Both the position numbers and the translations under genes were made by a program. 64,000 nucleotides of DNA from the NCBI GenBank assembly GCA_013824085.1, contig PNNF01000001.1, positions 62,001-126,000 of the forward strand, given 5' to 3'. The notes beneath the pieces are model-generated. The model ran no database searches. It worked only from the letters and a program-made list of their open reading frames with translations, and was not told the origin of the DNA. This DNA comes from Chlorobiaceae bacterium. GTDB lineage: Bacteria > Bacteroidota > Ignavibacteria > Ignavibacteriales > Ignavibacteriaceae. This document shows positions 1-64,000 of this stretch, piece by piece. Position 1 is the stretch's first letter, and each line of letters opens with the position of its first letter.

Positions 1-3000
1 TTTCCATCATCTGCAATAAGATTCCAATTAATGCCGCCGTCACCATCAGTTTCACGAAGTGTCTTCAGCTTTAGTCCACTTAAATTAAAAACAATTATCT
101 CAACTCGCTTTGGCAAACCTGCAAAAGTTATGGATGAATTATTTTCACTTATCTTATATGGATTTGGATAGACATAAACATCATCTAAGTTTGAACTAAA
201 CGCTGTTAAAACAAGCGTACTCCCCGCCCCATCTCGCAGTGATAAATTTCCAGTTGCTATTGATGATCGTATGTTTCGTAATTCTAAACGATACTCTCTA
301 CCAACGGCTCCAATTGCATTTCCACCTTTTAAATCGACATAAATTATTGTCTTATCAGTTTCATCAATTCTAACGCCACTTATTTTGTTAGCGGGATTAA
401 AAACAAAATTACTCGCACTATTAATATTTGTTGGATCGACTTCTAAATTAAATTTTATTTTTATTAAATAACTATTTAGAATTTCATGACTCGTAACAAA
501 TAAATTTTCTTCAATTGCTGTTGGATTGAAGAAGAAAGTTAATGTATCGCTTTTTATTGGAGAGAAATAAAAATCACGAATGTTACTCAAGCTGATTTTA
601 TTAAAGCCAACATTAAAATTTTTGCTGAACGTAATTAAATAAGAAGTTTGAGTTGCTGGCGAAATAGAATTTGGATACCGACGATCGCCAATAGAATCAA
701 CTATAAAGAAGGCTTGTAAGTTTTCAATTGTTGTATTAATCTTATCAGAAAAATTTATTTTTATAGAATTCCTACTTTTCACTTCTGCTGAAATCATTTG
801 TGCGGGTTTGTGATGATAAGCTTTTACTATTTGACTATGATCAGAAAAAATATTTAAGAAATTTCTATTCACTGAACGCACCGAATAAAAATAATTATTG
901 TTTAGTGCAACATTTGAATCGAGATATGAAAATTGATTTGTTGAATCGTAAAGCGTTAAAGTAGTTGCAGACAAACCACGATAGATATAAAAATTAGATT
1001 GATTACTAAACCAACTAAGTTTTATCTTGCTCTCATCAAGGCTATACGCAATTAAGTTAGATGGAATTTCTGGTGCGTTTACGCTGCCAAATTCATAAAA
1101 ACTAATCTCTTTCTCTTTCGGAAATGCAACTTCAACAACTCCATTTTGATTTAAGTCAGAAACCAAAATTGTACTCGAATTTACATTCTCTTCGTAGTAA
1201 ACATATCGCACTTCATTCCCATCACTCTTTAGAATATACGAATATGGAAATGTGAACAATATCAATTCATCTTTCGAATCATTATCAATATCAGCAAATC
1301 TAATATCTTTCCCAACTCTCTGAAATGTTGAATTGAATTCATCAGAAGGATCAACATAGGCTTGAGTATAAATGATGTTGAGTTTATCATTCACGAAATT
1401 AAAAATTATTAGGAGATTATATGAAGCAATATCAAGCTCATCAACTGATTGCAGCAACACCGCTAATTCTTTTTTTCCATCGCCATTAAAATCGCCGACA
1501 GATAAATTATTTGCTGAGCCAATAAATCCCGTTGAAATTACTTTTGATGGCACAATGCTCATCAATGAATTTACTTCCCAGCTAAGGATATCACCGTCTG
1601 AGTCAATCATCCAAATTTCATTTTTGTTATCATTATTTAAGTCAGTAACGACGGCGTTTGGTGAATCAAATGTATTGTTGAAATATCCTCGCGTAGAAAA
1701 ATTTGAAAATGAATTTTGCAGAGTCAATGAAAGATCATTATTAATTCTAAATACACTGATTGTAGTATCGCCGGTCATAATCAATATTTCTGAATTTCCA
1801 TCTTTGTCAATATCGTCAACTTTAATTGGCCAAAATGTTGAAGCTCTTCTTTGAAACTTAGTTTGAAACTTTGATGAAGAAGGAGAAATCTGTTCGAGAA
1901 TATTTATTGAGTCACGCGACCAGAATGTTAATAAATCTTTTTTTCCATCTTTATTAAAGTCACCAAAATCTTTCACAATCTGTTGATGAATGGAATCGAC
2001 TTTAGAAAAACTATTTCCTTCCATTCTGTAGAGTGTTGAGTATCGCGGCGAAGTATTTTCTCTCAAGTAAATTTCATTTTTTACATTTGAAGTAATGTTC
2101 ACTGCTTCATCAAATAAAATTCCTGCAGGTAACTTAAACGCCATTTCTCTTTTTGAATTATTGTTTAGAAAATTTCCTGTCCTCACTAGAAAATTATTTC
2201 CAACTGAATCTTTCAAGACTGATTTTAGTCCAACTAAATTTTCCGACTCAAAATAAATTTCATATTCGGTATTTGGCTTTGAAAGCATCTTCGGAAGAAA
2301 GCCATAATGCAAACGTTTTACAAATTGATTATTAATTGTGAAGCCATCAAGTGTAAAAAAATTAAATCCCGAACTACTATTTTTTTCTCGATAATAAAGT
2401 CTCACAATCGCTGGCATGTTAGTATAGAATGCGGACATAATTGTTGGCGAATTTCCATAGTAAGCCGGAACGAGTGATATCAACTCATTCAGCGGCGCTT
2501 TAGTAATTTTATGAAAATTAATTCTCTCTTCCATCGTTCTGCCGTTTGTTTGATAAACCACAAGCCGAATCGTGAATGATGTGTCCTTAAAAGAAGCGAG
2601 ATTAATTTCAGAAATATTTTTACTTATGAATTGCGATGTTCCTGAGAGAATTAAATTATTCCAAGAAGTTGGATTTAACCCAACGCCAAATTGTAAATCA
2701 TATTTTTGAAAATATGGATTTATTACTGTTGCATTTATTTTTAGCGTATCAAATGAAGTTGCGAAATCATCAGTTGGATAATTTATTTTTACAATTGCGG
2801 GAGAAAGAATTGTCAGTGCTCTAAAAATATTCAGTCTTCCTGCACCTGATCTTAAATCCCAACCAGTTTCATGAATATCATCAGTAGTAGTTTTTATTAT
2901 CTGTTTTATCTCTTCATTTGAAAAATTTTTTAGTGAAAGAATAAGAGAAGCAGCAGCAGAAACAAAGGGCGCAGCAGCAGACGTTCCACTGAATGAACGA

Positions 3001-4130
3001 TATTCATTCTTTCTCGCAGTTGTAAAAATACTTGAGCCCGGTGCTACTAAATCAAGTGATGAACCATAATTAGAACTCGATGCAACCACATCATTTTCAG
3101 TTGAATTTCCGACTGAAATAACTTCCGAATAACCCGATGGATAATGAGGATTTGGTGAGTTTGAATTTCCCGAACTTGCAACTAAAACTAAATTTTTTGA
3201 ATATGCATATCTGATTACATCACGCAACAAATATGAAAAAGAATAATCTCCGAAACTCATGTTAATTACCTTAGCACCATTTTCAACCGCATACAATATG
3301 GCTGAAGCGACATCATCCTCTTCACCATATCCCGCAGGATCGAATGCTCGCAGATTCATAACTCTTACTTTTGGAGCAACACCAGCAATTCCAATTCTAT
3401 TATTTGTCTCCGCTCCAATTATTCCCGCAACTGCAGTGCCGTGAGAAAAATTATTTTCATCCATCGGATCGTTATCCCATTCGAGATAGTCGCCGCCAGT
3501 TGGGTCAAATGGAAAACCAACTCTATCTGTAAAATCCCAGCCTTGATAATCATCGATGAATCCATTTCTGTCATCATCAATTCCGTTAGATTTTTTATCT
3601 CTGCCTAAATTATCAGTTCCAATTTCACCATTGTTATAAAATAATTTTCTCGTCAAGTCGGGATGTAAATAATCAATTCCCGTATCAATGACAGCCACGA
3701 TTATAGAATCTTTTCCTTCAGAAATATTCCACGCACTAAAGGCATCAATCTTTTTCAGTCCCCATTGTTGTGCAACCAAACTATCATTCGGAGTATTGTT
3801 AATCTTATAAACATTTGCGAGTTGTAGATATTCAATTTCAGGATTATCAGCAGACAAAATTTCTAAATCATTTTTTGTTAGATTGGTTAATGAAGTAACT
3901 TTGACAATTCTCTTAAGCTCTTCGATTTCAATCCATCTGCCTTTAGATAAAAATTCTACTCTGAAATTTAGAACGGATTTATTTAATGAATTACTCGTTA
4001 AAGATAAATTTTGTGTTTGAACTTTTTTTTCAACTTCGTTGAATGAAACTGTTTCTTTATACTTGATAAAAAAAGTTGTTTGACTAAATATCACACTTGT
4101 AAAAAGTAGAAAGAAAATGCTAATCTTCAT
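1..4130 (-). CDS. Secreted subtilisin-like (S8) serine peptidase with FG-GAP-like repeats and a sorting-type tail (3' end cut by the window)
   Basis: The frame is open from an ATG at 4130 to the left edge, about 1376 residues. It begins with a hydrophobic signal peptide (MKISIFFLLFTSVIFSQ). The S8 catalytic triad can be read: Asp in VIDTGID near residue 145, His in HGTAVAG near 228, and Ser in SGTSAAAPF near 380. After about residue 850 there are several acidic calcium-loop motifs (VGDFNGDGKKEL, ADIDNDSKDEL) typical of FG-GAP/VCBS beta-propellers, then a fibronectin-III-like stretch. The last visible residues (VFNLSGLKLKTL, then GINWNLIADDG) resemble a FlgD-like/T9SS C-terminal domain, so probably only a few tens of residues are missing. 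The start overlaps the end of purF by 11 bases. Family knowledge suggests an exported protease; the substrate cannot be deduced. Confidence 0.9.
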   Translation of the reverse strand, partial: MKISIFFLLFTSVIFSQTTFFIKYKETVSFNEVEKKVQTQNLSLTSNSLNKSVLNFRVEFLSKGRWIEIEELKRIVKVTSLTNLTKNDLEILSADNPEIEYLQLANVYKINNTPNDSLVAQQWGLKKIDAFSAWNISEGKDSIIVAVIDTGIDYLHPDLTRKLFYNNGEIGTDNLGRDKKSNGIDDDRNGFIDDYQGWDFTDRVGFPFDPTGGDYLEWDNDPMDENNFSHGTAVAGIIGAETNNRIGIAGVAPKVRVMNLRAFDPAGYGEEDDVASAILYAVENGAKVINMSFGDYSFSYLLRDVIRYAYSKNLVLVASSGNSNSPNPHYPSGYSEVISVGNSTENDVVASSSNYGSSLDLVAPGSSIFTTARKNEYRSFSGTSAAAPFVSAAASLILSLKNFSNEEIKQIIKTTTDDIHETGWDLRSGAGRLNIFRALTILSPAIVKINYPTDDFATSFDTLKINATVINPYFQKYDLQFGVGLNPTSWNNLILSGTSQFISKNISEINLASFKDTSFTIRLVVYQTNGRTMEERINFHKITKAPLNELISLVPAYYGNSPTIMSAFYTNMPAIVRLYYREKNSSSGFNFFTLDGFTINNQFVKRLHYGFLPKMLSKPNTEYEIYFESENLVGLKSVLKDSVGNNFLVRTGNFLNNNSKREMAFKLPAGILFDEAVNITSNVKNEIYLRENTSPRYSTLYRMEGNSFSKVDSIHQQIVKDFGDFNKDGKKDLLTFWSRDSINILEQISPSSSKFQTKFQRRASTFWPIKVDDIDKDGNSEILIMTGDTTISVFRINNDLSLTLQNSFSNFSTRGYFNNTFDSPNAVVTDLNNDNKNEIWMIDSDGDILSWEVNSLMSIVPSKVISTGFIGSANNLSVGDFNGDGKKELAVLLQSVDELDIASYNLLIIFNFVNDKLNIIYTQAYVDPSDEFNSTFQRVGKDIRFADIDNDSKDELILFTFPYSYILKSDGNEVRYVYYEENVNSSTILVSDLNQNGVVEVAFPKEKEISFYEFGSVNAPEIPSNLIAYSLDESKIKLSWFSNQSNFYIYRGLSATTLTLYDSTNQFSYLDSNVALNNNYFYSVRSVNRNFLNIFSDHSQIVKAYHHKPAQMISAEVKSRNSIKINFSDKINTTIENLQAFFIVDSIGDRRYPNSISPATQTSYLITFSKNFNVGFNKISLSNIRDFYFSPIKSDTLTFFFNPTAIEENLFVTSHEILNSYLIKIKFNLEVDPTNINSASNFVFNPANKISGVRIDETDKTIIYVDLKGGNAIGAVGREYRLELRNIRSSIATGNLSLRDGAGSTLVLTAFSSNLDDVYVYPNPYKISENNSSITFAGLPKRVEIIVFNLSGLKLKTLRETDGDGGINWNLIADDG

Positions 4131-5601
4131 ACATCTCTTTTGTAAAACTTGAATCAATCTTAGTTGGATATTTTCCAGAGAAACAAGCGGTGCAATAATT
4201 TTCAGGTGCATCTTCATAAATCGCTTGCAACATTTCAGGTATCGTTAGATATTCAAGACTATCGACTCCCAAATATTTTTGGATACTTTCAATATCTCCA
4301 TTTAATTTATTCGCAATCAATTCATCCTTCGATGGAAAATCCATTCCATAAAAACAGGGATGAAAAATTGGTGGTGATGAAATTCGCAAATGAATTTCTT
4401 TTGGATTTGCTTCTCTGATTAATTGAACTAATAGTTTTGAAGTTGTTCCACGCACTATTGAATCATCAATTAAAACTACTGTCCTGTTTTCAATTACACC
4501 TTTGACAGCATTGAATTTAATCCTTACTCCGACTTCCCTTTTCTGTTGTCCGGGTTGAATAAAAGTTCTTCCGATATAATGACTTCGTATCAAACCAATT
4601 TCAAGTTTAGATTTAATATCAAGTTTGCTTAATTGATTTTCATAACCAATAGTCGCAGTGTTTGAGCTATCAGGCACGCTAATGACAATAACTTTCTCAC
4701 CATCTTTATCAATGACGGGATGATTCCTTGCTAATATTTTTCCCAATCGGCGCCTTATCTTATCAACGTTATGATTAAATATTTTACTGTCGGGACGCGA
4801 AAAATAGATGAACTCAAAGATGCAATGTTTTCTGTTTGTAATTTTATTTGGAATTGTATCAGTCTTTAATTCAGATGTAAGAATTGCTTCATCATCAATA
4901 ACAATAATTTCACCGGGCTTTACGTCGCGTAAATATTTTGCTTGAATAATATCGAACGCACAAGTTTCAGAAGCGACAACAAAAGTTCCGTTCTTCTTTC
5001 CAATTGCGAGTGGACGAAATCCATTTGGATCTCTTGCTACAACTAATTTATCATCGGTCAAAATTAAGACGCAGTAGGCACCTTCTAATCGCGAAAGAGC
5101 TTCTTTGATTTGTTCAATCTGATTGTCGAGTTTACTTCGTGCAACTAAATGCAAAATCACTTCAGTGTCAGTAGTTGTTTGAAAGATTGCTCCTTCATTA
5201 ACAAGTTCTTCTCTCAACTCTTTTGCATTTGTTAAATTTCCATTGTGTGCAACAGCCAAATTTCCATTTCGATATTGTACAAGCAAAGGTTGAATATTTT
5301 TTCTTGAATCAGTTGAACCCGTTGTTGAATAACGATTGTGTCCAATAGCCGCATTGCCACTCAGAATTTTTATCCAATTATCATAATCCCTAAAAACATC
5401 TGAAACAAGTCCTTCACCTTTTAAGATATTAAAATGTGGTTTTCCTTTTTCATTGAAACTTCGTGAAAGAATTCCCGTCGCTTCTTGTCCGCGGTGTTGA
5501 AGTGCGTGCAATCCATAGTATGTTAACAAAGGAGCCTCATCTGTTCCGAAAACTCCGAAGATTCCACAAAATGATTTTGGTTTGTCTAAAATATATTCCA
5601 T
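4120..5601 (-). CDS. purF: Amidophosphoribosyltransferase
   Basis: This enzyme catalyses the first committed step of purine synthesis, PRPP plus glutamine to 5-phosphoribosylamine, in the cytosol. At 493 residues it has normal family length. Cys12 follows an 11-residue leader (MEYILDKPKSF) and is the glutaminase nucleophile exposed after propeptide removal, as in the Bacillus-type enzyme. The PRPP loop VVLIDDSIVRGTT is present. Four cysteines matching the structural 4Fe-4S ligands of the Bacillus enzyme are retained (KHCIFEF, HPCFYG and the CTAC pair near the C-terminus), so it should be the iron-sulfur type. It lies 56 bases after the E1 gene on the same strand and overlaps the subtilisin gene by 11 bases, which suggests translational coupling of two unrelated functions. 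No other pur gene is in the window. Confidence 0.97.
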   Translation of the reverse strand: MEYILDKPKSFCGIFGVFGTDEAPLLTYYGLHALQHRGQEATGILSRSFNEKGKPHFNILKGEGLVSDVFRDYDNWIKILSGNAAIGHNRYSTTGSTDSRKNIQPLLVQYRNGNLAVAHNGNLTNAKELREELVNEGAIFQTTTDTEVILHLVARSKLDNQIEQIKEALSRLEGAYCVLILTDDKLVVARDPNGFRPLAIGKKNGTFVVASETCAFDIIQAKYLRDVKPGEIIVIDDEAILTSELKTDTIPNKITNRKHCIFEFIYFSRPDSKIFNHNVDKIRRRLGKILARNHPVIDKDGEKVIVISVPDSSNTATIGYENQLSKLDIKSKLEIGLIRSHYIGRTFIQPGQQKREVGVRIKFNAVKGVIENRTVVLIDDSIVRGTTSKLLVQLIREANPKEIHLRISSPPIFHPCFYGMDFPSKDELIANKLNGDIESIQKYLGVDSLEYLTIPEMLQAIYEDAPENYCTACFSGKYPTKIDSSFTKEMYED

Positions 5602-5657
5602 TTGATTTTTTATTTATTAATTATAGAAATTAATTGAAAACTAAAGAAGAAAAAAAA

Positions 5658-7637
5658 CTAATATTTTGATAATGCAATTAATTTTTCTTCAAATCTTTTT
5701 ATCGGTAAAAATTGTTTCTCAAGTGCTATTGAAAATGGAATTGGAGTGTCAAGACTTCCCTCTCGCATCACAGGTGCGTCAAGATATTCAAAACAATTTT
5801 CAGAAATCCATGATGATATTTCATTAATAAAACTTCCAGTTAGATTAGCTTCATTCAATAAAATAACTTTCCCCATTTTTTTTACAAGATTAAATACTAT
5901 CTCCTTGTCCCAAGGAATTAAAGTTTTTAAGTCCAAAACTTTTGCCGAAATATTTTTATTATTTTTTAAAATAGATGTAGCCCAATTTACACCTATTCCA
6001 TAAGTAATTATTAAAAGATCATTTCCATCGTGAACTAATTTTGCTTTTCCAATTTCTGATGAATAATAGTCATCAGGAATCAAATCGCTCATAGAACGAT
6101 ACAGTGTTTTGTGTTCAAAAAATAAAACTGGATTTGGATCTTCAATTGAAGCGATCAATAAACCTTTGGCGTCAAATGGATTTGATGGATAGACAACTTT
6201 TAATCCGGGAGTATGCGTAAACCAAGCTTCGTTTGTTTGCGAATGAAAAGGACCAGCTCCAACTCCCGCTCCACAAGGCATACGAATTACGACATCAGCA
6301 TTCTGTCCCCAACGATAATAAATTTTAGCTAAATTGTTTACGATTTGATTAAATCCACAAGTTGCAAAATCAGAGAACTGCACTTCGACAACAGCTTTTC
6401 CACCCTTTATTGAATAGCCCAAACCCGCTCCAACAATTGCAGACTCACAAAGTGGAGTGTTGCGAACTCTTTCCTTACCAAATTTATTTACAAAACCTTC
6501 TGTAACTTTGAAAGCTCCACCATACTCTGCAATATCTTGTCCCATCAAAATTAATTCAGGAAATTTTTCCATCGAGAGTGTCAACGCATCGGAGATTGCA
6601 TTTATAAATTTTTTATCAGATTTATTTTCAGTTTGAGGAAATGTAACTGGAACAGAATTTATTTTGAAAACATCTTTCTCTTCTTCTTGTATTGAGGATA
6701 CTCTATCTTCAACTGCTTCTGCTTTCTCCCATGCATCAATAATAAAAGTTTTAAGCTCGTCTTTAACTTTAGAAATTTCAATTTCAGTAATAATATTTTT
6801 CGACAATAAATAATTTTCAAAATTTAGTATCGGATCTTTTTGACTCCATTCATTCAATAATTCTTTCGGAACATATTTTATTCCGCTTGCTTCTTCGTGT
6901 CCACGCATTCTAAACGTCATCGCTTCTACTAAAACGGGTTTGGGATTTTCTCTAATATTTTCAGCTAAATATTTTATTAATTCATAAACTTCTAAAACAT
7001 TATTTCCGTCAACACGATGTGCATCAATGCCGTAGCCAATTCCTTTGTCGATAAGTTGCTTACATTTATATTGTTCGTGTGGTGGAGTAGAAAGTCCGTA
7101 GCCATTATTTTCAACTACAAAAATTACGGGCAAATTCCAAACTGCGGCAAGATTTAATCCTTCATGAAAATCGCCTTCGCTTGTTCCTCCATCACCACTG
7201 AAAACGAGAGTTACTTTTTTTTCTTTCTGAATTTTATCCCAAAGTGCTATTCCATCAGCGACAGCAAGCTGCGGACCTAAGTGCGAAATCATACCGACAA
7301 TGTGATGTTCCTTAGTTCCGAAATGAAATGAACGATCTCTCCCTTTTGTAAAGCCGTCACGCTTGCCTTGAATTTGAAGAAATAATTTTTCAAGTGAAAT
7401 TTTTCTTGAAGTAAAAATTCCAAGATTTCTAATCAGCGGAAGTATGTATTCGTCATTGTTTAATGCTCTTGCAACACCTACCGAAATTGCTTCTTGTCCA
7501 ATTCCCGAAAACCATTTTGTTATCTTTCCTTGTCGAAGTAAGTTTAACATCTTTTCTTCAATTAAACGAGGAAGCAAAAGTTCTTTGAAAAGTTCAACTA
7601 AGAATTGATTGGGATAATTTCTATTTTCAAAATTCAT
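5658..7637 (-). CDS. Fused alpha/beta E1 component of a 2-oxoacid (branched-chain type) dehydrogenase complex
   Basis: Residues 1-320 are the E1 alpha half, with the thiamine-diphosphate motif GDGGTSEGD followed by VVENNGYGLSTP. Residues about 345-659 are the E1 beta half, with the GQDIAEYGGAFKVTEG and RNTPLCESAIVG signatures. In most bacteria these are two subunits; the single-chain fusion is common in Bacteroidota and relatives. The enzyme decarboxylates a 2-oxoacid and passes the acyl group to lipoyl-E2. No E2 or E3 gene is here, so the complex must be completed from elsewhere. Substrate choice between branched-chain acids and pyruvate cannot be fixed from sequence. I prefer ATG 7637 to an in-frame TTG one codon earlier. 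The aldehyde dehydrogenase gene is 15 bases upstream, so they are probably one operon. Confidence 0.92.
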   Translation of the reverse strand: MNFENRNYPNQFLVELFKELLLPRLIEEKMLNLLRQGKITKWFSGIGQEAISVGVARALNNDEYILPLIRNLGIFTSRKISLEKLFLQIQGKRDGFTKGRDRSFHFGTKEHHIVGMISHLGPQLAVADGIALWDKIQKEKKVTLVFSGDGGTSEGDFHEGLNLAAVWNLPVIFVVENNGYGLSTPPHEQYKCKQLIDKGIGYGIDAHRVDGNNVLEVYELIKYLAENIRENPKPVLVEAMTFRMRGHEEASGIKYVPKELLNEWSQKDPILNFENYLLSKNIITEIEISKVKDELKTFIIDAWEKAEAVEDRVSSIQEEEKDVFKINSVPVTFPQTENKSDKKFINAISDALTLSMEKFPELILMGQDIAEYGGAFKVTEGFVNKFGKERVRNTPLCESAIVGAGLGYSIKGGKAVVEVQFSDFATCGFNQIVNNLAKIYYRWGQNADVVIRMPCGAGVGAGPFHSQTNEAWFTHTPGLKVVYPSNPFDAKGLLIASIEDPNPVLFFEHKTLYRSMSDLIPDDYYSSEIGKAKLVHDGNDLLIITYGIGVNWATSILKNNKNISAKVLDLKTLIPWDKEIVFNLVKKMGKVILLNEANLTGSFINEISSWISENCFEYLDAPVMREGSLDTPIPFSIALEKQFLPIKRFEEKLIALSKY

Positions 7638-7652
7638 CAAATTAATTTAACT

Positions 7653-9017
7653 TTATTTAATGACAACAGTTTTAAGATTTACGAACTCGTGCAATCCAAA
7701 TTCAGATAACTCTCTTCCATAACCTGATTGATTAATTCCTCCGAATGGTAATCTTGGATCTGATTTTACAAAAGTATTTACGAAACATAATCCCGCATTT
7801 AATTTTGTACGAGCAATTAAATTTCCTTTCTCTAAATTTTCTGTGAAGACTGCTGCACCTAAACCATAAACAGAATCGTTCGCAATTCTTATCGCGTCAT
7901 CTTCGTCCTCAGCAATTATTAGTGCTGCAACAGGACCAAACATTTCGTCATCATAAGCGGGCATTCCTTTTTTTACATTTCGCAAAATAGTTGGTGGATA
8001 AAATGCCCCTTCTAAATTTGGAATTTCACCTCCAAGTATAAGCTCCGCACCCGCATGAATACTATCGATAACTTGTTTGTGCAGTTGATCTCTTAAATCT
8101 ATTCTTGCTTGTGGTCCCAGAGTTGTCTTCTCATCAAGCGGATTTCCCATCACAACTTTTTTCATTTCATCAACAAATATATTTTCAAATTTTTCATAAA
8201 CATTTTTTACGATGATAAATCTTTTTGCTGCTATGCAACTTTGTCCGCTATTTATCAGACGAGAAAAGATAGAATTCTTTACAGCGGATTCAAGATCTGC
8301 ATCTTCAAGAATTATGTATGGATCACTTCCGCCTAATTCAAGAAGTGACTTCTTTAAGTATTTTCCTGCAAGCGAGGCGATTGATTTCCCTGCTTTTGTT
8401 CCGCCTGTAAGTGAAACGGCTTTGACATGATCATTCGATAAAATATTTTCAACAAGATTTGTCTCAATAACGAGAGTTCGAAAAATATTTTTTGGAAAAC
8501 CAGATTCTTCAAATATTTTTTCAATTGCAAGAGCGCAGCCCGTAACATTTGGTGCATGCTTTAACAAACAAACATTTCCAGCAAGCAAAGTTGGAAGTGC
8601 AAATCTGAAAACTTGCCAATAAGGAAAATTCCAAGGCATCACTCCGAGTATTATTCCAAGCGGTTGAAACGAAATATAACTCGAACTCGAATCTGCTTCG
8701 ATATATTTATCTTTTAAAAATTCTCCTCCATTGTTTGCATAATATTCTGAAAGAAAAGCACATTTATCAACTTCTGCTAATGATTGTGAAATAGGTTTTC
8801 CCATCTCCATTGTCATTAGCCTTGCATCCGCTTCTCTCCGCGCCTTCAGTCTTTTTGCGACATTAAACAGAAGCTCACTTCTATAACTTAAATCCGTTTC
8901 TTTCCATCCAAGAAATGCTTGGTATGACTCGTGAATAATAGAATCAATTTTTTCTGAAGTAAACTCCTCAAACGTATTTAATAGTTTATTATCAAAAGGA
9001 TTTATTGATTGCATCAT
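7653..9017 (-). CDS. NAD(P)-dependent aldehyde dehydrogenase, succinate-semialdehyde type
   Basis: The 454-residue ALDH-superfamily enzyme carries the PWNFPYWQ motif that opens the cofactor-binding region, the general-base segment LELGGSDPYI, and the catalytic cysteine in SGQSCIAAKRF. Its short N-terminus and overall pattern fit the Sad/GabD-like branch, which oxidises succinate semialdehyde to succinate, but the substrate is an inference. The first four bases (ATGA) overlap the stop of the upstream phosphatase gene, and the E1 gene follows 15 bases downstream, so phosphatase, ALDH and E1 are probably cotranscribed. A second, more distant ALDH is encoded at 26.6 kb. Confidence 0.9.
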   Translation of the reverse strand: MMQSINPFDNKLLNTFEEFTSEKIDSIIHESYQAFLGWKETDLSYRSELLFNVAKRLKARREADARLMTMEMGKPISQSLAEVDKCAFLSEYYANNGGEFLKDKYIEADSSSSYISFQPLGIILGVMPWNFPYWQVFRFALPTLLAGNVCLLKHAPNVTGCALAIEKIFEESGFPKNIFRTLVIETNLVENILSNDHVKAVSLTGGTKAGKSIASLAGKYLKKSLLELGGSDPYIILEDADLESAVKNSIFSRLINSGQSCIAAKRFIIVKNVYEKFENIFVDEMKKVVMGNPLDEKTTLGPQARIDLRDQLHKQVIDSIHAGAELILGGEIPNLEGAFYPPTILRNVKKGMPAYDDEMFGPVAALIIAEDEDDAIRIANDSVYGLGAAVFTENLEKGNLIARTKLNAGLCFVNTFVKSDPRLPFGGINQSGYGRELSEFGLHEFVNLKTVVIK

Positions 9018-10258
9018 CTCTTTTTTCCAGACGATTTTTTTATTACAACAATTGTTTTATCATCAGAATATAAACCATTAGCAGAAAATTTTTGAACTGC
9101 TTCCATTAGGCTTAATGCTATCTCTTTTGGAGTAAGATGTTTTGATTCTCTTAAAATATTTTGAACACGTTCTTCGCCAAACAATTCAAATTTTGAATCA
9201 ACTGATTCGACAACGCCGTCTGAAAAAATTAAAAGAACATCTTCATCTTCAAAATTAATATTCTCAACTGAGTAAATTTCTTTGGGTGCAGGACCCAGCA
9301 CAGGTCCCGTTGGATTAAGTAAAAATATTTCATCGGAATTCTTTTTAATAAACATTGGAGGGTTGTGCCCAGCATTTGCATAGATGAACAAGCCCTTTGA
9401 ATCTAAAGACAACTCTCCATAAAAGAGGGAACAAAATTTATCATCGCTAAAAATTCTATTAACTAATTGATTTAATCTTTTCACGAGAAGAGCAATTTTT
9501 ATTTCAAAAGTCATAGCCATTCTAAGTGCTCCTGAAATATACATCGCTTCAGCAGCTGCGGCAACGCCTTTACTTGCAGCGTCTCCGAGTGCTATACCAA
9601 TTCTATCATTGTCATCGCCAATTTCTAAATAATCAAAAAAATCTCCTCCGACAATTTCTGCAGGAACAGTTAAACCATAGAGGTCATAATCGTGAAAATT
9701 AAATTCGTGTTCTGGTAAAATACTTTTTTGAAGTTGACGAGCACTATCAAGCGTTGCTAATAAATTATTTTTTGTATTTGTAGTTCGTGACTGTTTTAGT
9801 TTTGAAGTAAGCACAGCAGAGATAATATTTATCGAGTACTTCAAGTCCATATCAATTTTTGGACTATTGAAAGCTAAGACAAATTCATAATAACGCTTCC
9901 CATGCAATTTAATTTTATCGCCAACGCCAGAAGCAGTGTATTTTAAAATTCCTTTGTCACGCAAATATGGATCCGTTTCAGTGGAAAGTATTGTTCGCTC
10001 ATTTATTAGATTTGAAAAAAGTGGATAGTCTTTAATCGTAATGAGAAAATTTTTTTTAATCTTATCAATCTTTCCAGTTTGATAAACTAATTCATAACTC
10101 ATTAACTCACGATTCAGTTTCCAAATTCTGCCACCGTTAATCGATACTTCTTTTAGATGAATCAGTTCGTCAATGACTGAAGTGAGCATCTCTTCTTCTG
10201 ACTCAAACAACTTTGATGTAATATTCTCAATCGTTTGATGTAAATTTTTATAATACAT
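9014..10258 (-). CDS. SpoIIE/RsbU-type PP2C serine/threonine phosphatase with N-terminal GAF-like region
   Basis: Residues about 195-410 form a SpoIIE-type PP2C domain with metal-binding motifs EIVGGDFFDYLEI, GIALGDAASKGVAAA and LIFSDGVVES. The first 160 residues resemble a GAF-like sensor, which I recognise only weakly. Such proteins dephosphorylate anti-sigma-factor antagonists in partner-switching pathways. No antagonist or anti-sigma kinase gene is adjacent, so its partner is unknown. It overlaps the ALDH gene by four bases. The 182-base gap upstream holds two short palindromes (see 10308-10340). A separate RsbRD-N-like protein at 57 kb hints that this genome has stress partner-switching modules, but no link can be shown here. 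Confidence 0.88.
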   Translation of the reverse strand: MYYKNLHQTIENITSKLFESEEEMLTSVIDELIHLKEVSINGGRIWKLNRELMSYELVYQTGKIDKIKKNFLITIKDYPLFSNLINERTILSTETDPYLRDKGILKYTASGVGDKIKLHGKRYYEFVLAFNSPKIDMDLKYSINIISAVLTSKLKQSRTTNTKNNLLATLDSARQLQKSILPEHEFNFHDYDLYGLTVPAEIVGGDFFDYLEIGDDNDRIGIALGDAASKGVAAAAEAMYISGALRMAMTFEIKIALLVKRLNQLVNRIFSDDKFCSLFYGELSLDSKGLFIYANAGHNPPMFIKKNSDEIFLLNPTGPVLGPAPKEIYSVENINFEDEDVLLIFSDGVVESVDSKFELFGEERVQNILRESKHLTPKEIALSLMEAVQKFSANGLYSDDKTIVVIKKSSGKKR

Positions 10259-10307
10259 AGATTTATTTTTTTTGATTCTAAAATAAGAATAAACTTGTTC
10301 ACGTTAC

Positions 10308-10340
10308 AACTAAACTTAGTTCATCGAGCTAATAACTCGA
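10308..10340. promoter_or_regulatory. Two adjacent palindromes upstream of the SpoIIE-type phosphatase
   Basis: AACTAA-AC-TTAGTT (10308-10321) is followed directly by TCGAG, a 7-base loop and CTCGA (10324-10340). They sit 50-82 bases before the phosphatase start. No T-run follows on the minus strand, so an operator or leader structure is more likely than a terminator for the upstream DUF4032 gene. Function is not known. The rest of the 10259-10440 gap shows nothing recognisable. Confidence 0.35.
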
Positions 10341-10440
10341 AAATGTTTCACTATTTTTTTTTGATAATTTTTACTTGAAATTTTATTTGAATATTTATTT
10401 AACCATTTTTAAACTACAATTAAGAGATGATTAAATTCGC

Positions 10441-11646
10441 CTAAAATTTTGGGATTAGTCGATACAATGTTTTTATGATTTGATTAATAAAAGATTTTTT
10501 GGGTTTATTAGTACCGAATTTATTTGAATAATCTACAATTGCATTATCAATCCCAATGTCGCGCCCATGCTCAATGCTCAAAAAATATTTATGAAGCATT
10601 ATTTCGAAATATAGTTTTGCAGAATTCATAAATGGAAATTCTTCAAAAAGTTTTTTTGCTTCAAATTCTTTTAAGACATTTTGATAAATATTCACAAGCC
10701 AATCTTGAGCCGCACGCTTCAAAGGAATTTCTTTATTTTCTTTTTCACTCAAATACCATTTGTGTTCTTTTATTTGTTGCATCAAAGGAATTAAAATTTT
10801 TACATCTTTTATCTCTTTGAAATGTCGCTTAACATCAATGCCTGTTGCAATCTGAAATTTATTTAATTTTTTATAAAGCATAAAATGTTCTTTATACTTT
10901 TGCAGAATATATTTTTTGTCAGAAAGAGTTGAGAAATATCCTCTTTCAACACCAGAGTTTTTCAAATCTTCATTAATCCAATCCATCGATTCAAAAAAAA
11001 ACTCAAGTTCATTGTGTCTAAGTTCTTTAGATAATTCGGGAATAAATTGGACAGTTTCAGCATCAGCCAAAATTGCTTTCAACTCTGTTCTAATTCTTCC
11101 TCTTTCATCTTTGATCTTAAAAAATCTTACGAGCACATTTGAGAGAGAAGCATCACCCCAATAAACTCCAATAAAATGAAGCTGTGCAAAGAGTTGAGCA
11201 ATCGCATTCCAAATTATTTTTTTGTTGTAGTCTTTGAAATTATATCTGAACAGATATGAATCAGGAATTACTTTTGTATCAAGCAGAGTTATTATGAAAG
11301 CGAGATTATCTTTTTCATAACTTGTTCCAACTTTAGTTTCAACTTGAATTGGAGGGCGTTCACAAATAACTTTTCCAATTGGAATGAGAGTGTGAATTTC
11401 GCTCTCGAGTAATTTTATGTAATTATCAAACTCAAGTTTAACTGATAATTCTGAAGTTTCTTTAATTGCGAATGAATAATTTTTTGTTTTAACAAATCGC
11501 ACAGTGTGTCGTGAAAGACCTTTTCTAATCTCGATAAATCTAATTTTTCTCTCGTCCCATTCATCAAGAGATTTATCCCAAGGCAAATCCTGCAACTCCA
11601 CAAAGTAAGGATGATGAATATCAAATATTATTTTTGATTGATTCAA
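10441..11646 (-). CDS. DUF4032 protein with a lipopolysaccharide-kinase-like fold
   Basis: The 401-residue protein has a kinase-like N-terminal half: an invariant-lysine candidate in FAIKETSEL near residue 60, a Glu-containing helix after it, and a catalytic-loop-like segment GVYWGDASLSNVLV that matches the GDxxxxN pattern of aminoglycoside/LPS-kinase-like folds. A magnesium-binding Asp candidate follows in ILADAETVQF. The C-terminal half has no domain I recognise beyond DUF4032. Phosphorylation of a lipid, sugar or protein is plausible but unproven. It starts two bases after the M64 peptidase gene ends, so they are cotranscribed; the SpoIIE-type phosphatase follows after a 182-base gap. Confidence 0.75.
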   Translation of the reverse strand: MNQSKIIFDIHHPYFVELQDLPWDKSLDEWDERKIRFIEIRKGLSRHTVRFVKTKNYSFAIKETSELSVKLEFDNYIKLLESEIHTLIPIGKVICERPPIQVETKVGTSYEKDNLAFIITLLDTKVIPDSYLFRYNFKDYNKKIIWNAIAQLFAQLHFIGVYWGDASLSNVLVRFFKIKDERGRIRTELKAILADAETVQFIPELSKELRHNELEFFFESMDWINEDLKNSGVERGYFSTLSDKKYILQKYKEHFMLYKKLNKFQIATGIDVKRHFKEIKDVKILIPLMQQIKEHKWYLSEKENKEIPLKRAAQDWLVNIYQNVLKEFEAKKLFEEFPFMNSAKLYFEIMLHKYFLSIEHGRDIGIDNAIVDYSNKFGTNKPKKSFINQIIKTLYRLIPKF

Positions 11647-11647
11647 A

Positions 11648-12937
11648 CTACTCAGCGTAAAAGTTTATCATCTTTTCGATTGCATTTTTACATACGACAC
11701 AAAAATTATCGATTGAGATTGATTTCATCGAGCAGTCCTGCTCTGGTCTAAAAATTCCTTTAGCTACATAACCACCACCTTCAAATGCACCAACTTTATC
11801 TTTATATTTTTCAATGTTAGGTGTTGGTATCGGCGTCTCTTTATCAACTAAGTGTTTCCACTTTGAATTAAAATCTACCAACGTAGTTAGATTAGCTTCA
11901 AGTGGTTCAATATCAAGTGAATAGAAATTTTCATACGCAACATCGCTTGTGTAATATTCGTCGGCTAAAAATGCAAAGCCATGTCCAAGCTCGTGAACGA
12001 ATACATATTCTTCAGCTCGGTGCCGATTGATGCAAACGTTATAAAAATTGTAGATTGCACCGCCACCATATTTTTCTGAATTTACAAGAATATAAATTTG
12101 ATCGTAAGGAGCATTGGCGGCTAAATCTCGCACTGATTTATAATCTTCTGTCATTAAATATCGTTCAATATCAAAAGTATAAAACGATGTATTCAGTAAA
12201 GTTTTTTTCCAAATATTTTCTGCGGGAATGTCAGTTCCAGATTCTGGCGAAGGTGCAGCTACTCCCCAAATATTAAATTTATTTTTATTTTCTTTGAATG
12301 GAGAAGAGTTGAACAAATATTGAGAAAATTTCTTGCAGTCTTCCCGAAACAAATTCATTTCATCAGCAGTGTAACCTTCAGGCAAGATAACAATATCAAC
12401 CTTGTTAGCAGGATCGCCATTATTTATTATTTCAAATTTTGGAAATTCTAAGCGTCGCTCAGTTGAGATAAAATAATTGTTTGGATTAACATAAAGTTCA
12501 AATTTATTATGAAGATTATGTTTTTTATCTCTTGTATAAAAAATTGCTTTCACTGTTTTTTTTGGAAACGGAACAACAACTGATTCATGAAAACTTTTGC
12601 TAATCTCTTTTGCCTCTGCAGTTGTTTGCCATTCACTAAAAAGCGTTGAATAAAATCTTGAGTAAATTTCTTTGTTGGTTGCTGAATCTCTAATCTCGAT
12701 TTTATATTTTCCATAATTAAAAATATCAAGCAGATTTGTTTTTGATCCACCCCAATATGGTTCTTCTTTTAGCTCGTGCAAATAGTAACTGTTCTCAGTT
12801 GCATTGCCAGCGTGGATGTAGTCAATTCTTAAAGTTCTACTTTCAAAATAATCTTCAAATTTTATTTGAGAGAATAAATTGAATGAGTTACCTGATAGAA
12901 AAAAAATTATCGAGAAGAGAAAAAAATATTTTTTCAT
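11648..12937 (-). CDS. Secreted M64-family (IgA-peptidase-like) zinc metallopeptidase
   Basis: A signal peptide (MKKYFFLFSIIFFLSGNSFNLFSQ) leads a 429-residue protein. The N-terminal about 160 residues are a beta-rich M64 N-terminal domain. The catalytic domain starts at DIVILPEGYT near residue 185, and the HExxH zinc motif is in VFVHELGHGFAFLADEYY near residue 315. Three cysteines lie near the C-terminus (DCSMKS, FCVVC) and may form a disulfide or metal site. Family members were named after an IgA protease, but most environmental homologues have no known substrate. It lies 48 bases after pyrE on the same strand and two bases before the DUF4032 gene. Confidence 0.88.
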   Translation of the reverse strand: MKKYFFLFSIIFFLSGNSFNLFSQIKFEDYFESRTLRIDYIHAGNATENSYYLHELKEEPYWGGSKTNLLDIFNYGKYKIEIRDSATNKEIYSRFYSTLFSEWQTTAEAKEISKSFHESVVVPFPKKTVKAIFYTRDKKHNLHNKFELYVNPNNYFISTERRLEFPKFEIINNGDPANKVDIVILPEGYTADEMNLFREDCKKFSQYLFNSSPFKENKNKFNIWGVAAPSPESGTDIPAENIWKKTLLNTSFYTFDIERYLMTEDYKSVRDLAANAPYDQIYILVNSEKYGGGAIYNFYNVCINRHRAEEYVFVHELGHGFAFLADEYYTSDVAYENFYSLDIEPLEANLTTLVDFNSKWKHLVDKETPIPTPNIEKYKDKVGAFEGGGYVAKGIFRPEQDCSMKSISIDNFCVVCKNAIEKMINFYAE

Positions 12938-12985
12938 AATAGACCTTTTAATAAAAAATAATTTAAAAGAAAATAAAAAAAGATG

Positions 12986-13567
12986 TCAACTAATTTTTCG
13001 CGAGCCCGGTTTAATTAATTCAATATTCGATTTACACATTGGGCAATCTTCTTTGTCGTATGAAACTACATTTAAGCAAATAGTACTTTTTTGCGGAATG
13101 CCAAATTGAACTTTACCATTGCTTCTATCGACAATAAAACCAACGCCAACAGCAATGCCACCATTTTGAGAAATAATATTCATAACTTCAAAGACAGAGC
13201 CGCCAGTAGTAACAACGTCTTCGCAGACGAGAAATTTTTCGCCTTTGTCGATTGTGAATCCACGTCGTAAACTTAAAACCTTCTCTTCCCTTTCGGCAAA
13301 AATAAATTTCTTATTTAATTGCCGAGCAACTTCCTGCCCAACAATAATTCCGCCAAGAGCCGGAGCAATGACGGTATCAAATTCAAAAGATTTAAAGTGT
13401 TCAACAATTATTGAGCAAATTTTATTATTGTATTCTGGATACTGCAGCACTTTTGCACACTGAAAATACTTGTCGCTGTGTCTTCCTGATGTTAATAAAA
13501 AATGTCCTTCCAAGAGTGCGTTTGACTCTAAGAACATCGCCATAATTTCTTTATCGCTATAACTCAT
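12986..13567 (-). CDS. pyrE: Orotate phosphoribosyltransferase
   Basis: This enzyme converts orotate and PRPP to orotidine 5'-monophosphate in pyrimidine synthesis. At 193 residues it shows SGRHSDKYFQCAK near the N-terminus, the flexible-loop region, and the PRPP-binding motif FLVCEDVVTTGGSV. The C-terminus carries a CPMC pair not needed for catalysis. Its start overlaps the TPR gene by 11 bases, and that gene overlaps phhB by 11 bases, so the three are likely translationally coupled. No other pyr gene is in the window. Confidence 0.95.
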   Translation of the reverse strand: MSYSDKEIMAMFLESNALLEGHFLLTSGRHSDKYFQCAKVLQYPEYNNKICSIIVEHFKSFEFDTVIAPALGGIIVGQEVARQLNKKFIFAEREEKVLSLRRGFTIDKGEKFLVCEDVVTTGGSVFEVMNIISQNGGIAVGVGFIVDRSNGKVQFGIPQKSTICLNVVSYDKEDCPMCKSNIELIKPGSRKIS

Positions 13568-13865
13568 TTAACAATTCCTCCATCTCTTGTGCTGAATGAA
13601 AATCTTTTTGTTCCTTCGCCTTTGCAATACCAATTGTGAAGAGTTCTTTTGCTTCTTCAACTTGTCTAAGATTAGATTTCATAATACCGCACTGCATATA
13701 TGCGGGAATATAATTTTTATCAATTTCTAATAATAATTTAAAATATTTTTCTGCGTTAGAATAATTTTTTTGTGAAAAATATTCGAGACCAATTGCATAC
13801 ATATTAAATACATCTGTCGGGTCTTGTACATGAAATTTTAGGAGAGCTTCTAATCTATTTTGCAT
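13557..13865 (-). CDS. Small tetratricopeptide-repeat protein
   Basis: The 102-residue protein is almost entirely TPR helices: NMYAIGLEYFSQKNYSNAEK and the following repeat starting at YIPAYMQCGIMKSNL, with a final partial repeat rich in charged residues. There is no signal peptide or membrane segment, so it is probably a cytosolic interaction module. It overlaps phhB upstream and pyrE downstream by 11 bases each. The partner is unknown. Confidence 0.85.
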   Translation of the reverse strand: MQNRLEALLKFHVQDPTDVFNMYAIGLEYFSQKNYSNAEKYFKLLLEIDKNYIPAYMQCGIMKSNLRQVEEAKELFTIGIAKAKEQKDFHSAQEMEELLNEL

Positions 13866-14142
13866 TTAGTTCCAATTCTATTTTTTCTGCGAGTTGAAAA
13901 TCTTTAATTGTTACGCCACCTTCGTTATGAGTTGAAATCATTATTTTGATTTTATTCCATGAATAAATTAAAATATCGGGATGATGATTTACTGCTTCAG
14001 CAATAACGCTAATCTGATTAACAATTTTTATTGCTGTTAAAAAATTTTTTACTTCTAATTTTTTTTCGAGGTGATTATCAATAAAGTACCAACCATTTAA
14101 GTTAGTAATTTTTGAATTAATTTCAGATTCAGTTAAAATCAT
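13855..14142 (-). CDS. phhB: 4a-hydroxytetrahydrobiopterin dehydratase (PCD/DCoH family)
   Basis: The 95-residue protein carries the family signature AVNHHPDI with the adjacent histidine pair, followed by YSWNKIKIMISTHNEGGVT. The enzyme dehydrates 4a-hydroxytetrahydropterin formed by aromatic amino-acid hydroxylases. No hydroxylase is encoded nearby, and many such proteins instead support pterin or molybdopterin metabolism. It follows the clpC terminator region and heads the phhB-TPR-pyrE cluster. Confidence 0.93.
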   Translation of the reverse strand: MILTESEINSKITNLNGWYFIDNHLEKKLEVKNFLTAIKIVNQISVIAEAVNHHPDILIYSWNKIKIMISTHNEGGVTIKDFQLAEKIELELNAK

Positions 14143-14168
14143 TTATCATTACACCCTTTATTATTAAG

Positions 14169-14208
14169 AATAAAAAGCATAGTTAAAAATAAATACGCTT
14201 TTTATTTT
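14169..14208 (-). terminator. Probable intrinsic terminator after clpC
   Basis: A perfect 10-base inverted repeat, AATAAAAAGC (14169-14178) with GCTTTTTATT (14197-14206), lies in the 84-base gap between clpC and phhB. On the minus-strand RNA the 3' arm and following bases are U-rich. The stem is AT-rich, so efficiency is uncertain. Confidence 0.6.
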
Positions 14209-14226
14209 ACGTAGATCTATTAATTG

Positions 14227-16734
14227 TTATGTTGATTCACTTGTTTCAGGTTTCTCTTCTGTTTTAGTCGAGTCATCAGAAACTAAATCTTCTTCAAAGA
14301 AGACCAAATGATCAGTTCCTTCAAAATGTTTTGCTACAATTCTATTTCCTTCTTTGAAACCACCTTTAAGAATATCTTCAGCAAGTGGATCTTCAACGAA
14401 TTGTTGTAGAGCCCTTCTAAGCGGACGTGCGCCAAATTTAGAATCAAAACCTTTGTTAGCCAAAAATATTTTTGCAGATTCATCCAAACTCAAAACCATT
14501 TTATGCTCACGAATATTTGTCATCAAATCTCTAATTTCGATATCAATGATTTGAATAATATCTTCTTTTGTTAAATTCCTAAAGACGATAGTTTCATCGA
14601 GACGATTTAAGAATTCGGGACTAAACAATTTTTTCATCGCATCTTCAACTGTATTTTTCATACTTTCGTATTGATTATCAGTTTTTTGAGAGAAGCCAAA
14701 AGATCCAATCTGTTTAATATCTCTTGCACCAACATTGGAGGTCATTATGATAATTGTATTTCTGAAATCAACTTTTCTTCCAAGACTATCGGTTAAAATA
14801 CCTTCATCTAAAACTTGAAGTAAAATTCCAAAAATATCGGGATGAGCTTTTTCAATTTCGTCAAACAGAACAACCGAATATGGTTTTCGTCTAACCTTTT
14901 CAGTCAGTTGTCCACCTTCTTCATAACCGACATAACCTGGGGGAGCTCCAACTAATCTCGATAGAGCGAACTTCTCCATATATTCACTCATATCAATTTT
15001 GATAAGAGCATTTTCAGAATCGAATAAATATTTAGCTAAGACTTTGCAGAGTTCAGTTTTTCCAACGCCTGTTGGTCCTAGGAAAAAGAAACTACCGATG
15101 GGCCGCGATGGACTTTTCAAACCAGCTCTTGCTCTTCTAATAGCACGAGTTAATTTATTGACTGCTTCATCTTGACCAACAATAGAGCCTTTCAAAGCAT
15201 CTTCCATATGCAATAATTTTTCTGATTCAGTCTGAGCAACTCTGTTCACGGGAATGCCCGTCATCATTGCAACGACCGAAGCGATATCATCTTCAGAGAC
15301 GTCATAAACAATATCTTTTGTCTTCGCTTCCCATTCGCGTTTAGCAATTTCTAAATCTGATTGCAATCTTCTTTCTTTGTCACGCAGTCTTGCGGCTTCT
15401 TCATAATCTTGTTTTTTTACTACAGTTGCTTTTTCTAATCTTACTTTATCAATATCTGCTTCAAAATCTAGAATTTCTTGCGAGACTTCAAAATTTCCCA
15501 TATGCACACGAGAGCCAGCTTCATCAAGCACATCAATAGCTTTGTCGGGAAGATGTCTGTCAGTAATATATCGCGCACTAAGTTTTACAGCACTCTCAAT
15601 TGCTTCGTTAGTATATTTTACGCGATGATGTTCTTCATACTTAAATTTTATGTTGTAGAGAATTTGTTTTGTCTCATCAATACTTGGTGGCTCAACCATA
15701 ACTTTTTGAAATCTTCTGTCGAGTGCTCCATCAGTCTCAATAAATTTTCGATATTCATCAAGCGTTGTTGCACCAATACATTGTATATCTCCGCGAGACA
15801 ATGCAGGCTTAAACATATTTGATGCATCAAGAGAGCCACTTGCACCACCAGCACCAACGATTGTATGCAACTCGTCAATAAAAAGAATTACGTCTTTTGC
15901 CTTTTCGAGTTCATTCATTAGCGCTTTCATTCGCTCTTCAAATTGACCACGATATTTAGTTCCTGCAACTAAGCCTGCAAGATCTAAAGTAACAATTCTT
16001 TTTTCGTTTAAAATTCGAGGAACTTTTTTCTGAACAATTCTTAATGCAAGTCCTTCAGCTATTGCAGTTTTGCCAACACCGGGTTCTCCAATAAGGACGG
16101 GATTATTTTTCTTTCTTCTACTTAGAACTTGTGCGACTCTTTCAATTTCTTTTTCTCTTCCAACAACAGGATCTAATTTATCGTCGATAGCTAATTTTGT
16201 TAAGTCACGTCCAAAATTATCCAGCACTGGTGTTTTAGTTTTCTCAACTTTTTTATCGAAATGAGGAAGAGACGCCTTGACGGTGTCTTTCGATTCTTTA
16301 TTTGATAACAAAGAACTCAATTCATTTCTTGCAACTTCATATGAAACATTAAACTGATGTAGAATTTGCGTTGCGATATTTTCTTCATCACGTAGTAGTG
16401 AAAGCAAAAGATGTTCAGTTCCGATTACATCTGCTTTATAAATTTTAGCTTCAATCTGAGTAATTTTTAAAACTTTTTCTGCTTGTTTAGTTAATGGAAT
16501 ATTTCCAATTGTAAGAGTGCCACCTGCAGTTCGAACAGTATCCTCAATCGATTTTTTTAATTTAACTAAATCACAATCAAGGCTTCTAATAATTTTTACA
16601 GCGACTCCTTGTCCTTCTCTAATAATTCCAAGCAAAAGATGTTCTGTTCCGATATAGTCGTGACCTAATCTCAACGCCTCTTCTCGACTAAGACGAATTA
16701 CATCTTGAAGGCGGTCAGAAAAATTTTGATCCAT
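14227..16734 (-). CDS. clpC: ClpC AAA+ unfoldase of the ClpCP protease
   Basis: The 835-residue protein has the full ClpC layout: a double Clp-N repeat (residues 1-145, starting near [14 protein letters not shown]), first AAA+ module with Walker [11 protein letters not shown] near 218 and Walker [12 protein letters not shown], a UVR-type coiled middle domain ([13 protein letters not shown] near 435), a second AAA+ module with [10 protein letters not shown] near 560 and a ClpB-D2-small domain near the end. It unfolds substrates for ClpP, which is encoded elsewhere. It is preceded by a 250-base divergent gap with a clear Bacteroidota-type promoter and followed by a terminator, so it is probably a single-gene transcript. 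Confidence 0.97.
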
Positions 16735-16836
16735 AAAATTTCCTTTAATAAATATTTTTTACAATTTCTAAGTTCAATTCGTTATCAAATCTAATACATA
16801 AACACTAAGAAATAAAAACAAGTTTCATTTTCATCT

Positions 16837-16867
16837 CAAATATAGACTATGCAGATTTATTCTCAAA
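16837..16867 (-). promoter_or_regulatory. Promoter of clpC matching the Bacteroidota sigma consensus
   Basis: Read on the minus strand, TTTG (16867-16864) is followed by a 19-base spacer and TATATTTG (16844-16837). This is an exact match to the Bacteroidota primary-sigma consensus TTTG-N19/20-TAnnTTTG. It places transcription start roughly 95 bases before clpC. A second -7-like TAGATTTG lies at 16793-16786 without a good partner. Confidence 0.7.
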
Positions 16868-16929
16868 GGTAGCTAATCAGAACTAAGAGACAAAATATTT
16901 GCTTACTTAAAAATTATTAATTGATGTAA

Positions 16930-16944
16930 CAAAATGTTATTTTG
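16930..16944. promoter_or_regulatory. Palindrome CAAAAT-GTT-ATTTTG before floA
   Basis: This perfect 6-base inverted repeat with a 3-base centre lies 41-55 bases before floA, in the clpC/floA divergent gap. It includes a partial -7-like TTATTTTG. It may be an operator overlapping the floA promoter, or a chance AT-rich palindrome. A likely ribosome site CGGAG follows at 16975-16979. Confidence 0.35.
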
Positions 16945-16984
16945 CAATATCTACAAAACACATTCTTAAACATTCGGAGAAAAA

Positions 16985-17971
16985 ATGGAAGCGTTAGCGG
17001 GTCTCTCAATTATAATTATTTTTGCTATACTAATATTCATTTTCATTCTACTTTATTTTATTCCACTAGGCTTATACATTACAGCTTACTTCTCGGGAGT
17101 GAAATTAAAAATCTTTAGAGATTTAGTAGGAATGAGATTACGAAAAGTTCCACCGACAATTATTGTACGCAGTATTATTACAGCAAACAAGGCTGGTATT
17201 TCAGTTGATCTTGGAAAACTTGAAGCACATTATTTAGCTGGTGGAAATGTTGAAAAAGTTATTTTGGCACTTGTCTCTTCAGACAAAGCAAATTTAGGAT
17301 TAACTTTTGAACGAGCAACTGCAATAGATCTCGCTGGTAGAGATGTATTAGAAGCGGTTAAAATGTCGGTAAATCCTAAAGTGATTGAAACACCTTTAGT
17401 AGCTGCAATGGCAAAAGATGGTATCCAACTAAAAGCAATTGCAAGAATTACTGTGCGAGCTAATATCGATCGATTAGTCGGTGGTGCTGGTGAAACCACT
17501 GTGTTAGCAAGAGTTGGTGAAGGTATTGTTTCTACAATCGGTTCAAGTGCATCACACAAAAATGTTTTGGAAAATCCAGATTCAATTTCTAAAGTTGTAT
17601 TAGCTAAAGGACTTGATGCGGGAACAGCATTTGAAATATTGTCGATTGATATTGCAGATGTGGACGTTGGAGAAAACATTGGAGCAAAATTACAAACAGA
17701 CCAAGCACAAGCAGATTTACAAATTGCAAGAGCACGAGCTGAAGAGCGAAGAGCAGCAGCAGTTGCACTTGAACAAGAAATGATTGCAGAAGTTGCTAGA
17801 CAAAAAGCTCGTGTAATTGAAGCAGAAGCTGAAGTTCCAAAAGCTATTGCTGAAGCATTCAGAAGTGGTCGTCTCGGTATTATGGATTATTATAATCTCA
17901 AAAATGTTCAAGCAGATACTCTGATGAGAGAATCAATAGGAAAACCAGAAGATAAACGCGAGAAAGAATAA
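16985..17971 (+). CDS. floA: Flotillin-like membrane-scaffold protein FloA
   Basis: The 328-residue protein matches the FloA/YqfA family along its length. It has an N-terminal membrane hairpin (residues 5-35, [18 protein letters not shown]), an SPFH domain from about 40, and a charged coiled-coil tail rich in Ala, Glu and Arg from about 240 ([17 protein letters not shown]). FloA organises ordered membrane microdomains in Bacillus, where it lies beside an NfeD-type gene; none is here. It shares one base with the next gene (TAATG), so the two are coupled. Confidence 0.94.
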
Positions 17972-18537
17972 TGGATAGTCTTTTTGAAGTACTAATCGTT
18001 TTACTAATTCTTTATAGTTTGATTTCACCATTCTTCAAGAAAAGACCGATGGATGATGAGTCAGATGCAATTCCTCCGCCTGAGAAAAAGCATCCACAAA
18101 CAATGAATAGAGAAATGAAGACTTCTTCTTATAAGGATAAAACTGACTCAGATATTTTTGGTGAGATTGAGAAGATATTTAAGCAACAAGAACCGATTGT
18201 TATTCATAATCCTGAACACAGACGCTCTCCTAGGGAGATAAAAAAAGTCGAACATAAAAGGATTAATTATGATAAAGCTACTAAATCTGAGTATGTAAAA
18301 GAAGATGTTACGAGAAAAAGAAATACTGAGATTAACTTTGATAGAAGTGCAACTTTTGATAAAGGGAGAAAACCTGTAACTCAAAATTTGCCTCAGTTGA
18401 TATCGCAAAGTAGATTAGGTGAAAGCAAAAAAGTTATTGATTTGAGAAAAAAAATAAATGACACAAATAGCTTAAAAAACTTTGTTCTAATTTCTGAAAT
18501 ACTAGCAAAGCCGAAAGCACTCAGACATTTTTCTTGA
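17971..18537 (+). CDS. Unknown protein with one N-terminal membrane segment, coupled to floA
   Basis: I do not recognise the family. The 188 residues start with a hydrophobic helix (residues 5-20, FEVLIVLLILYSLISPF), followed by KKRPMDDES and then a long, highly charged, probably disordered region rich in Lys, Arg and Glu. The end (FVLISEILAKPKALR) looks helical. The topology suggests an anchored cytosolic tail. Its start shares a base with the floA stop, and its stop overlaps the start of the helicase gene, so it is part of a three-gene unit. Whether it partners FloA is inference from position only. Confidence 0.8.
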   Translation: MDSLFEVLIVLLILYSLISPFFKKRPMDDESDAIPPPEKKHPQTMNREMKTSSYKDKTDSDIFGEIEKIFKQQEPIVIHNPEHRRSPREIKKVEHKRINYDKATKSEYVKEDVTRKRNTEINFDRSATFDKGRKPVTQNLPQLISQSRLGESKKVIDLRKKINDTNSLKNFVLISEILAKPKALRHFS

Positions 18538-20525
18538 AGAAATATACACTTACTAGAATTAATCAAACGGGTTCCATCAGTGCAGCACTTGATGAAGCCC
18601 GTTTTTCTATTAACTACGCTGAGCTACTAAATCCGGCACAGTATGAAGCAGTAAAATCAGTCGATGGAACTTATTTGATAATTGCTGGTGCTGGCACTGG
18701 AAAAACTCGAACATTAGTCTATCGTGTTGCAAGATTAATAGAACTTGGTTATGATCCTCAATCTATTTTACTTCTTACTTTCACTCGTAAATCCGCAACG
18801 GAGATGTTGAATCGCGCAAGCTTAATACTTGACAATAGATGTTCAAAAATATTGGGCGGAACGTTTCACTCCTTCGCAAATGTTACTTTAAGAAAATATT
18901 CAAAAGCTGTAGGCCTAGAAAATAATTTTACTATTCTTGACCAAAGTGATAGTGAAGATGTGATTAACTTGATTCGATCACAATCAGGATTAATCTCCAA
19001 AGAAAAAAGATTCCCAAACAAAAGAACTCTCGGAAAAATATTTTCGTTAAATGTTAATACTGAAATTTCAATTAAAGCAATTGTCGAGGATGATTATCCA
19101 CATTTCAGAGATGACTTAGAAGAGATTTTAAAAGTTAGTGCGGCATATAAATCATACAAAAGAAAAAATAATTTACTTGATTATGATGACTTATTAATTT
19201 ACTTGAAAATTTTTCTTCAGGAGTTGTCGCCGGCTGCAAAAAGTTTATTATCGAAATTAAATTTTGTAATGATTGATGAATTTCAAGACACAAATAAACT
19301 TCAGAATGATATTGTAAAAGGTTTGACGCAGCTAAATAATAACTTGATGGTTGTTGGTGATGATTCGCAATCTATCTATGCATTTCGCGGAGCAAATTTT
19401 AAAAACATAATCGACTTCCCTTCTCAATTCAGCAATGTAAAAATTATTACGCTTGAAGAGAACTTTAGAAGCACTCAACCAATATTAAATTTTGCAAATC
19501 GAATTGTTGATGCATCATTAGAAAAATTTCCAAAGAATTTATTCACACATAAAAAAAGTTCTAACGTTCCGATGATAGTTGCAGCGTTAACAGAAAATTT
19601 ACAATCAAAATTTGTTGTTGATAAAATTCTTGAATTACGAGAAGAAGGAATTCCACTTAAAGAAATTTGTGTTCTCTTTCGTTCCTCATTTTTTTCTTTT
19701 GATCTTGAAATTGAATTATCAAAGGCAAACTTACCATTTCAAAAATTTGGTGGAATGAAGTTCGTTGAAACTGCACACGTTAAAGATGTCCTTGCTTTCT
19801 TACGGATAATTTTTAACAACAAAGATCTTGTTAGTTGGTTTAGAGTCTTGTTACTGCACGAAGGAATTGGACAAAAATCTGCACAAAAAATAATAGATGA
19901 AATTTCTGAAAACCAAATTGACATAAAACAGAATCCTGAAGGACTCAAAACAAAAAAGATATTTTCAAAAGTCTCCGCTCTTTTTGAGTTGCTTCATTCG
20001 TTGCAAAGTATAAATGAAACTCCAACAGAGAAAGCACAAAAAATTATTGAATACTACTCTCCTATCTTTCAAGAAAAATTTGATGATTACAATAAACGAA
20101 AAAAAGATTTAGATATTTTCCTAAACATTACGGAAAAATATCGTTCTCTTGAGAGTTTAATTTCTGATATGTCAATTGATCCACCAATTGATAGCTTTGT
20201 GGATTTAGGCGATGAGAGTAGCGAGGACGAGTTTGTAACATTATCGACAATTCATTCAGCAAAAGGATTAGAATGGCATTCTGTCTTCGTTATACACGCT
20301 CTGGATGGATATTTTCCGAGCAATAGATCAGCATACAAGATTGAAACATTAGAAGAAGAAAGACGGCTAATGTATGTTGCTGTTACGAGAGCGAAAAATA
20401 ATTTGATGATATCTTACCCAATGAATATTTATGATAGAGAGACGGGCACAACACTTTCAAAGCCTTCAAGATTTATAAGCGATGTCACGGGAGATTTAGC
20501 TGAAGGTTATCTTTTAGAAGAATAA
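18534..20525 (+). CDS. UvrD/PcrA-type superfamily 1 DNA helicase
   Basis: The 663-residue ATP-dependent 3'-5' helicase shows the SF1A motifs in order: Q-motif LNPAQYEAV near residue 33, Walker A GAGTGKTRTLVYR near 52, DEFQDT near 248, GDDSQSIYAFRGAN near 278, STIHSAKGLEWHSVF near 580 and MYVAVTRAKNNL near 620. It is somewhat shorter than PcrA. The start is a TTG that overlaps the previous stop (TTGA); no ATG lies between it and the Q-motif. Roles in repair or replication restart are expected from the family. Confidence 0.92.
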   Translation: MKKYTLTRINQTGSISAALDEARFSINYAELLNPAQYEAVKSVDGTYLIIAGAGTGKTRTLVYRVARLIELGYDPQSILLLTFTRKSATEMLNRASLILDNRCSKILGGTFHSFANVTLRKYSKAVGLENNFTILDQSDSEDVINLIRSQSGLISKEKRFPNKRTLGKIFSLNVNTEISIKAIVEDDYPHFRDDLEEILKVSAAYKSYKRKNNLLDYDDLLIYLKIFLQELSPAAKSLLSKLNFVMIDEFQDTNKLQNDIVKGLTQLNNNLMVVGDDSQSIYAFRGANFKNIIDFPSQFSNVKIITLEENFRSTQPILNFANRIVDASLEKFPKNLFTHKKSSNVPMIVAALTENLQSKFVVDKILELREEGIPLKEICVLFRSSFFSFDLEIELSKANLPFQKFGGMKFVETAHVKDVLAFLRIIFNNKDLVSWFRVLLLHEGIGQKSAQKIIDEISENQIDIKQNPEGLKTKKIFSKVSALFELLHSLQSINETPTEKAQKIIEYYSPIFQEKFDDYNKRKKDLDIFLNITEKYRSLESLISDMSIDPPIDSFVDLGDESSEDEFVTLSTIHSAKGLEWHSVFVIHALDGYFPSNRSAYKIETLEEERRLMYVAVTRAKNNLMISYPMNIYDRETGTTLSKPSRFISDVTGDLAEGYLLEE

Positions 20526-20555
20526 AAAAAAGCCCAACCATTTCTGATTGGGCTT
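20524..20555 (-). terminator. Intrinsic terminator of the beta-helix protein gene
   Basis: AAGCCCAA (20530-20537) pairs with TTGGGCTT (20548-20555) around a 10-base loop. On the minus strand the stem is followed by a T-run (complement of A at 20524-20530). It lies 25 bases after the beta-helix stop. The plus strand has no T-run after the stem, so it does not obviously serve the helicase gene that ends at 20525. Confidence 0.88.
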
Positions 20556-20579
20556 GAAGAAAAACGAACTAATCTTTTC

Positions 20580-23500
20580 TTACTTAATTAACATCATTCT
20601 CTTAACATTTACGAATTGTTTTCCAGAAGCTTTTTCTGTAGCAATCATTCTGTAAATATACACTCCAGAAGAAAGTCTTAAGCTTGAGGCAGAAATATCA
20701 ACTACGTAGAAACCAGTTTTCAATTCAGTGTTTACTAAGTCAGCAACTTTTTCGCCGCTGATAGAATACAATTCAATTTTTACACTGGCATCATTAGGAA
20801 TTTGATACTCAATTCGAGTTGTTGGGTTAAAAGGATTCGGATAATTTTGAGCAAGCGCAAATTCTTTAGGTGTAAAATCTACATCAACATTTATAATGTT
20901 TGAGTATTCATAAGCACCACCAAAATCTATTTGTCTTAATCGATATTCAATTCTTCCTTTGTGAGTTATTCCCTTGAAATTATCTGTATAGGAATAACTT
21001 GTAGGAGATAGAACTGTTCCTTTACCTTCTACGAATGCGATTTTTTCCCATTCGCCATTCATTAATCTTTCAATTTCAAATCCTTGATTATTTTTCTCAG
21101 TCGCTGTAACCCAAGTCAAATTAACAGTTTGCTTATCAGTAGTAGCTGCAAACGAAGTTAACTCAACTGGAATAAGAGAAAGAATAACTGTTTGATTTGA
21201 ATATCCAGAATTTACAAATGGATTTATTGCTCGAACTCTGTAAGTGTACTGAGTGAAAAGCGCAATGCTTGTATCAGCATAAGTTTGAGTGTTAGGAGGC
21301 ACTGTTGCAACTACCACATATGCATTAGGGCTAACAATATCTCCTAGCTTTCTTTGAATCTCAAAACCCGTTTCATTATTTGAGTTGTCTCTCCAAAGTA
21401 AATTGATGTGTCTTAGTCCAGCATTAAGTGCTATTAAAGTATCAGGATCGCTTGGCGCTCCGCTATAGATAGCAAAATCTGAAAAATTCAGTAAGCCAGT
21501 TGCTGTTATGGTTTTGTTTACAGTGTTAACAGAACTTATAATATTTCCACTCCAAACACCAGCATCACGTTTACCAACTCGTAATTGATTTTCAACAGCT
21601 GCACCAAGTGAATTTGTTTGATAATTAAAAGTAATACTATAAGTGAATCCAGATCCACCGGTAGCATTTACAATCCAGTAATGGTTTCCAAATTGGAATC
21701 CAGAAGGTGCTGAAGGAGGATTAGTACCTGAAACTAATTGGAATGTTACAGCAGTTGGCACAACTCCACCACTTCCCCAAGTAATTGAACCTAATGTTCT
21801 ACCAAGGTGAGTAAATGTTTGTGTACCACTTGCAACAGGAGCACCACTTGGAGTTGCATTAGGAGCTGCAGCAGTAGGCGTAAATTCAAATGCGCCAATA
21901 TCCGTAGCACCATTTGCTATTGTTGAACTTCTTGTATTGCCCAAGAAATCTACAGTAACATCCGCAAGAGGTAAACCATTTCCGTTCAAGGTCCAGGCAT
22001 CTACACTTGCAATATTTGGAGCTAAATTTGTGTTAGATGTATACCCTGGATTAGCAGAAACAGAATTCGCATCTCTTCCAGTATTTGCTTGCCAATCTGC
22101 AAATGTAAGCCTATTTGCACTACTAGCATACCCAATTACACCTTGAGTACCAGTTACAAACAAATTATTATAATCTGAAAGTCGGATTGCAGAATTAGGT
22201 CTGAATAAGAAGATTGCATAACTTCTTCCTGCTGCTGAAGTCATAGTCAAATTGTTTGTGATTGAATTGTTTAACAATTCGATATTGTTAATTGAAGTCC
22301 CACTAGTGAGAGTAATTCCACCAACAACTGGATGTGTAATTAATTGCCCAGCAGTTCCTGTAGTTCCATCAATATTGCCAAACAGGTTTATACTGTTGTT
22401 ATAAATTCTATACCCGCCGCCTTCTGTAATATAGATACCGTGAGGATTCCACACAAACCCATTATCACCAACTGATTGTATATCAGCAATCACATTGTTG
22501 GAAATTGTGATATTAGAATTCGCCATAAATGCAGTTAATCTAATACCAAAAGCACCAAATCCATTGGCTCCAGTACCAGTTTGTTTTATATCTGTAATTC
22601 GGTTTCTAGTAATGGTTCCATTTTGTGCATCTACACCACCAGCAACTACTCCAACAACTATTCCTGCAGTAGAAGACGTTGCACTTCTTAATAAGCCGGT
22701 TATCGTATTATTTTCAACTCTAAACCCATTCGTACTGAAAATATTTACACCAGCATTTTGAAGTTTTAATGTATCAACACCTGAGCCAAAGAAATTATTA
22801 CTTACAGTAATGTTTCTAACGTTATTTTGACTTTGAAATCCAAAGTTCGATTTTCTAACTATATTATTATCGAATAAACCATTTACTGAGTTATCATAAA
22901 CAACGCCAAATGAACTAGTAGTTCTTGAATTTCCTTCAATAATTGTATTTCGAATTACTACATTATCTGCTGTAGCAACAAATAGTAATCCACCAGTTAA
23001 TAAATTTGTAATCGTTAAATTTCTTGAAGTTCCCGTACCAGTATTAGACCCTTGAATTATTACATTTGCAGTTTGAACAACCAAACAAGCATTAACAGTA
23101 TTAAACTGTATTCGAGGGTTTAAGTTTGTAGCTGGACGAATAGTCAAAGTATTTACAGTTGAAGTCGGGAAAGCTAAATTTCCGCTAATTTGCATCTGTC
23201 CACTTACATGACCAGCTTCGTTATATAATGAATCTACAAGTAAGAAAGTAACTGGTCCGCTTACACCACGATTATTAAATTCGGTAACTGCTGCAGTAAG
23301 TGTTAAATACACTCCCATAATATTTGAAGGCAAACCGAATTGCTCTCTTTGTTGATCATTCAAATAAATATAATCAGGTCCTTCATATTCTCTTCCATTT
23401 TCAAAAATCTTTGTGATTGATTTAGGAGTAAAACTATTATCAACAATTGATTCAATTGGTGAAAAAATACTCGGATCATTTTTAACAATTGAATTTATAT

Positions 23501-26471
23501 CACCTGAATATTCTGAATTTGAAGTTGTAATACTTTCATCAAATGTAGCATTTTCTGGAAGAGTAATAACTCTTGCTTCTAAGTTTTTACCTAAAACAGT
23601 CTTAAATAGAGTTAGCCCAACTGTATAGGTTCCGCTAAGAGCAGAATTCTGAATAATATATTGTAAAGGAACAGTTGGAGCAGTTGTACCTGGAGGATTT
23701 AAACCAGCACCACCAAATGGGAAAGTTCCACCATTTCCTAAGAGATCTTGCGCCGCAAGATAATATTGAATCGTATCACCAACAGCAGCAAAACCACTTG
23801 ATAAGCTTGAATAAGTAATATTGAAAGTAAATATATTACCATTCACAATTGGAGTAGCAGCAGCATAAGAAACTTCATTTCTTTTCTTGAAATAGATTCT
23901 CGGAGCATTTATTCCTAATGCAACGCCACTTCTATCTGTTATAGTAACATCTACTGTTCTTCCAGCTAGAGAATGATCATTTACTAATTGCGTGAAAGAG
24001 AATAGAGGGGCTTCAGTATCTGCAGGAGTAATACCAGCAAATTCTTGCGCACCAAGATCTGGAGTTGTTGTACTTCTCGCAGTACCAAAATAATCTGTTG
24101 CATATCCTGATATTGGTAAGCCACCATTATTTGCAGGATTAGCAATAGTAGTCGAATTTCTTAAATCATATGGTTTAGTTGCCGTATTTATAAATGGAGG
24201 TAAAGCTGAAAAACTGTTTACATCTCTGCCACCACCAATCCTTAATCTATATTGATTAAGAGTTGAGTCAGCATTTGTAACATCAAAGCTAATCAAATTT
24301 TTAGCTGTTGGAGTTCCAGCAAAATATAAGTTGTTATTTGATGTAGGTGCTAAACGAAGCAGATTAGCTGTTGATGAAGCATAAATCACTGAAGCTCTTG
24401 AAACTCCGGAACCAACTCCCATTAGATTTACAAAAATATTATTTCTTACATCAGCAGTTGATACTCCAAAGTTCGTTAATACAAGAACTGCAGAGTGATG
24501 TGTAGCAGCGGTAACTAATGTATCAAGATAAACTGTATTATAGTAAACATTAAACCGTGATGCTTGTTGTAAATCAATACCTCTTACACCAGGAGCTGCT
24601 GTCGATCTAGGAGCTTGAATATTACTGATAAAATTATTGAAAATATTTATTGTTCCAATCGTATTAGCCGCAGGACTAACACTTATTCCTCTGACCGTAC
24701 CAGTAGAACTAGTATTAGTCATTATATTATTTATAATGTTATCATGAATATTAATTGTGGAACCACTTAAAAAATTATTTACAAAAATACCAAATGCACT
24801 CGCAGTTGTAACGCCTGCACCAGAATTTAATATTCCTGAAATATTTAATGAACGGAAATTGAAAGTACCACTATTCAATGCTGTACTTGAAACACCAGTC
24901 CAAATTGCATAAACTTGCTGTGTTGTAGTACCAATATTTGTAATATTTTGAATATCAGTTCTCTCTATAGTCAGGTCAGAAGCAGCATCAACTTCAATTA
25001 CTCTTACATCTCTTGCATTTGAATTTAGGCTGACGTTTCCAATAAAACTTCTATTTGTTCCTGTAGCTGAGATAATATTTCCTCTTTCAGGAATATTTGT
25101 TGAGAAACCAAAAAATCTTATTGCATTAGCAAAAAAATCTTGAATATTTAAATTTAAAAGCCTGTTCCAACTATTTGTATGAGTTGAATCATTTGTTGCA
25201 CCATTAGTTCCAAACCTAATTCCTGTTGCACCTGCATTCAAAATACCAGTTTGTGCATTCATATCTATCGTTAGATTATTCAGAGTATTAAAACGAGAAC
25301 CAGCTAAAATAGATCCTTGAATGTTTGAGACAACAGAGTTAGTAACCAAAACTCCCATTTCAAATTTTGTAATTGCTGTTGAGTTTAATGGATTATCTGT
25401 TATATTAAATCCATTGATTGTTACAAATTGTGAGCCTTCTAATTTAATGATTGGGTCACCCGCAGTTGAACCAGGGCCTGTTGTAGAGCTACTTCCATTG
25501 AGTGGAGATAAGGTCACACTGGCACCTGCTTCGGGTTGTATCGTTATTGTATTTGTTGAAGAGGTCCCAGCAACGTTAATTAAATGTAAAATATCATCGT
25601 AACTACCAGCACGAACATTTATTGTGACAGGACCATTAACACCATTAACATTTAAGGCCAGAGCTGCTTGTGAAAAATTTGTCCAAGTTGGGTTAGTACC
25701 ACCAATCGTGTAGGCTCCAGCAGCAATTCTTGAAGGAGTTACTGGAGAAAAAGCTAAAATTGTTCCACTATCAGGTGCAGCGGCAACTGCTCCAAATTCA
25801 TAGCCCATAGATACTTGATAATTTCTTGCACCTGCTATTCCACCTAAATTAACACTCATCATAAATCCAGTTGCCTGAAGAGCGGTAATAATTGTAGTAT
25901 TTGCATTTAGACCTATTGATGCTGGTGAGGTAGGTAAACTACCAGAAACAATTCCACCATAAACCAACTCAATTCTACCAGTTGCTTGATGTAACCTGAC
26001 TTGAAAGTTTGAATTAGTTGTTGCTGTTGCAGACCATCGAACGTTTCTCCATTCGACAGTTAAGACTCGACTCCCAGCTGCTCCAGTTAAAGCATAAGTA
26101 ATACTTCTTAGTGAATCTGGTGCTGCGGCTGATAAGTCATCCCACAAAGGAGCAATAACATTTCTTTGCAATCCCCAGAGTGCATTCGTAGCCACAGAAC
26201 TTGTAAGGGTAGAATTCCCCAATACTATAAAACCATTTGTAGAGACTTGAAAAGAATCGAATGGTGCTCCATTGTAAGTGAAAGAAAATCCAATGGGAGT
26301 TGAAGTCGAATAATTGTCATTAATGTTTCCTACGACCACCCAATTAAATTGCGTTCCGCCGCTAACAGGAACATAAGCATTTCCAGTAGAAGTCGAAAAA
26401 TTATAATTTAATTGTGCGTTTAAGGTAAGAGAAATAAGAACGAGTAAAACGAGTGTAAAGAGTTTTCTCAT
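20580..26471 (-). CDS. Giant secreted right-handed beta-helix protein with T9SS type-A sorting domain
   Basis: The 1963-residue protein has a signal peptide (MRKLFTLVLLVLISLTLNAQ) and a C-terminal sorting domain (QNYPNPFNPTTRIEYQIP, then LSSGVYIYRMIATEK and a terminal KRMMLIK), so it should cross the outer membrane by T9SS and be anchored or released. Two Asn/Thr/Ile-rich parallel beta-helix blocks occupy about residues 265-820 and 1085-1570. Each ends with a similar closing motif (DYFGTARSTTTPDLGAQEF and DFLGNTRSSTIANGATDIG). An Ig-like linker lies between them and a fibronectin-III-like domain at about 1690-1790. Cysteine is almost absent. Ligand or substrate is unknown; adhesion or polysaccharide binding or cleavage are possible. 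Confidence 0.88.
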   Translation of the reverse strand: MRKLFTLVLLVLISLTLNAQLNYNFSTSTGNAYVPVSGGTQFNWVVVGNINDNYSTSTPIGFSFTYNGAPFDSFQVSTNGFIVLGNSTLTSSVATNALWGLQRNVIAPLWDDLSAAAPDSLRSITYALTGAAGSRVLTVEWRNVRWSATATTNSNFQVRLHQATGRIELVYGGIVSGSLPTSPASIGLNANTTIITALQATGFMMSVNLGGIAGARNYQVSMGYEFGAVAAAPDSGTILAFSPVTPSRIAAGAYTIGGTNPTWTNFSQAALALNVNGVNGPVTINVRAGSYDDILHLINVAGTSSTNTITIQPEAGASVTLSPLNGSSSTTGPGSTAGDPIIKLEGSQFVTINGFNITDNPLNSTAITKFEMGVLVTNSVVSNIQGSILAGSRFNTLNNLTIDMNAQTGILNAGATGIRFGTNGATNDSTHTNSWNRLLNLNIQDFFANAIRFFGFSTNIPERGNIISATGTNRSFIGNVSLNSNARDVRVIEVDAASDLTIERTDIQNITNIGTTTQQVYAIWTGVSSTALNSGTFNFRSLNISGILNSGAGVTTASAFGIFVNNFLSGSTINIHDNIINNIMTNTSSTGTVRGISVSPAANTIGTINIFNNFISNIQAPRSTAAPGVRGIDLQQASRFNVYYNTVYLDTLVTAATHHSAVLVLTNFGVSTADVRNNIFVNLMGVGSGVSRASVIYASSTANLLRLAPTSNNNLYFAGTPTAKNLISFDVTNADSTLNQYRLRIGGGRDVNSFSALPPFINTATKPYDLRNSTTIANPANNGGLPISGYATDYFGTARSTTTPDLGAQEFAGITPADTEAPLFSFTQLVNDHSLAGRTVDVTITDRSGVALGINAPRIYFKKRNEVSYAAATPIVNGNIFTFNITYSSLSSGFAAVGDTIQYYLAAQDLLGNGGTFPFGGAGLNPPGTTAPTVPLQYIIQNSALSGTYTVGLTLFKTVLGKNLEARVITLPENATFDESITTSNSEYSGDINSIVKNDPSIFSPIESIVDNSFTPKSITKIFENGREYEGPDYIYLNDQQREQFGLPSNIMGVYLTLTAAVTEFNNRGVSGPVTFLLVDSLYNEAGHVSGQMQISGNLAFPTSTVNTLTIRPATNLNPRIQFNTVNACLVVQTANVIIQGSNTGTGTSRNLTITNLLTGGLLFVATADNVVIRNTIIEGNSRTTSSFGVVYDNSVNGLFDNNIVRKSNFGFQSQNNVRNITVSNNFFGSGVDTLKLQNAGVNIFSTNGFRVENNTITGLLRSATSSTAGIVVGVVAGGVDAQNGTITRNRITDIKQTGTGANGFGAFGIRLTAFMANSNITISNNVIADIQSVGDNGFVWNPHGIYITEGGGYRIYNNSINLFGNIDGTTGTAGQLITHPVVGGITLTSGTSINNIELLNNSITNNLTMTSAAGRSYAIFLFRPNSAIRLSDYNNLFVTGTQGVIGYASSANRLTFADWQANTGRDANSVSANPGYTSNTNLAPNIASVDAWTLNGNGLPLADVTVDFLGNTRSSTIANGATDIGAFEFTPTAAAPNATPSGAPVASGTQTFTHLGRTLGSITWGSGGVVPTAVTFQLVSGTNPPSAPSGFQFGNHYWIVNATGGSGFTYSITFNYQTNSLGAAVENQLRVGKRDAGVWSGNIISSVNTVNKTITATGLLNFSDFAIYSGAPSDPDTLIALNAGLRHINLLWRDNSNNETGFEIQRKLGDIVSPNAYVVVATVPPNTQTYADTSIALFTQYTYRVRAINPFVNSGYSNQTVILSLIPVELTSFAATTDKQTVNLTWVTATEKNNQGFEIERLMNGEWEKIAFVEGKGTVLSPTSYSYTDNFKGITHKGRIEYRLRQIDFGGAYEYSNIINVDVDFTPKEFALAQNYPNPFNPTTRIEYQIPNDASVKIELYSISGEKVADLVNTELKTGFYVVDISASSLRLSSGVYIYRMIATEKASGKQFVNVKRMMLIK

Positions 26472-26503
26472 AGTGTACCTATTATGATTTGTTAATAAAA
26501 TGG

Positions 26504-26529
26504 AAGGCTCTGAAATAAATCAAAGCCTT
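26504..26529 (-). promoter_or_regulatory. Leader hairpin between the ALDH7 gene and the beta-helix gene
   Basis: AAGGCTCTGA (26504-26513) pairs with TCAAAGCCTT (26520-26529) around a 6-base loop. The single non-Watson-Crick position is a G-U pair in minus-strand RNA but a C-A mismatch in plus-strand RNA, which argues for a function on the minus strand. A -7-like TAATTTTG lies just upstream (26566-26559). The hairpin is therefore either a 5' leader element of the beta-helix gene or a weak terminator of the ALDH7 gene. Confidence 0.5.
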
Positions 26530-26607
26530 TTCAAGAATAATCTTATTAAAATAAAGGACAAAATTAACATAGGAAGAATTTTGATATTTTCAAACAAAAT
26601 CTGAAAC

Positions 26608-28140
26608 TCAAATTTCGAATTTTATTCCTTGAGCCAATGGTAAAGTTGTGCCATAATTTATTGTGTTTGTTTGTCTTCGCATATAACATTTCCAAACATC
26701 TGAACCAGCTTCTCTTCCACCACCAGTTTCTTTTTCACCACCAAATGCTCCTCCAATTTCTGCCCCTGAAGTTCCAATATTTACATTGGCAATTCCACAA
26801 TCAGAGCCCCAAGCCGAAAGGAATGCTTCTGCTTCTCTCAAATTATTTGTAAAGATTGATGATGACAATCCTTGTTTAACACCATTGTTTAATTTTATCG
26901 CCTCATCAATACTACCTGAATATTTCATTATATAAAGAATTGGTGCAAAAGTTTCTTCTTGTACAATTTCATAATGATTTTCAGCTTCAACTAAAGCGGG
27001 CTTTACGTAACAACCTGATTCATAACCTTTCCCTTCTAACAACTCTCCTCCAGTTAAAATTTTCCCACCTTCAGCAACTACTTTTTTCAAAGCGTCTTGA
27101 AAAACTACAACTGTACCTTTATCAATAAGTGGACCGACATGATTTTTTTCATCAAGTGGATTTCCAATTTTTAATGAGTTGTAAGCTTTTATCAAAGAGT
27201 CTTTAATTTTTTCGTACATCGATTCATGAATAATTAATCTTCTCGTTGATGTGCATCTTTGTCCAGCGGTTCCAACTGCACCAAAAACAATTGCAGGAAT
27301 TGCTACTTTTAAGTCAGCATCTGGAGTTAAGATAATCGCATTGTTTCCGCCGAGTTCAAGAATTGCTTTACCAAATCTTTTTGCAATAACTTGACCAGCA
27401 TGTCTTCCGACGTGTGTTGAAGCGGTTACGGAAACCATTGGAATATTTGTATCGTTAATTAACATCTCTCCAATAGTTGAACCTTTACCAATAATAAGAG
27501 TAAAAAGTCCTTCAGGAAGATTATTTTCTTTCAGAACTTGAGCAACAATTTTATGAGTGGCAATTGCAGTCAAAGGAACTTTTGATGATGGTTTCCAGAG
27601 GTTAACATTTCCACAAACTGCTGCAACCATTGCGTTCCAAGCCCACACAGCAACAGGAAAATTGAATGCAGAAATAGTTGCAACAATTCCCAATGGATGA
27701 TATTGTTCATACATTCTGTGCATTGGTCTTTCGGACTGCATCATATTAGCGTAAAGTTGACGAGACAAACCAACAGCAAAGTCACAAATATCAATCATCT
27801 CTTGAACTTCGCCCATTCCTTCTTGCAATGACTTCCCCATCTCGTAAGAAACAAGAGCGCCGAGAGTTGGTTTATTTTCTCTTAACTTAATTCCAATTTG
27901 TCTAACTATCTCACCCCTTTTTGGTGCGGGCACTTTTATCCAGTATTGATATGCCTCAAGTGAGGAGGTAATTATTTTTTTGTAATCTTCCTCAGAAGCT
28001 TGATAAACAGACGCGATGTATTCTCCAGTTGTAGGCGTATAAATTTTTAACTCACCTTGGTCTTCAGTCGTGAACCACTTTTGTCCAGTTGAAGCACCAT
28101 AATTTTTTTTCTCAATCTTTAGTTCATTTAATAGATCCAT
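26608..28140 (-). CDS. ALDH7-type (antiquitin-like) aminoadipate-semialdehyde dehydrogenase
   Basis: The 510-residue aldehyde dehydrogenase matches the ALDH7 group by its N-terminal segment (YGASTGQKW), ISAFNFPVAVWAWN at the cofactor site, LELGGNNAII, and the catalytic cysteine in GTAGQRCTSTRRLI. ALDH7 enzymes oxidise 2-aminoadipate 6-semialdehyde, the equilibrium partner of piperideine-6-carboxylate. A lysine 6-aminotransferase gene, which makes exactly this substrate, lies 2.4 kb away on the opposite strand, which supports the assignment. It starts 22 bases after the anti-sigma gene and may be the last gene of that operon. Confidence 0.9.
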   Translation of the reverse strand: MDLLNELKIEKKNYGASTGQKWFTTEDQGELKIYTPTTGEYIASVYQASEEDYKKIITSSLEAYQYWIKVPAPKRGEIVRQIGIKLRENKPTLGALVSYEMGKSLQEGMGEVQEMIDICDFAVGLSRQLYANMMQSERPMHRMYEQYHPLGIVATISAFNFPVAVWAWNAMVAAVCGNVNLWKPSSKVPLTAIATHKIVAQVLKENNLPEGLFTLIIGKGSTIGEMLINDTNIPMVSVTASTHVGRHAGQVIAKRFGKAILELGGNNAIILTPDADLKVAIPAIVFGAVGTAGQRCTSTRRLIIHESMYEKIKDSLIKAYNSLKIGNPLDEKNHVGPLIDKGTVVVFQDALKKVVAEGGKILTGGELLEGKGYESGCYVKPALVEAENHYEIVQEETFAPILYIMKYSGSIDEAIKLNNGVKQGLSSSIFTNNLREAEAFLSAWGSDCGIANVNIGTSGAEIGGAFGGEKETGGGREAGSDVWKCYMRRQTNTINYGTTLPLAQGIKFEI

Positions 28141-28161
28141 TTTTTCTCCACTAATTTTAAT

Positions 28162-29415
28162 TTATATTTTCCATTCGAAATCCTCGAACCATCGATTCAT
28201 TTTATTTTGGTCCAAGTTAATTATGTCATCTCTGATTACGTCAGGCGGCATCGGAAATAGATCATTGAGCTTATCGATTATTGCTTCTCTTTGGATTCCT
28301 TCAGACTTTTGAATCACTAACCATAAAGTAAATGCATCCGAAGGTTTTGCAATTTCTAAAACTCTCTCTATTTCATTCTCAAATTTACCACTTAAATCAA
28401 AATTCATAAGATATTTTTTAAATTCAAGTTCTGAATCTTTGTGAAAAGGAGTTTGCATTCTTCCATCAAAAAATATTCTTGTTGTGTAATTGTTAGGTAA
28501 GACAATGCTTTTTTGATTTTGTTTAATGTTTATTAAGCCGCTAAAATTTTCGATCAATATTGCAGTATCATTTTCTGTTGTAAGTCTGAATGAAGCTTGA
28601 TTTCCAAACACACTTCCGAAATTAGTTTTGACTACAAAATTTGATTCCCAATTCCAAATCTTTGCTCCAAGTTTTCCATATTCCAAATAAATAATATTGC
28701 TGTCCGCCCTTGTCTTTAGAACACGAACTGCAGAGTTATCATAAATTGAAAAATCCATTCCAGAATAAAAATTAACATCCACTGCTGAATTTTCTGTTGT
28801 TGTTATCAAATCTTTCGCATAAATATTTGGAGTTGAAACTATCTTCCCATTGACAAACTTTATTCCACTTGACGAAATAATTTTCCAAGGTGAAGTATTG
28901 AGGAATACAGAATTGTAATACCAAAAACTGATTGCTAATATTATTGGAATAATAAGGAGTAAATATTTTGAGCTAAATTTTTTTCGGAAGGTATTCCATT
29001 TTTTTTCTTTTTCAATTTCAATATTTTTTTGAACAACTTTATTTATTAATCCATATTTTTGTTGCTTACTCTTTTGGGGAGATAATTTAGAGGAACTGTC
29101 AATTTTAGAAAGATCTTTTTTCTCAGATACAAAACTATTATTCTTAGTCTCATTCTTAAGAGCTGCGCTACTTGCTTCAACATCAATTTCCTTCAGAACA
29201 TAGTTTAATATTACCGAAGCTTCAATTTCTAGTAATGGTTTTGTTTGTAAGTAATTTTTTAAGGTTTGAAGTTTTTGATAAAATAACCTACAGCTATCAC
29301 AATTTTTAAAATGCTCATACAACAAAACATTTTCTGCTTCATTCAGTTCTTTATCATAACTCCTATTTGAAAGATGGTGATACCTAAAACATTTATCTTT
29401 TAAATTCTTCTGCAA
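28162..29415 (-). CDS. Membrane anti-sigma-like protein: zinc-finger N-terminus, one TM helix, FecR-like C-terminus
   Basis: The 417-residue protein opens with a zinc-binding anti-sigma motif (HFKNCDSC near residue 35, the HxxxCxxC pattern). A charged linker and one membrane helix (YLLLIIPIILAISFWYY near residue 155) follow. The C-terminal half is a FecR-like periplasmic beta domain (NIYAKDLITT, SAVDVNFYSG, then GSVFGNQASFRLTTEND). This places a sigma-binding domain inside and a sensing domain outside. The start is a TTG overlapping the sigma gene by 23 bases; no nearby ATG keeps the zinc motif. It probably holds the adjacent ECF sigma factor inactive until a signal arrives; the signal is unknown. 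Confidence 0.82.
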   Translation of the reverse strand: MQKNLKDKCFRYHHLSNRSYDKELNEAENVLLYEHFKNCDSCRLFYQKLQTLKNYLQTKPLLEIEASVILNYVLKEIDVEASSAALKNETKNNSFVSEKKDLSKIDSSSKLSPQKSKQQKYGLINKVVQKNIEIEKEKKWNTFRKKFSSKYLLLIIPIILAISFWYYNSVFLNTSPWKIISSSGIKFVNGKIVSTPNIYAKDLITTTENSAVDVNFYSGMDFSIYDNSAVRVLKTRADSNIIYLEYGKLGAKIWNWESNFVVKTNFGSVFGNQASFRLTTENDTAILIENFSGLINIKQNQKSIVLPNNYTTRIFFDGRMQTPFHKDSELEFKKYLMNFDLSGKFENEIERVLEIAKPSDAFTLWLVIQKSEGIQREAIIDKLNDLFPMPPDVIRDDIINLDQNKMNRWFEDFEWKI

Positions 29416-29911
29416 GCTTTGACCTTACGTTATAAATAGTATTTCTAATTTCATCAACATCCTGTGTTGCAAATAAATCAGCGATTTCGCTATATGAAAA
29501 TCCTTCTATGTCGTGCATTACGAAAAGAATTCTTTCTCTGTTGGAGAGTGAAAATAAATTTTTATCAAAAAATGGAAGTTTATTTTTGTTGACTGAAATA
29601 ATATTTGAATCGATTTCATTTAAGAGTGAACTCAAATTTGCAATAACTTCATAAATAGCCGCACTGTGCAACCAGTCAGAAAATGTTAAATCAGTTCGAT
29701 ATTTTTTTTTATCATTCCATGCATTCAAATAAATTTTATGCACTAAATTTTTTGCAGTTTCTTCATTCGCAAAAAAACGGAGACACAATGTGTAAATGTC
29801 TTTTACGTTCAATTCACAAAGTTGAATGAATGCTCTTATATTTCCTTGTCGAAAAGAATCTACAAGATTGGCAATATATCTGCTTTCGCGTCCTATTTTT
29901 TTTACTCTAAT
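29393..29911 (-). CDS. ECF-type sigma factor, apparently starting at a non-canonical codon
   Basis: Region 4 is clear (LSNRERILFVMHDIEGFSYSEIADLF, residues about 125-150). The first standard start, a TTG at 29812, would cut region 2 in half. Translation upstream in the same frame continues a typical region 2: NLVDSFRQGNIRAFIQL, then CELNVKDIYTLCLRFF and ANEETAKNLVHKIYLNAW. From that TTG back to the in-frame stop at 29918-29920 there is no ATG, GTG or TTG. The best candidate is ATT at 29911-29909, sharing one base with the stop of the preceding gene and giving 172 residues; ATA at 29896 is an alternative. No Shine-Dalgarno is visible. A sequencing error in the A8 run (29895-29902) would not help, because the other frames also stop there. 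Confidence 0.72.
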   Translation of the reverse strand: MRVKKIGRESRYIANLVDSFRQGNIRAFIQLCELNVKDIYTLCLRFFANEETAKNLVHKIYLNAWNDKKKYRTDLTFSDWLHSAAIYEVIANLSSLLNEIDSNIISVNKNKLPFFDKNLFSLSNRERILFVMHDIEGFSYSEIADLFATQDVDEIRNTIYNVRSKLAEEFKR

Positions 29912-30308
29912 TTCTGATTAATATATTAAATCCACTGCTACTTACAGTTGCAGTAACTCTCACAACATTTGAATCGTTTTGACCAATTTCTATGCCCCTT
30001 GCGTCAAGACTCACATGATTTTCAGTAACAAAATAATCGATAGTAAATCTGTCAGAATTTTTTAGACTCACTGGAGGCGACCATCCCAAATAATTTCTTC
30101 CTCCTCCACCAGCAGAGCTTGAAGTGATAAAATATTCTTGAGCACGCTTAGAAGCATAAACCAAAGATTTGACCAACAAATCACGATTAGAATTTTCAAT
30201 ATGTTTTGTATAAAATAGAAGTCCTGACCAAATCACGACACCAAAAATAATGCTACCAAGAGCAATAAAAATTATTTGATGTCGTTTCAACTTTTCCTCG
30301 ATTTTCAC
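29907..30308 (-). CDS. Small single-TM protein at the head of the sigma operon
   Basis: I do not recognise the family. The 133 residues contain one N-terminal membrane helix (IIFIALGSIIFGVVIWSGLLF, residues about 13-33), a Ser/Gly-rich stretch (SSSAGGGGRNY) and a beta-rich C-terminal part ending RVTATVSSSGFNILIRN, so most of the protein is probably extracytoplasmic. The overall shape is like a minor pilin but lacks a recognisable prepilin peptidase site. The start is GTG inside ATGTGA; the in-frame codon two triplets upstream is a stop, so no longer form is possible. It is followed directly by the sigma gene and could contribute to signal sensing. Confidence 0.75.
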   Translation of the reverse strand: MKIEEKLKRHQIIFIALGSIIFGVVIWSGLLFYTKHIENSNRDLLVKSLVYASKRAQEYFITSSSAGGGGRNYLGWSPPVSLKNSDRFTIDYFVTENHVSLDARGIEIGQNDSNVVRVTATVSSSGFNILIRN

Positions 30309-30563
30309 ATTAGTTACTATTTATTTACAAAATGATATTTTTTTAATTACTTAATTTAAATAAATAATTTTTCAAGTTCATGAATTATAATTATTTTTGC
30401 ATATCCTTTTGGAACACAATATGAAAATTGATATCAATAAATCTTACACGAAAAAATCTTATCGAAGTTATTTCGTCTCATCATTTGAGAATGTTTTTTA
30501 AATTTCCAACTCCACAACTACTTACCAATTTTATTTTTTTATTTTTCGTAAAAGGAGTTTAGA

Positions 30564-31919
30564 ATGAGCACACAAGAAACAGTTTATAAGAAACAAATAG
30601 GAATCAATCCAGACAATGTCCACAAAACGCTTGCTAATAATATGCTTGTTGATGGATTCGACATTGTATTAGATTTAGAAAATAGTTATGATCGATATCT
30701 TGTTGACCAAAAAACAGGTGACAAATATTTAGACTTCTTTTCATTCTTTGCTTCCAATCCACTCGGAATGAATCATCCAAAACTAATGACTCCTGAATTT
30801 AGAGACAGACTTGCAACAGCTGCAGTAAACAAGCCCTCAAACTCAGATATTTATACCTGTTTTATGGCTGAATTTGTAAATACTTTTTCAGTGATTGTAA
30901 AACCTGAACACTTTAAGTATTTATTCTTTGTTGAAGGTGGTTCGGTTGGTGTTGAGAATGGATTAAAAGTTGCATTCGATTGGAAAGTTCAAAAGAATTT
31001 TAAGAAGGGTTATAAAGAAGAAAAAGGAACTAAAGTAATTCATTTCCGCGAAGCTTTTCATGGACGCACTGGTTACACTTTATCTTTAACAAATACTGAT
31101 CCCGCAAAAATAAATTATTTCCCAAAATTTGATTGGCCAAGAATTTCAAATCCAAAAATTAAATTTCCTTTAGCTGAAAATTTGGAGTTCGTTATTAAAG
31201 CTGAAGAAATTGCTCTTCAAGAAATTCATAATGCAATTAAGAATAATGTTGATGATATTGCTGCAATCATCATTGAACCGATACAATCTGAAGGCGGCGA
31301 TAATTATTTTAGAAAAGAATTTTTGTTGAAGCTCAGAGAAATTGCAGATGCGAATGAGATATTATTAATGTTCGATGAGGTTCAAACTGGAATTGGAATA
31401 ACGGGAAAAATGTGGGCGGCTGAACATTATGTTATGCCTGATATTATTTCGTTTGGAAAAAAAGTGCAGCTCGCAGGAATTATGGTGAGCGATAGGATTG
31501 ACGATATTGAAGAAAATGTCTTTAGAAAATCTTCTAGAATAAATTCCACATGGGGCGGTAATTTAGTTGATATGGTTCGTTCTCAAAAAATTCTTGAAGT
31601 AATTTATGAAGAAAATTTAATTGAGAACGCAAAAAATATGGGGGCTTATCTTTTATCACATTTAGAAGAGATGCAATCAGAATTTTCAGCCGTAGTTTCA
31701 AACACAAGAGGACTTGGTTTAATGTGCTCTTTCGATTTTGTTGACAAAGATCATAGGAAAGAATTTTTGGATTTATGTTACAAAAATAAATTGATGATGT
31801 TAGGTTGCGGTTCAAGATCAGTTAGATTTAGAACTCCGTTGACTGTCACAAAAGATGATCTGGACATGGGTTTGAAAATTATTCGAGATGTATTAAGTTA
31901 TATGCGTAATCACAAATAA
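30564..31919 (+). CDS. lat: L-lysine 6-aminotransferase (class III PLP)
   Basis: The enzyme transfers the epsilon-amino group of lysine to 2-oxoglutarate, giving 2-aminoadipate semialdehyde. The 451-residue sequence has the lysine-aminotransferase features FFSFFASNPLGMNHP near residue 60, FHGRTGYTLSLTNTDP, the LMFDEVQTGIG cofactor motif, and the PLP lysine in ISFGKKVQLAG near 305. A strong ribosome site AAAGGAG precedes the ATG by seven bases. The 255-base divergent gap upstream holds a -7-like TATTTTTG (30392-30399) but no clear partner element. A terminator follows. With the ALDH7 enzyme at 26.6 kb it forms a two-step lysine to 2-aminoadipate route. Confidence 0.93.
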   Translation: MSTQETVYKKQIGINPDNVHKTLANNMLVDGFDIVLDLENSYDRYLVDQKTGDKYLDFFSFFASNPLGMNHPKLMTPEFRDRLATAAVNKPSNSDIYTCFMAEFVNTFSVIVKPEHFKYLFFVEGGSVGVENGLKVAFDWKVQKNFKKGYKEEKGTKVIHFREAFHGRTGYTLSLTNTDPAKINYFPKFDWPRISNPKIKFPLAENLEFVIKAEEIALQEIHNAIKNNVDDIAAIIIEPIQSEGGDNYFRKEFLLKLREIADANEILLMFDEVQTGIGITGKMWAAEHYVMPDIISFGKKVQLAGIMVSDRIDDIEENVFRKSSRINSTWGGNLVDMVRSQKILEVIYEENLIENAKNMGAYLLSHLEEMQSEFSAVVSNTRGLGLMCSFDFVDKDHRKEFLDLCYKNKLMMLGCGSRSVRFRTPLTVTKDDLDMGLKIIRDVLSYMRNHK

Positions 31920-31942
31920 TTATTTTTTTCACTACTTGCATA

Positions 31943-31975
31943 TTACGGCTCCAATTTAGGAGCCGTAAATTTTTT
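31943..31975 (+). terminator. Intrinsic terminator after lat, immediately before rsmI
   Basis: TTACGGCTCC (31943-31952) pairs with GGAGCCGTAA (31959-31968) around a 6-base loop and is followed by six T (31970-31975). The T-run ends nine bases before the rsmI ATG, so rsmI must depend on read-through, on a promoter inside lat, or on release of this hairpin. Confidence 0.85.
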
Positions 31976-31983
31976 AAAATATT

Positions 31984-32667
31984 ATGTTATTCGTTGTAAG
32001 TACACCAATTGGAAATCTAAAAGATATTACTTTGCGCGCTTTAGAAACACTGAAAGAAGTTGATTTTATTGCTTGCGAAGACACAAGAGTAACAAAACAT
32101 CTACTCAATGAATATAAAATTTCTAAAGAACTCACTTCCCTAAATTCATTTAATGAAACGAAAAGAATTGAGTCTCTTGTTTCTAATTTGCTGAACGGAA
32201 AAAAAATTGCTCTCGTTAGTGATGCTGGAACTCCCGGAATTTCTGATCCTGGCATTCGACTAATTTCAGCTGCGATACGAAATAATATTCCAGTGATACC
32301 AATTCCCGGTGCTTCAGCAATTATAACTGCACTCACAATTGCAGGTTTACCAACCAATTCATTCGTCTTTGAAGGGTTTCTTCCGCAAAAAAAAGGAAGA
32401 CAAAAATTATTAAAAAAATTAAGTGAAGAAGAACGGACAATTGTGCTTTATGAATCTACATATCGAATTGAAAAATTAATTGCTGAGTTAAAAGAATATA
32501 TGCCTTCACGATTTGTAGTTGTTTGCCGAGAACTAACAAAAATGTTTGAGGAAACTTGGCGCGGAACTCCTGAAGAATTAGTTACACAACTCCCAAAAAA
32601 AATTATTAAAGGAGAATTCGTTGTTGTTATTGCACCAATCGATTGGCACAATATTGAATCTGATTAA
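31984..32667 (+). CDS. rsmI: 16S rRNA (cytidine1402-2'-O)-methyltransferase
   Basis: The 227-residue SAM-dependent enzyme 2'-O-methylates C1402 in the decoding centre of 16S rRNA. It opens with the classic MLFVVSTPIGNLKDITLRAL and contains ACEDTRVTKHLL and SDAGTPGISDPG, both RsmI signatures of the tetrapyrrole-methylase fold. The length is slightly short of the usual 275-290 because the C-terminal extension is reduced. It is preceded by a terminator hairpin and ends nine bases from the convergent apt gene. Confidence 0.95.
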   Translation: MLFVVSTPIGNLKDITLRALETLKEVDFIACEDTRVTKHLLNEYKISKELTSLNSFNETKRIESLVSNLLNGKKIALVSDAGTPGISDPGIRLISAAIRNNIPVIPIPGASAIITALTIAGLPTNSFVFEGFLPQKKGRQKLLKKLSEEERTIVLYESTYRIEKLIAELKEYMPSRFVVVCRELTKMFEETWRGTPEELVTQLPKKIIKGEFVVVIAPIDWHNIESD

Positions 32668-32676
32668 ATAGTTAAA

Positions 32677-33198
32677 TCATTCGCTATCATAATCTACAAG
32701 TGAATGAATATTATACTTACTCAATTTTGTTCTTCCGTTAATAAAAGACAGCTCAACTAAAAACGAAACCAATTTAATTTCTCCACCAAGTTTTTCAATC
32801 AAGTTACACGCTGCTTTCGCTGTTCCGCCCGTTGCGAGTAAATCATCGTGAAGTAAAACTTTGTCACCGGGTTCAATTGCATCTTTATGAATTTCGATTG
32901 CGTCAACTCCATATTCCAATTCATAAGTTTCCGTAAGTTTTTCTGATGGTAATTTATTTGGCTTTCTTATTGGAACAAAACCGACATTTAATTTTTCAGC
33001 TATGATTGCTCCAAAGATAAATCCTCTACTCTCTATTCCAGCTACTTTAGTAATTCCTAAATCTTTGGCAACTTTACAAATTTCATTTGAGACAAATTTT
33101 ATTGCATCGGGATTTTTAATTAGAGTAGTTATATCTCTGAACATAATTCCCTTTTTAGGGAAATCAGGAACATTACGAATAAAATTTTTTAAATCCAT
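32677..33198 (-). CDS. apt: Adenine phosphoribosyltransferase
   Basis: This purine-salvage enzyme makes AMP from adenine and PRPP. The 173 residues show DFPKKGIMFRDITTL near the N-terminus, VAGIESRGFIFGA, and the PRPP motif VLLHDDLLATGGT. The length is normal for the family. It lies 18 bases after the crotonase gene and is the last of a minus-strand run. Confidence 0.95.
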   Translation of the reverse strand: MDLKNFIRNVPDFPKKGIMFRDITTLIKNPDAIKFVSNEICKVAKDLGITKVAGIESRGFIFGAIIAEKLNVGFVPIRKPNKLPSEKLTETYELEYGVDAIEIHKDAIEPGDKVLLHDDLLATGGTAKAACNLIEKLGGEIKLVSFLVELSFINGRTKLSKYNIHSLVDYDSE

Positions 33199-33216
33199 TT
33201 TAACTCCAAAAATTAT

Positions 33217-33954
33217 TTAGAAATTATTAAGTCCATTTTTAAAATCATCAGATGAACGACTAATCACATTTAAATTGATACAATAATTGACCGCATCAAC
33301 GTAGCTCATATTACTGATTTCACGAATCATTTTTTTAGTTTGATTTATGCTATAACTTGAATTGGCAGAAATCTCGTTTGCAAGAGTCAGAGCATCTTCC
33401 ATCGGAGTGATAGAAATAGAATCAATTAAATTAATCTTCAACGCTTCTGCTGCAGATAATATTTTTCCTGAAATTAAGAGTTGTCTTGCTTTAACTTCTC
33501 CAATTCTTTTGACTAGCAGAAACGAAACTATCGCGGGAAGAAAACCAATCCTGACTTCAGTGTATCCAAACTTTGCTGAAATAGAATCTGCAAAAATATA
33601 ATCACAAGCGGTTGCTAATCCGCAGCCACCAGCAAAAGCAGAACCATTAACAACAGCAATCACAGTTTTATTGCACTCATAAATTTTTAAAAATATTTTG
33701 GAAATATTTTCTGAGTCTTTCCAATTTTCAACAGCAGTTAGTTTTTGTAGTTGCTTCAAATATGATAAATCAGCACCAGCGCAAAAACTTTTTCCTTCTC
33801 CCGAAATGATAATTGATTTTACATTTTCATTAATTTCAAATAAATGAAAAGCTTCGATAAATTTTTCAATCAATTCTGGATTGAGAGAATTTCGTTTTTC
33901 AGGACGATTAAGTAAAATTATTCCAACATTATTTTTGATTTCACTTATTATCAT
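33217..33954 (-). CDS. Enoyl-CoA hydratase/isomerase-family protein, methylglutaconyl-CoA-hydratase-like
   Basis: The 245-residue crotonase-fold protein has the CoA/oxyanion segment GKSFCAGADLSYLK near residue 55 and a second oxyanion region GSAFAGGCGLATAC near 103. A glutamate is kept in FGYTEVRIGFLPAIV near 130, but the position of the second catalytic glutamate reads GEVKARQLL, so hydratase activity is not certain. The pattern resembles Bacteroidota proteins annotated as methylglutaconyl-CoA hydratase (leucine breakdown). Its stop sits on the apt side and its start overlaps the PolX gene by four bases. Confidence 0.85.
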   Translation of the reverse strand: MIISEIKNNVGIILLNRPEKRNSLNPELIEKFIEAFHLFEINENVKSIIISGEGKSFCAGADLSYLKQLQKLTAVENWKDSENISKIFLKIYECNKTVIAVVNGSAFAGGCGLATACDYIFADSISAKFGYTEVRIGFLPAIVSFLLVKRIGEVKARQLLISGKILSAAEALKINLIDSISITPMEDALTLANEISANSSYSINQTKKMIREISNMSYVDAVNYCINLNVISRSSDDFKNGLNNF

Positions 33955-35612
33955 ACATCTCTTCTAATTTTTCGGTTCAAGAATTTTTTAAACTCATTTA
34001 ATGAGAAACAATTTATTACTTCCTCTTTTGAAATACCACCCTTACGTGCAATTCTTACTCCAAATTTTGTGAGCGAAATATCAGAAATCGAATGAGCATC
34101 AGCGTTGATTGAAAATAGACATCCTTTTTCACGAGCATAAAAAATATTTTTCCAATCCAAATCTAAACGATAAGGATTAGCATTAATTTCAATTGCAACG
34201 TTATTTTTGGAGCACGCATCTATAATTTTATGAATATTGACTTTGTAGGGAGCACGTCGCAATAAGATTCTTCCCGTCGGATGACCCAAAATATCAGTAT
34301 TAGGATTTTCAATTGCTTTGACAATTCTTTGTGTCATTTCTTCCTCACTCAAAGAAAAATTAGAATGAACTGAAGCAACTACAAAATTAAAATTTGAGAA
34401 GAAATCTTCTGAATAATCGAGTGAGCCATCTGTTAAGATATCAGATTCAATTCCGTGAAATATGTGCAATTTAGTTTCTGAGATTAAGTCACTTAATTCT
34501 TTTTTTTGTAATAAAATTCTTTCTTCACTTAAACCATTTGCATATATCGCAGTTTTGCTATGATCACATATTACGAAATATTCAAATCCCAGATTTTTTC
34601 CCGCAACTACCATCTCTTTTATTGAATTATTTCCGTCAGAAAAAGTTGAGTGAAAATGTAAAAGTCCTTTTAAATCTTCTAATTCAATTAAGTTATTTTC
34701 AGATTTATGATTTTGAACAAATTCTAAGTAATCTTTTTCTCTTAATTCGGGAGCAAGGTAAGGGAAATTTGATTTTTCAAAAATCTCAGCTTCAGTTTTT
34801 GGGATTATGTCTAATCTAAACTTATCTATTATTTCATCTGCTCCCGTTGTTACGAAGAGCCTTTTAATAAATTCAGAATGCGAAAATTCTAAATGACAGA
34901 TGATGGGAATTTGTTTATCTAAAATTTGAATTGTACGGTTTTCATTAATCAAATTAAACTTAATATTTTCTGACAATTCATTTTGCAATTTGTCGATATC
35001 ATCTACAAAAAAAACAAAATCAAGTTTAGAGATAATCTCACGAGATCGTCTAAACTCGCCTGAAATTTCGAACGATTTAATTGATTCGAAGTTATCAAAA
35101 ATTAATTTTAGTTCGGATGCAATTTTTTCTGCTGCGTGAAGATGAATGAAATTTTGATTTACTTTTATATTTTTTATTTCATCTATAATTTTTGATTCAA
35201 TTGCTGCTCCAAAACCTTTAATCTCTTTTAAGTTACCGAGCTCAATAAATTGTTCGAGTTCTGAAATTGATTTTATTTGGTGGTCTTTGAAGAGAAGCGA
35301 AATTTTTTTCGGACCTAAGCCCCTTATCTTAAAGAGTTCAAAGAGACTTTCGGGAAACTCTGACTTCAATTCAGTCAAAGTTTTTGATTCCTCTAAATCT
35401 ATAAATTCATAGATTACGGATTGTAAACCTTTCCCAATTCCTTTAACTTCATTTAATCGTTTGCTTGTTACCAAATCTTCAAATTCCTCGTCATTCAATC
35501 TCTTTAGTGTTAATGCGCCATTCTTGAACGCATTAATCTTGAAGATATTTTCTCCCTTCAACTCAAGAATATCAGCTATCTCTTCAAGCAATTGAACAAT
35601 TTCAGTTTTCAT
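33951..35612 (-). CDS. PolX-family protein with degraded polymerase site and intact PHP domain
   Basis: The 553-residue protein has the bacterial PolX layout: helix-hairpin-helix 8-kDa domain (1-80), further HhH repeats (IRGLGPKKI near 97, IKGFGAAIES near 131), nucleotidyltransferase region (150-275) and a C-terminal PHP domain (about 316-550). The PHP metal motifs are intact: LHFHSTFSDG, CDHSKTA, FHGIESD, ASVHSNF, LGHPTGR and INADAHS. The polymerase metal site is not: the usual DxD after GxxRR reads K196-L-D198, and the third Asp region reads IPIICHLEF. Inference: a nuclease or phosphoesterase that binds DNA ends without polymerising. It is coupled by four bases to the crotonase gene. Confidence 0.88.
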   Translation of the reverse strand: MKTEIVQLLEEIADILELKGENIFKINAFKNGALTLKRLNDEEFEDLVTSKRLNEVKGIGKGLQSVIYEFIDLEESKTLTELKSEFPESLFELFKIRGLGPKKISLLFKDHQIKSISELEQFIELGNLKEIKGFGAAIESKIIDEIKNIKVNQNFIHLHAAEKIASELKLIFDNFESIKSFEISGEFRRSREIISKLDFVFFVDDIDKLQNELSENIKFNLINENRTIQILDKQIPIICHLEFSHSEFIKRLFVTTGADEIIDKFRLDIIPKTEAEIFEKSNFPYLAPELREKDYLEFVQNHKSENNLIELEDLKGLLHFHSTFSDGNNSIKEMVVAGKNLGFEYFVICDHSKTAIYANGLSEERILLQKKELSDLISETKLHIFHGIESDILTDGSLDYSEDFFSNFNFVVASVHSNFSLSEEEMTQRIVKAIENPNTDILGHPTGRILLRRAPYKVNIHKIIDACSKNNVAIEINANPYRLDLDWKNIFYAREKGCLFSINADAHSISDISLTKFGVRIARKGGISKEEVINCFSLNEFKKFLNRKIRRDV

Positions 35613-35614
35613 AT

Positions 35615-36220
35615 TTACTTAAAAAATTTAGTTAGATAAATTAATTGAAAATATGTTGAAACAAATCCGAGAACAGAGCCAGCAATAACTTGTGAAACTG
35701 TATGTAACTTAAGTTGTACTCGAGACCAAGAAACTAAAACTAAAATTATTAATAATGGAACAGTTGCAAAATTAAAAAATAAATAAACTATTCCAATTGC
35801 TGAAGAACAACCCAAAGCGTGGGCACTAATTTTCCAAAATTTGTTTATTATCAAAACGATTGCAAGATTAACTCCATAAATGAACCAGAATAGACGAGAG
35901 ATATGAGATGTTTCGAAAAGTTGTAACAACGCAAGCGCAGTTAAGATTAATAGAATTCCAAATAAATATGGTTTCGTTCTCTCGTCTTTATTTTCTGCTT
36001 CATAATTGACAATTTTTTTTGACTTAACAGAAGTAACAACAAAGTAGATTGGAATAACTGCACCAAAAACTAACGCAGTTCCAATAACAATTATTTGGGA
36101 AAATAAATCAGTCTCAAATTTTAGTGCAATCAAAATAAAAACAAAAACTAAAAAAGTTGGTGGAATAAATATTAGCGAAACAGTTTTTGCAATTTTATTT
36201 ATTGAATGTAATCTACTCAC
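35615..36220 (-). CDS. PAP2-like multi-pass membrane protein
   Basis: The 201-residue protein has about six membrane helices. Traces of the PAP2 phosphatase motifs are visible: KDERTKPY for the first, SAHALG in place of PSGH, and WSRVQLKLHTVSQVIAG for the SRxxxxxHxxxD motif, with the final Asp replaced. Lipid phosphate or undecaprenyl-pyrophosphate phosphatase activity is plausible but the motif changes leave it open. The start is a GTG overlapping the dusB stop (GTGA), and the stop is three bases before polX starts. Confidence 0.7.
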   Translation of the reverse strand: MSRLHSINKIAKTVSLIFIPPTFLVFVFILIALKFETDLFSQIIVIGTALVFGAVIPIYFVVTSVKSKKIVNYEAENKDERTKPYLFGILLILTALALLQLFETSHISRLFWFIYGVNLAIVLIINKFWKISAHALGCSSAIGIVYLFFNFATVPLLIILVLVSWSRVQLKLHTVSQVIAGSVLGFVSTYFQLIYLTKFFK

Positions 36221-37203
36221 GAAGGTTTTTTTTCTTCTTTTAATTCTGCAAGGTACGAGAGTAAATATTCCTCTAACGGATTTAATTCAAAGATAGACAT
36301 AATTTTATTTCTTGCAGCCGAAGCATTTCTGAAACCTTTCAAGTAACCAGAATAAAATTTTCGATGTTCAACAACTCCACGCTTCTCCCCTTTTAATTCA
36401 ATTGCAAGTTTCAAATGTTTTATGCAAGTAAGAATTTTCATCTCTTCATCGATTTTAATTTTAATCTCTCCAAATTCAAATAATTCTTTTATCTCAGTAA
36501 AAATCCAAGGATTATCAATCGCTCCTCGTGCTATCATTACTGCATCTGCGCCCGTTTCACTAAATGCTCTAATTGCATCTTCTGCTGTCATTACTCCACC
36601 ATTCAGAATTACAGGAATTGAAATTACTTTTTTAATTTCGGGAATCCATTTCCAGTCAGCATCTCCTTTGTGTCCTTGCGCTCGCGTTCTGCAATGTACA
36701 GTTAAAGCTTTTATTCCCACATCTTCCAAACGTTTGGCAACTTCCAAAATATTTATCGAAGTCTCATCCCAACCCAATCTTGTTTTTACAGTTACCGGCT
36801 TGTTCACAGATTTTACAACAGTTTCAACAAGACTTTGAAGATGTTCAGGGGCTTTAAGTAAACCAGCACCCGCGCCACTTCCGACAACATTTTTTACCCA
36901 GCAACCCGCATTGATATCAATAATTTCCGGATTATATGTTTCTGAAATTTTCGCTGCACCCACCATCGATTCAATTTTTCCACCGTAAATCTGAATTCCA
37001 ATTGGTCGCTCCTGATCAGCGAATTCCAATTTTTTGCGTGTCATTTTTGAACCGCGAACTAATCCTTCAGAATTTATAAACTCTGTATAAACTAAATCAG
37101 CACCAAGTTGTTTACAAATAATTCTAAATGAAATGTCTGTAACATCTTCCATTGGTGCGAGCAGAAGTGCATTCTTTATTTTTATCTTTTCAATTTCTAA
37201 CAT
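36217..37203 (-). CDS. tRNA-dihydrouridine synthase, DusB-type
   Basis: The FMN enzyme reduces uridine to dihydrouridine in tRNA loops. The 328 residues include LLLAPMEDVTDISFR near the N-terminus, the active-site cysteine in DINAGCWVKNVVGSGAG near residue 100, and the FMN-phosphate segment LNGGVMTAEDA with DAVMIARGA. The usual Pro after the catalytic Cys is Trp, a change I associate with Bacteroidota-type Dus proteins. It directly abuts the MFS gene upstream and overlaps the PAP2-like gene by four bases. Confidence 0.93.
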   Translation of the reverse strand: MLEIEKIKIKNALLLAPMEDVTDISFRIICKQLGADLVYTEFINSEGLVRGSKMTRKKLEFADQERPIGIQIYGGKIESMVGAAKISETYNPEIIDINAGCWVKNVVGSGAGAGLLKAPEHLQSLVETVVKSVNKPVTVKTRLGWDETSINILEVAKRLEDVGIKALTVHCRTRAQGHKGDADWKWIPEIKKVISIPVILNGGVMTAEDAIRAFSETGADAVMIARGAIDNPWIFTEIKELFEFGEIKIKIDEEMKILTCIKHLKLAIELKGEKRGVVEHRKFYSGYLKGFRNASAARNKIMSIFELNPLEEYLLSYLAELKEEKKPS

Positions 37204-38394
37204 TTATCTTCTCGTCGATTCAGGAACATATTTTGCGAGATAAAAAATTCCAAATAAAAAAATTATTAACGTGAAAAAAGCGCCCGTCAAAAATGGAATT
37301 TCATATCCCAAATATTCAAACGAAATTCCACCCCATAGTGGTCCCAGCATTCTCGCAAACGCCGCAAATGATTGATTAATCCCCAAGACCATTCCTTGTT
37401 CATTCTCTTTCGTAACCTTTGATAACAAGCTTAAAATCGTTGGCTGCAGAATTCCTGTTCCAAGAGAAAGAACGATTCCAATAATTGCCAACCCTAAAAA
37501 ATTACCTCCGTAAGGAAGTAAACCTAATCCAATCATAACAAAAAAAGCACCAAACGTAATTAATATTCTATCTTGAAACTTTTTCGATAGACGTCCCACC
37601 AAACCGCCTTGCACAATAGCTCCAGCAATTCCAATTATGCCAAACAAATATCCTATCTGCAGATCAGAAAAACCATAAGCTTGATAACCAAGCAGTGGAA
37701 ATGTTCCGTAAATATTTGCAACTGAAAAAGTGATTATGAAAAAAAGTAGAATTACAATTGCAACAGAACTATTCTTGAAAACAATTTTTACAGTAGAAAA
37801 TGAAAAAAATAATTTTCTTTTTTCTTGGGATCTATTCTCTTCTTTTAAAGATTCTGGCAAAAAGAAATAACTGAAAATGCACGCCAATAATGAAAATGCC
37901 GCACTAACTAAACCCACAACTTCATAGCCAAATCCAGATAAAATTCCACCGAGCACAGGACCAAAAACAAAACCAAGACCAAAAGCAACACCAATTAATC
38001 CCATTCCTTTTGAGCGATCTTCTTTTGTAGTAACATCAGCAATATAAGCTTGAGCCACTCCAATAGAGCTTCCGCCGATGCCTCCAACTACTCGAGAAAG
38101 CAACAATAAAAAATAAGTATTTGTGTAAGCGAAGATAATATATCCAATTGCATTTAGAAGTAGAGTTACTAAAATTATTTTTCTTCTACCAATTCGATCG
38201 GATAATGCACCAAGCAAAGGATTAAAAATGAATTGAAAAAATGAGTAGAGAGCGAGAGCAATTCCAACTGCTGTTTCATCAACTTTCAATTCACGCGAAG
38301 CAAAAGTTGGAAGTATTGGAATCAACAAACCGAATCCTAAAAGATCTATGAAGACTACAATGAAAATTAATGTAAGTGGTATATTTTTTTTCAT
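37204..38394 (-). CDS. Major facilitator superfamily efflux carrier, TetA-like
   Basis: The 396-residue protein has 12 predicted membrane helices. The loop-2/3 motif A is clear (GALSDRIGRRKIIL near residue 60), and the N-terminus LIFIVVFIDLLGFGLLIPILP is typical of the DHA1/tetracycline-efflux branch. It probably exports small molecules by proton antiport; the substrate cannot be told from sequence and resistance should not be assumed. It ends one base before dusB begins. Confidence 0.88.
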   Translation of the reverse strand: MKKNIPLTLIFIVVFIDLLGFGLLIPILPTFASRELKVDETAVGIALALYSFFQFIFNPLLGALSDRIGRRKIILVTLLLNAIGYIIFAYTNTYFLLLLSRVVGGIGGSSIGVAQAYIADVTTKEDRSKGMGLIGVAFGLGFVFGPVLGGILSGFGYEVVGLVSAAFSLLACIFSYFFLPESLKEENRSQEKRKLFFSFSTVKIVFKNSSVAIVILLFFIITFSVANIYGTFPLLGYQAYGFSDLQIGYLFGIIGIAGAIVQGGLVGRLSKKFQDRILITFGAFFVMIGLGLLPYGGNFLGLAIIGIVLSLGTGILQPTILSLLSKVTKENEQGMVLGINQSFAAFARMLGPLWGGISFEYLGYEIPFLTGAFFTLIIFLFGIFYLAKYVPESTRR

Positions 38395-38412
38395 GCAAAA
38401 AATAAATTTTGA

Positions 38413-39543
38413 TTAATCAATTTTCCGTCCAACCACTTCCCTTGTGTCTTCAAATGCTTCAATCTTTCTTCTTTTTTCTTCAGTTGTTAATTTTAAAATA
38501 TTTTTATAATCAGTTGATTCTGATAAAATTAAATGTTCAACTCCTTTATCAGTTTTGCCACGGAAAACCCAAGTAGGAGTAATGTGAAAATTTTTTATTC
38601 TAATATCGTTAGTAAAAATGTTTTTCTCTAAATCAATATTTAAAATTATTCCTGCATCGGAATAACGCCATTGTTGATTTGAAATAAAATTACCGAGAGA
38701 AAATGCAACTAAACCAGAATCGAGTTTTGCATTTTTTGTCTTAAAATATTTTATCGGTTGTATCACGTGTGGATGACTACCAATAATAATATCTGCTCCG
38801 CTATCAATTGAAAATTGAACAATATTTTTTTGATATGAACTCGGTTCTCTTTTATACTCATCACCGAAGTGATAGTAAATCAAGACTAAATCAGTTCCAA
38901 CATTTCTTGCTGACTTAATATCACGCTCAATCTTTTTTTTATCGATAAGATTTACTAAAAAATCTTTTCCCTTCGGAATTGGAATTCCATTAGTACCAAA
39001 CGTATAAGCGAGAAACGCAATTCTGATACCGTTGATATTAACTATCCGAATTGAATCTCGATCACTTCTTGATTTATGAGTGCCAATGTAAATTAAATCA
39101 TTTGCAATCAATTGGTCAATTGTTCGATGAACTCCAAATTCACCTCTATCCAAAGAATGATTATTTGAAGTTACCAGTAGATCAAATCCAACCTGTTTTA
39201 GTGCCACTGCAAAATCATCAGGCGAATTAAATAACGGATATCCCGTAAATTTTTTTTCTTTCCCCGCTAAAACTGTTTCTAAATTTCCAATTAAAAAATC
39301 TGATTCGTTAAAATATTTTTCAACTTTTCTATAAGCTTTTTTAAAATCAAATGTATCTACGCCAACTTGTGCATTCCTAATCTGCACAGAGTGGCACATC
39401 AAGTCCCCAACAGCCGAGATTCTAATTACAATAGTTGAGTCAACTTTACTTTCATAACTTACAACTCTGTTATCGACAAAATTGTATGAGGTGAAAATTG
39501 AAATTAGAAGAAAAGGGATGACTAAAAGATTTTTTTTTATCAT
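38413..39543 (-). CDS. CapA-family (PGA_cap) metallophosphatase-like protein
   Basis: The 376-residue protein starts with a signal or anchor helix (LLVIPFLLISIFTSYNF). The CapA/PgsA metallophosphatase-like domain follows: SAVGDLMCHSVQI near residue 47, GNLETVLAG, TSNNHSLDRGEFG and GSHPHVIQPI. Family members act in poly-gamma-glutamate capsule synthesis in Bacillus, but most relatives outside it have unknown surface roles. No other capsule gene is present. A strong hairpin lies 15-53 bases upstream of its start. Confidence 0.88.
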   Translation of the reverse strand: MIKKNLLVIPFLLISIFTSYNFVDNRVVSYESKVDSTIVIRISAVGDLMCHSVQIRNAQVGVDTFDFKKAYRKVEKYFNESDFLIGNLETVLAGKEKKFTGYPLFNSPDDFAVALKQVGFDLLVTSNNHSLDRGEFGVHRTIDQLIANDLIYIGTHKSRSDRDSIRIVNINGIRIAFLAYTFGTNGIPIPKGKDFLVNLIDKKKIERDIKSARNVGTDLVLIYYHFGDEYKREPSSYQKNIVQFSIDSGADIIIGSHPHVIQPIKYFKTKNAKLDSGLVAFSLGNFISNQQWRYSDAGIILNIDLEKNIFTNDIRIKNFHITPTWVFRGKTDKGVEHLILSESTDYKNILKLTTEEKRRKIEAFEDTREVVGRKID

Positions 39544-39557
39544 TTGTATCTAACTAT

Positions 39558-39596
39558 AGTGAAAGAAAAATAATTGGATTAATTATTACTTTCACT
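39558..39596. promoter_or_regulatory. Two-part hairpin upstream of the CapA-like gene
   Basis: AGTGAAAG (39558-39565) pairs with CTTTCACT (39589-39596), and inside it AATAATT (39569-39575) pairs with AATTATT (39581-39587) around a 5-base loop. All 15 pairs are perfect, separated by a small 3/1-base internal loop. It lies 15 bases before the CapA-like start, so it could mask or regulate translation, or be an operator. Confidence 0.45.
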
Positions 39597-39710
39597 TCAT
39601 TGCTGTTCTTAAACATAAATTTGCTACTATAAACAAAAAAAATAAAAAATAATTTTGCTTCAATAATAGCAAACAATTCTAATTATCTTTGCCGCCAAAC
39701 AAAGAATAAA

Positions 39711-39784
39711 AGAGTCACCGATTTTAATAGAAGATTAAAAAAACTTTTTTTCTAAAAGAATAATAATTTCTTTTCAGTGACTCT
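39711..39784 (-). terminator. Multi-stem structure downstream of the H1-like gene (terminator or small structured RNA)
   Basis: AGAGTCAC (39711-39718) pairs with GTGACTCT (39777-39784). Between them are two further perfect 7-base hairpins: TTTTAAT with ATTAAAA around AGAAG, and AAAAGAA with TTCTTTT around a 7-base loop. Between these is an A7-C-T7 run. On the minus strand the outer stem is followed by a U-rich stretch (TTTATTC), as expected for a terminator of the histone gene, but the interior is more elaborate than needed. The remainder of the 294-base gap shows nothing else clear. Confidence 0.5.
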
Positions 39785-39837
39785 CAATTTTTCAAATTTA
39801 AGATGGAAACCTATCTACTGGTTCAGCGAACGAAAAA

Positions 39838-40026
39838 TTATGCTTTTGTTTTTCTTTCAACTTTAACTTTTTGAATGTCATTTCTAACATCTTGAGAAAG
39901 TTTTTTTAGATCGCTCAATCCTTTTCGCAAACGTGTTCCAGCAGCTGATTGTCCTTTTTCGTAAAATTTTTGGAAATCAACTTCCAATGATTGAATTGCG
40001 TCAACAAGTTTCTTATAGTTCTCCAC
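39838..40026 (-). CDS. Small H1-like (Hc1/Bacteroidota-type) histone
   Basis: The 62-residue basic protein matches the Bacteroidota histone-H1-like family: an alpha-helical N-terminal half (KLVDAIQSLEVDFQKFYEKG), the conserved AAGTRLRKGLSDLKKL segment, and a Lys/Arg-rich end (VKVERKTKA). It probably binds DNA as an abundant nucleoid protein. The start is GTG with a strong ribosome site AAGGAG eight bases before it, consistent with high expression. It is followed by the multi-stem structure at 39711-39784 and lies 27 bases downstream of the iron-sulfur oxidoreductase gene. Confidence 0.85.
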   Translation of the reverse strand: MENYKKLVDAIQSLEVDFQKFYEKGQSAAGTRLRKGLSDLKKLSQDVRNDIQKVKVERKTKA

Positions 40027-40052
40027 TTTTAGCTCCTTAAATTAATTAATGA

Positions 40053-42056
40053 TTATTGTTTAATATTTTCTAAAATAATTTCAGCAATGTCTTTTACTTC
40101 AACATTCTCTGATTTGTTATGAGCTTTTACTCCATCTGTCATCATTGTCATGCAAAATGGACAAGCCGATGCGATTGTGTTTGCATTAGTATTCAATGCC
40201 TCTTTTGTTCTGACTTCATTGATTCGTTCGCCTTCAACATCTTCCAAGAACATTCGACCTCCACCAGCGCCGCAGCAAAATCCCTTACTTTTGTTTCTTT
40301 CCATTTCAACTAATTCTAAACCATCAATTTGTGATAAAGAATTTCTTGGAGCATCATAAATATTATTATATCTGCCAAGATAACAAGAATCATGAAAAGT
40401 TACTTTATTATTTTTCTCACTGCTCTCCAATTTTATTTTTCCGTCTTGTAGTAAATTATTTATCATCTCTGTATGATGAATGACATCATAATTTCCACCA
40501 AATTGTTTGAACTCATTTTTCAGCGAGTGGTAACAATGTGGACAAGCAGTTACAATTTTTTTAACGTTGTATTGATTAAGAGTTTCGATATTTTCTTTAA
40601 CCAATTGTTGCGCTAAATATTCATTTCCTAAACGACGAGCAGTGTCGCCATTACATTTTTCTTCTGTCCCTAAAATTCTAAAATTCACTCCCCCTTTTTT
40701 CATTATCTGAGCAAACGATCTTGAAACTTTTTTATAACGATTATCAAAAGAACCTGCACAGCCAACCCAAAATAAATAATCGGTATTATTATCTTCAGCC
40801 ATAGTTTTAATTTCTAAACCTCCAGCCCACTCAGCTCTATCCGCTTTGTTGAAAGCCCAAGGAGTATAATTAGTTTCTAAACTTTTGAAAACGTTATTCA
40901 ACTCTGGAGGAAAATTTGATTCACTCAAAACAAGATGACGTCGCATATCTACAATAGAATCAACGTGCTCTATCATCACTGGACACTCTTGAACACAGGC
41001 ATTGCAAGTTGTGCATTGCCAAAGTTCTTTATCAGATATGTAATCGTGAACTAAAGTTTTGTTGAATAGCTCATGTTCAGTTACATTCTTTAATTTCAGA
41101 TTTCCAATCTCTTCAGTTCTTCTTCTGATATCTACAATTATTTTTCGAGGAGATAATGTTTTCCCCGAATTAGCTGCGGGACAAACTGAAGTACATCGCC
41201 CACACTCAGTGCAAGAATATCCATCTAAAAGTTGCTTCCAAGAAAATTTCGTTACATCATCAGCACCAAAAAATTCTAAATTTTCATCTTCAAGATTTAT
41301 CGGCTTAAGTTTATTTTTTTCTTCATCGAGTTTTGCGAAATAGACATTTGGAACCGAAGTCAGAACATGAAGATGTTTTGAGTAAGGTAAATAATTCATA
41401 AATCCAAGAACAAAGAGAATATGAATCCACCAGAATATTTCAAACCAAACTGCAGCAGAATTAGCATCTAACGAACTGAATAGAGTAGTTAGTGATGCAG
41501 TTAGAGGCCGCACTTCATACGGAAGTAATACAAAATTATTTTTTGCAATGTGTGCAACATTTTGTCCGAACATTGAGATGACAATCATCATTATCAACAA
41601 TAGAATAAAAGCTGCATCAACCATTCCACCCTTTTCAACTTGCAAACGAGGAACTTTGTTTACAAATCTACGTTGCAGAGAAAAAATAATTGCAAGAATT
41701 ACTAACACTCCAAAAACATCCTGAACTATTGTAATTGCTGAAAATAAAGGACCAAGAAAAGAGAGATTAAATGGGGAATAAAAACCCTGAATGATAGCTT
41801 CAATCACAGAAAAGATGAAGAGTAAGAATCCCCAAAAAATTAGGAAATGAAGCACTCCTGCAAAAGGTTCTCTAAATAATTTAGATTGCCCAAATGCAAT
41901 AACAATAACATTTTTTACCCGTGCAAAAACGTTATCAAATCTATCTTCTTTTTGACCAATTTTCAGAATTTTCAATAGTCTATTACAACTGAATAAAAAT
42001 AATCCAATCGAAAAAACAAAAAGTGGAATAAAAATTAAATTTTTTATTTCAAACAT
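40053..42056 (-). CDS. Membrane iron-sulfur oxidoreductase, probable ETF:menaquinone oxidoreductase (HdrD/NarI-like fusion)
   Basis: The 667-residue protein has an N-terminal NarI-like membrane domain with about six helices (residues 5-225). Two 4Fe-4S motifs follow (CTECGRCTSVCPAANSG near 283 and CTTCNACVQECP near 345), and then two CCG (DUF224) domains (VTACPHCYHSL, FHDSCYLGRYN, GFCCGAGGGRM, ASACPFCMTMM). This layout matches membrane FeS oxidoreductases (EMO) that pass electrons from acyl-CoA dehydrogenases via electron-transfer flavoprotein to menaquinone. The ETF genes are not here, but an acyl-CoA dehydrogenase gene lies 1.5 kb away. A general heterodisulfide-reductase-like role is the alternative. 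Confidence 0.85.
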   Translation of the reverse strand: MFEIKNLIFIPLFVFSIGLFLFSCNRLLKILKIGQKEDRFDNVFARVKNVIVIAFGQSKLFREPFAGVLHFLIFWGFLLFIFSVIEAIIQGFYSPFNLSFLGPLFSAITIVQDVFGVLVILAIIFSLQRRFVNKVPRLQVEKGGMVDAAFILLLIMMIVISMFGQNVAHIAKNNFVLLPYEVRPLTASLTTLFSSLDANSAAVWFEIFWWIHILFVLGFMNYLPYSKHLHVLTSVPNVYFAKLDEEKNKLKPINLEDENLEFFGADDVTKFSWKQLLDGYSCTECGRCTSVCPAANSGKTLSPRKIIVDIRRRTEEIGNLKLKNVTEHELFNKTLVHDYISDKELWQCTTCNACVQECPVMIEHVDSIVDMRRHLVLSESNFPPELNNVFKSLETNYTPWAFNKADRAEWAGGLEIKTMAEDNNTDYLFWVGCAGSFDNRYKKVSRSFAQIMKKGGVNFRILGTEEKCNGDTARRLGNEYLAQQLVKENIETLNQYNVKKIVTACPHCYHSLKNEFKQFGGNYDVIHHTEMINNLLQDGKIKLESSEKNNKVTFHDSCYLGRYNNIYDAPRNSLSQIDGLELVEMERNKSKGFCCGAGGGRMFLEDVEGERINEVRTKEALNTNANTIASACPFCMTMMTDGVKAHNKSENVEVKDIAEIILENIKQ

Positions 42057-42626
42057 TTATTCTGCATTAAATTTTTTGTAGCCAAAATAAATCGAAGCAG
42101 CAGCAAAAACTTTTATTACTGTCCACAAAGAAAAAATTACAGCACCAAGTGTTAATGAAGCAGATAAATCTTTAATAAAAAAAGCGTCGAGATAAAAAGT
42201 TCCAATTAAAATTATTGATAAGTTTCCTAAGAACATTGCAGTAACAACCATGAAATATGATTTATATTTTTCTACGATTGCCCCAACAATTAAAGCACCC
42301 AATGGAAATGCAATTAAATATCCACCAGTCGGACCAAATAAAATTGGGAGTCCACCCATTCCATTTGCAAAGACAGGAAACCCAACCGCACCAATGAAAA
42401 TATAAAGTAGTTGAGAGATGGCTCCGTTTTTAGCACCTAAAAATGCTCCCGCTAAAACTACTGCTAAAGTTTGTAAAGTGAATGGAACAGGGTTTGCAGG
42501 AATGGAAACTTGTGCAGCAATTATTGTAATTGCAGAGAATGCGACAATAGCAAATAATTGATTTGTAAAGACTCGCTCGAGTGACTTGGAAAAAATATTT
42601 CTTACAGCATCTTGATTTACAGACAT
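42057..42626 (-). CDS. bioY: Biotin transporter substrate-binding (S) subunit BioY
   Basis: The 189-residue protein has six membrane helices and the BioY signatures PANPVPFTLQTLAVVLAGAF near residue 43 and FGPTGGYLIAFPLGA near residue 95. BioY captures biotin in the membrane and may work alone or with an ECF energising module, which is not encoded here. It ends one base from the iron-sulfur oxidoreductase start, and the alpha/beta-hydrolase gene is 12 bases upstream, so the three probably share a transcript. Confidence 0.94.
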   Translation of the reverse strand: MSVNQDAVRNIFSKSLERVFTNQLFAIVAFSAITIIAAQVSIPANPVPFTLQTLAVVLAGAFLGAKNGAISQLLYIFIGAVGFPVFANGMGGLPILFGPTGGYLIAFPLGALIVGAIVEKYKSYFMVVTAMFLGNLSIILIGTFYLDAFFIKDLSASLTLGAVIFSLWTVIKVFAAASIYFGYKKFNAE

Positions 42627-42638
42627 TATGAACCTCGT

Positions 42639-43466
42639 TTAATTATTTCTAAAAAAAAATTCAGTTTTACTTAACAGATCATCAAACTTTTTATTACTAC
42701 CTTCAAAGGGATGTTTTATTTCAAATGTATGCCCAGCATTTTCAATTGAATAAAACTCAGTTAAATTTTTATTTGACCATTCATAAAGCAGTTCCGCTTC
42801 TTCTGATTTTACAGCCAAATCTTGCCTTGCGTGTGCTATTAACAAAGGACGATTTAAGTTTCGCACAGCATTTTCAATATTCAATAAATCATCTTTATTT
42901 TTTAATAAATCTTCGAGCAATGTATAATTTAATTTCATAACTTGCTTTGTTCTCTGATTTAGCACCTCAAAATAACCTTTTTTTTTCCAATTCTCTTTCT
43001 GTCTTTCAGAATATCTATCAAAATTTGCAATCGATGCCCAAACAGCAAGAGCAGTAATTTCTTTTTTCAACTTTGCAGTCAATAACGAAATTGCTCCTCC
43101 ACGACTATGCCCAATTAGATAAATATTTTTATTTAACTTTTCTCCAAAAAAATTATTTTGATACGCATCTAAAAGTTCTGACAACTCTTCTATCTCTAAC
43201 GAAAAAGTATTTGCAGCAAATTTTTCAAGTTGATCAAACTCAAATAGATTATCACCAACACCATTATGAGAAAAATTAAATGCAACTACAAAGTAACCTT
43301 TAGTTGCAAAATAGTCACAAAGATAAGGTCCAAATCCCCAATCTTTAAAACCTTTAAATCCATGCACCAAAAAAATTGCTGGAGAATTCAATAAATTTTC
43401 ATATCCATAACAAGAGATATTAATTTTATTCTGCTTAGAACTAAAAAAGGTAAAATCTTTCTTCAT
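42639..43466 (-). CDS. Alpha/beta-hydrolase, cytosolic
   Basis: The 275-residue protein shows an oxyanion region FLVHGFKGFKDWGFG near residue 33, the nucleophile elbow LIGHSRGGAISLL (Ser near 121), an acid candidate in AHARQDLAVKSEE near 215, and the catalytic His in ENAGHTFEI near 246. There is no signal peptide. It resembles dienelactone-hydrolase or esterase-like proteins; substrate unknown. It has its own promoter candidate (43474-43504) in the divergent gap. Confidence 0.85.
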   Translation of the reverse strand: MKKDFTFFSSKQNKINISCYGYENLLNSPAIFLVHGFKGFKDWGFGPYLCDYFATKGYFVVAFNFSHNGVGDNLFEFDQLEKFAANTFSLEIEELSELLDAYQNNFFGEKLNKNIYLIGHSRGGAISLLTAKLKKEITALAVWASIANFDRYSERQKENWKKKGYFEVLNQRTKQVMKLNYTLLEDLLKNKDDLLNIENAVRNLNRPLLIAHARQDLAVKSEEAELLYEWSNKNLTEFYSIENAGHTFEIKHPFEGSNKKFDDLLSKTEFFFRNN

Positions 43467-43473
43467 TATAATT

Positions 43474-43504
43474 CAAATATGCAGTTTATGAAAAGAAAAG
43501 TCAA
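43474..43504 (-). promoter_or_regulatory. Promoter candidate for the alpha/beta-hydrolase-bioY operon
   Basis: On the minus strand TTGAC (43504-43500) stands 20 bases from CATATTTG (43481-43474), a 7-of-8 match to TAnnTTTG with TTG at the -33 position. On the plus strand of the same 134-base gap, TAAATTTG (43539-43546) matches the -7 element upstream of the acyl-CoA dehydrogenase gene but has no -33 partner. Confidence 0.45.
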
Positions 43505-43600
43505 GAAAATCATTAAAATAATACGAATTTATTTTTTATAAATTTGAAATGGTATCGGCTTTCTTTAATTTTAATTTTATCAAATACGAAATAAGGAAAA

Positions 43601-44746
43601 ATGGATTTTCTATTTAATTCAGAACAAATTATGCTACGCGAAATGGTTAAAGATTTTGCGGATAAAGAGATACGACCAATCGCAAAAAAAATTGACGATG
43701 ATCAAGAAATTCCTAAAGAGCTATTTTCAAAACTTGCACAAGCAGGTTTGTTCGGTACTGCGTTCCCTGAAGAGTATGGTGGTGGTGGATTTGGTGAATT
43801 TGGATTTTGCATTCAGCAAGAAGAAATTTCAAAAGTGTGTGGATCAACGGCAGCAACGATTGGCGCACATCAATCAATTGGTGCAAATGCAATTTATCTC
43901 GGTGGCTCAGCAGAATTGAAAAAAAAATATTTACCCATACTAACTTCAGGTGAATCTATTGCGGCATTCTGTCTTACCGAAGCAGAAGCTGGTTCAGATG
44001 CGTTCAACTTAAAATCTACTGCAAAATTAATTGGCGATAAATGGATTTTAAACGGAACAAAAGTTTGGGTTACTAATGGTGCTTACGCTGATGTATATTC
44101 AGTCTTCGCAAGAACTGAAAATGGAATCTCAGCTTTTGTAGTTGAAAAAAAATTTGATGGTGTTCAAGTTGGTCCCAATGAAAAAAAATTAGGGCTTAAA
44201 GGAAGCGCAACAAATGTGATTACTTTTAATGATGTAGCAATTCCAATAGAAAATTTAATTGGTATTGATGGAAGAGGATTTTTAATTGCGATGGCAACTT
44301 TAAATTCTGGAAGAATAGGTTTAGCCGCTTGTTGCTTGGGCGCGGCAAAAGAGTTGCTCGAAGCTTCTGTTAGTTATGCTAAACAAAGAAAACAATTCAA
44401 CGAGCCGTTGATTAAATTTCAAGCTGTGCAATTTATGATTGCGGAAATCACAACAAAAATTTATTCGATGGAAAGTATGATTTATAGAACTGCAAAACGT
44501 TATGATGATAAAAAAGATATTGTCCAAGAAGCTTCAATGATTAAACTCTATTGCTCCGAAGCTGTTTCTGAAATAGCCGACAAAGCCTTGCAAATACACG
44601 GTGGAATGGGATTCTCCGCAGACTTAAGTATTGAAAGATTTTATCGCGACGCAAGAGTTCTTAGAATTTTTGAAGGAACAAGTGAAATCCAAAAATTAAT
44701 TATTAGTCGGCATGCAATTAAAAAAAATGGTAAGTGGAAATTCTGA
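43601..44746 (+). CDS. Acyl-CoA dehydrogenase
   Basis: The 381-residue flavoenzyme oxidises acyl-CoA to enoyl-CoA and passes electrons to ETF. Visible motifs are AFCLTEAEAGSDA near residue 125, KVWVTNGAYADV near 155, QIHGGMGFSADLSIERFYRDARV near 340 (split here as two conserved runs), and the catalytic Glu in IFEGTSEIQ near 367. This fits the short- and medium-chain branch; chain-length preference is not resolved. It shares bases TGATG with the HisA-like gene. The probable ETF:menaquinone oxidoreductase lies nearby on the other strand. Confidence 0.94.
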   Translation: MDFLFNSEQIMLREMVKDFADKEIRPIAKKIDDDQEIPKELFSKLAQAGLFGTAFPEEYGGGGFGEFGFCIQQEEISKVCGSTAATIGAHQSIGANAIYLGGSAELKKKYLPILTSGESIAAFCLTEAEAGSDAFNLKSTAKLIGDKWILNGTKVWVTNGAYADVYSVFARTENGISAFVVEKKFDGVQVGPNEKKLGLKGSATNVITFNDVAIPIENLIGIDGRGFLIAMATLNSGRIGLAACCLGAAKELLEASVSYAKQRKQFNEPLIKFQAVQFMIAEITTKIYSMESMIYRTAKRYDDKKDIVQEASMIKLYCSEAVSEIADKALQIHGGMGFSADLSIERFYRDARVLRIFEGTSEIQKLIISRHAIKKNGKWKF

Positions 44747-45498
44747 TGCCTTTTATTTTAGTCATACCATCAATCGATATCAAAGACAGAAAAACTGTCA
44801 GAGTTGTGCAAGGAATTCCAGAAATAAAATCTGAAGAATATGGAAATGATCCTGTTGAGATGGCGAAAATCTGGCGCGCTGAAAATGCTAAAACAATTCA
44901 CATAGTTGATTTTAATGCGATTGAAGATCATTCAGATTGTAACTTCGATATCATTGCTGAAATTTGTCGCTCTGTTGTTATTCCTGTTGAGTTAGCAGGT
45001 GGGATTAGAAGTTTAAGTGATGCAGAAAAAATGTTTGATTTAGGTGTTGCAAGAATTGTTATCTCAACTTTGTGTTTTGAAAATCCTGCAGAATTTAAAA
45101 AAGTAATTGAAAGATTTGGTCCTTCAAAAGTTGCTGCAGCTATTGATTTTATTGACGATGAAGTAGTAATTCGTGGACGCAAAATCAAGACAGGTTTGAA
45201 ACCAGTTGATGAATCTATAAGACTTTCTGCAGTTGGAGTCGAAAGATTTATTGTTACCGATGTAAAAAGAAATGGAATGTTACTCGGACCAAATATTGAG
45301 ATGTGCAAAACAATTGCCAATGTTACAAAAGCACGAGTTACAATTTCTGGAGGCGTTCGGAATAAAGATGAATTGATGGATATTCAAACTTTTCTCCCAA
45401 TTGGAATTGACTCTGTGATAATTGGAAGAGCACTTTATGAAAACAGATTCCCGTGTCAAAAACTTTGGCGTATTGCTGAAATAGGTCTATTCAGTTAA
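44746..45498 (+). CDS. HisA-like (phosphoribosyl-ProFAR isomerase family) TIM-barrel protein
   Basis: The 250-residue protein follows HisA along its length: VIPSIDIKDRKTVRVVQG with the first catalytic Asp, ELAGGIRSLSDAEKMFD, AAIDFIDDEVVIRG, TDVKRNGMLLGPN with the second catalytic Asp, and ISGGVRNKDEL with IIGRALYE for phosphate binding. The Trp usual in the RGW motif of HisA is Arg (RGRKI). I chose ATG 44746 (TGATG with the previous stop) over an upstream GTG at 44734. It is not in a histidine operon, so it may be the genome's HisA, a PriA-like relative, or a paralogue with another substrate. Confidence 0.8.
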   Translation: MPFILVIPSIDIKDRKTVRVVQGIPEIKSEEYGNDPVEMAKIWRAENAKTIHIVDFNAIEDHSDCNFDIIAEICRSVVIPVELAGGIRSLSDAEKMFDLGVARIVISTLCFENPAEFKKVIERFGPSKVAAAIDFIDDEVVIRGRKIKTGLKPVDESIRLSAVGVERFIVTDVKRNGMLLGPNIEMCKTIANVTKARVTISGGVRNKDELMDIQTFLPIGIDSVIIGRALYENRFPCQKLWRIAEIGLFS

Positions 45499-45522
45499 AT
45501 TAGATTTGAGGAAAAAAAAATT

Positions 45523-46104
45523 ATGGCAGAAGATAATCAATTAACACAAAGTGGATTTTGGGTAAATATTTTCAAATCGAAAACTGATAAAAATGATTTG
45601 CTAAATTTGCTCAGTAAAATTCCCCCTTTCAACGAACTAAAAAGTAGTTCACTCAAAGAGATTTTTAAAATTGTAAATCAAAGAATTTATCAAAAGGGCG
45701 AATATATTTTTTTGCAGAATGACCCGGGCATTGGGCTGTATATTATCATTGAAGGTAAGGTTACTATTGAATATATTGCTCAGAACGGAGATAAAATTTT
45801 TCTTGCTTCTTTTTCTGAAGGAGATTTTTTTGGCGAGCTCGCATTATTGGATGGCGAAAAAAGATCAGCATCTTCAGTTGCAAAAACAGAATCTAAACTT
45901 GCTGTTATTTTCAAACCTGATTTAGATGAATACGTAAATAAATTTCCTAAAGAAGGAATTAAAATTGTTACAGGATTTTCAAAAATAATTGCTTCTCGTT
46001 TAAGACACTTAAACAATGAGTACCTCGAACTTATTAACAAGAACTTAAAATCAAAGGAGACTCAAAATGAATCTGACAATAAAAAAAATAATAGTTCCAG
46101 TTGA
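45523..46104 (+). CDS. Cyclic-nucleotide-binding-domain protein
   Basis: The 193-residue protein has a cNMP-binding fold (about residues 30-150). The phosphate-binding cassette reads FFGELALLDGEKRSAS with the conserved Glu and Arg near 105-115. A C-terminal helix follows, but there is no DNA-binding helix-turn-helix of the CRP type, so it is probably not a transcription factor. The first 25 residues are charged. A ribosome site GAGGA precedes the start. Its last 38 bases overlap the stress-protein gene. Target and ligand are unknown. Confidence 0.85.
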   Translation: MAEDNQLTQSGFWVNIFKSKTDKNDLLNLLSKIPPFNELKSSSLKEIFKIVNQRIYQKGEYIFLQNDPGIGLYIIIEGKVTIEYIAQNGDKIFLASFSEGDFFGELALLDGEKRSASSVAKTESKLAVIFKPDLDEYVNKFPKEGIKIVTGFSKIIASRLRHLNNEYLELINKNLKSKETQNESDNKKNNSSS

Positions 46105-46543
46105 TTTTTCTGATTTCTCAAAATCAGCTTTAAAATATTCTGTTCAGTTCGCAAAAAATTTTTCTTCTGAGTTGATTATAACTTATGTCATCGAACCCAT
46201 TATTTATCCACCTGATTTCAGTATGGGACAAATCGCTCTCCCTTCTGTTAATTTGCAAATGGATGAAAGAGCAAAAGAAGAATTAGAGAAACTTGTTAAA
46301 ATAGAAATCGGAGAAGAAGTTCCGGTAAGAATTGTGATTAGAACAGGAAAACCTTTTGTTGAAATTATTGAACTTGCTCGCGAAGAGGAAGCGGATTTAA
46401 TAATTATTTCCTCTCATGGTCATTCAGGAGTCGAGTATATTTTATTCGGAAGTACAGCAGATAAAGTTGTGAGAAAAGCTCCTTGTCCCGTTTTAACTTT
46501 GAGAGATCCTTTGAAAGGTTTTAATATCAAAAAATTTTCTTGA
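46067..46543 (+). CDS. Universal stress protein (UspA family, ATP-binding type)
   Basis: The 158-residue protein begins KKIIVPVDFSDFSKSALKYS and ends with the ATP-binding G-x2-G-x9-G-S/T pattern (HGHSGVEYILFGSTADKVV), so it belongs to the nucleotide-binding UspA subgroup. The start at 46067 is supported by a strong ribosome site AAAGGAG (46053-46059), which lies inside the preceding gene. The 38-base overlap is unusually long for this window and suggests translation coupling of the cNMP-binding protein and the USP. Confidence 0.92.
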   Translation: MNLTIKKIIVPVDFSDFSKSALKYSVQFAKNFSSELIITYVIEPIIYPPDFSMGQIALPSVNLQMDERAKEELEKLVKIEIGEEVPVRIVIRTGKPFVEIIELAREEEADLIIISSHGHSGVEYILFGSTADKVVRKAPCPVLTLRDPLKGFNIKKFS

Positions 46544-46590
46544 GTGTAAAATCTATTTGAATGATAATAATTTTTTTCTGAAAGTAATCT

Positions 46591-47571
46591 TTAATTAGTT
46601 CGTTCTACAACAAACTCAACTAAATTTTGAAGTGATTTTTTTTCGGGTGATTCTTGAAAAATTATTAGTGATTTTTTTGCCTTCTGCGCTAACTCTAAAG
46701 CCATTTTTTCAGAATATTCTATTCCACCATTCTTTTGTACAAAACTTATTATCGTCTTTATATCATCACTCTTCCCACCGTTTTTGATAAGTTTTTTTAT
46801 GCGAGTTACTTCATCTTTAGAAACGTTTTTGAATGCATGAATTAAGGGTAAAGTAATCTTTTTCTCTTTGATGTCACCACCAATTGGTTTACCAAACAAC
46901 TTAGTTGTCCCTTCATAATCAAGCACATCATCTCTTATCTGAAAAGAGAGCCCAAGATTTTCTCCATATTTTTTCATCGCTGATATTTTGTCAGGATCAT
47001 CAGTAACACTTCTTGCACCAATCTCACAGCACGTTTCAATTAGAGATGCAGTTTTGGCATTAATGACTTGGAAATATGTCTCTTCATCAATATCAAGTTT
47101 TCTTGTCTTTTGAATTTGAAGCAACTCCCCTTCTGACATTCTCTTTACCGTATTTGTAATTGTGCTCAAGAAATCAAAATCTTTTCCATCAACCGAAATC
47201 ATTAATCCACGCGACAAAAGATAGTCACCCATTAAAACAGCAACTTTATTTTTCCAGACTGCATTAATTGAAGGAAAGCCTCTGCGCTTATCTGCATTGT
47301 CCACAACATCGTCGTGAATAAGTGTAGCAGAGTGCAATAGCTCGACTAACACTGCTCCTCGATAAGTTCGTTCACTTATTTCTCCACATAACTTTGCAGA
47401 GAGCAGCACAAGCAGTGGTCGAATTTTTTTTCCTTTTTGCTTCAGGATATAATTTGTGATTAAATCAACTAAACTTACTTTGGATTTAAGCGATTGTTTA
47501 TAAAACTCATTAAATGCTTCAAGTTCAGATTTAATTGGTTTTGTAATTTCTTTCAGGCTATGCATCTTCAC
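46591..47571 (-). CDS. Trans-polyprenyl diphosphate synthase (IspB/HepT-like)
   Basis: The enzyme builds the isoprenoid side chain of menaquinone. At 326 residues it shows the first Asp-rich motif LIHDDVVDNADKRRG near residue 89, the second QIRDDVLDYEGT near 214, and the chain-binding segment KTASLIETC. Chain length is not predictable by eye. Two starts are possible: GTG 47571 or ATG 47565 (MHSLKE); both overlap the tatC stop. It converges with the stress-protein gene; the 47-base gap between them shows only a T-run and no good stem. Confidence 0.93.
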   Translation of the reverse strand: MKMHSLKEITKPIKSELEAFNEFYKQSLKSKVSLVDLITNYILKQKGKKIRPLLVLLSAKLCGEISERTYRGAVLVELLHSATLIHDDVVDNADKRRGFPSINAVWKNKVAVLMGDYLLSRGLMISVDGKDFDFLSTITNTVKRMSEGELLQIQKTRKLDIDEETYFQVINAKTASLIETCCEIGARSVTDDPDKISAMKKYGENLGLSFQIRDDVLDYEGTTKLFGKPIGGDIKEKKITLPLIHAFKNVSKDEVTRIKKLIKNGGKSDDIKTIISFVQKNGGIEYSEKMALELAQKAKKSLIIFQESPEKKSLQNLVEFVVERTN

Positions 47572-48316
47572 TCTTTTTCTGTGAGTACTTGGAAACTATG
47601 ATACTTATTTCATAAAGAAAAACTAACGGTATTGCTAAAACAATTTGTGAGATTGGATCAGTTCCCGGCGATAGTAAAGCAGATAAAAGCAAAATCCCAA
47701 TCAATGAATGTCTTCGATATTTTCTCATCATTTGAGGTGTTAGTATTCCTAATTTTGAGAGGAAGAAACTTACCATCGGCATTTCAAATATTAACGCTGC
47801 TCCAAGCATAACGCTAAGAACAATCGACATATATTCATCAATTGCAAATTCATTTTTAATTGCATCTGTTCCAAAAGCTGCAGCAAAGTTTAATACCAAT
47901 GGGAGCATTAAAAAATATGCGAATAAAATTCCGGTGATGAAACAGAGACTTGAAAATAATACTATCGCGAAGATGTATTTTCTTTCTTTTTGTCTAAGTG
48001 CAGGAGAAATGAATTTCCAAATTTGGTAAAAAATATTCGGGATACTTATTATGATGCCACACATAATGGCAACTTCAAAGTAAAGAAAAATTTGTCCGAA
48101 AGGTTTTAAGTTCTGAAGTATAACTTGATTTTCAGTTGCGGGTTTTAATAAAATTCCTTCAATAATAAATTCGATAAAGATGGCACAAAAAATCGCACCA
48201 ACCACTATTCCAATAATCGAATAAATTACTCGCCATCTGAGTTCTTCCAGATGCTCAAGAAAAGATAATTCTTCTTTAGAATTTTTATTTTCTGCTTCTT
48301 TATTTTTTGCATCCAT
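47558..48316 (-). CDS. tatC: Sec-independent (Tat) translocase subunit TatC
   Basis: The 252-residue protein has a charged N-terminal tail, the family motif FLEHLEELRWRVIYS near residue 20, and six membrane helices. The periplasmic loop contains FEVAIMCGIIISIPN and the conserved LPLVLNF segment. It receives twin-arginine precursors; the TatA partner is not in the window. I chose ATG 48316, which overlaps the glyA stop as TGATG, over GTG 48319. Confidence 0.95.
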   Translation of the reverse strand: MDAKNKEAENKNSKEELSFLEHLEELRWRVIYSIIGIVVGAIFCAIFIEFIIEGILLKPATENQVILQNLKPFGQIFLYFEVAIMCGIIISIPNIFYQIWKFISPALRQKERKYIFAIVLFSSLCFITGILFAYFLMLPLVLNFAAAFGTDAIKNEFAIDEYMSIVLSVMLGAALIFEMPMVSFFLSKLGILTPQMMRKYRRHSLIGILLLSALLSPGTDPISQIVLAIPLVFLYEISIIVSKYSQKKSEDA

Positions 48317-49614
48317 CACTGGATTAAATTTTTATAGAGAGGAAATTTGTTACATAAAATTTTGACATCACTCTTAACTTTAGAAATAATTTCTTCATTG
48401 TTAAAATTTAAGATTACTTTATCAATTAGCTGAGCAATTTCTTTCATCTCAACTTCTGTCATTCCTCTTGTAGTCATAGCAGCAGTTCCAACACGAATTC
48501 CACTCGTTACGAAAGGACTCTTCGTGTCAAATGGTACCATGTTTTTATTCACAGTAATTCCAGCTTTCTCGAGAGTTTGTTCAGCAAGTTTTCCAGAAAT
48601 ATTTTTATTTGTTAAGTCGATTAACATCAAATGATTATCAGTTCCGCCTGAAATAATTTTGTAATCTTTTGCGACTAATTCACTTGCAAGAGTTTTCGCA
48701 TTTCGAATAACTTGCTCGCCATATGACTTGAATGAATCAGAGAGCACTTCACCAAATGCAACAGCTTTTGCCATAATAATATGCATCAACGGACCGCCTT
48801 GAATTCCCGGCATTACAGTTGAGTCAAGAATTTCAGACATAAGTTTAAATCGATCGCCTTTAAGAGTTTTTATTCCAAATGGATTTTCAAAATCTTTTCC
48901 CATCAATATCACTCCGCCTCTCGGGCCACGTAAAGTTTTATGTGTCGTAGAAGTAACAAAGTGACAGTGTTCAAGTGGTGAATTCAACAAACCTTTTGCT
49001 ATCAGTCCCGCAGGATGAGCCATATCGCAAAACATTAATGCTCCGACAGAGTCAGCTATTTGTCTAAATATTTTGTAATCCCAATCGCGTGAGTAAGCAC
49101 TTCCGCCTGCGATTATCATTTTAGGTTTTTCTTTTTTAGCTATCTCCTCGATTAAATTGTAATCGAGTAATCCAGTCTCTTTGTCCAGAGTATAACCAAA
49201 AGCTTGATAAAGAATGCCCGAGAAATTTACGGGAGAGCCGTGAGTTAAATGTCCACCGTGAGCTAAGCTCAGTCCTAAAAATTTATCGCCGGGTTTCAAT
49301 GCAGCCATGAAGACAGCCATATTTGCTTGTGAGCCACTATGCGGCTGAACATTTGTATATTCAGCGCCAAATATTTTTTTTAAGCGATCTCGTGCAATAT
49401 CTTCAGCAATATCAACAAACTCGCAACCGCCGTAATATCTTTTATTCGGATATCCTTCAGCATACTTATTCGTCAACACTGATCCTGCAGCTTCAAGCAC
49501 TGCTTCACTAACAAAATTTTCTGAAGCAATTAATTCAAGATTATCTTGTTGTCGGTTGATTTCACCTTGTAGTGAATCAAAAACTTCTTTATCATTTTTT
49601 AAGTGAGTGTACAT
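48316..49614 (-). CDS. glyA: Serine hydroxymethyltransferase
   Basis: This PLP enzyme interconverts serine and glycine and charges tetrahydrofolate with a one-carbon unit. The 432 residues contain [37 protein letters not shown] and the PLP lysine in [13 protein letters not shown] near residue 227. The length is normal. It is coupled to tatC downstream (TGATG) and lies nine bases after the outer-membrane protein gene. No glycine riboswitch or leader is visible in that short gap. Confidence 0.97.
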
Positions 49615-49623
49615 ATTTTACTT

Positions 49624-50856
49624 TCATCTATCTTGTCTAACAAACCAAAGTTCACCAAGGCTAAAACCAATTCCTAATTTGATAATATTTTCTTTTAGTA
49701 ACTGCGAGTCAGTTGTGCCTCGTGAAATATATTGAATTCCAATATCGAATGTGTTTTCTCTTGCCAAAGGAAGTGATAATCCAGCTGAGACTCCATACTG
49801 ATTTATTGAAGTGTTATTTAAATAGTAAGGAGTTTTTTCATAGAACAAACCGAAACGATAAATTACTAAATCGCCAAAATTTATTCCAAATTGATTAGGT
49901 CTATATTCTACAGCAAAATTAATGCGTGAGGAGCTTTGTAATTCCGGTTGAATTCTATCAGCAATTTTATATTCAGACCAGTTTTGAGTAATAAAATCAA
50001 GAGCAAATTGATATGATTCATTTAATCTAAATCCTAATCCAAATCCAATTCTCATTGGAATAGAATATTTAACTTTTCCAGATGAAACTGTATCAATAAT
50101 AAATCCGGAACTTTTTGTTAGAGTAGTATCACCTGTAACATTTCCGATAAGATTTGCAGTGAACGCTAATTTAATATTGTCAACATTTTTAATCTGAATC
50201 ATTTTTGAAAAATCTGGAGATATCAATCCGAATGAAAATCCAAGACCTTTAAGTCGATGTATATTCCTGAACTTAGAATTAGTTGATGCGTCATCATTGA
50301 AAATAATTTCAGAAGTATAATTTAGATTTCCGAAATAATAATCTAAACTTGCACCCAAGCTTAAATCAAATGGAAGTCTATAAGAAGTTCCAACAAATAA
50401 TTTAGAAACTCCTCCCTCTCCTTTTTTATTCTCACTAAAATTACTGTTAGAAGTGTTTACAACTTCGTAACCTATTTTTGAAAAAGGAACAATTCCAACA
50501 ACACCGCCGACACCATAATCTTTACTGATTGGAATGCCGATCATAAAACCAGAGAAAAAACTTCCTGCGAAATAATTATTTTGAGTTTGTGAGGAAGTAA
50601 AATTTCCTGCGAATGTAGCTCCCAGTTCAACTCGTGTTAGTCCAATTTTATTCCAAGCAGCAGGATTTAAGTTCGATAAAAAATCTCTGTCTTCAATTGT
50701 TAACCCGAGATCTCCCAGAGCCAATCTTCTTGCTGAGTAAGAATACTCAACGTTACCAAGCCCAAACCGTGAATAGATTGAACTCGCTTGAGCAAATAAA
50801 TTAAATTCTAATAAAAGAATAAAGAGTAACGCATTTAATAATATTTTTAATTTCAT
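49624..50856 (-). CDS. Outer-membrane beta-barrel protein, unknown specificity
   Basis: A signal peptide (MKLKILLNALLFILLLEFNLFAQ) leads a 410-residue protein of alternating hydrophobic strands, many with aromatic ends, typical of Bacteroidota barrels. The start SIYSRFGLGNVEYSYSARRLALGDLGL with NLNPAAWNKIGLTRVELG resembles PorV/FadL-like barrels, but I cannot assign a family. Mature parts are rich in Tyr, Phe, Gly and Asn, with very few cysteines. The C-terminal strand ends in LGIGFSLGELWFVRQDR. It lies eight bases downstream of the lipoprotein gene, so they may form a surface pair. Confidence 0.8.
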   Translation of the reverse strand: MKLKILLNALLFILLLEFNLFAQASSIYSRFGLGNVEYSYSARRLALGDLGLTIEDRDFLSNLNPAAWNKIGLTRVELGATFAGNFTSSQTQNNYFAGSFFSGFMIGIPISKDYGVGGVVGIVPFSKIGYEVVNTSNSNFSENKKGEGGVSKLFVGTSYRLPFDLSLGASLDYYFGNLNYTSEIIFNDDASTNSKFRNIHRLKGLGFSFGLISPDFSKMIQIKNVDNIKLAFTANLIGNVTGDTTLTKSSGFIIDTVSSGKVKYSIPMRIGFGLGFRLNESYQFALDFITQNWSEYKIADRIQPELQSSSRINFAVEYRPNQFGINFGDLVIYRFGLFYEKTPYYLNNTSINQYGVSAGLSLPLARENTFDIGIQYISRGTTDSQLLKENIIKLGIGFSLGELWFVRQDR

Positions 50857-50864
50857 TTATAACT

Positions 50865-52082
50865 TTACTTTTTTTGCGAATAAATAATATTTAATCGAGG
50901 TCTTAGAGCAGCATTTACATTTCCGCTGCCAAAAATTTGAAATGATTCTAATCCAACATTCTCATCAAGATTCATTAGGATTAATCCGTTGTTAGATCCG
51001 TCCTTTATCCATCTGTTAACCATAAAAGAGATATCACCTTTGAAAGTATTATTTTCTCTGCTTAAGACTGTATAATAATTTCCATCTCGTGCATTTGTAG
51101 TGCTGTCAGTAGATAAATAAACTATCAAAGAATTTGCAAAAGTATTTCCAACTCTTGTTCTCAATGTATCAATCGTCAAAGTGATAAAAGCATTGTTCAC
51201 AATTGCTGTTTTTGGAATTGAAGAAATATCAAACCAAAGATTAGAATGAACTGCAATTCCACTTTGTGTAGTAAGAATAGTTTTATCAGTTGTATTAACA
51301 TCTCCATCAACAAAATGGATATCAGCATTGACAATAAAATTTAGTGTATCGTTAGTGCCAGTGGGACCAATTTTTGTGATTACTCTCAAATAAGGTGCAT
51401 CATCAAACTGCAATGTTGAAGCTCTGAAACCAACGAAGCGTCCTGTGTTTAAGCTTGGTCTAAGCATTACTCCATTTGTATTAAAAGTGTTGCTGTCTTT
51501 CGCGAACTGAAACCATTCTCTAACAAGATTATTATCAAGTGAAACTTTTACGAGTGTGTCTGAAATACTTCGCGAAGTGATAGAATTATTATTTGCAAAT
51601 TGAATCTGCTCCATGTCATTTGAATTTAGTGTCAGTGGATCCCAAACGTTTAGAATCTTATGTGCAGTAAAATCAAAAGTTGCTGCAGTATCACCAAATC
51701 TATAAACAGGCTTAAATATAATTTCATTTGAGACTATGATTAAGCTATCCATCTTTAATTTAATTGTCTCAGATAAATTGATTGCAAATTTAATTGCAAA
51801 GTTTGATTGCAAACGACTCTGCTTACCAAGAATAATTACATCTGCAAGCCCCAATTTAATTGGAGTTTTGTAAGAAGATGAAAATTGTTTTAGAGTATCA
51901 TTGAATGAATCAATATTAACAACTTGCAAATCATCTTTAGCAAGAAGATCTTCACCTATGTCTGAAGGCGTATCACTACAAGCGGGTAATAAAATTAATA
52001 ATGAAAAAATAGAAACCGAAAGAAAAAATAATTTGATATTTTTTAATTCAATTATTGTTGAAATCTTTTTTAATAAACTCAC
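50865..52082 (-). CDS. Predicted outer-membrane lipoprotein with DNRLRE/DUF4270-like features
   Basis: A long n-region is followed by a hydrophobic helix and lipobox LLPAC (Cys near residue 35), so the mature protein should be lipidated. The start of the mature part (DIGEDLLAKDDLQVV) resembles DUF4270 lipoproteins. Two segments ending DAPYLRVITKIG and ALRPRLNIIYSQKK resemble the C-terminal strands of DNRLRE carbohydrate-binding-like domains, suggesting two such modules. The gene start overlaps the HAD phosphatase gene by 35 bases. Function unknown; it precedes the barrel gene. Confidence 0.78.
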   Translation of the reverse strand: MSLLKKISTIIELKNIKLFFLSVSIFSLLILLPACSDTPSDIGEDLLAKDDLQVVNIDSFNDTLKQFSSSYKTPIKLGLADVIILGKQSRLQSNFAIKFAINLSETIKLKMDSLIIVSNEIIFKPVYRFGDTAATFDFTAHKILNVWDPLTLNSNDMEQIQFANNNSITSRSISDTLVKVSLDNNLVREWFQFAKDSNTFNTNGVMLRPSLNTGRFVGFRASTLQFDDAPYLRVITKIGPTGTNDTLNFIVNADIHFVDGDVNTTDKTILTTQSGIAVHSNLWFDISSIPKTAIVNNAFITLTIDTLRTRVGNTFANSLIVYLSTDSTTNARDGNYYTVLSRENNTFKGDISFMVNRWIKDGSNNGLILMNLDENVGLESFQIFGSGNVNAALRPRLNIIYSQKK

Positions 52083-52617
52083 ATGCTTCCTTAAAATTTT
52101 CTGCTACAAAGTTTGGAATAATTTTTAGATTAGACAAGCTACTGATTTGTGCCTTACCATAACCAGTTTTGACCAATATAGTTTTAACACCGGCATTTAA
52201 TCCAGATAAAATATCTGAACTCATATCGCCAATTAAATATGATTTATTTAAATCAATGTCGAATTCTTTTGCTGCGTCAAGTATCATTTTTGGTGAAGGT
52301 TTTCTGCTATCGCACTCTTCAGGGGTATTAAAATCAGGATGATAAGCACAATAATAAAATTTATCAATTTTAACATTGTACTCTGAAAGAAGATTGTTTA
52401 TTTCATCATTGACTGATTTAACATCTTCTTCAGTTATAAGCCCTCTTGCAATTCCCGATTGATTTGAGACCACAATCAACATAAAGTTCAAATCATTTTT
52501 TAAGAACGAAAGCGATTCACCAACTCCATCCAATAATTTTACTAATGAAGGATCGCCTAAATAACCTGGATCTTCATTTATAGTTCCGTCTCGATCAAGA
52601 AAAAGAGCCTGAGTCAT
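52048..52617 (-). CDS. HAD-IIIA phosphatase, GmhB-like
   Basis: The 189-residue protein has the HAD nucleophile motif FLDRDGTIN near residue 7, VVSNQSGIARG near 50, RKPSPKM near 105 and the metal motif GDMSSDILSGLNAG near 130. It resembles D-glycero-D-manno-heptose-1,7-bisphosphate 7-phosphatase. The zinc site of the E. coli enzyme is altered: the CPHHP position reads CAYHP and the CxC before RKP reads CDS, so two of four ligands are lost. It shares one base with glgA (TAATG). A sugar-bisphosphate phosphatase role in LPS or glycogen metabolism is inferred. Confidence 0.82.
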   Translation of the reverse strand: MTQALFLDRDGTINEDPGYLGDPSLVKLLDGVGESLSFLKNDLNFMLIVVSNQSGIARGLITEEDVKSVNDEINNLLSEYNVKIDKFYYCAYHPDFNTPEECDSRKPSPKMILDAAKEFDIDLNKSYLIGDMSSDILSGLNAGVKTILVKTGYGKAQISSLSNLKIIPNFVAENFKEACEFIKKDFNNN

Positions 52618-54110
52618 TAATTAGCTACAATCGACTTATACAATTCAATATATTTTTTTGCCGAAGCTTGCCAACTGAAATCCATCTTCATTCCGTTCTT
52701 CATGATCTTAGTCCAGACTTTATTGTCTTGGAAAAGTGCTACAGCTCTATTAATCTCCTTAACCATCGCAGCGGAGTCATACTGCTTAAACATAAAGCCG
52801 TTACCATCGCCAGTTTTTTCACTATACTTTTCGACAGTATCAGCTAACCCACCAGTTTCTCTCACAATTGGAACTGCACCATAAACTAAACTGTACATCT
52901 GGTTTAAGCCGCATGGCTCATATCGCGAAGGCATTAGATACAAGTCAGAACCTGCTTCAATAAGATGAGCCAATTCATCGTTGAAACCTAAATAACAAGC
53001 AAACTTAGTTGGATATTTTTTTACAAATTTTTCAAATGCTGTGTGATATTTTTTCTCGCCCGTTCCGAGCAAAACAAATTGCACATTTAATTTCATAATA
53101 TCATTGAATCCATCTACAAGAAGATCAATTCCTTTTGAATCATACAAACGAGAGATCATTCCAATGACAGGAATTTTTGGATTGAACTTAAGTCCAAATC
53201 TTTCGACTAATGATTCCTTATTGACAGCTTTACTTTCTAAATTTTTCAGTCCAAATTTTTCTGGAATAAATTTATCAGTTTCAGGATTCCAAATATTTTT
53301 GTCAATTCCATTTAACAAACCATGAACTAAACTTTTTCGTTTTGATAAAGTTGTGTTTAGTCCGCCACTCAATTCTTTGTCTGATAAAATTTCTTTTGAA
53401 TATGCTTCGCTCACAGTGTTAATCATATCAGCGTAGAGAATTCCCGCTTTCATATAATTTAATTTTCCATCGTGTAAAATTCCTTTTTCGGAATTGAGCG
53501 ATTCAGGTAATCCAGTTTTATCGAAAGAACTTTTTGGAAAAATTCCTTGATAAGAAAAATTATGAATCGTTAATAAAGTTTTAAATGGATGAAAAAATGA
53601 GTCAGCCGAATAAAGAGTTTTTAAGTAAGCAGGAATTAAAGCACTTTGCCAATCGTTACAATGAATTACATCGGGCGTCCAGCCGAGTCGCTGAATTAAT
53701 TCAAACACAGCACGCGCCATCAAAATATATCTTTCATCGTTATCTTTATAATCAACTCCAGTTAATGGGTCGGAATAAAGACTTTTTCTACTTCCATAAT
53801 AATCTTGATTATCAAGGAAATAAATTTGCACTCTTACTCGTTGTGAAGGAAGGAAAGAAGATTTCAGAGAAAAGATTTGTTTTTTCTCTCCAATTTTTAT
53901 TGCAATATCTTTTAGTCTCACAACATCGTGAATTTTGTACTTCCTACTATCAATTGCACCATATTTGGGGACTAGAATTCTAACCTCGTGTCCGAGTTCA
54001 GTTAGCATCTGAGGAAGAGCTGAAGAAACATCTGCCAATCCACCTGTCTTTACAAAAGGGAATAATTCTGGCGTTACGAACAGAATACGCAATCTTTTAG
54101 ATGAGGACAT
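52617..54110 (-). CDS. glgA: Glycogen synthase (ADP-glucose type, GT5)
   Basis: The 497-residue enzyme extends alpha-1,4-glucan from ADP-glucose. It shows the ADP-binding motif VKTGGLADVSSALP near residue 20, GILYADMINTVSEAYS, and the C-terminal nucleotide/acceptor motifs GLVYG-like SLVYGAVPIVRETGGLAD near 410 and MPSRYEPCGLNQMYS near 395. The length is normal. A -7-like element lies 26-33 bases before the start, and it is the first gene of the glgA-HAD-lipoprotein-barrel-glyA-tatC-ispB run. Other glg genes are not in the window. Confidence 0.95.
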   Translation of the reverse strand: MSSSKRLRILFVTPELFPFVKTGGLADVSSALPQMLTELGHEVRILVPKYGAIDSRKYKIHDVVRLKDIAIKIGEKKQIFSLKSSFLPSQRVRVQIYFLDNQDYYGSRKSLYSDPLTGVDYKDNDERYILMARAVFELIQRLGWTPDVIHCNDWQSALIPAYLKTLYSADSFFHPFKTLLTIHNFSYQGIFPKSSFDKTGLPESLNSEKGILHDGKLNYMKAGILYADMINTVSEAYSKEILSDKELSGGLNTTLSKRKSLVHGLLNGIDKNIWNPETDKFIPEKFGLKNLESKAVNKESLVERFGLKFNPKIPVIGMISRLYDSKGIDLLVDGFNDIMKLNVQFVLLGTGEKKYHTAFEKFVKKYPTKFACYLGFNDELAHLIEAGSDLYLMPSRYEPCGLNQMYSLVYGAVPIVRETGGLADTVEKYSEKTGDGNGFMFKQYDSAAMVKEINRAVALFQDNKVWTKIMKNGMKMDFSWQASAKKYIELYKSIVAN

Positions 54111-54135
54111 TTAAACCTTATTAATTATTACTTTG

Positions 54136-54143
54136 CAAAAATA
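54136..54143 (-). promoter_or_regulatory. -7-like element before glgA
   Basis: TATTTTTG on the minus strand (54143-54136) matches TAnnTTTG. No convincing TTTG at the -33 spacing is present, so the call is weak. The rest of the 339-base gap 54111-54449 contains the terminator at 54360-54414 and otherwise only AT-rich sequence; a ribosome-site-like AAAGGAG at 54248-54254 on the plus strand has no following gene. Confidence 0.35.
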
Positions 54144-54359
54144 CATAAATTAATCATTTTTTCCTATTATTTACATTGCTTTAGAAACTCAATTTGGATA
54201 TTATGATTAGTTAAAAATAAAATTAATTCGAGAAGAAAAAATTTTGCAAAGGAGAACTCAATTTCTTTTTTTTGATTAACTCAGAATTGAAAAAATATTC
54301 TTCAGAGAATTCACATTATTGTTTTGCTTTATTGAAAATTATTTAATGAAAAATTCTAC

Positions 54360-54414
54360 AAAAAAAATTCCCACAAATACTATGAAAAATAATCATCAAT
54401 AGTACACATGGGAA
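54360..54414 (-). terminator. Intrinsic terminator of the SQR-TusE-DsrE operon
   Basis: Read as minus-strand RNA, TTCCCA-TGTGT-ACTAT (54414-54399) pairs with ATAGT-ATTTG-TGGGAA (54383-54368) around a 15-base loop. The middle five positions pair mainly through G-U wobbles with one U-U mismatch. Eight T follow (complement of A at 54367-54360). The wobbles would be C-A mismatches in plus-strand RNA, so the signal is directional and fits the operon that ends at 54450. Confidence 0.85.
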
Positions 54415-54449
54415 AATTAAACTGATAACAATTCAATGATTCAATTTTA

Positions 54450-54942
54450 TCACGTAAAGATTATTTGAGCTCCCGCTGAAGTTTCATAGAACTCACCAAC
54501 AGTAATTACACCATCAACTTGTGGACAAAAATCTTTTTTCGTTAAGTGAAACATATCGACAGTAGCTTTGCAGCCGTAAATTTTGCATCCCGCGTCATGA
54601 ATCATTTCAATAAATTCTCTTACTGGAGGAATGTCAAGTTTTTCCATCTCTTTTTTCATCATCGAAGTTGCGAACCAAGACATACCGGGAATTGCTCCCA
54701 TCCAAGTTGGAAGTCCAGGTCCCATTGCATCGGGCACGCACATCGCTGGATTCCCAACGGTTGCAACTTTTAATTTATCCATTTTTTTTTTCGAGAACTG
54801 CATGCAATCCAAAGAAAGTGAAAAAAAGTTGTGCTTCAATTCCTTCCATCCTTGCACCATTTGCCATTATCAATCCTGGATAGACTCCTTCAAGTGATCC
54901 ACGAGAAATTATTATTGAAACTTTTTTAATTGGTTCAGACAT
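54450..54942 (-). CDS. DsrE/DsrF/DrsH-family sulfur-carrier protein interrupted by a frameshift at an A10 run
   Basis: The family reading needs two frames. The first (MSEPIKKVSIIISRGSLEG from 54942, then FFTFFGLHAVLEKK) hits a stop two codons after ten consecutive A (complement of T at 54782-54791). Removing one A joins it to MDKLKVATVGNPAMCVPD and the rest of a 163-residue DrsH-like (COG2210) protein, with the conserved cysteine region GCKIYGCKATVDMF. The start at 54942 has the ribosome site AAAGGAG. An ATG inside the A-run junction could start the second part alone. This is a sequencing error, a real frameshift or a slippage site; the sequence cannot decide. It lies 17 bases after the TusE-like gene. 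Confidence 0.8.
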
Positions 54943-54959
54943 TATTTTTACTCCTTTTA

Positions 54960-55277
54960 TTAAACACAACCTTTAGGTTTTGGAAGTCCAGAAATTTTTG
55001 CTGCTTTTTTTGCTGGACCATTTGGGAATAGTGCGTAGAGTTCTTTAGTATCAACTCCACTCTCTTTTGATAATTTACGAATTGAAGGCGCATCTTTTTT
55101 TTCGATAAATTCTTTTCGCATATAATTTATAACTGCCCAGTGGCGTTCTGTCAATGATACAATACCTTCTTCTGATGCGATTGCTTTAGCGATATCTTCA
55201 TTCCAATCATTCAAATTTTTTAGATTTCCGTCTGCATCAAGTTCTAACATTTTTCCTGCATATTCTTTTGTAGCCAT
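54960..55277 (-). CDS. TusE/DsrC-family sulfur-relay protein with a single C-terminal cysteine
   Basis: The 105-residue protein matches the DsrC/TusE family: LTERHWAVINYMRKEF near residue 43, the SGVDTKELYALFP helix, and the C-terminal arm GLPKPKGCV with the penultimate Cys104. The second cysteine of true DsrC, eleven residues upstream, is Ala93 here (KKAAKISG), so it should carry a persulfide like TusE or DsrC-like regulators rather than form the DsrC trisulfide. The start has a ribosome site GAGGAG. It lies between the SQR-like and DsrE-family genes on one strand. Confidence 0.92.
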   Translation of the reverse strand: MATKEYAGKMLELDADGNLKNLNDWNEDIAKAIASEEGIVSLTERHWAVINYMRKEFIEKKDAPSIRKLSKESGVDTKELYALFPNGPAKKAAKISGLPKPKGCV

Positions 55278-55380
55278 TTTACTCCTCGATTTGATTTGTC
55301 TATTTTTTATTTTTTCAAAAATTATCTATTCAAAATTATTACTAATGAAATAAATTCTGACTATAATAAATAATTTTTTT

Positions 55381-56610
55381 TTATAATTTTTTCCCAGCCA
55401 TTGACATATGAGATTTCATCGGCAACTCTGTTCCCTTCAGAAGTATATTCCAGTAAAACCACTTGAACATCATTTTCCCATAGTGATTCATTTTCGTCTC
55501 TTCTAGCAGAGAAAAAGGTCCCACCAGAGGCAATGGAAATTTTCCGGGCAACGGTTCAGTCTCGTAATTAAAGTCGATCAAAATTCCTTTACCAAATCCA
55601 GTTTCGATAAAACAGTTTGCGTGTCCATCAAATTTTTCAGATGGTGCTTCACCTTTCATAACACTTACAAAATTTTTGAATAAAATATCTGCTTGAAAAT
55701 GTGCGACAGAACCTGCTTTGGAGCTTGGTAAATTTGTTGCGTCTCCAATTACAAAAATATTTTCATAACCATCAGCAATTAATGTCTGTTTATTAGTTGG
55801 AATAAAATTCAACTCATCCCCCATTCCACTTCTTTCAATCGCATCATCGCCTTTATTTGTAGGTATTGTAACGAGAAGATCAAAATCAACTTCTCTCTCA
55901 TCCCAAGAAATTATTTTTTTATTTTCATTGTCAACCTTTGCAATACTGAAGTCACTCACCAATTTAATATTTTTTCTTTCCAAAAAATTTCCAAGCAGTA
56001 ATGATGCTTTCGGTTTTGTAAATGCACCTGACAAAGGCGTGACATAAGTAATTTCAACTTTGTTGCGAAGATTTTTTTCTGTGAAAAAAGAATCTGCTAG
56101 AAAGGCAAACTCGAGTGGTGCAACGGGACATTTGATTGGCATCTCGGTTATATTTATCACAAGTTTTCCGCCTTGCCAAGTTTTCAAAAAATTTGATAAT
56201 GCTAAAGCTCCTTCAATTGTATAAAAATCAAAAATATTCTTATACCATAGTTCCCCTTTTAATCCCTCAGTTTCAGTTGGAGCAATTTTTGAACCCGTTG
56301 CAATTATTAAATAATCGTATGAAAGTTCATTTCCATTTTGCAATTTTACTTTGTTTGCTTTCGGTTCAATCTTATCAATGCCCGCTTTAATTACATTTAC
56401 TCCTTGCGGAAAAAAATCTTTTTTGGGTTTTACTACATCTGACTCGGAATAAATTCCGAAAGGGATAAATAAAAATCCGGGTTGATAATAATGAGTTTCA
56501 TATTGATCAACAATTGTAATATTCCATTCACTTTTATTTAGCGAAGAATTGAATTTATTTAACATCATCGTGCCTGCAGTTCCTGCTCCAAGAATCAAAA
56601 GATTTTTCAT
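55381..56610 (-). CDS. Sulfide:quinone oxidoreductase-type flavoprotein
   Basis: The 409-residue protein starts with the FAD-binding LILGAGTAGTMMLNKF motif and has the second nucleotide motif YLIIATGSKIAP near residue 102 and FVIGDATNLPSSKAG near 286. It has exactly two cysteines, C161 in MPIKCPVAPLE and C333 in HANCFIET, at places matching the redox pair of SQR. NDH-2 enzymes lack this pair. The C-terminal MFKWFYWNILLKG segment is amphipathic and may bind the membrane. It should oxidise sulfide to a persulfide or polysulfide and reduce menaquinone. The gene is first of SQR-TusE-DsrE; 103 bases separate it from the TusE-like gene. Confidence 0.86.
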   Translation of the reverse strand: MKNLLILGAGTAGTMMLNKFNSSLNKSEWNITIVDQYETHYYQPGFLFIPFGIYSESDVVKPKKDFFPQGVNVIKAGIDKIEPKANKVKLQNGNELSYDYLIIATGSKIAPTETEGLKGELWYKNIFDFYTIEGALALSNFLKTWQGGKLVINITEMPIKCPVAPLEFAFLADSFFTEKNLRNKVEITYVTPLSGAFTKPKASLLLGNFLERKNIKLVSDFSIAKVDNENKKIISWDEREVDFDLLVTIPTNKGDDAIERSGMGDELNFIPTNKQTLIADGYENIFVIGDATNLPSSKAGSVAHFQADILFKNFVSVMKGEAPSEKFDGHANCFIETGFGKGILIDFNYETEPLPGKFPLPLVGPFSLLEETKMNHYGKMMFKWFYWNILLKGTELPMKSHMSMAGKKL

Positions 56611-56731
56611 ACTATTCCTTTTTTATGTTTTACAATTTTTTATGATTTTTTTTTTAAGAGTTATTGAGTGAGTGAAAAATATTCTCATTCGTAATTTCTG
56701 TTCAGTATTGATTTTACATTATTAAAAATCA

Positions 56732-56750
56732 GAGTTGAGTCACAACTCAA
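56732..56750. promoter_or_regulatory. Palindromic operator candidate upstream of the SQR-type gene
   Basis: TTGAGT-CACA-ACTCAA (56735-56750) is a perfect inverted repeat; the overlapping GAGTTG-AGTCA-CAACTC (56732-56748) is an alternative axis. It is the only strong palindrome in the 372-base gap 56611-56982 and lies about 125 bases before the SQR start. No Bacteroidota-type -7/-33 pair is visible in that gap, so the promoter may need an activator. The rest of the gap shows nothing recognisable. Confidence 0.45.
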
Positions 56751-56982
56751 TATTTTGTTCTGATATATAGAAGATATCGAAAAGAGATGATCATTATGTT
56801 TTGGTATCTGCATCATTTAGTCAGCGATTGATATTTTTTATATCGGATTATTTTTTATTATAGTTAATAATTAATTCCTAAGTAAGATGCAGTTACTTAG
56901 AAAAGGATTCAAAGAAAACTGAAATAAATAAAAAATATTTTTTTGAAAAAAAAATCAATTGAAAGAATCAAAAGAAAAACGA

Positions 56983-57531
56983 TTAAACATGTCTCCAAAT
57001 GAAATCGCTCATATCAAGATCTTCCTCATCAAAAGCGCCTCTGATGAGTATCTTATGAATTTCTTCGCGTGATAATCCATCGCTGTAATCTAATTTTTCA
57101 AAGAGAGTATTGATGTAACTTCTGACCATATAAAAACCAGCAAGAGCAAAATAATTACTTAGAATCGCGAACAAATCAATAATGACTTTATTCTCTTTGT
57201 TCTCAATTATTTCAGGATGCTCAGAGAGGAAATTCCAAAAAGCTTTTTTGCTTAAGAAGAGAGCATAATTTAATTCACTAAGTGGGAACCCTTCATTGAA
57301 ACGATCAGAACCAACTTTGCAAAAGAATTGTTCAGCGGCGTCGTTATTAGCGCCGTGCTTAAGCCATGATGCCAAATTTAAGTAGGTCTCTTCTTCACGC
57401 TTAATCACTTTCTCACTATCCAACTTGTGATAAGTATTCATATACTCTGAACTTTTTACCTCTTTGTAATAATCAAGAGCGATATCACGTCTATTATTTT
57501 CAATTAATTGGCTTAAGTAATTCATTTCCAT
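56983..57531 (-). CDS. Stand-alone RsbRD N-terminal-domain (non-heme globin-like) protein
   Basis: The 182-residue protein resembles the RsbRD-N domain: a helical start, then FCKVGSDRFNEGFPLSELNYAL near residue 72 (matching the G-x-x-R-x-x-E-G-x-P-L-S-E pattern of the family), and KAFWNFLSEHPE near 97. It has no C-terminal STAS domain, so it is not a complete RsbR-type stressosome protein. RsbRD-N domains sense small ligands or stress. It lies upstream of the SQR operon on the same strand, so a sensing or chaperone link to sulfur oxidation is possible, but unproven. Confidence 0.68.
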   Translation of the reverse strand: MEMNYLSQLIENNRRDIALDYYKEVKSSEYMNTYHKLDSEKVIKREEETYLNLASWLKHGANNDAAEQFFCKVGSDRFNEGFPLSELNYALFLSKKAFWNFLSEHPEIIENKENKVIIDLFAILSNYFALAGFYMVRSYINTLFEKLDYSDGLSREEIHKILIRGAFDEEDLDMSDFIWRHV

Positions 57532-57567
57532 TTTGACTCCACAATATTTTTTTGTAAATGTTCAACT

Positions 57568-57635
57568 ACAAATAATAAATTAGATTTTACAAAAGAAAAT
57601 TAGCTTTTAATATTTTTATCAACAAATAATAAATT
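57568..57635. repeat. 14-base perfect direct repeat in the divergent gap before the hut operon
   Basis: ACAAATAATAAATT occurs at 57568-57581 and again at 57622-57635, 54 bases apart, within the 265-base divergent region between the RsbRD-N gene and the SPOR-lipoprotein gene. It could be a pair of regulator sites for either gene. Confidence 0.5.
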
Positions 57636-57796
57636 TATTGGTTGAAGTGATATTGAATCAATTTAAGATTGTTAAGAGCAATTATTTACACATTCAAAAA
57701 TTTTTTTTTCATTCAGCAGAATCTATACACCAATTTCAGAGGAGCATAATTCAGAATAAGAATTTTCAATGCTCTCAATTTTACTTATATTTGTTT

Positions 57797-58357
57797 ATGC
57801 AAAAATGTAAATATAAAATATCAATTTTCTTCTTGGCAGCAGTTTCGTTCTTTGTTTCTATGCCAGCTATCTCATTTCTCGGGTGTGGTGCAGTTCCAGT
57901 TGCTACAAGATACGGCGAGAAAAAACCTATTCCTGAAAATGTTCCATTGAAAGAAAAAATTAGTGAGAATGTAATTGAGGAAGATTTCGATTTCTCAAAT
58001 TTTCAACATAACATAATCGTTGAAAGTAAACCTACCGCTAAAGTAAAATCTGTTAATTCAAATGTCTGGTTTAATTATGATGAAACTGATAAAGCTCGAA
58101 CTTATAAAAAAGAAAAAGGATTTAGAGTTCAAGTAGTTACAACTGATATTTTTGAAGAAGCTGATAGTGTTAGAGCTGGACTCTACTTTAAGACTTATCA
58201 AAGAGCAATGTATATCGACTTTGACCCGCCATTTTATAAACTTAAAATCGGTGATTTCCTCGACATCAATGCTGCAAAGGAATTGAACTTCAAGTTGAAT
58301 CAATTGGGATATCATAACTCTTTAGTCATTCCGGATTCAGTAAATGTAATTAATTAA
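57797..58357 (+). CDS. SPOR-domain lipoprotein or secreted protein heading the hut operon
   Basis: From ATG 57797 the 186-residue protein begins with a signal peptide (KISIFFLAAVSFFVSMPAIS) ending near FLGCG, a possible but imperfect lipobox. A variable linker follows, then a SPOR domain (about residues 108-183) starting KGFRVQVVTTDIFEEADSV with FYKLKIGDFLDINAAKEL. SPOR domains bind denuded peptidoglycan at division sites. Translation could also start further upstream in the same frame (TTG 57638), but that would bury the signal peptide. A ribosome-site-like GAGGAG at 57739-57744 has no standard start after it. It ends one base before hutI. Confidence 0.78.
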   Translation: MQKCKYKISIFFLAAVSFFVSMPAISFLGCGAVPVATRYGEKKPIPENVPLKEKISENVIEEDFDFSNFQHNIIVESKPTAKVKSVNSNVWFNYDETDKARTYKKEKGFRVQVVTTDIFEEADSVRAGLYFKTYQRAMYIDFDPPFYKLKIGDFLDINAAKELNFKLNQLGYHNSLVIPDSVNVIN

Positions 58358-58358
58358 A

Positions 58359-59612
58359 ATGTTGAAACTTCTCAAAAATCCTGAACAGATTATCACTGTC
58401 AATACGAATGGGAAAAATTTTAAATTCGGTAAACTTCAAAATCAAATCGGCCTCCTTTCTGAGCACTCAATAATAATTGAAAATAATCTCATCGCTGACA
58501 TTATTCCAAATGCTTCAATCAAAAACGAATCAACTTTTCAGATTATTGATTTTACAAAAAAAATAATTTTACCGGGATTAGTTGAAAGCCATACGCACAC
58601 TGTATTTGCAGGTTCACGCTCAATTGAATTTATGAAAAAATTAAAAGGCGTAACTTATGACGAGATTGCAAAAAGTGGCGGTGGAATAAATACAACTGTT
58701 ACTGCTGTCAGAGAAAAATCTTTTGAAGAATTGGTAAACTTAACTATTCCAAAAATTAAAAATTTTATTTCGCAAGGTGTAACAACATTAGAAATAAAAA
58801 GTGGATATGGTTTAAATTTTGAGAACGAAATAAAAATGTTGAATGTAATTAATCATCTCAACAAAATTTTTCCAATTGAAATCGTTTCAACTTTTTTAGG
58901 TGCTCACACATTTCCGAATGACTTAAAAAATAAAAGAGAAGTTTATCTTGATGAAATTATTTTGAAGATGCTTCCTTTTATTTCTGAAAATAAATTAGCA
59001 GAATTTTGCGATGGCTTTTGTGAGACTTCTGCTTTTACTCCTGAAGAAATTGAAAAAGTTTTTATCCGAGCAAAAAGTTTAGGACTAAAATTAAAATTGC
59101 ATTCAGAACAATTTAATAATATTGGTGGATTGGAAAAAGCGTTAGAACATAATGCTATCAGTATTGACCATCTCGAAGTCTTAAAAGAGAACCAAATAGA
59201 AAAGCTAAAAAATTCTGATACAGTTTCTGTGCTACTTCCGGGTGTTTCATATTTCTTAAATTACGATTACGCACCCGCAAGAAAATTAATTGATAACGAC
59301 TGCACTGTTGCTCTTGCAACTGATTACAATCCGGGCTCTTCAAATATTAATTCTTTGAGTTTAATTTTTTCTCTTGCAGCAATCAAATTAAAAATGACTC
59401 CCGAAGAAATTATTTCTGCTTACACTATTAATGCGGCAAAATCACTCGATAGAAATTTGCAAGTCGGAAGTATTGAGCTTGGAAAGAAAGCCGATTTTTC
59501 AATCTTCGATACACTTGATTATTCAGAATTGATCTACAATGTTAATTCAAATTTAAATATCATGACAATTAAAAATGGTGAGATAATTTATCACAACAAG
59601 GAGAGAGAATGA
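58359..59612 (+). CDS. hutI: Imidazolonepropionase
   Basis: The third enzyme of histidine degradation hydrolyses 4-imidazolone-5-propionate to formiminoglutamate. The 417-residue amidohydrolase shows the HxH metal motif in VESHTHTVFAGSR near residue 78, ISIDHLEVL and HSEQFNNIGG near 250, and the Asp motif LATDYNPGSSN near 323. It is followed by ftcD overlapping by four bases (ATGA). hutH and hutU are not in the window. Confidence 0.96.
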   Translation: MLKLLKNPEQIITVNTNGKNFKFGKLQNQIGLLSEHSIIIENNLIADIIPNASIKNESTFQIIDFTKKIILPGLVESHTHTVFAGSRSIEFMKKLKGVTYDEIAKSGGGINTTVTAVREKSFEELVNLTIPKIKNFISQGVTTLEIKSGYGLNFENEIKMLNVINHLNKIFPIEIVSTFLGAHTFPNDLKNKREVYLDEIILKMLPFISENKLAEFCDGFCETSAFTPEEIEKVFIRAKSLGLKLKLHSEQFNNIGGLEKALEHNAISIDHLEVLKENQIEKLKNSDTVSVLLPGVSYFLNYDYAPARKLIDNDCTVALATDYNPGSSNINSLSLIFSLAAIKLKMTPEEIISAYTINAAKSLDRNLQVGSIELGKKADFSIFDTLDYSELIYNVNSNLNIMTIKNGEIIYHNKERE

Positions 59613-60631
59613 AAATAATTGAATGTGTTCCAAATTTTAGCGAAGGCAAAAATAGTGATACTTTTGATGCGCTTAAAGATTCGATAAAAAATATTCCCGA
59701 TGTAAAACTTTTAAGTCTTGAACCAGATGGAGATTATAATCGCGTAGTTGTTACTTTAGCTGGAAATGAAAATGGAATCTTAAACGGCGCAATTGCTATA
59801 ACAAAAACTGCTGCTGACTTGATTGATATGAGAAATCATAAAGGTGAACATCCTCGTTTAGGTGCAATTGATGTGGTTCCATTCGTTCCAGTAAAAAATG
59901 CTACGATGGATGAATGCGTAAATTTATCAAAAGAATTTGGGAAAAGAATTTCAAACGAATTAAGTGTGCCTGTTTATCTTTATGAAGAAGCAGCACAAAA
60001 ACCAAACAGAAAAAATTTATCCGACATTCGTAAAGGCGAGTATGAAGGCTTGGAAGCTAAACTTCAAAATGAAGAATGGTATCCCGATTTTGGAAAAAAT
60101 ATTTTCAATTCGAAACTTGGAGCAATTGTTACAGGTGCAAGATTTTTTTTAGTTGCGTATAATGTGAACATAAATTCGACTGATGCTAAATATGCAAAAG
60201 AGATTGCAGAAATTCTTCGCGAGAGTGGTAGAGTTAAACGTGATGAGAATGGAATCATCGTGAAAGTAAACGGACAAAGCGTGAAAGAACCTGGCAAACT
60301 AAAACACTTCAAAGGAATGGGCGTTAGTCTTGAAAAATATAACTTAACGCAAGTTTCAATAAATTTAACAAATTATAATGTTACCCCACTTCACGTAGCA
60401 TTTGAGGAAGTGAAGAATGAAGCTGCAAAATTAGGAGTCGAAGTAATAGGCAGTGAAATTGTTGGACTCGTTCCTCTCGAAGCGATGTTGCAAGCAGGAA
60501 GATTTTATTCGAGTGATAAATCAGCCGATGAAATTTCATTGGTCGATGTTGCTATTGATAAACTTGGGTTGAGCAGACTTAATCCATTTATTAAGAGCGA
60601 AAAAATAATTGACTTCATGATCAAACAATAA
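59609..60631 (+). CDS. ftcD: Glutamate formimidoyltransferase
   Basis: The enzyme moves the formimino group from formiminoglutamate to tetrahydrofolate. The 340 residues start KIIECVPNFSEGKN and include NHKGEHPRLGAIDVVPFVP near residue 78, both hallmarks of the N-terminal half of mammalian FTCD. Unlike the bifunctional mammalian protein, the cyclodeaminase is a separate gene immediately downstream. It is coupled to hutI by a four-base overlap. Confidence 0.96.
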   Translation: MKIIECVPNFSEGKNSDTFDALKDSIKNIPDVKLLSLEPDGDYNRVVVTLAGNENGILNGAIAITKTAADLIDMRNHKGEHPRLGAIDVVPFVPVKNATMDECVNLSKEFGKRISNELSVPVYLYEEAAQKPNRKNLSDIRKGEYEGLEAKLQNEEWYPDFGKNIFNSKLGAIVTGARFFLVAYNVNINSTDAKYAKEIAEILRESGRVKRDENGIIVKVNGQSVKEPGKLKHFKGMGVSLEKYNLTQVSINLTNYNVTPLHVAFEEVKNEAAKLGVEVIGSEIVGLVPLEAMLQAGRFYSSDKSADEISLVDVAIDKLGLSRLNPFIKSEKIIDFMIKQ

Positions 60632-60646
60632 CGGAAAGGATGAAAT

Positions 60647-61279
60647 ATGGATCTCTCAAAATCAGTACAAAATTATTTAGATGAATTATCATCAAACTCG
60701 CCTACTCCCGGTGGTGGAAACGTTGCTGCATTCTGTGGCGTGTTATCATCTTCACTTGGAATGATGGTGTGTAATTTGACTATTGGCAAAAAAAAATATG
60801 CTGATGTCGAAAATGAAATGACAGAAATCGAAAACAAGTTCAATAACTTAAAAACTACTTTTCTAAAACTTGCAAAAAAAGATAACGACGCATTCGATAA
60901 AGTAATGGATGCTTTTAAGTTGCCAAAAGAATCTGAAGAGCAAAAATCACTTAGAGGGAAAGCTATTGAAAATGCAACAATACTTGCTGCAAACATTCCT
61001 GCTGAGGTAATTGCAACATGCAAAGAAGTGCTTCCTTTAATTGAGACAGTAGCAAAAAAAGGAAATCAAAATTCTCTTTCAGATAGTGGCGTTGCACTCT
61101 CGTTAATTGGTGCTGCAAACGATGGAGCTTTCATGAATGTGCTGATAAATTGTTCATCACTTTCTAACCAATTAATTGCAAAGGATATTTTATCTAAGAC
61201 TGAAATAAATTATTTAGATGTAAAAAATAATGTAAGCTCTTTATTAAATGAAATATTGAATAAGATGAGGCCACAATGA
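60647..61279 (+). CDS. Formimidoyltetrahydrofolate cyclodeaminase (FTCD_C family)
   Basis: The 210-residue helical protein matches the cyclodeaminase/cyclohydrolase family: DELSSNSPTPGGGNVAAF near the N-terminus, GMMVCNLTIGKKKY, and NDAFDKVMDAFKLPK near residue 82. It converts formimino-THF to methenyl-THF and ammonia, completing the FtcD step. A ribosome site AAAGGA precedes the start by about nine bases. The NamZ-type gene overlaps its end by four bases. Confidence 0.94.
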   Translation: MDLSKSVQNYLDELSSNSPTPGGGNVAAFCGVLSSSLGMMVCNLTIGKKKYADVENEMTEIENKFNNLKTTFLKLAKKDNDAFDKVMDAFKLPKESEEQKSLRGKAIENATILAANIPAEVIATCKEVLPLIETVAKKGNQNSLSDSGVALSLIGAANDGAFMNVLINCSSLSNQLIAKDILSKTEINYLDVKNNVSSLLNEILNKMRPQ

Positions 61280-62514
61280 AATCTATTTCAATATTATTTT
61301 TTTCTCTCTTTTTTTTCTCATCAACATTGTTCTCACAAAATGTCAAACTTGGAATTGATGTACTTCAAGAAAATAATTTTGACATTCTAAAAGGAAAAAG
61401 AGTTGGACTTGTTACAAATCCAACAGGTGTTGATCGAAACTTAAATTCAACAATCGACATTTTGCACAACTCAGATAAATTTGAACTCGTTGCTTTGTAT
61501 GGACCAGAACATGGAGTAAGAGGAGATTACGCAGCAGGCGACTATGTTGAATCATACATTGACTCAAAAACAAATTTACCCGTTTACTCGCTTTATGGTA
61601 AAACGCGAAAACCTTCTAAAGAAATGCTTCAAGGTGTTGATGTTATTGTCTATGACATTCAAGATATTGGCTCACGTTCATACACTTACATTTCAACAAT
61701 GGGATTAGTGATGGAAGCGTGTGCTGAAAATAACATTGAGTTTGTAGTGCTTGATCGACCTAATCCTCTCGGTGGAATTAGAATTGAAGGCAATATTGTC
61801 GAGCCAGAATTTATCTCTTTTGTAAGTCAATTTCAAATTCCTTATGTGCATGGACTGACTGTTGGTGAATTAGCAAAAATGTTAAATGAAAAAAAAATGT
61901 TGAAAGATGGTTTGCAATGTAAACTAACAGTTGTGCCGATGAAAAATTGGAAACGAGAAATGTTGTGGGAATCGACTGGGCTACAATGGGTAATGACTTC
62001 GCCTCACATTCCATATAAAGAAACGCCGTTGTATTATGTTGCTTCAGGAATTTTAGGCGAGTTGGGTTTTATTTCTGAAGGAGTTGGATACACAATTCCA
62101 TTTCAAATTTTTGTTGCAGAATGGATTGATGCTGAATTAATAGCACAAAAATTAAATGCAAGAAATATTGAAGGCATTCACTTTAGACCAATTACTGTAA
62201 AACCTTTTTATACCAAACACAAAGGCAAAACTCTGCACGGTGTTCAACTTCATTTAATTGAACAAGAGAAAGTAAATCTTATGAGTTTACAATTTATTTT
62301 TCTTGAAGTTCACAATGAATTGTATCCAGATAAAAATCCATTTGTTGTTGGTGACAAAGGAAGATTCTCAATGTTTGATAAAGTGACTGGTTCAAATTTG
62401 GTGAGAGAAAAATTTGTTGAGAGTGGCTTGAAATATAGCTCAATTGAAGGTTTCTTAAATAAAGATATCGAAAGTTTTAGAAAATTATCAAAGCAATTTT
62501 ATTTGTATGATTAA
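61276..62514 (+). CDS. NamZ-type (DUF1343, GH171-like) exo-beta-N-acetylmuramidase, exported
   Basis: A signal peptide (ISILFFSLFFFSSTLFSQ) leads a 412-residue DUF1343 protein with the family runs RVGLVTNPTGVDRN near residue 41, LYGPEHGVRGDYAAG near 75, DVIVYDIQDIGSRSYTYIST near 130 and LDRPNPLGG near 160. Characterised members remove terminal MurNAc from muropeptides for peptidoglycan recycling. It overlaps the cyclodeaminase gene by four bases (ATGA), so it closes the hut operon, and its stop overlaps the stop of the convergent Ig-like gene. Confidence 0.9.
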   Translation: MKSISILFFSLFFFSSTLFSQNVKLGIDVLQENNFDILKGKRVGLVTNPTGVDRNLNSTIDILHNSDKFELVALYGPEHGVRGDYAAGDYVESYIDSKTNLPVYSLYGKTRKPSKEMLQGVDVIVYDIQDIGSRSYTYISTMGLVMEACAENNIEFVVLDRPNPLGGIRIEGNIVEPEFISFVSQFQIPYVHGLTVGELAKMLNEKKMLKDGLQCKLTVVPMKNWKREMLWESTGLQWVMTSPHIPYKETPLYYVASGILGELGFISEGVGYTIPFQIFVAEWIDAELIAQKLNARNIEGIHFRPITVKPFYTKHKGKTLHGVQLHLIEQEKVNLMSLQFIFLEVHNELYPDKNPFVVGDKGRFSMFDKVTGSNLVREKFVESGLKYSSIEGFLNKDIESFRKLSKQFYLYD

Positions 62515-64000
62515 TCTTTTAAATCAAAAATTAAATCTGTTACGTTCCAACGTGGAGGCAGATTAATTATCTCGGGAAAATATTTAAAGAATTCTGATGG
62601 CTTAAATGGAAATGGAAAACCTTCAGTAAATTTTTTATTTCTATCTAAATCATAAATTATTTTTAATGAATATTTTCCCGGTTCAATTCTTGTAAAATCA
62701 AATTTTCCTAATGAATCAATTTTTTGTGAATAGACAAAATTTGGGTCGTCCATATTATTCAAAATTAAAAATGGATTCTTTGAGATGTCAAAGTTTTCAA
62801 CTATTCCTGAGAGACCAGTAAATTCAAATCCCGTAATTGTTCTAAATCTAAAAATATAAATTGAGTCAAGACTATTCCCTGCTGCATCTTTAAAATAATT
62901 AAAGTTCATTCTGATTTGATATGGCTCATCATTATTTAGTTTCTGTTGAGCGTTAATTTGAATTGAAGCATCATCAATTTTTTCTACAGAATATATTACT
63001 TTAATTCTCGATGTATCTTCCAAAATAATTTGATTACTTGCTGAGGCAAAATCAAAAGCATCATTAAAATAGAATTGAAAAGATGGTTTTAAAAAATCAA
63101 CTCGATTACTATTATAACTTGGATTTGCTCTTACTATGGTTGGTGCAATAGTATCAAGCTTCATGTTAGCATTAAAATGAACAGTATCAATAAAACTTTT
63201 ATTCCCTAATTCATCAACCAAATTTTTTGTAATTAAAAAATAGGGTTTCTCATTCTCCAATTTATTTTCAATCACCAAAACAATATCATTATCTCTCCTT
63301 CCCTTGAAAAAATATTTTGGAACGACGTTAATAGTTTCTGCTGAATCTTTGAGAAGAAAATTTTCAAAATTATTTTTCGCGAGATTAATTGGCTCGGATA
63401 AATTTAACAACAAATGATTTGCATCAGTCATTACTACTGATAATGCAATTGGAGGAACAGTATCAATTTTTGCAAGTAAAAAATCAAGATTATTAAACGC
63501 TGAATCAGTTTCAGTTAAATTAATATCTTGCGATGCAACTCCAATCATATCTTGATGAGATTGAAATAATAAATCTCTAAATTCATCTTTCACTGCAAAT
63601 ACTCTATAATTCCCGAAAGCTAATCCTTTCAAATTATAAAGTCCATCTCCCCCAACTTGTGAAATATAATCAGGATTATGTTTGGAAGGATTTAAAGTAT
63701 CAGCAAGCAATCGATAAGCATAAATCATAACTCCACTTGGCTTATCGTCAAAAACTTTTCCAGAAATTGAAGCGTAATCAATAAATGAACCAGTAGAAAA
63801 AGAAAACGAAAAAGAATTTGCCATGCGATTGCGATTATTAAAATCAACTACATCAGTGCCAATCGTAATATTATAAGTTGTAGCTTCTCTTAACTTTGTA
63901 GGGAAAGAAATTCTTACTGATTTTCCTGACCAATTTAATTCGAGCGCGCCTGCGATTGCAGGAGAAATAAATATTGCATCGCGAACAGTTCTCTTATCAA
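62511..64000 (-). CDS. Ig-like (Big_5) domain surface protein (5' end cut by the window)
   Basis: The frame stays open from the right edge; about 496 residues are visible and the true start lies beyond position 64000. An internal ATG at 63824 is not the real start, because an Ig-like domain of the Big_5 type continues upstream of it (ISPAIAGALELNWSGK, then FPTKLREATTYNITIGTDVV and the strand ending FSFSTGSFID). This is followed by a carboxypeptidase-regulatory-like segment and two further Ig-like repeats (DTVPPIALSVVMTDANH and DTIAPTIVRANPSY). The C-terminus ends LPPRWNVTDLIFDLKD. Such Bacteroidota proteins are usually exported lipoproteins of unknown role. Confidence 0.86.
   Translation of the reverse strand, partial: DKRTVRDAIFISPAIAGALELNWSGKSVRISFPTKLREATTYNITIGTDVVDFNNRNRMANSFSFSFSTGSFIDYASISGKVFDDKPSGVMIYAYRLLADTLNPSKHNPDYISQVGGDGLYNLKGLAFGNYRVFAVKDEFRDLLFQSHQDMIGVASQDINLTETDSAFNNLDFLLAKIDTVPPIALSVVMTDANHLLLNLSEPINLAKNNFENFLLKDSAETINVVPKYFFKGRRDNDIVLVIENKLENEKPYFLITKNLVDELGNKSFIDTVHFNANMKLDTIAPTIVRANPSYNSNRVDFLKPSFQFYFNDAFDFASASNQIILEDTSRIKVIYSVEKIDDASIQINAQQKLNNDEPYQIRMNFNYFKDAAGNSLDSIYIFRFRTITGFEFTGLSGIVENFDISKNPFLILNNMDDPNFVYSQKIDSLGKFDFTRIEPGKYSLKIIYDLDRNKKFTEGFPFPFKPSEFFKYFPEIINLPPRWNVTDLIFDLKD

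Follow-up and report, generated by a model that had tools for sequence, protein, structure and literature searches.

The minus strand of the sequence analysed here, a 64-kb window spanning positions 62001-126000 of contig PNNF01000001.1 (C1) in a draft genome of 2.65 Mb and 75 contigs, carries in order a gene for a small pilin-like membrane protein, an ECF sigma gene and a zf-HC2/FecR anti-sigma gene (Table 1). Their frames are free of stops over 127, 167 and 417 codons, respectively. None of the three begins with ATG, as an earlier sequence-only reading of this DNA had stated, and within the set the sigma gene alone is without both a standard start codon (ATG, GTG or TTG) and a Shine-Dalgarno (SD) site. 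A search of this draft genome for the exact anti-SD pattern of 16S rRNA gave no match, and SD use was therefore assessed by enrichment: SD sites were scored at 36% of 121 clean ATG starts versus 9% inside genes. We treat the three genes as one operon, a tentative assignment that belongs to the explanation developed below.

Table 1. Features of the sigma/anti-sigma locus, in window coordinates.
Feature	Coordinates	Strand	Remarks
GTG of the sequence-only reading, less likely start of the membrane gene	30306..30308	-	no SD; six codons beyond the homologous register
Shine-Dalgarno-like GAGGA before TTG 30290	30295..30299	-	
Small membrane gene, predicted pilin-like fold	29907..30290	-	TTG start 30290, TAG stop 29909-29907
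ATT of the sequence-only reading, proposed sigma start	29909..29911	-	position -11; shares one base with the upstream TAG stop
A8 run ending in the A of ATA (seven A before the codon)	29896..29903	-	A-rich, no SD site
ATA, proposed sigma start	29894..29896	-	-6 relative to the conserved Tyr; 10 nt past the upstream stop
ECF sigma gene, read from ATA 29896	29393..29896	-	167 codons + stop; from ORF, domain and homologue comparison
TTG, first standard codon of the sigma frame (codon 36)	29810..29812	-	rejected as start
Shine-Dalgarno-like TAAGG before TTG 29415	29423..29427	-	
Anti-sigma gene: zf-HC2-like N-terminal part, hydrophobic stretch, FecR-like part	28162..29415	-	TTG start 29415
FecR-like stretch of the anti-sigma protein	28537..28809	-	weak alone, E 0.0023, below cut-off

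For the membrane gene, TTG 30290 is the most likely start. The sequence-only reading held that it must begin at the GTG upstream, a view we do not share, given that the TTG has an SD site and stands in the homologous register: read from it, the protein gives a gap-free N-terminal alignment with eight homologues read from ATG, whose starts we picked ourselves. No Pfam model matched this protein. Its structural model (pLDDT 80.6, pTM 0.62) predicts a long N-terminal helix on a small antiparallel sheet of four strands, the layout of the type IV pilin fold; the 16 best rows of a VIA-align comparison are all pilins or pseudopilins (top Z 9.4, 2.1 A over 80 residues), and a Foldseek search with the model gave no match at E under 0.001. 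Prepilin peptidase sites are defined by Gly(-1) and Glu(+5). The homologue alignment reads MGSQQLLLI-like without Glu(+5) and the window protein begins MKRHQ; because this site is missing, we call the protein pilin-like rather than a type IV pilin. A different kind of frame lies upstream of sigma in L004, L007, L009 and L142, which we take to resemble a STAS-type anti-sigma antagonist; in L006 such a frame is present in addition to the pilin-like gene.

The anti-sigma gene can be assigned mainly from its homologues. An alignment of the family matches zf-HC2 in 8 of 9 members and FecR in 6 of 9 at E 0.01, and on this basis the window protein is placed among zf-HC2/FecR anti-sigma factors; alone, it matches only FecR, weakly, retains the HxxxCxxC motif and hits the anti-sigma model NF052368 at E 0.00049, below cut-off. 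The first standard codon of its frame is the TTG that had been named as its start, and the SD-like site in front of it agrees with that choice.

The sigma protein matches PF08281 (region 4) at 27.5 bits, above the cut-off of 25.7; no Pfam region 2 model matched it, and TIGR02937 scored 41.8 bits, slightly below its cut-off of 42.9. The lone window sequence is divergent, reaching only 20-25 bits against SigW, sigma-H (6in7) and RpoE. A profile from five homologues matches SigW and others across regions 2 and 4 (E down to 1.2e-17), and the protein has the two regions and the approximate size (about 170-200 aa) of an ECF sigma factor. Seven sigma-like genes of the window genome were inspected, and the other ones have a standard start in the expected range. 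A single scan of viral contigs with the window protein found no relative.

From stop to stop, the sigma frame (29917..29393) spans 174 codons, and no ATG, GTG or TTG precedes the TTG at codon 36. Initiation there would cost residues 1-35 of the open frame. Residues from 17 or 18 on align with the start of the solved ECF sigma factors sigma-H, SigW and RpoE, and part of residues 1-35 also aligns with the N-termini of homologues. We rejected this TTG because region 2 begins well upstream of it in the aligned homologues and because no SD site precedes it. The frame scan and the alignments uphold the sequence-only reading on two points, namely that a standard codon is absent before a TTG that would truncate region 2, and that a convincing region 2 lies upstream of that TTG.

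To locate the start by position, we obtained 94 sigma frames from 98 loci of the clade and kept 78 distinct ones, the window included. Each search contributed its best-scoring loci, not every genome, and the window genome is the sole representative of its genus among the comparison genomes. Positions were counted from a conserved Tyr, residue 14 of the window sigma frame. In 71 of the 78, a standard start is found no more than 25 codons upstream of this Tyr; the seven frames without one are the window, five loci of genus g4 (L032, L033, L034, L045 and L050) and the distant L072. The start falls at -10 to -4 in 68 of the 71, the remaining three being distant rows at -19 or -21, and in family f1 it is at -6 in 17 of the 22 relatives that have a standard start (ATG 5, GTG 6, TTG 6). 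ATA is the sole ATN or NTG codon at -10 to -4 in the window frame. DNA of 33% GC is rich in near-cognate codons, so an ATA among seven codons is unsurprising, and the argument for it is one of position and exclusion, not of rarity. In 27 of 27 homologues the sigma start follows the upstream stop by 0-57 nt, compared with 10 nt for ATA. When the first residues of sigma-H (6in7), SigW and RpoE are extrapolated onto the frame, they correspond to residues 9, 11 and 6, and ATA is residue 8. Judged by these comparisons, a near-cognate start is very probable for the sigma gene, and ATA fits that role better than the ATT favoured by the sequence-only reading.

The g4 loci show a related arrangement. 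CTG stands at -6 in four of the six g4 genomes kept, preceded at 5-7 nt by an SD site; the -6 position of the g4 near-cognate codons is our own assignment, and these codons were excluded from the evidence for the -10 to -4 range. L050 (G048:C29) has CTT at the homologous position, an SD site before it and ATT on both sides.

Near-cognate starts appear to be used elsewhere in this clade. Of 262 long ORFs in 346 kb of the window genome, six have their first standard start at least 30 codons into the frame. Besides this sigma gene they comprise infC, trmH, genes for a release factor and a radical-SAM protein, and one frame that has no Pfam match. The ORF baseline is crude and admits three start codons only (ATG 215, TTG 31, GTG 14, none 2 of 262), and it puts the sigma start at an internal TTG. 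Among 30 infC loci (L244, at G000:C1:137589-138131, and 29 others), 27, with that of the window genome among them, show no standard codon from the in-frame stop up to the conserved N-terminal motif; L249 has a TTG, and L242 and L243 have a standard codon a few codons in. We read the infC start as mostly ATC (ATC, ATT or ATA) after an SD site, and it is because infC mostly has no standard codon, and is read in this way, that we consider near-cognate starts to be in use in the clade. The SpoU/TrmH methylase gene of the window genome (G000:C2:38953-39552; L172:18953-19552) has no standard start, and an ATC after GAGG would fit. A release-factor gene with PCRF and RF-1 domains (G000:C2:30250-31290) has no early start codon, which the programmed frameshift of prfB would lead one to expect. 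A different ECF sigma gene of g4 is also without a standard start, with one case each of ATT (L207, G030:C27) and ATC (L211, G048:C14); genes of this type were found in only 2 of 80 family genomes at E 1e-30.

How might such a start be used? Our best explanation, which we offer tentatively, is that sigma translation begins at AUA 29896, is coupled to that of the membrane gene and yields less sigma than anti-sigma. Because no SD site precedes ATA, we propose a dependence on upstream ribosomes (re-initiation), in which those finishing the membrane gene would probably feed the sigma start, helped by the A-rich leader. IF3 discriminates against near-cognate starts; as AUA is a poor start of this kind, sigma would be made well below anti-sigma, whose TTG has its own SD site and could provide an excess. 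The surplus anti-sigma would then hold sigma until a signal releases it. What the sequences show is that a standard start is absent, where the start lies, and that sigma starts in the family are weak compared with those of the neighbours; AUA use, coupling, the IF3 effect, the stoichiometry and the signal are inferred. In Staphylococcus aureus reporters, AUA starts give about 10% of the output of AUG, and as much as 30% in the case of ccpN in rich medium (PMC13009471). The GTC start of Streptomyces sigR keeps SigR below RsrA, and replacing it by ATG, GTG or TTG makes SigR exceed RsrA (PMC5472188).

The family data bear on whether a weak start is peculiar to the sigma gene. Sigma starts in the 78 homologues are ATG in 36, TTG in 25 and GTG in 10, with no standard start in seven (CTG in four, all from g4). 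Its neighbours start with ATG in 26 of 28 (membrane gene) and 47 of 51 cases (anti-sigma gene; fourteen of the anti-sigma starts were entered by hand). When the operons with both starts readable are paired, non-ATG starts are found in 14 of 28 sigma genes versus 2 of 28 membrane genes (discordant 12:0, p 0.0005) and in 22 of 51 sigma genes versus 4 of 51 anti-sigma genes (discordant 20:2, p 1.2e-4). Three non-ATG starts together occur only in the window and L150, out of 27 operons. A weak start is therefore a habit of the sigma gene, and three non-ATG starts per operon are not. The sequence-only reading had envisaged a whole operon of weak starts that keeps a sigma factor at a very low level: all three starts are indeed non-ATG here, but such a design is unsupported because the neighbours mostly use ATG and, in the window, TTG with SD sites.

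Other ECF genes of the clade also differ from this family, with ATG in range in 47 of 60 compared with 37 of 78 sigma homologues (p 2e-4). All 60 controls were kept in this count, including five that have no standard start in range: L182 and L212 look misregistered, L178 has TTG at -1, and L207 and L211 have the ATT and ATC described above. Where several codons lay in range the rule took ATG, and it therefore counts against a weak-start reading. Four of the 98 loci were lost, namely L042, which was unread, and the ATG-bearing L039 and L056/L134 (one sequence); the ATG of the lost rows speaks against the weak-start reading, and with the two ATG rows restored, ATG is in range in 39 of 80 versus 47 of 60 (p 4e-4) and is the start in 38 of 80. 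The paired tests and the tree exclude these restored rows. Five distant rows (L051, L068 and L070-L072) are counted within the 78 and excluded from the tree and the neutral test. Weak starts are thus frequent in the family, and ATA is seen in the window only. Because the window sigma gene sits on a long branch (1.44) and its nearest tree rows use ATG, we regard ATA as a private change of the window.

Ten loci of family f1 (L018, L027, L035, L036, L037, L040, L044, L046, L047 and L048) have a sigma gene that continues into a frame of 526-536 aa, and the C-termini of L018 and L027 resemble the anti-sigma protein, so that these look like sigma-anti-sigma fusions.

Unlike its neighbours, the sigma gene is not kept at AUG. 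This firm contrast has two possible origins, and the sigma codon counts fit drift as well as they fit selection for weakness. Under drift, sigma would be needed in few copies, selection for AUG would be absent and weak starts would be tolerated without any regulatory role. The counts over the 67 of 73 tree rows that have a standard start (ATG 33, TTG 24, GTG 10) agree with a neutral choice at 34% GC (p 0.24, or 0.15 with the lost ATG rows restored), and both neighbour genes are far from the neutral expectation (p below 1e-6). A housekeeping enzyme of the same genomes, trmH, behaves likewise, with GTG 12, ATG 8, TTG 8 and none 2 when the starts of 30 loci are read by position, and Belinky et al. 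can be cited in support. The long sigma-anti-sigma frames of family f1 (about 485-580 aa) also mostly have weak starts, although two fused chains cannot be balanced. Both trmH and these frames favour drift or a general low-expression setting. Drift does less well with genus g37, where 11 of 12 homologues keep TTG despite an average fourfold-site agreement of 0.42, and with the CTG and SD site of four g4 genomes. Nor does the tree fit readily: the ATG/non-ATG labels require at least 16 changes, below every one of 1000 shuffles (mean 24.3, lowest 18), a comparison that ignores relatedness. We consider drift rather unlikely, if a serious contender.

Weak starts might plausibly keep sigma low. A broader version would hold that in many lineages of Ignavibacteriales this ECF sigma factor is throttled at translation, by weak start codons shared across whole or nearly whole genera (TTG in g37; GTG and TTG in g26 and g20; CTG and TTG, perhaps CUU, in g4; AUA in the window) that would be sensitive to IF3, fed by re-initiation where the pilin-like gene is present, and set to make less sigma than anti-sigma. 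We regard this generalization as speculative and, on balance, doubtful.

Initiation could instead occur at ATT 29911, coupled to the membrane gene through the overlap ATTAG with its stop. A stop/start overlap is a classical arrangement for translational coupling. One is also reported for rsrA, and AUU is a known weak start in infC of Escherichia coli (PMC5472188). However, -11 lies outside the range of nearly all homologues, 0 of 27 homologues overlap the upstream stop in this way, and no SD site precedes ATT. The sequence-only reading's choice of this codon as the best start thus did not hold, and we judge it improbable.

A single wrong or strain-variable base would also suffice, if the organism has ATG at 29896; the draft state of the genome and the ATG of the nearest tree rows are compatible with this. 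The other two operon genes are likewise without ATG, and g4 relatives independently have no standard start, which makes such an error quite improbable. An indel in the A8 run was considered as well and set aside: by eye, the stretch from the upstream stop to the Tyr has no ATG, GTG or TTG in any of its frames. It is more improbable still that the operon is decaying and its sigma gene no longer translated. The long branch, the three non-ATG starts and a genome smaller than most relatives searched would fit decay, but all three frames are open, regions 2 and 4 of sigma and the HxxxCxxC of anti-sigma are kept, and SD sites stand before both neighbours. We reject a frameshift fusion of membrane protein and sigma, which would need no sigma start and to which the 11-nt overlap of the two open frames in the window might point, as barely credible, because the frame relation is unconserved (10, 9 and 8 of 27 homologues) and all 27 have a separate standard start.

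A start at AUA with low sigma output therefore remains our preferred, tentative reading. Our search of the open-access literature returned no account of this sigma family, its AUA/CUG starts or the contrast with its neighbours, and nothing on ECF sigma factors in Ignavibacteria. The passage on noncanonical starts in an Enterococcus Grad-seq study concerns small ORFs, and that in a Sinorhizobium transcription-start study concerns leaderless mRNAs. A gene caller limited to ATG, GTG and TTG would overlook this sigma factor and its CTG relatives or call them too short. Within the clade, one gene shows a natural series of start codons beside two neighbours mostly kept at ATG, and such a series allows one to test whether start-codon choice holds sigma below anti-sigma, as shown for SigR.

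SigW, sigma-H (6in7) and RpoE share the layout of regions 2 and 4 with the window sigma protein. Each is encoded in an operon with a membrane anti-sigma factor. The window locus differs from them in its start codon and sequence and in the pilin-like gene that precedes sigma. Near-cognate starts lower translation in infC, ccpN, citZ and cvfC1 of S. aureus (AUU, AUA or AUC), where AUA works; unlike the window sigma gene, infC, ccpN and cvfC1 have extended SD sites, and the product of infC probably regulates its own gene. The closest parallel is Streptomyces sigR-rsrA, from which the principle of a weak sigma start holding sigma below anti-sigma is already known; there the GTC start is repressed by IF3. 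In both loci an ECF sigma gene that has no standard start is followed directly by the gene for a zinc-binding-type anti-sigma factor, which has an SD site of its own, and the expected outcome in both is excess anti-sigma. The window locus differs in belonging to another phylum and in its divergent sigma protein, and it is known from sequence, whereas sigR has been studied experimentally. The sigR start is nearly fixed (GTC in 32 of 34 species, GTT in two) behind a long SD site (PMC5472188); here it would be AUA, with ATG, TTG, GTG or CTG in relatives, a translated gene lies directly upstream, and a strong SD site is absent before ATA and present before the CTG of four g4 relatives. The anti-sigma protein also differs from RsrA in its hydrophobic stretch and FecR-like part. 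Because no SD site precedes ATA, we would say that this sigma gene may work like sigR and do not file it as the same element. If the broader version for Ignavibacteriales, which we doubt, were correct, a switch of the SigR type would have evolved a second time, independently, and its natural start codons would form a graded series.
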